Source: Capnocytophaga sp. (lineage in GTDB: Bacteria > Bacteroidota > Bacteroidia > Flavobacteriales > Flavobacteriaceae). Taken from it: a stretch of DNA of 32,092 bases. The notes under the pieces are model-generated. The model saw only the letters and a program-made list of their open reading frames with translations. It searched no databases and was not told where the DNA came from. The first letter of the stretch is position 1, and the number at the start of each line of letters is the position of its first letter. Position numbers and translations under genes: made by a program. Shown one piece after another: positions 1 through 32,092 of the stretch. Where the stretch lies: NCBI GenBank assembly GCA_030530525.1, contig JAUMUT010000023.1:1-32092 (forward strand). Direction: 5' to 3'.

Positions 1-1
1 G

Positions 2-75
2 TAGCGAAGACGGGATTTGAACCCGTGACCTTTGGGTTATGAATCCAACGCTCTAACCAACTGAGCTACCTCGCC
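2..75 (-). tRNA. tRNA-Met (anticodon CAT)
   Basis: The minus strand folds into a 74-nt cloverleaf. The acceptor stem GGCGAGG pairs with CTTCGCT (two G-T wobbles), the D-arm reads AGCTCAGTTGGTTAGAGC, the anticodon loop is TTCATAA, and the T-arm contains GGGTTCAAATCCC. The anticodon CAT with this D-arm fits elongator Met. An Ile2 tRNA with a modified CAT anticodon cannot be formally excluded. The discriminator base is A at position 2. Only one more base remains before the window edge, so whether CCA is encoded cannot be seen. The base pair closing the anticodon stem is an A-C mismatch. Confidence 0.93.
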
Positions 76-220
76 ATTATTTCGGGTGCAAATTTACACT
101 TATTTTTTGAATTTACAAAATTTAAAATAAAAAATATAACTTTTATCACTATTTTTTTCTGTTATTTTTAAATAATAAAGAAAATTTATTTTGTAAAACA
201 CTGATAATCACTACAATAAA

Positions 221-2452
221 TTATTCTCTGAAAAATTCCAAACTTCCATTTTTTGTAAAAATATCATATGGTAATTCATAACTTTCCCATTTTTTTCCGT
301 TAAGGAAAATATTTTTTATCAAAGAATTTCCTTTTGTTTTTTCTTTATTTTTAATACTAAATATTTTATTGCCAGGAAGTTGTAATTTTACTTCTTTAAA
401 AATAGGATTTCCTAAAACATAAACATCCGAAGCGGGAGTTACAGGATAAAATCCTAAGGCGGAAAAAACATACCAAGCGGAAGTTTGCCCATTATCTTCA
501 TCACCACAATATCCGTCAGGAGCTGACGTATAGAGTTTTTGCATTACTTCACGGATTTTGGCTTGTGCTTTTTCAGGTTTCTCTGCATAGTTATACAAAT
601 AAATAAGGTGTTGAATAGGCTGATTTCCGTGCGCATAATTCCCCATATCCATTATTTGCATTTCACGAATTTCGTGAATAGTAAATCCGTAATAAGAGTC
701 ATCAAAAAGTGGAGGCATTTGGAAAACTTCGTCTATTTTTTTGGCAAAAGCCTCTTTACCGCCCATCAAATCTATCAATCCGTTAATATCGTGGAATACC
801 GACCAAGTGTAATGTAGGCTATTCCCTTCGGTGAAAGCATCGCCCCATTTGAGAGGATTAAAAGGACTTTGGAACGTTCCATCTTCGTTTTTGCCTCGCA
901 TCCAGCCTGTTTGGTGGTCAAAAACATTTTTATAGCGAAGAGATTGTTTATAATATGCGTCAGAAATTTCTTTTTTGCCCATTTTTTCTGCCATTCGGGC
1001 GATACAATAATCCGCATAAGCATACTCTAAGGTACGTGCTACATTTTCATTAATATTTACATCATAAGGAACGTAACCCAATGTGTTATAATAATTTACA
1101 CCTTCACGTCCTACGGATTTCACAGGTCGCCCTTCGTTTTGTGTTGCGTTTTTCAGCATTGCTTCTAGAAGAATTTCGGCATCATTTTTTTCAATATTTC
1201 CTTTTAGGAAAGCATCGGCAATGATAGAAGCCGAGTTAGAGCCTATCATACAATCTCGATGGCCAGGACTCGCCCATTCTGGCAACCAGCCCGATTCTTT
1301 ATACGTATTGACCAATCCTTTCATAAATTGCTGATTCATTTCAGGATAAAGTAAATTAAATAGCGGAAAAACTGCCCGAAAAGTATCCCAAAATCCATTA
1401 TCTGTAAACATATAGCCTGTTTCTATTTTTCCGTTATACGGGCTATAATGTACTATTTCCTCATTTTTATTTATTTCATAAAAAGTACGCGGAAAAAGAA
1501 GTACGCGATACAAACACGAATAAAAAATTCTTAAATTATCTAAATTTTCATCTTTTACTTGAATTTTTGCTAATTCTTTTTCCCATAAATGCAAGGCTTT
1601 TTGTTGAGTTTGCTCAAAAGTATCGTTTCCTATTTCTCTTTGCAAATTCAGCTCTGCTTGCTCTATACTAATAAAAGAAGAGGCTACTTTTACGTTTATC
1701 GGTTCGCCTTTTTGGGTTTGAAAGCCTAGCACAGCCCCTACGTGTTCTGATGCAATCTCTTCATTATCTGATAGTTGATAATTTTCATTCCACGTATTAT
1801 ATGTTTTAAAATCTTTATCAAAAACTAAAACAAAGTAATTATGAAAATTTTGTGGTACTCCTCCGCTATTATTTCGGGCATAACCTATGATTTTTCGTTC
1901 TTTTGGAAGAATTTTCACCATAGAATTTTTAAAATATGCATCTAATAGAATATAAGCCTCTGAAGTTTCAGGGAAAGTAAAACGGAACTGCGCCGCTCTG
2001 TTAGTTGGCGTTATTTCTACGGAAGTATCATAATCTGCCAAATATACTTTGTAATAATTTGGCTTTGCTATTTCTGCTTTATGCGAAAACCACGAAGCTC
2101 GTTCGTCTTCCTTTATTTTCAGCTTTCCTGTGATGGGCATTAGGGAAAAAGCCCCGTAGTCATTAATCCAAGGGCTGGGTTGGTGGGTTTGTTTGAAGCC
2201 ACATATTTTATCGGCGTGATATTGGTATGCCCATCCATCGCCCATTTTATTGGTTTGTGGTGTCCAAAAATTCATTCCCCAAGGCACGGCAATCGCAGGA
2301 TAAGTATTCCCGTTAGAAAGGTCAAATTTGGAATCTGTTCCCATCAATGGGTTAATATAATCTACATAAGAAATAGGCTCGGGCATTGTTTTTTCAGAAG
2401 GAATTGTGCCACAAGCGATAAATAAAAAAGGAAGAAAAAGTAATGCTTTCAT
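221..2452 (-). CDS. GH92 alpha-1,2-mannosidase lipoprotein
   Basis: This is a glycoside hydrolase family 92 exo-alpha-mannosidase of 743 aa, a normal length for the family. The first 14 residues form a lipoprotein signal with lipobox FIAC and Cys14 as the lipidation site, so the enzyme is probably membrane-anchored and faces the periplasm or cell surface. The N-terminal beta domain begins with YVDYINPLMGTD (aa 29-40). The catalytic (alpha/alpha)6 domain carries WDTFR (355-359), GHRD (397-400), the proposed acid Glu542 in FTEGN, HGN (608-610) and the conserved GDEDNGQ (650-656) with candidate base Asp residues. GH92 enzymes are calcium-dependent and trim mannose from N-glycans or mannans. No SusC/SusD pair or other glycan gene lies nearby, so this is a stand-alone gene. 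A Bacteroidetes-type promoter sits just upstream. The family is certain; the substrate linkage is inferred. Confidence 0.93.
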   Translation of the reverse strand: MKALLFLPFLFIACGTIPSEKTMPEPISYVDYINPLMGTDSKFDLSNGNTYPAIAVPWGMNFWTPQTNKMGDGWAYQYHADKICGFKQTHQPSPWINDYGAFSLMPITGKLKIKEDERASWFSHKAEIAKPNYYKVYLADYDTSVEITPTNRAAQFRFTFPETSEAYILLDAYFKNSMVKILPKERKIIGYARNNSGGVPQNFHNYFVLVFDKDFKTYNTWNENYQLSDNEEIASEHVGAVLGFQTQKGEPINVKVASSFISIEQAELNLQREIGNDTFEQTQQKALHLWEKELAKIQVKDENLDNLRIFYSCLYRVLLFPRTFYEINKNEEIVHYSPYNGKIETGYMFTDNGFWDTFRAVFPLFNLLYPEMNQQFMKGLVNTYKESGWLPEWASPGHRDCMIGSNSASIIADAFLKGNIEKNDAEILLEAMLKNATQNEGRPVKSVGREGVNYYNTLGYVPYDVNINENVARTLEYAYADYCIARMAEKMGKKEISDAYYKQSLRYKNVFDHQTGWMRGKNEDGTFQSPFNPLKWGDAFTEGNSLHYTWSVFHDINGLIDLMGGKEAFAKKIDEVFQMPPLFDDSYYGFTIHEIREMQIMDMGNYAHGNQPIQHLIYLYNYAEKPEKAQAKIREVMQKLYTSAPDGYCGDEDNGQTSAWYVFSALGFYPVTPASDVYVLGNPIFKEVKLQLPGNKIFSIKNKEKTKGNSLIKNIFLNGKKWESYELPYDIFTKNGSLEFFRE

Positions 2453-2478
2453 TTTATGTTTTTGTTATTATTTCTCTG

Positions 2479-2509
2479 CAAAGGTAGTGTTTTTCTACTG
2501 ATTTTGCAA
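2479..2509 (-). promoter_or_regulatory. Promoter of the GH92 gene
   Basis: The minus strand has TACCTTTG (2479-2486), an exact TAnnTTTG -7 element, with TTG (2507-2509) exactly 20 bases upstream. This matches the flavobacterial sigma-A promoter pattern. The predicted start is about 20 bases ahead of the ATG at 2452. Confidence 0.6.
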
Positions 2510-2510
2510 T

Positions 2511-2531
2511 AAAAAAGAGGCATAAGCCTCT
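2511..2531 (-). terminator. Terminator of the CoA-transferase gene
   Basis: AGAGGC (2516-2521) and GCCTCT (2526-2531) pair around an ATAA loop. In the minus direction the hairpin is followed by a T run (the A run at 2511-2516). It begins two bases after the stop codon of the CoA-transferase gene at 2533. Confidence 0.7.
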
Positions 2532-2532
2532 A

Positions 2533-3822
2533 TTATAAATTATCTTTAGCCCAAACATCATAAAAAGTTTTTTCTATATTCTCTCTATGTTTTGGGTGAG
2601 CAATATCTATGAGTAATTTTTGCCGTTGCGCCAATGTTTTCCCACGAAGGTCTGCTACGCCATATTCGGTAACTACATATTGAATATGAAAACGGCTGGT
2701 AACCACTCCTGCGCCTTGTTTTAAAAACGGAACTATTCTACTTTCGCCTGAACGAGCAGTGGAAGGAAGTGCTATAATAGCCTTTCCGCCTGCACTTTGT
2801 GATGCTCCCCGAACAAAATCTATCTGACCGCCAACCCCTGAATACATACGTGTTCCGATACTATCTGCACAAACTTGCCCTGTTACATCTACCTCTATGG
2901 CTGAATTTACAGAAATCATTTTAGGATTTTGAGCAATAATATGAGGATTATTCGTGTATTGGCTTTCTCTTACCAAAATATTGGGGTTGTCATTGGCAAA
3001 ATCATATAATTTTTTGGAACCAAACATAAAGGTACAAACAATTTTCCCTACATCAATTCCTTTTTTAGAGCCTGTTATTACGCCTTTTTCTACCAAATTT
3101 ACCACGCCATCGGTTAAAAGTTCCGTATGAACGCCTAAATTTTTCAAATGAACCAAATCTCGCAAAACAGCATCAGGAATAGAGCCAATTCCTATTTGTA
3201 TGGTAGAATCATCTTCTATCAATTCTACTACATTTTTAGCAATTTTTTCTTCCACTTCGGAGGCTTTTCCGCTATAATCCAAGCTATACAAAGGGCTATG
3301 ATGTTCTACAAGTGCTGAAATTTGGCTAATATGCAACATCGTATCGCCAAAGGTACGAGGCATATTTTCATTCACTTGAGCTATCACATAACGAGCGTGT
3401 TTTATTGCTGCCCAAGTAGCTTCCACCGATGTTCCAAGCGAACAATATCCGTGTTTATCGGGTGGAGAAACGGATACCAAAACTCCATCTATCGGAACTA
3501 TTTTATTATAAAAAAGTTTCGGCAATTCACTAAGAAAAACAGGCGTATAAGAGCCTATTCCTTCTTTTATGATATGCCGAACATTTGCCGAAAGAAAAAA
3601 TGAATTTACATAAAAACTATCCTTCAATGCAGGATTGGCATAAGCTGCTTCACCAGAAGTTAAAATATGTGATATTTCTACATTTTTTAACTCCGAAGCT
3701 CGCCTTGCAAGAGCATCGGTAAGGATAGTAGGAGTAGCTGCGGCTGCCTGAATATATATTCTATCGCCTGATTGTACTAACTTCACCGCCTCATCCGCAG
3801 AAATATATTTAAGAGTTTTCAT
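2533..3822 (-). CDS. Acetyl-CoA hydrolase / 4-hydroxybutyrate CoA-transferase family protein
   Basis: This 429-aa cytoplasmic enzyme belongs to the acetyl-CoA hydrolase/transferase family (which includes 4-hydroxybutyrate, butyrate and succinyl-CoA:acetate CoA-transferases). The family covers two Rossmann-like CoA-transferase domains, and the length is normal. Visible landmarks are GIGSIPDAVL (aa 211-220) and HTELLTDG (232-239). In this family the Glu of the HTE motif (Glu234) forms the glutamyl-CoA thioester intermediate. A late TEYGVADLRGKT segment is also typical. It probably moves CoA between acetate and another short acid in fermentative metabolism; the substrate cannot be read from the sequence. 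It is transcribed alone: a promoter lies directly upstream and a terminator directly downstream. Confidence 0.9.
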   Translation of the reverse strand: MKTLKYISADEAVKLVQSGDRIYIQAAAATPTILTDALARRASELKNVEISHILTSGEAAYANPALKDSFYVNSFFLSANVRHIIKEGIGSYTPVFLSELPKLFYNKIVPIDGVLVSVSPPDKHGYCSLGTSVEATWAAIKHARYVIAQVNENMPRTFGDTMLHISQISALVEHHSPLYSLDYSGKASEVEEKIAKNVVELIEDDSTIQIGIGSIPDAVLRDLVHLKNLGVHTELLTDGVVNLVEKGVITGSKKGIDVGKIVCTFMFGSKKLYDFANDNPNILVRESQYTNNPHIIAQNPKMISVNSAIEVDVTGQVCADSIGTRMYSGVGGQIDFVRGASQSAGGKAIIALPSTARSGESRIVPFLKQGAGVVTSRFHIQYVVTEYGVADLRGKTLAQRQKLLIDIAHPKHRENIEKTFYDVWAKDNL

Positions 3823-3838
3823 TCTTTGAAATTTTGCA

Positions 3839-3869
3839 CAAAAATATAATTTTTTTATAAATCATACAA
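3839..3869 (-). promoter_or_regulatory. Promoter of the CoA-transferase gene
   Basis: The minus strand has TATTTTTG (3839-3846), an exact TAnnTTTG, with TTG (3867-3869) 20 bases upstream. The -7 element lies about 17 bases before the ATG at 3822. The spacing is identical to that of the GH92 promoter. Confidence 0.55.
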
Positions 3870-3911
3870 CTATTTTTTTAGTTAAATGAATTATAATAAA
3901 TCTAAAAAAAT

Positions 3912-3941
3912 AAAAAAAGGCTCACGATAATGAACCTTTTT
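3912..3941 (-). terminator. Terminator of the ferritin gene
   Basis: AAAAAGG-C-TCA and TGA-A-CCTTTTT (3914-3941) pair with one mismatch around a 6-base loop. Read on the minus strand, the stem ends in a T-rich run. It lies 18 bases after the ferritin stop codon at 3960. Confidence 0.6.
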
Positions 3942-3959
3942 AATCCTTTTGTAAAAAAA

Positions 3960-4484
3960 TTATCCTTTAAACGGAATACGCTCGTCAATAAGTTTAAGCG
4001 CAAGTGGGCTGTCTTTGGCTGTTGTAAAATCAAACAAAGTAAGAATATCTCTTATTTGTCGTTCTTCTTCTAATTGCTCAGTAACAAACCATTGTAAGAA
4101 GTTTTCACTAGCAAAATCATTCTCTTGGCGTGCTTTGCTAAGGATAGCGTAAATAGATGTGGTTACATTTATTTCGTGTTCCAAAGTTTTTTCAAACACT
4201 TCGTGAAGAGTTTTATACTCGTGAGTAATTTTTGTAACTTCTGGTGATAATGCTCTTGCTCCATTATCATTCAAGAAATGGAAAATTTTTAACATATGCT
4301 CTCTTTCTTCTTCCGACTGAGCGTAGAAAAAACCAGCACTTTTGCTAAATCCATTCACATCACACCAAGAAGCCATTGCCAAATAAATAGCACTTGCGTG
4401 CGCTTCTTTTGTTATTTGTTCATTCAAAAGTTTAACTACCTCTGCATTCAAAGAGGTTTCTTGTCTTGCATCTTTTTTTGCCAT
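3960..4484 (-). CDS. ftnA: Bacterial non-haem ferritin
   Basis: This 174-aa iron-storage protein is expected to form a 24-subunit cage that oxidises Fe(II) and stores it as ferric mineral in the cytoplasm. The residues line up with E. coli FtnA at a constant offset of 10: Glu27, Tyr34, Glu60 and His63 at the ferroxidase centre, then Glu104, Gln137 and Glu140. The third iron site is therefore also conserved. No bacterioferritin haem-binding Met is apparent. The ten extra N-terminal residues are charged and precede the first helix. The gene stands alone, with a promoter-like element upstream and a terminator downstream. The family and function are secure. Confidence 0.95.
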   Translation of the reverse strand: MAKKDARQETSLNAEVVKLLNEQITKEAHASAIYLAMASWCDVNGFSKSAGFFYAQSEEEREHMLKIFHFLNDNGARALSPEVTKITHEYKTLHEVFEKTLEHEINVTTSIYAILSKARQENDFASENFLQWFVTEQLEEERQIRDILTLFDFTTAKDSPLALKLIDERIPFKG

Positions 4485-4504
4485 TTTGACTCTAATTTTT
4501 TGTG

Positions 4505-4530
4505 CAAAGCTACATTTTTTTTCTTTACAA
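4505..4530 (-). promoter_or_regulatory. Candidate promoter of the ferritin gene
   Basis: The minus strand has TAGCTTTG (4505-4512), an exact TAnnTTTG -7 element about 20 bases before the ATG at 4484. A TTG at 4528-4530 is only 15 bases upstream, shorter than the usual spacing. The -7 assignment is firmer than the -33. No Fur box could be recognised by eye. Confidence 0.45.
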
Positions 4531-4640
4531 ACTATTTTTTTGTATTATTTTTTTAGGTTAAAATTTATTTTTTACAACTATTTAACTATTTTTATATTAT
4601 TATTTAATATGAGATTAACTAAAAAAGAGGTCGGTTTTTG

Positions 4641-4648
4641 TACTTTTG
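4641..4648 (+). promoter_or_regulatory. Candidate -7 element of the lytic transglycosylase gene
   Basis: TACTTTTG is an exact TAnnTTTG match, followed by a likely start near 4655 and an 80-base leader before the ATG at 4737. There is no clear TTG at the normal distance upstream. Confidence 0.35.
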
Positions 4649-4736
4649 TCCGCTATAATTTTTCCTTATCCTTTTTTATGGAATGATTATTGCAGGGACA
4701 AAACTCAGGTTAAAATTTATTCAAAACAAAATAAAA

Positions 4737-6089
4737 ATGAAACGCATACATTTTCTGATTTTTACGAGCATTTTTTCTTCTTCTTTGTTAGGACAAATTT
4801 CCAAAGATTCTTTAAAGCATATTGAAAATCAATCTACTAACGTATTGGCACACCCCACAGATTCGCTCATTGACTTTCATAACCGAAAGGAAGGAATTAT
4901 TAACTTATATGACGATGCCAATGCCCAACATTATGATAAAAAATGGCTGGAAGAACTATCCAACAAAAATCTTTTTGATATAATGTACAACGATGTTCAA
5001 GGAGATTATGCCCAAAATGTAGAGTATGATGACCTACCGACAGAAGTTTTGAAACAACGCCTTGAAAAACTAAATCAGAAAATGCTTTTCCATATAGAAT
5101 ATAATCCTATTCTGGAAAATGTTATCAAATCTTTCCTAAAAAACAGAAGAAAATCCTTGCAAAGGCTAATGAATATTAGCCAATATTACTTCCCGATGTT
5201 TGAGCGCGAACTCATAAAAAACCAAGTACCAAAGGAAATAAAATATTTAGCCATTGTAGAATCTGCCCTTAACCCCAAAGCTACTTCCCGAATGGGTGCC
5301 AAAGGCTTGTGGCAATTTATGTATTATACAGGGAAAATGTATGGGCTGGAAGTGAGCAATTACGTAGATGAACGCTCACACCCCGAACTCTCTACGCAAG
5401 CGGCCGCACAATATTTGAAAAAATTATATGGTATTTTTGGCGATTGGGATTTGGTTTTGGCTGCTTACAACTCTGGCCCTGGTAATGTTACCAAAGCTAT
5501 GCGTCGCTCTGGTGGAAAAACGAATTATTGGAATCTTCGCCCGTATTTGCCTAACGAAACAGCGGGTTATGTACCTGCGTTTTTGGCTACTTTATATATT
5601 TTTGAATACGCCAAAGAACACGGCTTCCAAGTAGAAAAACGAGAAAATATTTTCTTTGAAACGGATACCATACAAGTAAAAAGACACGTGCCTTTTAAAG
5701 ATGTTGCCGATGTAGTAGGGATGGATGTTCAGGAAATAGAGTTCCTTAACCCCTCCTATTCCTTAAATATTGTTCCTTATGTAGATGGGAAAAATTATGG
5801 ACTTCGGCTACCTATTGATGCCATTGGAAAATTTGTAAATAACGAAGACACTATTTATGCTTACCTTGACCAAGAAGCCTCTAAACGAGAAAAACCTCTG
5901 CCCGAACTACTCAAAGGCGACCAATACGCTACGGCAGGCAAGAAAAAAATTGTTCATAAAGTACAAAAAGGCGAAACCTTAGGGCGAATAGCTACCAAAT
6001 ACAAAGTTTCTGTTGCCAATATCAAAAAATGGAATAAAATAAGCGGAAATAATATCAAAATAGGACAACGACTTACTATTCACCGATAA
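4737..6089 (+). CDS. mltD: MltD-type lytic murein transglycosylase with LysM domains
   Basis: This exported enzyme cleaves the peptidoglycan glycan strand, leaving 1,6-anhydro-MurNAc ends. I chose the ATG at 4737 over the longer frame from 4683 because it starts a clear signal peptide (MKRIHFLIFTSIFSSSLLGQ), giving 450 aa. The SLT (lysozyme-like) domain spans roughly aa 150-280, with catalytic Glu175 in AIVESALNP, then MGAKGLWQF (186-194) and AAYNSGPGN (242-250), all typical of family 1 transglycosylases. After it come a degenerate LysM-like segment (about aa 325-375) and a clear C-terminal LysM (about 405-450, VQKGETLGRIA...GQRLTI) for peptidoglycan binding. No lipobox is present, unlike E. 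coli MltD. It converges with the next gene across a shared terminator. Confidence 0.92.
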   Translation: MKRIHFLIFTSIFSSSLLGQISKDSLKHIENQSTNVLAHPTDSLIDFHNRKEGIINLYDDANAQHYDKKWLEELSNKNLFDIMYNDVQGDYAQNVEYDDLPTEVLKQRLEKLNQKMLFHIEYNPILENVIKSFLKNRRKSLQRLMNISQYYFPMFERELIKNQVPKEIKYLAIVESALNPKATSRMGAKGLWQFMYYTGKMYGLEVSNYVDERSHPELSTQAAAQYLKKLYGIFGDWDLVLAAYNSGPGNVTKAMRRSGGKTNYWNLRPYLPNETAGYVPAFLATLYIFEYAKEHGFQVEKRENIFFETDTIQVKRHVPFKDVADVVGMDVQEIEFLNPSYSLNIVPYVDGKNYGLRLPIDAIGKFVNNEDTIYAYLDQEASKREKPLPELLKGDQYATAGKKKIVHKVQKGETLGRIATKYKVSVANIKKWNKISGNNIKIGQRLTIHR

Positions 6090-6137
6090 AAATAGAGAGA
6101 GTTTTTTATTTTTTTAATTTCAATACTATTTTAATAT

Positions 6138-6169
6138 AAAAAAAGCGATGTATGTACATCGCTTTTTTT
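6138..6169. terminator. Bidirectional terminator between mltD and the coiled-coil gene
   Basis: A near-perfect palindrome has GCGATGTA and TACATCGC arms flanked by an A run on the left and a T run on the right. It therefore works as an intrinsic terminator in both directions. It lies between two convergent genes (stop codons at 6089 and 6172). Confidence 0.85.
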
Positions 6170-6171
6170 GT

Positions 6172-6495
6172 TTATCGGCTACTTTCAATGCCAAATTCTT
6201 TCCATCCTGTTTGTGGAATAGCCAACTTCACTACTTTGCGTGCTTCGCTTAGTTGAGAAAGAAGCAAATCTAACTTGGTGTTGAGTGCATCAGTTTTCGT
6301 TTTTAGTTCTGCTTTAAGACGTTCTTGCTCATTATTTAGGTCTATTGCCTCTTGCCGAACTTGTTTTAATTGAGTGATAAACTCTTCCGTTAATCCTCGT
6401 TTAGCTACTTCGGTGGCTTTACTTTCTAAGCCAGCTGTCATTACTTGGGCATCAGAAATAATTTTTGCATACCCTTCTCGTAGTTTTTTTGCCAT
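6172..6495 (-). CDS. Small coiled-coil protein of unknown function
   Basis: I do not recognise this 107-aa protein. It has no signal peptide, membrane segment or cysteine. From about aa 35 to 85 it is a charged helix with heptad spacing of hydrophobic residues (LKQVRQEAIDLNN, LKAELKTKTDALNTKLDLLLSQL), predicting a coiled coil. The C-terminus (VVKLAIPQTGWKEFGIESSR) is the only part with aromatic and proline residues and may be a separate docking tail. The ATG at 6495 is preceded by a 7-bp hairpin and then by the 21-bp repeat block that separates it from parC. It ends at a strong terminator. The compact ORF, proper start and terminator support a real gene. Confidence 0.7.
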   Translation of the reverse strand: MAKKLREGYAKIISDAQVMTAGLESKATEVAKRGLTEEFITQLKQVRQEAIDLNNEQERLKAELKTKTDALNTKLDLLLSQLSEARKVVKLAIPQTGWKEFGIESSR

Positions 6496-6511
6496 TGCTC
6501 AAATTTTTAAG

Positions 6512-6527
6512 GCTCTTACATAAGAGC
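6512..6527. other. Short palindrome upstream of the coiled-coil gene
   Basis: GCTCTTA (6512-6518) and TAAGAGC (6521-6527) are perfect inverted repeats separated by CA, 17 bases before the ATG at 6495. It could be an operator or a leader hairpin. There is no T run in either direction to make it a terminator. Confidence 0.4.
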
Positions 6528-6556
6528 GTAGTTACTTTCTTTTCCTATCAAAAATC

Positions 6557-6724
6557 ATTCCATAATATTGTGGTAATATTCCTTGTCTTCCCGCTATCTA
6601 TCCAGAGATTTACGGAAATACCCCACGACTTTATGGAGACATTCCACGACTTTACGGAAACACTCCTCTATATTGTGGAAAGCCTCCACAAAGTTGTGGA
6701 AATATTCCATCACCTTGTGGAGGC
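6557..6724. repeat. Eight tandem 21-bp imperfect repeats, each with an internal dyad
   Basis: The block is exactly 168 bases, eight units of 21, starting at 6557, 6578, 6599, 6620, 6641, 6662, 6683 and 6704. The rough consensus is ATTCCAC.ACTTTGTGGAAAT. Most units pair TCCAC with GTGGA, so each can form a small hairpin; the best is TCCACAAAGTTGTGGA in unit 7. Units 1, 5, 7 and 8 are closest to consensus and unit 2 is most diverged. The array fills the gap between the parC stop codon and the coiled-coil gene. Because 21 is divisible by three, all + strand frames read as 7-residue repeats, which explains the spurious open frames there. Confidence 0.88.
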
Positions 6725-6744
6725 TTTCTGTTAAATATTTTACT

Positions 6745-9336
6745 TTAATTCTCTTCCAAGTTACTAAACAAATCGGGTTGTGTAGGCTCAGAAGGAGTGT
6801 TTTCTGTATCGGTTTCTTCGATTTCTTCTTCTACTTCTGGATTTTCTTCGTATGGAAGCGATTCTAACGGAATAATTTCCTTGATACGTTCGGTAGAAAG
6901 TTGGTTGCCGATAGCTTTTATCCCTTTTATTACGATAAAATCTTCTATATTCACCACCTGATTTTCGGCGCGTTCTCTGCCTGTTTTGGTGAAAACTACT
7001 TCTGCCATTGGTCGCCATTGGGTAGAGACGAATAGCATTTGAGATTTTGGGTGGTCTGAAATTACCACTTCTTCTCGGTTAGGGTTTTCTACTAAAAATC
7101 GTTTGATAAAATAGCGTTCTTTTTCCCCTTCATAGTGAATAACGGAAATAGGTTTTTCAGGATTCCATTTTTCAATAATAAGTAAATTGGGGTCAAAATG
7201 CAAGGAAATATCAGGAGTTACAGTTTTAACTACCGCATCTTTACTGATAAGCAATAGCCTATCTTCTCCTTTGAAAGAGCCTAACAGCTCGCCACGCCCT
7301 TCGGTATTGAGGCGATGCACGATAGGGTCATACCATATTTTGCGCGGTTTGAGAGTAGAAACGCCTTTTTCTTTGAGTTCAATACGTTTGATGGCATATT
7401 TGGTAACTACATTTCCGCGTGCGCCACGCCCTTTGATGAGAATATCGGCAAAATTAATATCCCATTTGAGTTTTTTTACGCTTCCTGCTTGGCGAAGGAT
7501 AATAGTAACAATCTCTGCTTCTCCGTTAGGATTGGCTGAAAAATAAAGAATTTGCGAATCTTTATGCGCCTCTACCACGTCATATTCTTTATCGCGGATA
7601 ACGCCTGTAACGGTAAAACGTTTAATATACGAGGCTTTATCATTCCCGTTACGATATACCAAATTATAAACGGTACGGGTATCGTTTTTCTTAAATACCC
7701 CAACGTGAATAATATTTTTGCCTACGTAGCTTTTGTCCGTTACTTTGGTGATAATCATTTTGCCATTGGCAGTAAAAACGATAATATCATCAATATCGCT
7801 ACAATCGGCTACATATTCGTCTTTTTTGAGCGAAGTACCGACAAAACCTTCTTCTTTATTGACGTAAAGTTTAAGGTTTCGTACCACTACTTTGGTAGCT
7901 TCAATGGTATCAAATGGGCGAATTTCTGTTTTTCGTTCTTTGCCTTTGCCATATTTCTTTTTAAGATTTTTAAAATAATCAATAGCAAAAGTAATGAGGT
8001 TTGCCAAATGATTTTTAACCAATTCTATGTCGGCTTCTATTTTTAGGAGATTTTCTTCAGCTCGGTAAGAATCAAAATTGGTAATACGAATCATTGGTAT
8101 TTTGGTAAGTCGTTCCAAATCTTCATCGGTAATGGGTCGTAACAAATCGGCTTGGAAAGGCTCAAATCTTTCGTATAAATATTGATAAAGAGTTTCTTTA
8201 CTTTTATGTTTTTTGAAATCAATGTACATTTCCTCACGGATAAATATTTTTTCCAGAGAGGCATTGTGCCATTTGAGTTCCAGATCGTCCAATTGCACTT
8301 CCAATTCTTTTTTGAGGATATCTACGGTTCTGTCCGTACTTTTTTTAAGAATATCGCTCACGCCTATAAAAAGAGGTTTGTTGCCTTCAATAACACAACA
8401 AAGAGGCGAAATAGAAGTTTCACAATCGGTGAAAGCATAAAGGGCGTCTATGGTTTTATCAGGAGAAATTCCTTTTGGCAGATGTACTAATATTTCTACA
8501 TTTTTGGCGGTATTGTCATCTACTTTCAAGACTTTTATTTTTCCTTTTTCATTGGCTTTCAGTATAGAATCAATTAAGGAAGAAGTGGTTGTCCCGAAAG
8601 GAATTTCGGTAATCACTAAGGTAGATTTATCTTTTTGAGCAATACGCGCTCGCACTTTGATACGTCCGCCACGCATACCGTCATTATAGCCAGCAGTATC
8701 CATAATTCCTGCCGTTGGGAAGTCCGGATAAAGCTCAAAAGGCTTGCCCTCCAAGTACAGAATAGAAGCCTCAATAAGTTCGTTAAAATTATGCGGAAGT
8801 ATTTTAGTAGAAAGCCCCACGGCTATTCCTTCTGCACCTTGCGCCAAAAGTAACGGAAACTTCACAGGCAGATGTATAGGCTCGTCATTACGACCATCGT
8901 AGCTTTTTTGCCATTGGGTAACTTTTGGGCTAAAAAGAACATCTAATGCAAAGTGAGAAAGGCGCGCTTCAATGTATCGGGGAGCGGCAGCATCATCGCC
9001 AGTGAGGATATTTCCCCAGCTTCCTTGTGTATCAATAAGGAGTTCTTTTTGCCCTAATTGGATAATGGCATCGCCAATGGAGGCATCGCCGTGCGGGTGG
9101 TACTTCATTGTATTCCCAACGATATTGGCAACTTTGTTGTATCTTCCGTCTTCCAATTCGTTCATAGAGTGCATTATACGTCGTTGAACAGGCTTGAAGC
9201 CATCTTCCAAAGCAGGCACAGCGCGTTCTAAAATAACATAAGAAGCATAATCTAAGAACCAATTTTCGTACATTCCGCTAATGCGGGTAATGGTTTCTTG
9301 CGACTCTGGCGTGGGCGTTGCTGACAAATTTTCCAT
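6745..9336 (-). CDS. parC: DNA topoisomerase IV subunit A
   Basis: This GyrA/ParC-family type IIA topoisomerase subunit cuts and rejoins DNA during chromosome decatenation. The 863-aa sequence has the flavobacterial ParC start (ETITRISGMYENWFLDYASY), the winged-helix breakage domain with catalytic Tyr121 in RYIEARLS, and a beta-pinwheel region after about aa 500. It lacks a clear GyrA-box (QRRGGKG), supporting ParC over GyrA. The quinolone-pocket helix reads HPHGDASIGDA (80-90): the position equivalent to E. coli ParC Ser80 is Ala85 and that of Glu84 is Asp89. The tail is acidic and ends in QPDLF (853-857), a possible sliding-clamp motif. The partner parE is not in this window. The gene appears to be transcribed alone. 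Confidence 0.95.
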   Translation of the reverse strand: MENLSATPTPESQETITRISGMYENWFLDYASYVILERAVPALEDGFKPVQRRIMHSMNELEDGRYNKVANIVGNTMKYHPHGDASIGDAIIQLGQKELLIDTQGSWGNILTGDDAAAPRYIEARLSHFALDVLFSPKVTQWQKSYDGRNDEPIHLPVKFPLLLAQGAEGIAVGLSTKILPHNFNELIEASILYLEGKPFELYPDFPTAGIMDTAGYNDGMRGGRIKVRARIAQKDKSTLVITEIPFGTTTSSLIDSILKANEKGKIKVLKVDDNTAKNVEILVHLPKGISPDKTIDALYAFTDCETSISPLCCVIEGNKPLFIGVSDILKKSTDRTVDILKKELEVQLDDLELKWHNASLEKIFIREEMYIDFKKHKSKETLYQYLYERFEPFQADLLRPITDEDLERLTKIPMIRITNFDSYRAEENLLKIEADIELVKNHLANLITFAIDYFKNLKKKYGKGKERKTEIRPFDTIEATKVVVRNLKLYVNKEEGFVGTSLKKDEYVADCSDIDDIIVFTANGKMIITKVTDKSYVGKNIIHVGVFKKNDTRTVYNLVYRNGNDKASYIKRFTVTGVIRDKEYDVVEAHKDSQILYFSANPNGEAEIVTIILRQAGSVKKLKWDINFADILIKGRGARGNVVTKYAIKRIELKEKGVSTLKPRKIWYDPIVHRLNTEGRGELLGSFKGEDRLLLISKDAVVKTVTPDISLHFDPNLLIIEKWNPEKPISVIHYEGEKERYFIKRFLVENPNREEVVISDHPKSQMLFVSTQWRPMAEVVFTKTGRERAENQVVNIEDFIVIKGIKAIGNQLSTERIKEIIPLESLPYEENPEVEEEIEETDTENTPSEPTQPDLFSNLEEN

Positions 9337-9432
9337 AAAATATCCCTTCTTTTTTAAGAGGGCTAAATTACGAAAAAAATAGTTTCTATAAAAAATGAAA
9401 AACAGGAATTTATTAACAACTATTTTTCTTCA

Positions 9433-9462
9433 TAAAAAAAGAGTAACTAAAAAGCTACTCTT
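9433..9462 (-). terminator. Terminator of the secreted unknown gene (9470-10078)
   Basis: AAGAGTA and TACTCTT form the arms of a hairpin with a further CT/AG pairing inside the loop. Read on the minus strand the stem is followed by a T run (A run at 9433-9440). It lies just after the stop at 9470 and separates that gene from parC. Confidence 0.65.
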
Positions 9463-9469
9463 CTTGGAT

Positions 9470-10078
9470 TTATTTTGTTCTTTTTATAATTAATTTCCCG
9501 AAAGATTTTGCAGTTTTTTCAAACCCTTCACCTATTCGCGATTCATTACTGAAATTATTTCCCCATTGGTCTCCTGGTGCTTTAACGGCATCTACTTGAT
9601 AAACAATATTTTCAGGATTTTGAGTTTCTACAATTTTTAAATTAGTCGTTACTTTTGCTTTTTTCTTCATCACAGCAGCGTCCCAACCTGGATAAATCCA
9701 AATAGCATCTACAATTAATGTATATTTAGCATCATTTGCATTTTCTTTAAATGCAATTTTTCTTTCTCGTGTGGCTGTTTTTAATAGTAAGTCAAAAAAA
9801 TTAGATTGCCAAATACTTTCTTTTGCTTTTTCCCATTTTTTTTGCCAAATATCTCCAAGACCATCTTCTTTTTTATTTAGGTCTTCCGTTTTGGTTTTAA
9901 CATATTGTTCTTCGGTTCGGTAGTCATTAAACAATCGTAATTTATCATATTTAAAGACCACATTTACAACAGGTTGCCCCTTTAAAACCGACAAATCTCC
10001 TTTTTCATTTTGAAATTTTTGAGCTATTGCATTAGCCGAAAAGAGAATACTTACTAAAAGAATGCTTATTCTATTCAT
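9470..10078 (-). CDS. Exported protein of unknown function
   Basis: I start this gene at the ATG at 10078 because it opens a clear Sec signal peptide, MNRISILLVSILFSANAIAQ, with cleavage after Ala-Gln or similar; upstream in-frame residues do not fit. The mature protein is about 180 aa, probably periplasmic, with no further membrane segment. It has a mixed, charged composition. A segment near the middle (TLIVDAIWIYPGWDAAVMKKKAKVTTNLKIV, here shown only as a landmark by its start TLIVDAIWIYPGWDA) alternates like beta strands. No catalytic motif or known family was recognised. It sits between the 3' end of the pigment operon and parC and has its own terminator and a -7-like element. It probably is not a pigment gene. 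Confidence 0.72.
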   Translation of the reverse strand: MNRISILLVSILFSANAIAQKFQNEKGDLSVLKGQPVVNVVFKYDKLRLFNDYRTEEQYVKTKTEDLNKKEDGLGDIWQKKWEKAKESIWQSNFFDLLLKTATRERKIAFKENANDAKYTLIVDAIWIYPGWDAAVMKKKAKVTTNLKIVETQNPENIVYQVDAVKAPGDQWGNNFSNESRIGEGFEKTAKSFGKLIIKRTK

Positions 10079-10094
10079 AATATGATTTTTTTTG

Positions 10095-10102
10095 CAAAAA
10101 TA
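10095..10102 (-). promoter_or_regulatory. Candidate -7 element for the 9470-10078 gene
   Basis: TATTTTTG on the minus strand matches TAnnTTTG and lies 17 bases before the ATG at 10078. The upstream region is a poly-A tract without a good TTG. Confidence 0.3.
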
Positions 10103-10136
10103 CAATTTTTTTTGTTTTTTTTTAGTTAAATAAAAA

Positions 10137-11396
10137 TTATTTTTCTCGTTTATCTATAAAACGGATTGGCTTTCGGCTTTGTGGAGGAAAAATAAGGCGG
10201 TTAAGTTCTTCTATATTATGAAATTCTATTTTCGGAACTACGCGTATTTTAGCTCGGAAGTGATTGCTAATTTCCTTTTTAAGCTCTTCGGACGGATTTT
10301 TTGCGCCTATTTTTATCAGAATTTCATCGGTGAGAATTTCGTTACTATTTATTTCAATAATATAATTTTCTACTTGGTCAAAGCAATTAAGCATATTCAT
10401 CAAAACAGGCGGATAAAGTGTTGTGCCTTTGTATTTTATCATTTGTTGTTTTCGTCCTAAAACGGGGCTTATTCGTGCGGTTTCCCTTCCGCATTCGCAA
10501 GGTTGGGAAGTCATATAAACAATATCGCCCGTACGAAAACGAAGCAAAGGCATCGCCTCAACCCCCAGCGTGGTAATGGTAAGCTCGCCGTATTCGCCTT
10601 CTTTTACCAAATTTTCATTTTCATCTAAAATTTCGGTAATAATAAGCTCAGGCTGATGATGCCCGCCGTGCATAAACTCGCATTCTGTGAAAGTGGTACT
10701 CATTTCGGTAGAGGCATAAGTGGAATATAATTTAAGATTTTTCCACTTGGAAATTATTTTCTGGGCGAGCAAATTATTAGAAAAATCTTGCTCTCGAAGG
10801 GCTTCACCAATACAAATAACGCCTTTCACGGAAGAATTTTGGTAATCTATATGCTTATTCTCTGCAAATTCTATCATTTTTAGCAAAAAAGAAGGCACTG
10901 CAATGAGATATTTCGGCTGATATTTCAAAATAGAATCCCATTGTAGCTCAGGTATGCCCGCTCCTACCCTTATAATACCTGCTCCTATCTTCCGTAAGCC
11001 TAAAAAATAAGCCAAACCAGCCATAAAACGCCTGTCCATTGTGGTCATCAGTTGTACAACATCTCCTTTTTGGATACCCGCACAGCGCAAAGAAGCGTAT
11101 TCGTTGTAAGCCAATCGGTCTAAATCTTTGTCGGTAAGCCCAAAAGTAACAGGGTCGCCCAAAGTACCAGAAGTAGTTGCGTAATCAATAATTTCCGTTT
11201 TCGGGACACAAAGAAAATCGTCATTATACTTTTGCAAATCATCTTTGGAAGTGGTAGGAATAGAAGTTAAATCTTCCAAAGTGGTAATCTTCTGAATATC
11301 AATATTATTTTCTTTAAAAAGTCGTTGATAAAAAGGAGATTTTTCTTGTAAATACACTAAAAGTTCTCTTAATTTTTCTTCCTGTAAGGCTTTCAT
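10137..11396 (-). CDS. PaaK-like adenylate-forming ligase of the pigment cluster
   Basis: This 419-aa protein belongs to the phenylacetate-CoA ligase (PaaK)-like branch of adenylating enzymes. The phosphate-binding A3 motif is YATTSGTLGDP (aa 72-82). Later motifs are STYASTEM (A5-like) and LRFRTGD (A7-like), and there is a CECG pair that resembles the zinc-binding turn of PaaK relatives. In flexirubin and aryl polyene clusters such a ligase activates 4-hydroxycinnamic acid, made by the ammonia-lyase, and loads it on CoA or the ACP as the starter unit. That role is inferred from the neighbours. It is the last gene of the minus-strand operon, 17 bases after the ABC ATPase gene. No hairpin terminator is visible after it. 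Confidence 0.85.
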   Translation of the reverse strand: MKALQEEKLRELLVYLQEKSPFYQRLFKENNIDIQKITTLEDLTSIPTTSKDDLQKYNDDFLCVPKTEIIDYATTSGTLGDPVTFGLTDKDLDRLAYNEYASLRCAGIQKGDVVQLMTTMDRRFMAGLAYFLGLRKIGAGIIRVGAGIPELQWDSILKYQPKYLIAVPSFLLKMIEFAENKHIDYQNSSVKGVICIGEALREQDFSNNLLAQKIISKWKNLKLYSTYASTEMSTTFTECEFMHGGHHQPELIITEILDENENLVKEGEYGELTITTLGVEAMPLLRFRTGDIVYMTSQPCECGRETARISPVLGRKQQMIKYKGTTLYPPVLMNMLNCFDQVENYIIEINSNEILTDEILIKIGAKNPSEELKKEISNHFRAKIRVVPKIEFHNIEELNRLIFPPQSRKPIRFIDKREK

Positions 11397-11413
11397 ACTT
11401 AAGAATTTAGAAA

Positions 11414-12142
11414 TTATTTTTGAGTAAGATGAATAAAAACTTCTTCCAAACTATGGGCTTTGGTACTCTCTATCAGTTGTTTAGGCGTGTCTTCGGTAAT
11501 TAATTTCCCATCGGATAATATCCCGACTCTATGGCATAACTCTTGCGCTTCCAGCAAATGATGCGAAGTGTAAAGAATAGACATTCCGTTGGTATTCAGC
11601 TCTTTAAGATATTGAATAATTGTATTTTTAGAAATAACATCTACCCCAACGGTAGGCTCGTCTAAAAAAAGGACTTTCGGTTGATGAAGAATGCCTGCCA
11701 AGAGGTTTATTCTGCGTTTCATTCCGCCAGAATAATATTCTATTCTTTGGTTGGCAACTTCCAGAAGCCCCATTTTTTCTAAGGAAAAGTCTATAATTTC
11801 ATTAAGAATTTTATTTTTTATTTTGTATAAACTCCCGAAATATTGCAAATTTTCCCGAGCGGTCAGCGTTGGGTAAAGAGCATATTCTTGCGGAACAATA
11901 CCGAGTTGATAACGGATTTCGGGTGAATTTTTCTCATAAGTCATTCCACAAATTTGAAAACTACCCGAAGAGGGAGAAATACTCCCGAAAAGGATAGACA
12001 TTAAAGTAGTTTTCCCTGCGCCATTTTGCCCTAAAATTCCGTAAATTTCTCCTTTTTTTACAGAAAAAGTAAGATTATCAAGGGCAAAATGTGAAGAAAT
12101 TTTATATTTTTTGGATAATTTATCGGTTTCAATAGCATTCAT
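11414..12142 (-). CDS. ABC transporter ATP-binding protein
   Basis: This 242-aa nucleotide-binding subunit has Walker A GQNGAGKTT (38-46), a Q-loop near VPQEYALYP, signature YSGGMKRR (137-144), Walker B VLFLDEP (157-163) and the H-loop TSHH. It resembles the CcmA/DrrA-like group that works with ABC-2 permeases in lipid or drug export. Within the operon it lies 3 bases after the BtrH-like gene. No permease gene is found next to it or elsewhere in the window, which is unusual since these ATPases act as pairs with membrane subunits. In flexirubin clusters ABC exporters are expected to move the pigment or its precursor to the outer membrane; here that is inference. Confidence 0.92.
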   Translation of the reverse strand: MNAIETDKLSKKYKISSHFALDNLTFSVKKGEIYGILGQNGAGKTTLMSILFGSISPSSGSFQICGMTYEKNSPEIRYQLGIVPQEYALYPTLTARENLQYFGSLYKIKNKILNEIIDFSLEKMGLLEVANQRIEYYSGGMKRRINLLAGILHQPKVLFLDEPTVGVDVISKNTIIQYLKELNTNGMSILYTSHHLLEAQELCHRVGILSDGKLITEDTPKQLIESTKAHSLEEVFIHLTQK

Positions 12143-12145
12143 TGG

Positions 12146-13147
12146 TTATTTTTTTATGGCTAAACGCAATTTTTTAAAGAAATCTTCTTCTCGCTTTGCT
12201 ATTTGATGTAAATCTTTGGATAATTTATTATAAACATCTATTGTATTGCTTCGTTTTTTATAAACTCGTGCTATTTCTAAGGCAAAATCGCGCCAAGAAT
12301 CGCCTATTTCGGTTATTTCTTTGGATAATTCTGTCAATTTCGGATTTTGTAAAATCACAGCTGCTTCTTGCAAAAATGCGCCATAAATAAAGCGAAAACC
12401 TCCACCGCCTGTTCCTATTTCTTCTTGCATTCGTACGATTTGCGCCAAGTAATGATTTGTTTTTTGCACGCCGTATTTTTTCACCCAACGGGGAATGTGT
12501 TGGCTAACGTGTTCTATCGCTTTTACTCCAACGATGAAAAGAGGCGAAAGCATTTGGTCGCACGTGTTTTTTATTCCTTTTAAAATAGCTTTTTCCAGAT
12601 GAATTTTTTCAGGCAATTTGGTAGGAAAATATAAATGTCCTTTGGGAGCAAGAACTCCTTTGGCAAAACGAACTTTTTCCAATTCTTTCTCTGTAAGCCT
12701 CGTAACGTGCTGTATTACAGGGTCTGAAATTAAATATTCATTATTTTCTTTTCCATAAACCACTAAGTTATGGGCATTAAAATGAAATCGGTATTCGTCT
12801 GGGAAATAAGACAAATGATACACGCCCACTTGCAACCCTGTCGGGATACCTTTTTCCAAATTTTTATCCAATACTTGTTGTGCCTTTTGTGGTGAGGAAA
12901 ATTTTTGTCTTTTTATGGTAAAACCTATTCGTTTGGCTACTTTTTCAAAAATATGGCCAGGAAAAGTTCGGTAACTAATGGCAGGAGCAGCATTTACTTT
13001 TACCCAAGGGAAATAAAAGAATAAAAGCCCTGAACCGATACCAAAAATCATAGGTTCAGAAAGTTCTATTCCGTAAAAACGTAATAAATTGGAGGCAGTT
13101 CCGTTCTCACAATGAGCGGATTGTTTATGTTCAAAATCTATTTTCAA
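12146..13147 (-). CDS. BtrH-like acyltransferase of the pigment cluster
   Basis: This 333-aa protein resembles the butirosin BtrH family (BtrH N-terminal plus a second C-terminal domain). BtrH has a papain/C39-like fold and transfers an acyl group from an acyl carrier protein to an acceptor. A plausible Cys-His-Asp triad is visible: Cys13 in AHCENGT, His126 in FNAHNLVVYG and Asp142 in ISDP. The helical C-terminal half (about 190-333) includes a glycine run GTGGGGFRF. In this setting it could transfer the polyene chain from the ACP to the dialkylresorcinol, forming the flexirubin ester. That is an inference. Its start overlaps the stop of the preceding gene (ATGA), pointing to coupled translation. 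Confidence 0.8.
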   Translation of the reverse strand: MKIDFEHKQSAHCENGTASNLLRFYGIELSEPMIFGIGSGLLFFYFPWVKVNAAPAISYRTFPGHIFEKVAKRIGFTIKRQKFSSPQKAQQVLDKNLEKGIPTGLQVGVYHLSYFPDEYRFHFNAHNLVVYGKENNEYLISDPVIQHVTRLTEKELEKVRFAKGVLAPKGHLYFPTKLPEKIHLEKAILKGIKNTCDQMLSPLFIVGVKAIEHVSQHIPRWVKKYGVQKTNHYLAQIVRMQEEIGTGGGGFRFIYGAFLQEAAVILQNPKLTELSKEITEIGDSWRDFALEIARVYKKRSNTIDVYNKLSKDLHQIAKREEDFFKKLRLAIKK

Positions 13148-13542
13148 TGTAATGTAGGATTTTTTAGTTCTTCCACAGATATTTCAAAAATATCGGCGTA
13201 TTTTTGTAATGTTTTTGCAGAAAGTTTATTAAAAACGGAAGGTTTGGCGTGCCTTTTTATCCAAAATACCCACGAGTTCATATAACCAGCAAGGATATTC
13301 CAATCCATTCGGTTTTTAATCATAAAGAAAACAATTGGGCTTTTTTCTTTTGCTATAATTTGCCTTTTGGCTTCTTCCAATTGCTCTTCAATATGAGATA
13401 AAGAGGCTTGCAAGGCAGTATCTTTTACCTCCCATCCTGCGCTTAGTACGGTGGTATAATTCCCGTTTTGGTCGGTGGCATAATACAATTCTTTAAGCGA
13501 ACCAAGCGCACCTTTTTGTTGTGGAACTTCGTTGATTTTCAT
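13144..13542 (-). CDS. Unknown 132-aa protein of the pigment operon
   Basis: I do not recognise a named family, though similar small proteins accompany flexirubin clusters as far as I recall. The N-terminal half (GALGSLKELYYATDQNGNYTT...) looks like a short beta sheet. The centre is a charged helix (about aa 45-68), and the C-terminal third (SVFNKLSAKTLQKYADIFEISVEEL) resembles a small helix-turn-helix-like three-helix bundle. No signal peptide or membrane segment is present. It overlaps both neighbours, its start by one base (TAATG) with the dehydratase and its end by ATGA with the BtrH-like gene. It is therefore fully embedded in the operon and probably coupled in translation with the transferase. 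Confidence 0.78.
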   Translation of the reverse strand: MKINEVPQQKGALGSLKELYYATDQNGNYTTVLSAGWEVKDTALQASLSHIEEQLEEAKRQIIAKEKSPIVFFMIKNRMDWNILAGYMNSWVFWIKRHAKPSVFNKLSAKTLQKYADIFEISVEELKNPTLH

Positions 13543-13973
13543 TACTTTATCTCTTGAATGAATAAATTAATTTGTGCCTTAGCCAATTGTTTTTCTTGCC
13601 AAAAAGTTTCACAAGACAAAGAAGTCATTGAAAAATTTTCGGTTTCTATGTTGGATAATAATTGGGCTTTGGTTTGTATGTTTTGTCCTATTTTGGGCAA
13701 GGAAAATATTTCCATTTTTTTTATAGAACCGATATAGCCTATCACCTTCGTATTTTCTTTTTGTTCTAAAAAATAAAATTGCCCTACAATAGCAGAGCAA
13801 GATTGCGCCATATTTTCAATCAGCCCAGCTTCGGAAAAAATATTTTCAGAAACAAAAATATTATTTTCTGTTACTAAAAACTGCGTAATAATATCCGTTT
13901 TGGTAATAGAAATAATAGAATCTACCATTTGCATAGGTGGCTGGTGTGGTAAATATTTTTGTATCGGAATCAT
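13542..13973 (-). CDS. Hotdog-fold 3-hydroxyacyl-ACP dehydratase with catalytic His
   Basis: This 143-aa hotdog protein is related to FabZ and to the ApeI/ApeP dehydratases of aryl polyene clusters. It contains LPHQPPMQMVD (aa 8-18), where His10 matches the catalytic His of the FabZ family. The helix EAGLIENMAQ carries the acidic partner position, and IGYIGSIKKMEIF is the typical hotdog strand. It would remove water from the 3-hydroxyacyl-ACP made by the reductase to create the trans double bonds of the polyene. The tandem upstream gene is a paralogue that has lost this His, so the two probably form a mixed dimer in which this subunit supplies the catalytic residue. Confidence 0.85.
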   Translation of the reverse strand: MIPIQKYLPHQPPMQMVDSIISITKTDIITQFLVTENNIFVSENIFSEAGLIENMAQSCSAIVGQFYFLEQKENTKVIGYIGSIKKMEIFSLPKIGQNIQTKAQLLSNIETENFSMTSLSCETFWQEKQLAKAQINLFIQEIK

Positions 13974-13974
13974 T

Positions 13975-14409
13975 TTATTTTGCTAAAATTGTTTTCATTT
14001 CGCCAAAAGCAATTTTTTCTCCCTCTACAAAAGACTCCAATTTTACTAAGGTCACCCCCATAAACTCTTGTATTACTTCGGCTTTGGTTTCTATATTTTG
14101 ATGTAGTTTTGGCAATTTTTTTATGGCAATATTTTTAATAGAACCTATGTACCCCACAGGTGCAGGCTTATCGTTTAAGTAATAAAAATACCCTTTATGC
14201 AAGGCGATAGTTTGTGCCATATGTTCCACTAAGCCTGCTTCGGAAAATGTTTCATTTTGTACAAAAATATTTTCGGCATCTATCGTAAGTCCCGCAGTTA
14301 CAGTGGTTTCTGTATAGTCTAATAATTTATCCACCATTGTCATTGGCGGATATTGAGGAATGAAAGACTGAATGCTATTTTTATCAAAAATTGGGAAATG
14401 TAACTTCAT
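13975..14409 (-). CDS. Hotdog-fold dehydratase paralogue lacking the catalytic His
   Basis: This 144-aa protein is a paralogue of the next gene in the operon and shares the pattern PPMxMVD, EAGLxExMAQ and GYIGSIK. The position of the FabZ catalytic His is Gln here (IPQYPPMTMVD). The acidic residue in EAGLVEHMAQ is kept. By itself it is unlikely to be a normal dehydratase. From memory, aryl polyene dehydratases of the ApeI and ApeP type act as a heteromeric pair, and the arrangement here (genes separated by one base) fits that. It starts one base after the stop codon of darB. Confidence 0.85.
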   Translation of the reverse strand: MKLHFPIFDKNSIQSFIPQYPPMTMVDKLLDYTETTVTAGLTIDAENIFVQNETFSEAGLVEHMAQTIALHKGYFYYLNDKPAPVGYIGSIKNIAIKKLPKLHQNIETKAEVIQEFMGVTLVKLESFVEGEKIAFGEMKTILAK

Positions 14410-14410
14410 T

Positions 14411-15544
14411 TTATATCTTTTTTAAAAATGCATATGTATAAGAAAATCTTCCACTCTCAGGCACGGAAAGCAAAATAGTATCGCCTGTTTTTAGCTTACC
14501 AGAGTTCATTAATTCTTCCACCATCAAATATGCCGAAGCTGCACCAACATTGCCCACACGAGTAAGGTTCAAAAACCATTTTTCTTTCGGGATATCTATC
14601 CCCATTTGTTTTAGTTCGTCATACAATCTATCTTTAAAATAACAAGAGGAAATATGAGGTAAAAAATAGGAAATATCATTGGCAGAAATATTGTGCTTCT
14701 CCATTGCTTTTTTCATACTTTCTGCGCCTTTTGGCAAAATATTTTCGTTGAGCAATTTAACATCTTGTTTTATAGAAAAAATAGATTCTGTAAGCCATTG
14801 ATTTGCAGGATAATCGCTCCAAGGTTTTATATCTCCATTAGGCAATTTATCTCCGCCAGCGTACATACAAGCCTCCAATTCATAGGCATAAGAATAAGCG
14901 TCCATCCATTCTATTTTAAGAGAATTGGGCGAAGAAGGCTTATTTTCTAACAAAAAAGCAGCAGCCCCGTCAGAGAGCATAAAACGCAAAAAATCTTTTT
15001 TAAATGCTATAATAGGCTGTTCTTCAAGCTGTTGCAAATTTTGAATTTCGTTTTCATATTTTTCAGAACGAAGCCAAGAAGAAACCCTTTCAGAGCCTGT
15101 ACAAATGGCATTTTGGCTATTGCCAGATTTTACGGACAAAAAGCCAAATTTCAGAGCATTCATTCCAGAATTACACACTCCTGAGGAAGAATTTAATTCT
15201 AAAGACTTACCGCCCAGTTTCCCTTGTACCATAGCAGCGTGCGATGGCAAAAGACAATCAGGAGTAGAAGTGCCACAAGATAATACCTCTACATTTTCTA
15301 TCGTAAAATTATTGGATAATAAAGTATTTACCGCCTCTGCTGTCAATTGCGCGTTGGTGTGCGTTGGCTCTCCATTTTCATCAATGGCATAATAACGTGT
15401 TTGTATTCCGTTGTTTCTGATCACAATACGCCTTGCTTTGGAAGAAATATCGTTTATTTTACCAAGAAAATTTTCCATTTGCTCATTATCAATTGGGGCA
15501 TTTGGAAGATATTTCCCAGATTTGGTTATATATACTTCATTCAT
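14411..15544 (-). CDS. darB: DarB, ketoacyl-ACP synthase III-like dialkylresorcinol synthase
   Basis: This 377-aa thiolase-fold enzyme of the KAS III group joins two acyl chains in dialkylresorcinol formation. The active site is complete: Cys124 in SGVCNSG, His297 in LPHISSC and Asn332 in VGNVGAA. Its position directly after the DarA gene (ATGA overlap at 15541-15544) identifies it as DarB rather than housekeeping FabH. The family converts a beta-ketoacyl thioester and a second unsaturated acyl thioester into a cyclohexanedione. DarA then aromatises this to the resorcinol that forms the alcohol part of flexirubin. The chemistry is established for DarB homologues; the chain types here are unknown. 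Confidence 0.88.
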   Translation of the reverse strand: MNEVYITKSGKYLPNAPIDNEQMENFLGKINDISSKARRIVIRNNGIQTRYYAIDENGEPTHTNAQLTAEAVNTLLSNNFTIENVEVLSCGTSTPDCLLPSHAAMVQGKLGGKSLELNSSSGVCNSGMNALKFGFLSVKSGNSQNAICTGSERVSSWLRSEKYENEIQNLQQLEEQPIIAFKKDFLRFMLSDGAAAFLLENKPSSPNSLKIEWMDAYSYAYELEACMYAGGDKLPNGDIKPWSDYPANQWLTESIFSIKQDVKLLNENILPKGAESMKKAMEKHNISANDISYFLPHISSCYFKDRLYDELKQMGIDIPKEKWFLNLTRVGNVGAASAYLMVEELMNSGKLKTGDTILLSVPESGRFSYTYAFLKKI

Positions 15545-16437
15545 ATATTTTTAACTTTTTGTATCTCTTTTTGTATTTTATAGTAAAAAAATGGATAAGT
15601 GAGCCAATAAAATAATAATACAATAGGCATCATTACCCAAATGGCAAAATAGAGATAAATATGAAAACATTTTAACAAAAATTTTCGTTTTGGGTGATTG
15701 TAAATTTTTGTTGCCCAAATACGAAATAATCGGTTTGCTTTTTTATCTGCCGAAATAAGAAAGGAAGGAATACGAACGCCTCCATTTTTTATTATTTTAG
15801 TTTGCAAACCTTCATAACTACCTGATTTTAAATAAGGAATAATAATTTCTCCATATTTTTTAGCTCCTTCAATTTCTTTTTGGGCTACACCAGGAAGCGG
15901 AAATATTCCTAAATATTTTTCTTTTTTCCCCGAAAACATCCAATGGACAATGGTTATTACGCTAATATGATTTTGATGCGCATCGGAAAGAGCGATATTT
16001 CCAACTAAAAAAGCATTGGATTTTATTAATAATTCTTTAACTTTTTCTTGTGCTTTTGCCCACATATTTCGGCTACCTGAAATGGTAATTACAGGTTTCC
16101 CTGAAAGGATTTTTTTGCCTTCTTCACTCATCAAAAATGAGTTTATCGGGATAGAAGGCGACAAATACCACACTTGGTAGGCTAAAATTACCAAATCATA
16201 AGATTTATTTAAAAAATCTTGCTCTATTGGCTCTATTTCTTGCGGAATTTGTAAAAAAGACTCTGGGAAGACACCAAAAAAACTTTCCTTATCCCAAGGG
16301 AAAGGAAATTCTTTTTTCATTCGTAGTGGTAAAAAATCTGTCGTAACCTCTTCGTTTTCAAAAGGTTTTAGTACATTATCTACAATTTCTTTTAGTTGTC
16401 CTGACTGAGAATAATAAATTACTAAAATATTTTTCAT
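15541..16437 (-). CDS. darA: DarA, dialkylresorcinol-forming flavodoxin-like enzyme
   Basis: I place the start at the ATG at 16437, which overlaps the stop of the acyltransferase gene as ATGA. A longer frame to 16455 would need a TTG start. The 298-aa protein opens with a flavodoxin-like phosphate loop (VIYYSQSGQLKE, aa 6-17) and continues with a flavodoxin-type fold (VILAYQVWYLSPSIPINSFL). A helical C-terminus with a hydrophobic, probably membrane-inserted segment (IYLYFAIWVMMPIVLLFYWL) follows. This matches DarA, which oxidises the DarB cyclohexanedione to the dialkylresorcinol. The enzyme is annotated in many flavobacteria next to DarB. Confidence in the family is good; FMN use is inferred from the fold. 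Confidence 0.87.
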   Translation of the reverse strand: MKNILVIYYSQSGQLKEIVDNVLKPFENEEVTTDFLPLRMKKEFPFPWDKESFFGVFPESFLQIPQEIEPIEQDFLNKSYDLVILAYQVWYLSPSIPINSFLMSEEGKKILSGKPVITISGSRNMWAKAQEKVKELLIKSNAFLVGNIALSDAHQNHISVITIVHWMFSGKKEKYLGIFPLPGVAQKEIEGAKKYGEIIIPYLKSGSYEGLQTKIIKNGGVRIPSFLISADKKANRLFRIWATKIYNHPKRKFLLKCFHIYLYFAIWVMMPIVLLFYWLTYPFFYYKIQKEIQKVKNI

Positions 16438-17339
16438 TCGCTTTTTTCCTCCCAAAAATCAAAAAAATTGAACCATTGTAAAGGATATTTTTTCACCATT
16501 TGTTCCATATTTTGTATGTAGGCATTGAGCAAGCCTTGCGCATCTCTGTGCTTGGTGTTGGCCATACGCGCATACAAATGATAATGTAAGTTCTTCTCTT
16601 TCATTACATAAACAAAAATAACAGGAACGCCAAGCCGCGAAGCTATCATAAATGGTCCCGCAGGAAAATGTGCTTCCTTGCCAAGAAAAATTCCTTTTAA
16701 TAGTTTATTCCCTTGAAAATATCTATCGCCCGTAAAACAAATTACTTCATTGTTAGAGAGCACTTTATTGATGTCAAAAATATGCGACAAATCTTCTTTT
16801 ATGATAATAAATTTGTTAGAAGATTTTTTCTCCGAAATGCTTTCCACATAGGTTTTGATGGCAGAATGCTCCAAGTCAGCCGTTACGATATTTATTTGAT
16901 AATTCAGGTCTATTTCTGCAAAAAAATGTTCTGAAATTTCAAAATTTCCGATGTGGGCAGAAATCAAAACACCGCCTTTTTTATCTTTCAAAAGCTGTTG
17001 AAGATTTTCAATTCCGTCAAAATCATACGTAAATTGATTACGAAAACCAGCCAAGATAGTTATTTTATCCAAGATAGTTTGCCCGAAAACGAAATAATTT
17101 TTATACACAGATTTCCAAGCCTTTACCTTAGAAAATCCTAATCTTTCTCGGAAATAATAATACGAATATTGGTTTAATTTTCTTTCAAAAACAAAATAAT
17201 AAAACGCTACAAAATAAAGTACAAAATAAGCAAAACGAACCCCAAAGTGCCGAATACAAAATACAAAGATTTGATAACCAAGCACATTGCCTTTGGATTT
17301 TCCTTGCCATTCTGTTTTTTGAGCTTCGTTATTTTGCAT
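16434..17339 (-). CDS. LpxL/HtrB-like lysophospholipid acyltransferase of the pigment cluster
   Basis: This 301-aa membrane-associated acyltransferase of the LpxL/HtrB family has the catalytic HX4E motif AHIGNFE, with the His and Glu that activate the acceptor hydroxyl. A later FTGDRYFQG segment and FPAGPFMIA are typical of the group. The N-terminus has a hydrophobic helix around aa 35-52 (FAYFVLYFVAFYYFVF) that would anchor it at the inner membrane. In aryl polyene clusters LpxL-like enzymes are thought to move the acyl chain from ACP to a lipid or alcohol acceptor. Its start overlaps the ACP stop by 11 bases and its stop overlaps the darA start, so it lies inside the coupled operon. Confidence 0.88.
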   Translation of the reverse strand: MQNNEAQKTEWQGKSKGNVLGYQIFVFCIRHFGVRFAYFVLYFVAFYYFVFERKLNQYSYYYFRERLGFSKVKAWKSVYKNYFVFGQTILDKITILAGFRNQFTYDFDGIENLQQLLKDKKGGVLISAHIGNFEISEHFFAEIDLNYQINIVTADLEHSAIKTYVESISEKKSSNKFIIIKEDLSHIFDINKVLSNNEVICFTGDRYFQGNKLLKGIFLGKEAHFPAGPFMIASRLGVPVIFVYVMKEKNLHYHLYARMANTKHRDAQGLLNAYIQNMEQMVKKYPLQWFNFFDFWEEKSE

Positions 17340-17577
17340 TAATTTTATTTTCTATGGTTGTATAAAAATCATTAAACGTTACGATTTCTTTAAAATCGGC
17401 CTCAACGAGTTTTACTCCAAAATGAGATTCTATCACGACCACCAAATCTACATAATCCAAGCTATCCAAAGCCAAAGATTCCCGAAAATCGGCCTCATCT
17501 TGTATGGCATTGGCATCTACTTCAAACTCTTCCACAAGAACTTCTGTGGTAATTTTTACAATTTCTTCTCTTTTCAT
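17329..17577 (-). CDS. Acyl carrier protein of the pigment cluster
   Basis: I use the ATG at 17577 (MKREEIVK), giving 82 aa, the normal ACP size. An upstream in-frame extension of 12 residues (MYLCTPLRKLFF) looks like untranslated leader. The four-helix ACP signature is clear, with the phosphopantetheine serine Ser39 in LALDSLDYVDL (36-46) and acidic helix II. It would carry the growing aryl polyene or DAR chains for the ketosynthase, reductase and dehydratases encoded around it. It is a dedicated ACP, distinct from the fatty-acid AcpP that is normally next to fabF. A perfect -7-like element lies in the 44-base gap upstream, so part of the operon may also be transcribed from here. Confidence 0.92.
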   Translation of the reverse strand: MKREEIVKITTEVLVEEFEVDANAIQDEADFRESLALDSLDYVDLVVVIESHFGVKLVEADFKEIVTFNDFYTTIENKINAK

Positions 17578-17602
17578 AAAAAATAATTTTCTCAATGGGG
17601 TG

Positions 17603-17610
17603 CAAAGATA
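17603..17610 (-). promoter_or_regulatory. Possible internal promoter before the ACP gene
   Basis: The minus strand reads TATCTTTG, an exact TAnnTTTG, followed by CA as at other Bacteroidetes promoters. It lies 25 bases before the ACP ATG in the largest gap of the operon. No TTG is at the standard distance upstream. Confidence 0.35.
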
Positions 17611-17621
17611 CATAAAAATAT

Positions 17622-18845
17622 CTAATTTTTAAATTCTTTAACAATTATTGCCGAATTTGTACCTCCAAAACCAAAAGAATTGGATAAGAAATTGTTAATT
17701 TTTATAGATTTGGTTTGCGTTATGATATTCAATTTTGCTGCATCTTCGTCTAATTTTTCTATATTAATATTGGGAGCAATAAAGCCATTTTGCATCATTA
17801 ATGTAGAGTAAATTATTTCGCTTGCGCCCGACATCCAACACTCGTGCCCAGTCATTGATTTTGTGCTACTTACAGGGATTTCTGAGCCAAAAACCTGATG
17901 TATAGCCTTCGCCTCGTTAGCATCGCCAATAGGTGTTGAAGTAGCGTGTGCGTTGATGTACTCTATCTCCGAAGCGTTCATTTGGGCACTTTCCAAAGCT
18001 CGGCGCATAGCAATGGCTGGACCTTCTACATTTGGAGTAGAAATATGCCCGCCGTTGGAAGAAAACCCATACCCTACCACTTCGGCAAGTATGGTAGCTC
18101 CTCGTTCCATTGCAGATTCGTAACTCTCTAAAAACAAGGACGCTGCGCCACCACTCGGTACCAATCCGTCTCGGTGAATATCAAAGGGGCGCGAGGCTTT
18201 GGTAGGCTCATTTTCACGCATTGAGAAAACTCCTAAGCCATCAAAACTGCCCATAGCGTATTTATTAATTTCTTGCGCTCCGCCACATAAAATTCTATCT
18301 TGCAAGCCATTTTGTATCATAATAAAACCCAAACCCACTGCGTGTGAGCCACTTGCACAAGCCGAACTTATGGTAATATTTATTCCTCGTAACTGAAAAA
18401 TGGTAGAAAGATTCATCGTTACGGTAGAATTCATTGTCTTAAAAATAGCACCTGAACCAATTAAGGTAGTGTCTTTTTTCTCGCGTATTTTATCGGTGGC
18501 AAAAATAATAGCTTCTGAAACGCTGTCGTTCCCGTAGAGTATTCCTACTTCATTTGTTTTAAAAAAATCTTCATCAATACCTGCATTTTTCATTGCTTCC
18601 AACGTTGCCATATAGGCAAATTCTGATTCTTGCCCCATTGTAACACGTTGTCTGCGAGCGAGTAAGTCTTTCAAATCAGGATTTTCAACCCAGCCTGTTA
18701 AAGCAGAACGATAGCCAAATTCTTTTCGTTCAGGCGAATAAATAATACCTGATTTTCCTTCCAATAATGATTTTTTTACTTCATCAAGAGATTTTCCTAT
18801 GCAGGAATAAATACCCATTCCTGTGATTACGACTCTTCTTTTCAT
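17622..18845 (-). CDS. FabF-like ketosynthase of the pigment cluster
   Basis: This 407-aa 3-oxoacyl-ACP synthase II-type (FabF-like) enzyme extends the polyene chain with malonyl-ACP. The catalytic triad is complete: Cys163 in SSACASGSH, His300 in NAHATSTPIGD and His334 in TGHECWMSGA, plus Lys329. The last motif differs from housekeeping FabF, which usually reads GHLLGAAG, and this supports a specialised role. It is the only FabF-type ketosynthase in the window. Aryl polyene synthases usually also have a chain-length-factor partner without the Cys, and none is seen here. It lies between the reductase and ACP genes. Confidence 0.92.
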   Translation of the reverse strand: MKRRVVITGMGIYSCIGKSLDEVKKSLLEGKSGIIYSPERKEFGYRSALTGWVENPDLKDLLARRQRVTMGQESEFAYMATLEAMKNAGIDEDFFKTNEVGILYGNDSVSEAIIFATDKIREKKDTTLIGSGAIFKTMNSTVTMNLSTIFQLRGINITISSACASGSHAVGLGFIMIQNGLQDRILCGGAQEINKYAMGSFDGLGVFSMRENEPTKASRPFDIHRDGLVPSGGAASLFLESYESAMERGATILAEVVGYGFSSNGGHISTPNVEGPAIAMRRALESAQMNASEIEYINAHATSTPIGDANEAKAIHQVFGSEIPVSSTKSMTGHECWMSGASEIIYSTLMMQNGFIAPNINIEKLDEDAAKLNIITQTKSIKINNFLSNSFGFGGTNSAIIVKEFKN

Positions 18846-18863
18846 ACGCTAATATACTTATTA

Positions 18864-19598
18864 TCAAGAATATATACCTCCATTAATATTTATAACTTCT
18901 CCTGTTATGTAGCTTGCTTTTTTGGATACAAGGAAACTCACCAAGTCGGCAACTTCTTCGGCTTCGCCAAATCTTCCAACAGGAATAAGCTTAACTAACT
19001 CATTTTCATCAAGTTCCGAAGTCATATCTGTCCGAATAAATCCTGGTGCTACGGCATTTACGGTAATATTTCGCTTTGCTACCTCTTGCGCCAATGCTTT
19101 TGTAGCCGCTACCAATGCACCTTTACCTGCGGAATAGTTGGTTTGTCCTGCGGTTCCCTTTACCCCAGAAACAGAAGCAATATTTACTATTCGACCGTAA
19201 CGATTTCGTAACATCTTCTGAATGAAGAAGTTAGTAACATTATAAAATCCATCAAGAGTGGTTTGTATTACTTTGCTCCAATCTTCATAAGTCATCCACA
19301 TAAAAAGCCCGTCGCGAGTGATGCCTGCATTATTGATAATTACCTCAATCTGAGCATCTTTATTGGCTTCTTGCCATTGTGAGAGCGTATTTTTGGTCTC
19401 TTCGGCATTGGTAACATCAAATTTTATAATTTCTGCGGTTTTTCCTAAATTTTCAATGATTTGTAAAGTTTCTAAGGCAGCTTTTTCATTAGATTGATAA
19501 TTTATCAAAATATGATAATCGGTTTCCGAAGCTAATTTTTGGCAAATAGCTCTACCAATTCCTCTGGAAGCTCCTGTTACAATGGCACATTTTTTCAT
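18864..19598 (-). CDS. fabG: FabG-like 3-oxoacyl-ACP reductase
   Basis: This 244-aa short-chain dehydrogenase/reductase has the NADPH-binding TGASRGIG (8-15), the NNAG motif (89-92) and the catalytic Ser142, Tyr155 and Lys159 (YSAGK). The C-terminal GEVININGG is typical of FabG. It reduces the 3-keto group after each ketosynthase step to 3-hydroxyacyl-ACP, giving the substrate for the hotdog dehydratases. Its place between the ammonia-lyase and ketosynthase genes, with gaps of 15 and 18 bases, assigns it to the pigment pathway rather than general fatty-acid synthesis. Confidence 0.92.
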   Translation of the reverse strand: MKKCAIVTGASRGIGRAICQKLASETDYHILINYQSNEKAALETLQIIENLGKTAEIIKFDVTNAEETKNTLSQWQEANKDAQIEVIINNAGITRDGLFMWMTYEDWSKVIQTTLDGFYNVTNFFIQKMLRNRYGRIVNIASVSGVKGTAGQTNYSAGKGALVAATKALAQEVAKRNITVNAVAPGFIRTDMTSELDENELVKLIPVGRFGEAEEVADLVSFLVSKKASYITGEVININGGIYS

Positions 19599-19613
19599 TT
19601 TATGTAAAAATAT

Positions 19614-21140
19614 TTAATTTTTTATTCCTTTTTTAAGAAAATCTTTTATTTCTTGCAAATACGGATACGGAATAATATCTTCTTTGAAGAATGGTATTAT
19701 TTTTCTTATTTGTTGATACCAATTTTGTGCTGATGGCGATATTTTATCTTTAATATCCAGAATATCAATAGCTTGCACGATAGTCAATGCTTCAATAGCC
19801 ATTACCTCAAATGTGTTTTCAATCACTTTACGAGTAATGGTAGCCGAATTTGTCCCCATACTTACAATGTCTTGATTATCATTATTATTCGGAATACTAT
19901 GTACGTACATTGAGTTGGAAAGTGTCTGATTTTCAGCAGTTGTTGAAGTTGCTGTAAATTGCATTCCTTGTATTCCGAAATTAAAACCAAGTTTGCCCGC
20001 ATTGACAAATGGCGGAAGAAATTCATTTATTTTAGGATTTAACAAATAATTTAATTGCCTTTCGGCGAGCATACTCATTCGCGTAACGGCAAGTTTGAGT
20101 TTATCCATTTCCAAAGAAATATAATCGCCGTGAAAATTTCCGCCGTGATATACTTGCTCGGTTTCAGTGTCTATGATAGGGTTATCGCTCACCGAATTGA
20201 ATTCATTTTCTACCACTTTTTTAGCGTTATCAATGGTATCCAGAACGGCTCCTAAAATTTGTGGCACACAGCGAAGCGAATAATATTCTTGTACTTTTGC
20301 TTTAAAAATTTCTTCGTTGCAATTACCTGAATATAAGTCTTTTTGTCGTTTTTTGGTAAGACAACTTCCTGCAATATTTTCTCGCATTCGGTGGGCTATT
20401 TCTCGTTGCCCGTTGTGGAGTTTAGCCTCGTTGAGTTCTTCGGAAAAATGGTCGTCATACGTTTGTACAATTTCGTTTATGGTAGTAGAAAATTTTACCG
20501 CCCAATCCAACAAAATTTCAGAATAATAAATATTAATAGCCGAAAGCCCCGTCATTACCGAAGTTCCGTTCATTAATGAAATACCTTCCCGAAGGTGAAT
20601 TTGAAGAGGTTGTATTTGCAATTGGCTAAAAACTTCTGCGGTTTTCTTGCGTTCGCCTTTATAGAAAACTTCGCCTTCGCCTATCAAAACCAAAGCCAAA
20701 TGAGCCAATTGTACCAAATCGCCACTTGCGCCCACGCTTCCGTGTTGGAATATCAAAGGAGTTATTCCTTGGTTTATTAGCTCTTTCATCAAAGAAATTA
20801 CCGAAAAATGTACCCCAGATTTACCAACCGACAAAGTATTTAACCTACTGAGAATAACTGCTTTACAAGTTTCTTCATCAAAATATTCGCCCATACCAGA
20901 GGCGTGGCTTCGGATAAGGTTATATTGGAGTTGTAGCTGATCTTGCTCACTAATCCGATATTGTGCCATAGGTCCAAAACCTGTATTTACGCCATAAATA
21001 ATTTTATTTTCAGCAAATTTTTTTAAAAATTTATAACTTTTTAAGACTCTTTCTTCTACATTTTTAGTAATTTCTACTTTTTCTCCTTGAAAGATAACAG
21101 AAATAAACTCGTTGAAAGTCAATATTTTATCTATATTCAT
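19614..21140 (-). CDS. Tyrosine (aromatic amino acid) ammonia-lyase of the pigment cluster
   Basis: This 508-aa enzyme of the HAL/PAL/TAL superfamily carries the Ala138-Ser139-Gly140 triad (GSVGASGDL) that cyclises to the MIO cofactor, and the catalytic Tyr49 in IIYGVNTGFGP. It removes ammonia from an aromatic amino acid. In flexirubin clusters the product is 4-hydroxycinnamate, the aryl starter. From memory the sequence is very similar along its whole length to the characterised Flavobacterium johnsoniae tyrosine ammonia-lyase (for example YGVNTGFGPMAQYRI). The selectivity pair is Ser78-His79, as in histidine ammonia-lyases, rather than the His-Leu of proteobacterial TAL. Histidine use therefore cannot be excluded from residues alone, but no hut genes are near. 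It is the first gene of the 11-kb operon. Confidence 0.9.
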   Translation of the reverse strand: MNIDKILTFNEFISVIFQGEKVEITKNVEERVLKSYKFLKKFAENKIIYGVNTGFGPMAQYRISEQDQLQLQYNLIRSHASGMGEYFDEETCKAVILSRLNTLSVGKSGVHFSVISLMKELINQGITPLIFQHGSVGASGDLVQLAHLALVLIGEGEVFYKGERKKTAEVFSQLQIQPLQIHLREGISLMNGTSVMTGLSAINIYYSEILLDWAVKFSTTINEIVQTYDDHFSEELNEAKLHNGQREIAHRMRENIAGSCLTKKRQKDLYSGNCNEEIFKAKVQEYYSLRCVPQILGAVLDTIDNAKKVVENEFNSVSDNPIIDTETEQVYHGGNFHGDYISLEMDKLKLAVTRMSMLAERQLNYLLNPKINEFLPPFVNAGKLGFNFGIQGMQFTATSTTAENQTLSNSMYVHSIPNNNDNQDIVSMGTNSATITRKVIENTFEVMAIEALTIVQAIDILDIKDKISPSAQNWYQQIRKIIPFFKEDIIPYPYLQEIKDFLKKGIKN

Positions 21141-21194
21141 TAATATATTCTATTAATTTTATACTTTATTATCCTTTTTTAAAGAAATTTTCTT

Positions 21195-21214
21195 TAATTT
21201 TGTGTGCAAATATA
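21195..21214. promoter_or_regulatory. Overlapping divergent -7 elements of the pigment operon and the halogenase-like gene
   Basis: On the + strand TAATTTTG (21195-21202) and on the minus strand TATATTTG (21207-21214) are both exact TAnnTTTG matches, separated by only 4 bases and facing each other. The first would serve the gene at 21259 and the second the operon starting at 21140. Neither has a TTG at the ideal distance, so the call is moderate. Confidence 0.4.
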
Positions 21215-21258
21215 AGCATAATTTCACAAAAATAATAATATTCAAAATATAAAATCTA

Positions 21259-22500
21259 ATGAAACAAGAACAAGTAGATGTCCTTATCATTGGGGCAGGC
21301 CCTTCTGGCTGTGTATCCGCAGCTTATTTACACAATAACGGCGTAAATGTTAAAGTGGTAGAAAAAACAAAATTCCCACGATTGGTCGTAGGCGAAAGTT
21401 TGATACCACGCGTAATGGATCACTTTGAAGAAGCAGGGTTATTGCCTGCCTTAGAAGCAAAAAAATACGAAGTGAAATGGGGAGCAAGATTTATCCGTGG
21501 GGAGCAAGTTTGTCAGTTTGATTTTAGCCAAAAATTCTCCAAAGGCTGGGACTGGACTTGGCAAGTACCAAGAGCCGATTTTGACAACACTTTGGCACAA
21601 GAAATTATCCGCAAAGGCGTTCCTTTGGATTTTGAAACCGAAGTAACCAATGTACAATTTTTCTCGGATTACCAAATAACAGAAGTGAAAAACAAAGATG
21701 GAGAAACGTACGAAATAAAATCTAAATTTGTTATTGATGCTAGCGGTTACGGCAGAGTTTTGCCTCGCCTTTTAGACCTTAATACCCCTTCTAAGTTAGA
21801 TGACCATTCTTCTATTTTTACGCACGTTAAAGAAGAAAATATTCGCCCACAAGGAGAAGAAGGAACACTCATTTCGTTTGATATTTTAGAACGAGAAGTA
21901 TGGCTTTGGGTTATTCCTTTCTCTAACGGAAATACAAGTGTTGGTGTTGTTGGACCAACAGAATACATTAACGCACTTTCTGAGAGTGGCGATACCGAAG
22001 AAGCTCTTAGAAAAGTAATTCAATCTTCGGATTTTTACAGAAATCGTTTTGAAAAATCTGAATTTTTATTCCAACCTCAAAAAATACAAAGCTATTCTTG
22101 TGCCGTAAAACAACTCTACGGAAATGGCTATGTGCTTACAGGAAATAGTACCGAATTTTTAGACCCTGTATTTTCTTCGGGGGTTGCCTTTGCAACGGAA
22201 TCAGGAATGCTTGCTGCCAAATTAGTAAAACGACAACTCGCAGGCGAAAAAGTAGATTGGGAAAAAGAATATTCAGACTATATGAAACGTGGTATTGACG
22301 TTTTCACATCTTACGTAAAAGAGTGGTACACAGGCAATTTGCAAACACTTTTCTTCCATCAGCCAGAAAATCCGGAAGTAAAACGAAAAATATGTTCCGT
22401 CTTAGCTGGTTACGTGTGGGACGAAGAAAACCCATTCGTTCGTAAGCATAAAAATATCATTGCCGATATGGCTTATTTGTTAGAAAACGAAACCATTTAA
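21259..22500 (+). CDS. Flavin-dependent halogenase-like oxidoreductase
   Basis: This 413-aa FAD-dependent protein of the tryptophan-halogenase/PHBH-like superfamily has an FAD-binding GAGPSG (12-17), the conserved VGESLIP (44-50) and a second nucleotide motif near VIDASGYGR (158-166). It keeps the halogenase fingerprint WLWVIP (WxWxIP, 215-220). Lys73 in YEVKWG is a candidate for the catalytic lysine. Some flexirubins carry chlorine or extra hydroxyls on the aromatic ring, so the enzyme may chlorinate or oxidise the ACP-bound phenol. Both are inference. It is transcribed away from the pigment operon over a shared 118-base promoter region and has a strong terminator. In many genomes such proteins are listed only as FAD/NAD(P)-dependent oxidoreductases. 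Confidence 0.85.
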   Translation: MKQEQVDVLIIGAGPSGCVSAAYLHNNGVNVKVVEKTKFPRLVVGESLIPRVMDHFEEAGLLPALEAKKYEVKWGARFIRGEQVCQFDFSQKFSKGWDWTWQVPRADFDNTLAQEIIRKGVPLDFETEVTNVQFFSDYQITEVKNKDGETYEIKSKFVIDASGYGRVLPRLLDLNTPSKLDDHSSIFTHVKEENIRPQGEEGTLISFDILEREVWLWVIPFSNGNTSVGVVGPTEYINALSESGDTEEALRKVIQSSDFYRNRFEKSEFLFQPQKIQSYSCAVKQLYGNGYVLTGNSTEFLDPVFSSGVAFATESGMLAAKLVKRQLAGEKVDWEKEYSDYMKRGIDVFTSYVKEWYTGNLQTLFFHQPENPEVKRKICSVLAGYVWDEENPFVRKHKNIIADMAYLLENETI

Positions 22501-22503
22501 CAG

Positions 22504-22537
22504 AAAAAAATCCCTGAAATAATTCAGGGATTTTTTT
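22504..22537 (+). terminator. Terminator of the halogenase-like gene
   Basis: TCCCTGAA (22511-22518) and TTCAGGGA (22523-22530) form a perfect stem around ATAA, extended by seven A and seven T. It is a textbook intrinsic terminator, active in both directions, so it may also end transcripts from the pseudogene region on the minus strand. Confidence 0.92.
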
Positions 22538-22550
22538 ATTTATGATGGTG

Positions 22551-23076
22551 TTAAAAAATTACATATTTTAACTTTAACCCAATCGTAGGAATAAAGCCAT
22601 AATATTCTTTATATTTGGAATTGACAAAGCCAACACCCAACTGAAAATTAAGCAATAATCTTTTTTCTAATACTGTTTGTACGCCCCAATGTATTTCATT
22701 AATCATTACGGCTTATTCGTCTTGTTTTATTCCGTAAAATAAATTTATTTTGAATTCCGATGTAATTTCCGTGATTAAAATGGATACTTTTTCCTTTTCG
22801 TACGCGATTATCTCTGTTATAAAAGCGTTTTATTGCTACCCTTGTATATGGAGCAAAATCAAAATAAGCATAGTTAATGCGCCAATCTGTTCGTTCTGTA
22901 ATAGAGCCTATCCCAGCAGAAATTTCTGCTAAAAAATTATTAAAAATGGGTTGTTCATAAAAAGCACCTATACCGAATAGCGTAGCATCTGCGCCTATTT
23001 GCCTACTAAGTGGCGTTTCTTGGCTTTGCCCGAAAAAAGGCAAAAAGCATATAATTACTTGTAAATTTTTTTTTAA
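22551..23076 (-). pseudogene. Decayed outer-membrane beta-barrel protein gene
   Basis: This is a broken gene of about 170 codons. The first frame has a signal-like start (KKNLQVIICFLPFFGQSQ) but no ATG: the expected first codon, at 23074-23076, is TTA. It continues with alternating beta-type strands (FLAEISAGIGSITERTD, DFAPYTRVAIKRFY). Around 22740 the reading shifts: the next frame reads LFYGIKQDE, meets a TAA stop, then resumes as VMINEIHWGVQTVLEKRLLL and ends with YGFIPTIGLKLKYVIF, a C-terminal aromatic typical of outer-membrane barrels. A lost start, a frameshift and a stop together indicate a pseudogene. An assembly error could explain the frameshift but not all three. An open frame of 114 codons starting from TTG at 23043 covers only part of it. 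Confidence 0.72.
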
Positions 23077-23197
23077 ATATTTACGTGCAAAAATACAATA
23101 AATTTTTAATTAACACTTTATAAAAAAGTTAATTAACAGCTAAAAAAATATTTTTATCCCCAAAAAATAGTATAAAAAACTTTTTTGATTTCTTTTT

Positions 23198-26100
23198 TTA
23201 GTTTTTTACAAATTTTAGCTTGCAAATTTTTGTTAAATAGGATTGTTGGGCTACAGCTCTTTTCTCATCGTCTGGAATGATAGCTGTTATTTCTCGTTTT
23301 GGCTCACTGATGGTTAAAAGGAATGCCAATTGCCCGTAATCATCACATTCTAAGGTAATTGCTTCTTTTTTTGGTAATTCTTCATTGAGTTGTAAATACA
23401 TTTCTCGTGTTTTTGTATATTCTTTTCGTACTATTTTTCTAATAGAATTTTCCATATACAAATAATTGAGCATCAGTTTTTCTTTGAAATAATCGACATC
23501 TTCCAATTCTTTTCTTATTTGTGAGAATTGCTCACGAAAGTAAGCGTTTATTTTTTTACATCTTTCAGAATAATTTCCTCCAAAAGTATTGTTTTTCAAC
23601 GAAATAGGCTCACCAGAAACGACAACAGAATGCCCGTGATAGATTATAAAATCTCCTTTCGGGTTAGTTTGTGCATTGCCGTGAATGTATATCGGGACAA
23701 TATCCAAGCCTAACTGCTCGGCAAGGTAAAATGCCCCTTTATGAAACCTGCCAATAGCATTGGTAGCCGAGCGCGTTCCCTCTGGGAAAATAACAATAGA
23801 AACGCCTTCTTCTATGTTTTTCTGGAAAATAGGCAAGCCTTCTTCCACGCCTTTGGAAGCAGGAAAACCTCCCAATTTTTGTACATATTTACCAAAAATA
23901 GGCGAATTATACACCCAATCATTTACAATATAACTCGTTTGAGGCGAAATCATTCCCATCACCAACGTATCCAACCACGAAGTATGATTGGCTATGAATA
24001 TCACGGGTTTATCCAAAGAAATATTAGCTCTGTTAATATATTTTTTCTTAACAAAAGGATTGGTTGCCAACACCGAAACGAAAAATTTTGCAGATAAAAT
24101 CCGAATCCATTTCACAGATTTTGGGCTAATCTTTATTAAAATATTTCCTAAATTGGATAAAATAAAACTTCCTATTCCGTAATACGCTATGGACAGACAA
24201 GAAATAAGCGAATAGACAAGCGTAGTAGGAGAAATTCCCTTGCGTGGCCTGTTGAAAATGAACCACTTATATATCGCAGGATACATAATAAAAGTAATTA
24301 GCAAAGCCGATGAAAGCCCTATCAAAGAAACACTTGCAATAGACTGTAAAGCAGGATGTTTGGCAAAAATTAACGTTCCGATAGCCAATAAAGTCGTTAT
24401 ACAAGCCAATAAAACCGATACTTTGTAAGTTGGCAAGTCATCTTTGCCGTATGTATATTGTTTTTGCAAGGCGCAACTCATAAAAATACTAAAATCCACC
24501 GCGTGCCCAAGCACCAATGTACAAACAATCATACTAAAAACGTTAAATTCAATTCCTAACCAATACATCAGGGCTGAACTCACTACGGTAGTTGCCAAAA
24601 TGGGACTAAAAGTAAGCAAAACCAATTCTATTCGCTTAAAATATAGGAATAAAATAAAAATAACGGCAATAGAAGAATAACTTGCCAAACTTAGTACGTT
24701 GTCTTTTAGTTCGCCAAGAAACGTTTCGTTAAGATTTTTTCTATCAATTACAACAAATTGATTTTCAAGATTTTGAATAATTTTCTCTCGTTGTGAAATA
24801 TCTATTTTTAATAAATTTCCGATAGTAAAAAAATTATTTTTTTCGGAAATAAAATCGGATAAAGGTATGGCTGCCAATTCTTTATATTCGTCCAAGCTAT
24901 GTATTGGCTGAAAAGATTTTTGTAAATGCTCAAAAAACATTTGGTAAGTAGAGGGTTTGAAGCCTATTTCTTCTCCTAAACTAACAAACTGATTTTCAAT
25001 GTTTTGAACAGAATGTTTTTGCCAGAAATTATTCCATCGGTGTATTCTTTTTTGTTGTTCATCTTGTGAAAAAATTAAATTTCCAACGGAAGAAAATTGT
25101 TTAATATCCCCTTTTTCTTTAAGAGAAGAAAGATTTTGATACAAAATTTCATTTTTTTGTAAGGCTTCTTCCAAAGAATTTCCGTAAGCCACCGCATAAA
25201 TAGATTTGTACTTATCATCGGTCAAATTTTCTAATTTATGTTGCGCAGAAAGGTAATTCTCTGGCATATAATTCATTGAAGAAATATCGCTATTAAAATG
25301 TACTTTCCCGAAGAAAAAAAGACTAACGACAATAAGCAAAGCTCCACTAAAAATAAGAATTTTCTTTTGGTGATATGGATAAGCTGCCATTTTGTCTATC
25401 AGGGTTTTACGAGCCATTACTCCTTTTTTTCCTCTGTACAGATGCGGTATGAGAATAAGAGCAAAAAGAGCGGAAACCATTATCCCGATGCTGGCAAAAA
25501 CACCCAAATCGTTCATTACTTCGGATTGTGTAAATAACAAACAAAAAAAGGAAATTGCTGTGGTAGAGCTACTTAGCAAAATAGGATTGGTTACTATTTT
25601 GTAAAGCCCAGCGGTTGTGTTGGCGTGATTATAGTGCGTGAGAATATGCAAAGAATAATCTACCGTAACACCAAGCAAAACCGCACCAATGCTGATAGAA
25701 ATCGCCGAGATACTTCCTTTGAAAAAATATAAAAAAGCAAGGGCAGCAAGCACACCTAACAACGAAGGAATAAAAGCTATGAGCGGAACAAAAATATTTT
25801 GATAGAAGAAAGCCAAAATCAAATACAACACCACCAACGAAATAACTACGGTAGTTAAAATATCCGTTTTTATCTGGTGCGCATTGGCAACAGCCAGCAA
25901 AGCCGAGCCGAAAAAATCAACTTGAATATTTGGATATTTTTCTTGTATTTTATTTTGTAAATGTGATAATTTTTCGGCAAAAATAGCGTTATGTTCCGTT
26001 TCGTTTCCTGTGTATTTTGGAGAAATAAAAAAGAGAATTTCCTTTTTATCTTTTGCGGTAAGGAAGCCGTCTATTAATGTTAAATTGGAAGAAACGTTAA

Positions 26101-26653
26101 GGTTTTGCAACTTTTTTAACCCGTTGAATGTCAGCCCGAAAGGGTCTTTACGAATAAAATTTTGAGCTACAATACCCGATGGCGAAAGCATAGTTCTGTA
26201 ATGGGCTTTTATCATCGTAGCCAAGCTATCTTTTTCTAAACGATATGTTAATTCTTGATAATCTTTTTCTTCCAAAAACAAAGGAAGGTGTTCGTAGATA
26301 AAATCCCAAGAATTTGAAATTAACGTATCATTAACAATTCCTTGTATTTGAGAAATATAATTAGAAAAATTAGCAGTTAATTCTTCGTTTATTTCCGAAG
26401 CAACTTCTTGTAATTCAGCAAGTTCTGTATTTTCATTTCCTTGAATAATTACAGAAATTTTATCTGAAAAATTAAGTTGTTTTATTACTTTGGAAGTAAT
26501 AGAAGTTTTTTGGTTTTGCGGTAATACTTTGGAAATATCTTCCTGAAATTGAATTTTGGAAGAAGCCCATATTAAAAATAAAAAAATAATCCCAATTCCT
26601 AAAAATGAACTCCATTTATTTTTGGATATAAATGTATAAATAGCAACTAACAT
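23198..26653 (-). CDS. MMPL-family exporter fused to PlsC-like acyltransferase
   Basis: I place the start at ATG 26653 (MLVAIYTF), which begins the first membrane helix, giving 1151 aa. Residues 1 to about 850 form an RND/MMPL-type transporter with two halves. Each has a large periplasmic loop and a cluster of hydrophobic helices (for example VVISLVVLYLILAFFY and SIAVIFILFLYFKR). Then comes a glycerol-phosphate acyltransferase domain with HX4D in NHTSWLD (His890, Asp895) and FPEGTRS (956-962). The last 100 residues look like a truncated methyltransferase. In flavobacterial flexirubin clusters this protein exists as a transporter/acyltransferase/methyltransferase fusion, from memory. It is thought to move or acylate the pigment at the membrane. 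It is the only MMPL protein here and follows the dnd operon by 97 bases. Confidence 0.9.
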   Translation of the reverse strand: MLVAIYTFISKNKWSSFLGIGIIFLFLIWASSKIQFQEDISKVLPQNQKTSITSKVIKQLNFSDKISVIIQGNENTELAELQEVASEINEELTANFSNYISQIQGIVNDTLISNSWDFIYEHLPLFLEEKDYQELTYRLEKDSLATMIKAHYRTMLSPSGIVAQNFIRKDPFGLTFNGLKKLQNLNVSSNLTLIDGFLTAKDKKEILFFISPKYTGNETEHNAIFAEKLSHLQNKIQEKYPNIQVDFFGSALLAVANAHQIKTDILTTVVISLVVLYLILAFFYQNIFVPLIAFIPSLLGVLAALAFLYFFKGSISAISISIGAVLLGVTVDYSLHILTHYNHANTTAGLYKIVTNPILLSSSTTAISFFCLLFTQSEVMNDLGVFASIGIMVSALFALILIPHLYRGKKGVMARKTLIDKMAAYPYHQKKILIFSGALLIVVSLFFFGKVHFNSDISSMNYMPENYLSAQHKLENLTDDKYKSIYAVAYGNSLEEALQKNEILYQNLSSLKEKGDIKQFSSVGNLIFSQDEQQKRIHRWNNFWQKHSVQNIENQFVSLGEEIGFKPSTYQMFFEHLQKSFQPIHSLDEYKELAAIPLSDFISEKNNFFTIGNLLKIDISQREKIIQNLENQFVVIDRKNLNETFLGELKDNVLSLASYSSIAVIFILFLYFKRIELVLLTFSPILATTVVSSALMYWLGIEFNVFSMIVCTLVLGHAVDFSIFMSCALQKQYTYGKDDLPTYKVSVLLACITTLLAIGTLIFAKHPALQSIASVSLIGLSSALLITFIMYPAIYKWFIFNRPRKGISPTTLVYSLISCLSIAYYGIGSFILSNLGNILIKISPKSVKWIRILSAKFFVSVLATNPFVKKKYINRANISLDKPVIFIANHTSWLDTLVMGMISPQTSYIVNDWVYNSPIFGKYVQKLGGFPASKGVEEGLPIFQKNIEEGVSIVIFPEGTRSATNAIGRFHKGAFYLAEQLGLDIVPIYIHGNAQTNPKGDFIIYHGHSVVVSGEPISLKNNTFGGNYSERCKKINAYFREQFSQIRKELEDVDYFKEKLMLNYLYMENSIRKIVRKEYTKTREMYLQLNEELPKKEAITLECDDYGQLAFLLTISEPKREITAIIPDDEKRAVAQQSYLTKICKLKFVKN

Positions 26654-26750
26654 TCTTATTTTTATTATAAAAAATGAAAGTGCTAAATTACAAAAAAAAT
26701 TGGAATAAATTCTACCACTTGTGTTTTTTGATTTGGAAAAAGATAGTTTT

Positions 26751-28295
26751 TTATTTTGTATTAAATATTTTACCAAAATCAAACTCTCGTATATTGCTTA
26801 TTGCCTGGCGAGGTTTTATATTTTCCATAGAGCGATTGATAATAGTTTGTTGTTTTTCACCTGCTCCTAAGAATTTACGAATAGAACGCCAATTATTACC
26901 GTCTTTTATTTGCATTAAAAATGCTGATTGACACAGTTCTGAGAAATCAAAATCTCGCTGATTAAACTCTTCTATACCTTGGGAAACAAGCATTACAGCC
27001 ACTCCTTGAGAACGGACTTCACGCAATAATTTTTCTAATATTTCTTGTGATTTGGTTTCCTTAAAAACATTATGAGCTTCATCTATTAATAAAACATATC
27101 TAAGCCCACTATAATTATTTTCGTTAGGAGTTTTATCCATATTCATAAAAATATTATATAGATAATAGATTACTAAAAAAGTTGCGGTAAACCTAACCTC
27201 TTTACTCAAATCCCCTGATAGGCTCAAGTAATAGTTATCGTTAATAAAGTCTCCTAATTTACTATTATCAAATAAATCCACTTCTGTAAGACCTATTAAA
27301 ATTTGTGTAAGAGATGTAGGCTTATCACCAGCTATTTCATATACATTTTCTAAAACATCGTTTAGAGAGGGATAAGAGCCATCTTTTTTGTTATCAAATG
27401 CTCTTTTGGTAGCATCTTTTAAGAGCTGTTTTTGTACCTTGCCCAAATTAGCATATTTATCAATAATATCCACAAATCTACCAATACCCACCAATTTATC
27501 TTTTTCATTTATATTATTGATAAATGATAATGGATTGACAGGAAAAGAATCGGTAGGAGTATCTATTAATTTAGCATTGGTTTGAGCAAAAAACTCTTTA
27601 TTTTCTTTATTCTTCTTATCGCTTTCAGTCATTCCTTTAAAATCTAAATAAAGGAAATTAACCTTACCTTCCGTTTCTTTTACTATTCGTTGGAGTATAT
27701 TCCTTGCAAAATAAGATTTCCCTGTTCCTGATTGCCCTGCTATTGCTATGTGGCAATTACTGTACAAACTTGTATCATTAGGAGTAAAATAAATTTCTTT
27801 TCCATTACTTTCTCCTATCCATATTTTAATAGGAGCTATACAATAATCTTTTTCTTTTATATGATTATTCTTATTTTTTGCATAGCCAAAACTATCCTCA
27901 TCTATCATATTTTCAATTCCTTCTTCTACACTATCTAATAGAAACTCCATTCCTAATATATTTTTATTCTCCTCAAAGATTTTATTTAATAGTTCCAATC
28001 CGTTGTCAATATGCCATTTTAGATATTTTTTAACATCAATACTATCTTTATGTATTTTATATTTTTGACAAACTAATGAAATATAGTATTCTCTGTAATT
28101 ACCAAATAGAGTAGCATCTTTATATTCTTTTTGTTTGTCAGAGGCTGGATATTCTTTTTTTTCGTCATACATTGACTTTACTAATGAATACGCCAATGCG
28201 ATTCGGGCTATGTGATTCTCTTCGCCCAATCCCATCGAATTAGTAAGTTTTTTAACGAGTTCAGAAGATGTCTTTATATTAAAATTCGTTTGCAT
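26751..28295 (-). CDS. DndE-HerA fusion: DndE-like domain joined to HerA/FtsK-type ATPase
   Basis: This 514-aa protein is the third gene of the Dnd operon. I use ATG 28295, because the longer frame to 28313 begins with TTG. Residues 1 to about 125 resemble DndE, the small DNA-binding protein of DNA phosphorothioation. The clues are HIARIALAYSLV (28-39) and LFGNYREYYISLVCQ (63-77), then KWHIDNGLELL. Residues 180-514 are a hexameric-ATPase domain of the HerA/VirB4/FtsK class: Walker A GQSGTGKS (187-194), Walker B VLLIDEAHNVF (401-411), sensor LVSQG (436-440). Canonical DndE is only about 110-130 aa and has no ATPase. Its start overlaps the dndD stop by 17 bases. The DndE assignment is from pattern, without a search. 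Confidence 0.82.
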   Translation of the reverse strand: MQTNFNIKTSSELVKKLTNSMGLGEENHIARIALAYSLVKSMYDEKKEYPASDKQKEYKDATLFGNYREYYISLVCQKYKIHKDSIDVKKYLKWHIDNGLELLNKIFEENKNILGMEFLLDSVEEGIENMIDEDSFGYAKNKNNHIKEKDYCIAPIKIWIGESNGKEIYFTPNDTSLYSNCHIAIAGQSGTGKSYFARNILQRIVKETEGKVNFLYLDFKGMTESDKKNKENKEFFAQTNAKLIDTPTDSFPVNPLSFINNINEKDKLVGIGRFVDIIDKYANLGKVQKQLLKDATKRAFDNKKDGSYPSLNDVLENVYEIAGDKPTSLTQILIGLTEVDLFDNSKLGDFINDNYYLSLSGDLSKEVRFTATFLVIYYLYNIFMNMDKTPNENNYSGLRYVLLIDEAHNVFKETKSQEILEKLLREVRSQGVAVMLVSQGIEEFNQRDFDFSELCQSAFLMQIKDGNNWRSIRKFLGAGEKQQTIINRSMENIKPRQAISNIREFDFGKIFNTK

Positions 28296-30384
28296 TTTGA
28301 TATTCTTTTTCAAATATTGGGAACAAATCTTCCTTATTTTCTACAGGTTGAAAAGATGATTTGTTTTTTTCATTTTTTATTAGATACGTTTTGCTGATAT
28401 TAGGAAGCAGTATATTATATTCCGTTTCTGTCATTTCTTTTTTTAACAATGGGAATATAATAACTTGTTCTGACACCTTTGGATAAAAATACTTGACGAT
28501 ACTATTTGAATGGTCAATATCAAATTTCTGCATTGGAGAATCTATAAATACAGGGAAACTAATATTAGATTCATCAACTAATCCTTTCAGAAGTGTGGTG
28601 GCGTATAGTTGTTGCTCTCCTTTTGAGAAAGTATCTTTGTTTATATATTTATTTCTTTTGTCTTTTAGCTCAATATCCACCATATCTCCTATAATTTTAA
28701 TTTCTACTTTTTTCACAAAATCTTTTTTATGCAAAAGCATATTTAGCCCATCTTCTATTCTTTTTTCAAGTGATTTTGATTTTTCTCTCTTAAAAGTTTC
28801 TATGAAATTTTTCAAAATTTGGATAGTTTTTTCTACTTCTTCCCCAACCGCAAGATTTTCCTTGCTTAATTCCAACTTTTCATTAATGCTATTAGCTCTC
28901 TTTGTTTGTTGCAATATAAAATTATCATTTTCTTGTATTTTTTGCTTTTTACCCCCTATTAGTTGCTGGTTTTCATCATATTTGTCTTGAAATTCTTTTT
29001 TCTTTTCTCTATCCGCCTTAGCCAAAGGATCTTCTGATTTTTCTTCAGCCAAACGAACTTTCTTATTAATTTCATTTTGTTCATTTTTGGCACGAGTAAA
29101 ATTCATATGGATATTACTTAATTTTTCTTTAAATGATAGTTTTATATTATCTGCAAATTGTTTTAAGCTGGCTGTTTCACTTTCAGAGTAATTATGTATT
29201 ATATTTACTTCCTCTATTTTCTGTTGTTCTTCTGTTCCAAAATATTTTTTAAACAGTAATTGTAGATTTTCCACATAGAATTTTTGTACATTGTAAGGTA
29301 TTTGAATATTATCAGGCCTTTCTATATTTATAAGTTCATCAATTATTTTGGAGGAAATCTCTTCTGTTTTATCTTTATCATAACTTCTATTGATAAAATT
29401 TCTTTCTTTAGAAACTTGATCTAATACTTCTACTAAAAGCTCTCCTGTTATAGCAAAAGGTATTGTTTCAAAATGATTTTTTAACTCACTTTGTAAATTA
29501 TCTACCTTTTTTTCTAATTCTTCTTTTCTATCTCTTAACTCTTTTAGTTTTTCTTCCGTTATAATATTTCCGTTTTTAATTAATTTTTCTTCTAATGAAG
29601 ATATATTACTTTTCAGCAAAGAAGAATCGTCCTCTAAGTCTTCTATTTCCTTTTGGATTTCGGCATTTTCGTTCTTTTTCTCTTTTATATCAATATCTAT
29701 TCTTTCTAATTCTGTACGTTCTTTATGCGAAGCAGTTTCTTCTTTAAGTTTGTTTAAATAGTTTATTAAATCATCTTTTAAGTCTTGATATTTCTTTATT
29801 CCTAACACTTCCACATAAGCTCTACTTAAATTTTTTTGCTGTTCTTCTGTATGAATTTCTGCCAAGGAAACTATTTTTTCAGCATCAAAAAAGAAAAATT
29901 TGGCAATTTCCTTAGGCATTATAAAATCACGAATAAAATTTTCTTTTCCTACTTCTTCTACCAATTCACTCGGCGTTCCATCAATTAAGATTTCTAATTC
30001 TTCTTCTTGTGAGCCTTCAGTATAATATGTCCTTGTTATTTTAAGTTCATCACAATCTATTTCAGGAATTGTCTTAACATTAGCAAAAGTTATTGCTACG
30101 GAAAAAGTTGTAGAGCCTTCCTCACTTGCGGTGTGGTTCAAACTATTTCTAATATATTTTTTGTAATTGCCATTATTTCCTATTTCGCGCTTGTATATTT
30201 CATCAACATCACTCATTTGCCTGCCATACAAACACCAAACCAATGACATTAAGAAAGTAGTTTTCCCAAAGCCATTTTTCCCACTTATGATTACAATATT
30301 TTCTTTATCTGTTACAGATAAATCTATTTTATGATAACCTTTATATATTCTAAAATTATTTAATTCAATGGATTGGATAATCAT
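28279..30384 (-). CDS. dndD: DndD, SMC-like ATPase of DNA phosphorothioation
   Basis: This 701-aa protein has a split ABC-type ATPase: Walker A GKNGFGKTT (35-43), then a long coiled-coil arm (about aa 195-560, with heptads such as LKELRDRKEELEKKVDNLQSEL in part), and then the signature FSKGEQQ (586-592) and Walker B FPVFID (610-615) followed by SPMQKFD. This is the Rad50/SMC layout of DndD, which is thought to open or nick DNA so that sulfur can be inserted. No Rad50 CxxC hook was seen. It starts with an ATGA overlap with dndC (30381-30384) and is overlapped by the DndE-HerA gene at its end, so all three are probably made in fixed ratio. The family's normal length is about 660 aa. Confidence 0.9.
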   Translation of the reverse strand: MIIQSIELNNFRIYKGYHKIDLSVTDKENIVIISGKNGFGKTTFLMSLVWCLYGRQMSDVDEIYKREIGNNGNYKKYIRNSLNHTASEEGSTTFSVAITFANVKTIPEIDCDELKITRTYYTEGSQEEELEILIDGTPSELVEEVGKENFIRDFIMPKEIAKFFFFDAEKIVSLAEIHTEEQQKNLSRAYVEVLGIKKYQDLKDDLINYLNKLKEETASHKERTELERIDIDIKEKKNENAEIQKEIEDLEDDSSLLKSNISSLEEKLIKNGNIITEEKLKELRDRKEELEKKVDNLQSELKNHFETIPFAITGELLVEVLDQVSKERNFINRSYDKDKTEEISSKIIDELINIERPDNIQIPYNVQKFYVENLQLLFKKYFGTEEQQKIEEVNIIHNYSESETASLKQFADNIKLSFKEKLSNIHMNFTRAKNEQNEINKKVRLAEEKSEDPLAKADREKKKEFQDKYDENQQLIGGKKQKIQENDNFILQQTKRANSINEKLELSKENLAVGEEVEKTIQILKNFIETFKREKSKSLEKRIEDGLNMLLHKKDFVKKVEIKIIGDMVDIELKDKRNKYINKDTFSKGEQQLYATTLLKGLVDESNISFPVFIDSPMQKFDIDHSNSIVKYFYPKVSEQVIIFPLLKKEMTETEYNILLPNISKTYLIKNEKNKSSFQPVENKEDLFPIFEKEYQNANEF

Positions 30385-31724
30385 ACGGCTGTAATATATT
30401 GTTTATAACGTTTTTCTATACTTTCTATAAGGCCTTTTCTCTTTACCATCAATGTTTTAGATTTCTCTAATTTCAATAAATCTTGTATAAGAGAAAACTG
30501 CTTTTTATCCTCTTTGCACGATGATAATAAAAGTTTTTCTTCTTTTTGAATTTGTTCGTTATATTGTTTCATATCTATATCCTTATTAAAAACTTTATTA
30601 TATATACTAGAAACTGTTTTTTCAAAATATAAATCCCGATACCAAATCACTTGAATAGCTATTAATTCTTGTTTATTAATAAGCTCCACATTGTAACCTA
30701 ATTCATTGATTTGCTTCTGTGCTTCAAATACCTTTTCCAATATTTCAGCCCGATGCTCAATTACTACATATCCACCATTAGGAATAGCAGCCAAAGAGCC
30801 ATCTCTCCTATAATCAGAACGATTTTTAGGCTTATTTCTTTCTTCCTGAATCCAATTTCTCAAATCTCTCAAAGGAATCAACCATTTATGCCCATTCTCT
30901 ATCTGTGCCGAAATGGATTTGTCTTGCTTTACCACAGTACAAGTCCAACAGCCAAACCTACTTTGCCCACAAGATTTATGTTCCTTATCAGAAACCATTG
31001 TCGGGCATTCATAATCATCAGCACTTGCATCTGCATATATATCAAACAACTCTTTATTATCTGCTCCCCAAGGAGATTTAAAAGTATTTATAATATACCA
31101 TACTTCTTCTAATTCCAATTCTTTTATAGGAGAATAAACAAAAACATTATTCTGCAAAGGATGTTTGGTAAGTCTTTTACCTCTTATTTCGTGCTTTTTT
31201 ATAGATTTTGCTCTTGTTATACTTTCACTCTTTCTTGTTCCAACTAATATAATAGCTTCGTGGTAATCATTTTCTTCACTCTTTACAATGTCTGAAACAA
31301 ATTTTGCAGTAGGTTTTATTTTTAACCGCTCTGTACACCATCTGAAACTATTATTAGGAGCAGGATAGCCTTTTCCTATAAGATTTACGAAAAAAGAATC
31401 TTCCAATCTTGGAATTGTTTTACGAACTTTTATAGGCAAAGCGTATTTCAAAGCTGCATCGGCTATTTTTTCCAATACCTTATTCACATAATTTGTAATA
31501 ATCGGATTCTCTACTAATGTATCATTACAAACTACATAAATTTCTCTTTTTAAAAATTCTTTCCCCAGTTCATTCTTGATTTTCAAAATAGCCAACCAAG
31601 TTAATGTCAATAATACTGTAGAATCCTTTCCTCCACTAAAACCTATTATCCAAGGTCTATTATTATCTTCTATAATATATTGATCCGCTATTTCATCTAT
31701 TATGTAATTTATTTTTTTACTCAT
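30381..31724 (-). CDS. dndC: DndC, PAPS-reductase-like sulfur-transfer protein
   Basis: I choose the ATG at 31724 (MSKKINYI), giving 447 aa. The frame stays open to 31763, but the extra residues (MWLGNIIPRIFFI) look like read-through leader. The protein has a PP-loop SGGKDST (30-36) of the PAPS reductase/ATP pyrophosphatase superfamily, RWCTERLK (128-135) and four cysteines likely to bind an iron-sulfur cluster: Cys240, Cys252, Cys259 and Cys262 (CGQSRFGCWTC). In the Dnd system this protein activates the DNA phosphate or sulfur source using ATP, with sulfur supplied by the cysteine desulfurase DndA or by IscS. No dndA is near, so a chromosomal desulfurase would have to act. The signature is clear and dndD follows directly. 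Confidence 0.92.
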   Translation of the reverse strand: MSKKINYIIDEIADQYIIEDNNRPWIIGFSGGKDSTVLLTLTWLAILKIKNELGKEFLKREIYVVCNDTLVENPIITNYVNKVLEKIADAALKYALPIKVRKTIPRLEDSFFVNLIGKGYPAPNNSFRWCTERLKIKPTAKFVSDIVKSEENDYHEAIILVGTRKSESITRAKSIKKHEIRGKRLTKHPLQNNVFVYSPIKELELEEVWYIINTFKSPWGADNKELFDIYADASADDYECPTMVSDKEHKSCGQSRFGCWTCTVVKQDKSISAQIENGHKWLIPLRDLRNWIQEERNKPKNRSDYRRDGSLAAIPNGGYVVIEHRAEILEKVFEAQKQINELGYNVELINKQELIAIQVIWYRDLYFEKTVSSIYNKVFNKDIDMKQYNEQIQKEEKLLLSSCKEDKKQFSLIQDLLKLEKSKTLMVKRKGLIESIEKRYKQYITAV

Positions 31725-31790
31725 TATAAAAAATATTCTAGGAATTATATTTCCGAGCCACAAAATAATTTTTAATATTTATAGGTTTTT

Positions 31791-31849
31791 AACAAAATAA
31801 GTGTTGCAAAGTTAAAATTTTGTTTTAACTTTGCAACACTTATTTTGTT
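31791..31849. promoter_or_regulatory. Perfect 27-bp inverted repeat containing a bidirectional promoter-like pair, upstream of dndC
   Basis: The arms 31791-31817 and 31823-31849 are exact reverse complements around the loop TTTTG. Because the repeat is symmetric, each strand carries TTG followed 19 bases later by TAACTTTG, an exact Bacteroidetes promoter: + strand TTG 31804-31806 and TAACTTTG 31826-31833, minus strand TAACTTTG at 31807-31814. The minus promoter would start near 31800 and give a 75-base leader before dndC. The same dyad could also be a repressor operator, or an RNA hairpin. The structure is certain; the function is inferred. Confidence 0.8.
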
Positions 31850-31885
31850 TTTTAACATTTTATTTCGGTGAATTTCTCTTTTTTT

Positions 31886-31919
31886 AATTTTCAAAGCTTT
31901 GCTTTGAAAATTTTTTTTT
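31886..31919 (+). terminator. Intrinsic-terminator-like hairpin on the + strand
   Basis: TTTTCAAAGC (31888-31897) and GCTTTGAAAA (31901-31910) pair around TTT, extended outwards by A-T pairs, and are followed by a run of T to 31919. It points right, 50-80 bases after the + promoter half of the palindrome. No + strand gene precedes it. Confidence 0.7.
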
Positions 31920-31991
31920 GAAAAATTAATAATAAAACATATATTTTTCAAAAAAATGACACACCAGATAGAAATTTCATTTCAAAACAGG

Positions 31992-32014
31992 ATAGTATTT
32001 TTATTTAATACTAT
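31992..32014. other. Small AT-rich hairpin
   Basis: ATAGTATT (31992-31999) and AATACTAT (32007-32014) are perfect inverted repeats around a 7-base loop. There is no T run, so it is not a terminator. Function unknown. Confidence 0.5.
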
Positions 32015-32063
32015 TACTTTTAAAGATCTATTAAGGCAAAAAAACTGACAAAAATATTTCTTT

Positions 32064-32092
32064 AAAAAAAAAAAAGCAATCTCAAAATGAGA
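32064..32092 (-). terminator. Partial minus-strand terminator at the window edge
   Basis: Read on the minus strand, TCTCA-TTT-TGAGA is followed by TTGC and a run of 12 T (A run 32064-32075). The stem probably continues beyond 32092 to pair GCAA with TTGC. This suggests that a minus-strand gene ends just right of the window, so dndC is not the first gene of a longer operon. Confidence 0.6.

Follow-up and report, generated by a model that had tools for sequence, protein, structure and literature searches.

DndE proteins fused to an ATPase are known from DNA phosphorothioation (PT) systems. According to the title of Zheng et al. 2016 (J Biol Chem), the helicase activity of DndEi is essential for phosphorothioation and its ATPase is stimulated by GAAC/GTTC DNA. 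Rare dndEi genes with an additional DNA helicase domain are mentioned, in the excerpt available of PMC7464106, among the PT genes of several Bacteroidales strains. The comparative survey of Rakesh, Aravind and Krishnan 2024 (PMC10853773) describes HerA/FtsK domains fused to DndE and, in its excerpted text, assigns them to clade 3 together with some DndH motors.

The gene studied here lies in the window, i.e. the whole stretch of 32,092 nucleotides of Capnocytophaga DNA that was analyzed. The original prediction regarded its architecture, a DndE-like domain followed by a HerA-type ATPase, as possibly undescribed. This did not hold, since the same fusion has already been reported from other bacteria under the name DndEi and is also described in the excerpts of PMC10853773. 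The architecture is already known and the window gene, as one more DndEi, is an ordinary member of this type. Like the protein described in the title of Zheng et al. 2016, it combines DndE with a helicase/ATPase. The clade 3 proteins of PMC10853773 have the same architecture and, in the text available, are likewise located beside a DndD-related ABC ATPase.

Other known systems resemble the window locus in part. Canonical DndE (PDB 7x4e) resembles the N-terminal part of the fusion and, in contrast to the fusion, the stand-alone DndE frames of eight relatives (122-169 aa) have no ATPase. The C-terminal HerA/FtsK ATPase of DndH/DptH resembles the window motor, but DndH proteins comprise about 1,700 aa with many further domains (PADLOC profile lengths; excerpts of PMC10853773), compared to 514 aa in the window. 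The mad8 protein of the MADS defense system (PADLOC PDLC04140) matches the window ATPase part at 2.8e-19; a difference is that the window operon has dndC and dndD alongside. Adjacent dndC and dndD genes are also what the window has in common with DndABCDE-FGH systems, from which it differs in that its genome yields neither a dndB match nor a separate dndH match. The DndEi protein with the essential helicase activity reportedly originates from Riemerella anatipestifer.

Gene order and domain composition of the dndEi operon

The operon is encoded on the minus strand, which the original prediction left unspecified, in the order dndC, dndD, dndEi. The first gene (dndC, 30381..31724) codes for a PP-loop sulfurtransferase with SGGKDS and CWTC motifs, the second (dndD, 28279..30384) for an ABC-type ATPase with a Walker A motif at residue 35 and without a CxC motif. 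Both exceed the cut-offs of the respective models (TIGR03183, 408.8 versus 290.4 bits; TIGR03185, 271.6 versus 245.85 bits), confirming the predicted compact operon with the fusion in third position. The fusion gene itself (dndEi, 26751..28295) encodes 514 aa from the ATG at 28295, downstream of the TTG (28313) with which the mechanical ORF begins. Similarly, the dndC ORF opens at a TTG at 31763, and the ATG at 31724 is the point where most homologs begin aligning. Neighboring genes overlap end to start, with 4 bp shared by dndC and dndD and 17 bp by dndD and dndEi when the latter is counted from its ATG. As read directly from the sequence, all three frames are open and full-length with intact catalytic motifs. 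The best PADLOC model for the window DndD is PbeC (1.5e-165); a CxC/PbeC identity was rejected because the CxC motif is absent and TIGR03185 passes its cut-off.

The DndE-like N-terminus and the ATPase C-terminal to it were both recovered as predicted. Pfam PF08870 (DndE) matches residues 14-114 in TTG numbering (27972..28274, minus strand) with 64.4 bits versus a cut-off of 25 (1.5e-17), and PDB 7x4e DndE matches residues 21-110 (1.4e-4). The NCBIfam DndE equivalog TIGR03184 reaches 39.9 bits (4.6e-10) and stays below its cut-off of 71.85; the region is therefore a DndE domain that is not classed as canonical DndE. In the ATPase part (26844..27803, minus strand), the Pfam families AAA_22, AAA_10, DUF87, FtsK_SpoIIIE, HerA_C and AAA are above their cut-offs, some of them narrowly and over short stretches (HerA_C, DUF87 and FtsK_SpoIIIE just above). 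The PADLOC DndH model covers residues 75-490 at 5.3e-31, and the best solved-structure match of the motor by sequence is DptH (PDB 7es4, 2.3e-10, residues 171-462). The NCBIfam HerA equivalogs score 22 and 17.9 bits, far below their cut-offs of 850 and 800.

Counted from the ATG, the motif positions given in the original prediction are correct, namely Walker A GQSGTGKS at 187-194 (27714..27737, minus strand), Walker B VLLIDE at 401-406 (27078..27095, minus strand) and LVSQG at 436-440. In an alignment of 25 fusions, from which L066 (a duplicate) and L072 (interrupted) were excluded, K199 of Walker A, D411 and E412 of Walker B, the two arginines R431 and R434 as well as Q445, a sensor-1-like glutamine (TTG numbering; R431 to Q445 at 26979..27023, minus strand) are invariant in 25 of 25 sequences. 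The excerpts of PMC10853773 define the HerA/FtsK clade by Walker A and B, a glutamine sensor-1 and an arginine just before that strand, and all 25 fusions display these features at inferred strand positions. A DndE domain and a helicase/ATPase domain thus lie in one chain within a PT gene cluster, the combination that constitutes DndEi. The chain is not a DndH, i.e. a multidomain protein of about 1,700 aa with a REase domain, as it has 514 residues and no nuclease domain in the Pfam scan.

Proposed role of the fusion and its genomic setting

Judged by sequence, the locus is very probably a PT module of the DndEi type, in which DndC, DndD and DndEi form a minimal modification set and the cysteine desulfurase is encoded elsewhere. 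This PT reading is supported by the domain matches, the invariant catalytic residues of the 25 fusions, the overlaps between the three genes, the search results from the own genome given below and the presence of dndC near the fusion in 18 of the 26 loci compared (window counted). The DndE equivalog score below its cut-off and the loci that have the DndD and DndE-HerA pair but no dndC count against it. DndC would act as the sulfurtransferase, with sulfur supplied by that cysteine desulfurase, and DndD as an SMC-like ABC ATPase handling DNA. The DndE part would contact both the target DNA, at a presumed motif, and the DndD-DndC complex. In the next step of this presumed order, the HerA/FtsK motor, probably a ring of several copies, would burn ATP to travel along or open the duplex at the target, and this movement or opening would let the backbone be sulfurated. 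The need for a helicase in PT is taken here from the title of Zheng et al. 2016.

The original prediction also proposed a role in restriction control. In such a case, the fusion would merge modification with restriction, its motor acting as a DndH-like translocase that tests or blocks unmodified DNA. The motor does resemble the C-terminal ATPase of DndH/DptH, PMC10853773 (in excerpt) groups HerA/FtsK domains fused to DndE with some DndH motors in clade 3, and a separate DndH match is missing from the own genome. The merged function is nevertheless improbable, given that the chain carries no detected nuclease part and that the published title ties the DndEi helicase to the making of the modification; for these two reasons it was rejected as the main reading. 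A further point against it comes from the HerA tree (24 rows), which separates the 20 fused motors from the remaining four rows (three from DndH, one from a 576-aa ATPase), albeit at only 83/88 and with very long branches; its DndH rows are too few for a test of clade 3 as published.

The assembly of the own genome consists of 76 contigs, with the window as the whole of contig C31. Direct searches of this genome detected eight aminotransferase-V matches, two of which were scanned further over the matched stretch. One is a SufS-like enzyme above its cut-off (545 versus 475.1 bits), the other a NifS/IscS/DndA-like enzyme below the cut-offs on the stretch scanned, and neither is encoded on the window's contig. 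DndB (PF14072) has no match in the own genome; the same model matched in 2 of 14 control genomes. In the own genome, the DndH model finds the fusion and, beyond that, a single weak stretch of 132 bp; it was also matched in 5 of the 14 control genomes, probably via its ATPase part. HNH_2 has no match in the own genome. A minimal operon of three genes in a genome without a DndB match, together with a dndD that is broken or replaced in several relatives, could also be read as a remnant, decaying or silent, that has lost the ability to make PT. However, the three full-length open frames with intact catalytic motifs argue against decay, which is very unlikely for the window copy; as part of a PT module, this copy would be functional.

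Past the opening TTG of the dndC ORF, 329 bp of the contig remain, so further upstream genes are possible. Directly downstream of the operon, a gene for an MMPL transporter-acyltransferase fusion is located (23198-26653); its mechanical ORF overlaps dndEi, but when counted from an ATG at 26653 the gene is separated from dndEi by 97 bases. In one relative from the genus (G416), the upstream neighbor of the MMPL gene is a divergent gene of 444 residues. The own genome has a copy of the latter (81% identical) on contig C47, in a fitting orientation and with its start 257 bases into the contig. In a second genus relative (G632), no match to the MMPL gene was found. Judging from the neighbor in G416 and the own copy on C47, the operon is probably a small insertion between the MMPL gene and the 444-residue gene, with the assembly broken at one side.

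Distribution and neighborhood variants of the fusion

The original prediction suggested counting other genomes with this fusion. In a sample of 395 genomes from the phylum, 20 match the window protein at an E-value of 0.001 or better. Five of these matches, own genome included, span both domains, four have a DndE-only best match, and eleven are weaker and mostly cover the ATPase region. In the family sample (299 genomes), 16 match at 1e-20, of which 11 include the ATPase and five DndE only; among the 11 ATPase-bearing proteins, one (genome G521) is without the DndE part and one (G462) has an internal stop. A scan of genome contigs, which detects close relatives only, found 12 loci, nine at 77-79% and three at 49-51% identity, in Chryseobacterium, Flavobacterium, Apibacter, Capnocytophaga, Halomarinibacterium and MAGs. 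One genome is present in both collections (L010 = L066) and was counted once. The fusion is widespread in Bacteroidota, yet present in a minority of genomes. The original prediction named a fusion that is both frequent and already characterized as an argument against it; of the two, the characterization applies.

In the HerA tree, the sister row of the window is a Capnocytophaga MAG (96/97), and the nearest row by path is Flavobacterium salilacus. Rows from Flavobacteriaceae and Weeksellaceae are mixed, which suggests transfer of the fusion between these families. The DndD tree (27 rows, unrooted) places the DndD partners of the eight stand-alone DndEs on one branch (100/99). No origin or direction of the fusion was drawn from the trees, considering the support and branch lengths of the HerA split (83/88, very long branches) and the unrooted DndD tree.

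The genomic neighborhood was compared in 26 loci, including the window and excluding L066 as a copy of L010. The pair of DndD and DndE-HerA is also found without dndC and is thus not tied to sulfur chemistry in general. Six such loci (L063, L064, L070, L071, L072 and L073) encode a multi-HTH protein of 666-737 codons, followed by a DndD-like ATPase and DndE-HerA. All four of the multi-HTH proteins scanned match Sigma70 region 4, and three of them also the HA and RNA polymerase alpha-CTD models; the Pfam cut-offs are missed by several of these matches, including all three in L071. In the phylum sample, the multi-HTH protein has matches in 4 of 395 genomes, and around two of the four (G211 and G160, more distant homologs) the fetched stretch contains neither a DndD nor a DndEi match. 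It is not always tied to DndD-DndEi. In two further loci (L074:2415-12098 and L075:1646-10074), genes for a type I methylase and a specificity subunit are located upstream of dndD and DndE-HerA, identified by domain scan in L074 and by homology in L075. L075 additionally has a frame of 208 codons between the type I genes and the dndD/DndE-HerA pair, and L074 a GmrSD nuclease gene downstream. Among the loci with dndC, seven have a downstream gene in common, which is DndB in the three that were scanned (L004, L011 and L062); L003 and L065 carry other DndB genes. The occurrence of DndD and DndE-HerA with sulfur chemistry, a type I methylase or a multi-HTH protein fits the published idea of a DndD-DndE core that recruits different chemistries.

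Replacement of dndD by an HNH nuclease gene in related loci

Four of the 18 dndC loci (window counted) lack all or part of dndD and carry a gene of about 320 codons for an HNH protein between dndC and dndEi. These loci are from Chryseobacterium candidae (L003, 5113-9563), Flavobacterium piscinae (L006, 5101-9548), a Bacteroidota MAG (L008, 261-6597) and genome G521 (L069, 6650-10383), with HNH_2 matches of 3e-13, 3e-13, 5e-13 and 8e-12, respectively. The L003 protein, the one of the four compared to solved structures, matches the sulfur-binding domain SBDHga1 (8h0l, 1.6e-10) with its N-terminal part; a sulfur-binding-like domain (SBD) is characteristic of nucleases cleaving phosphorothioated DNA. 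L008 has a truncated dndC, with HamA and a DEAD helicase encoded ahead of the HNH gene; the dndEi of L069 is without the DndE part. A stretch upstream of dndC in another locus (L062:5165-5353) is 44% identical to the N-terminal part of the SBD-HNH protein and is perhaps a remnant.

The borders of the exchange coincide in two loci. Compared to the intact relatives L002 and L005, DNA identity of L003 and L006, respectively, breaks off 10 bases short of the dndC end and returns in both at one and the same position, about codon 534 of dndD. The residual dndD of L003 and L006 is without a Walker A motif. The flanks are 86.0 and 93.6% identical between L003 and L002, and 94.9 and 94.4% between L006 and L005. 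The similarity between L003 and L006 continues across the whole exchanged part (89% over 4,465 bases), and L069 resembles L006 from dndC up to that same position in dndD. A single exchange is thus possible, and the shared breakpoints of L003 and L006 may trace to one event that was passed on and not to repeated switching.

Tentatively, these sequences could be read as a switchable defense site in Bacteroidota. Recombination in the flanks provided by dndC and dndEi would swap dndD for a predicted PT-cutting SBD-HNH nuclease, so that mark-making would become mark-destroying and self-cleavage would be avoided. This is possible but rather doubtful. Seven of the eight SBD-HNH matches in the family sample are away from dnd genes, with no DndC, DndD or DndEi match within about 1.7-7 kb, and these proteins are 38-48% identical to that of L003. 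Also counting against a switch, dndC and dndEi stay open in L003 and L006, and the possible descent of these two loci from one exchange lowers its probability somewhat. One genome (G508) holds both an intact dndC-dndD-dndEi operon and a distant SBD-HNH copy, and exclusion is therefore not absolute.

According to the text available of PMC7461809, SBD-HNH genes are not expected together with dnd genes that share their specificity; less than 3.6% of them may be associated with dnd, for which a mutated dnd cluster is suggested as one explanation. Joint expression of dndA-E and ScoMcrA leads to cell death, as stated in the excerpt of PMC3009677. HNH nucleases with SBD and SAD domains tend to lie downstream of dnd genes (PMC10853773, in excerpt), an arrangement that differs from the replacement of dndD between dndC and dndEi. 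No report of such a replacement by SBD-HNH was found in a limited literature search that included excerpts of PMC7461809 and PMC10853773. If functional, the replacement would reveal a way in which PT-making and PT-cutting systems are kept apart, and it supplies named strains in which this avoidance can be tested.
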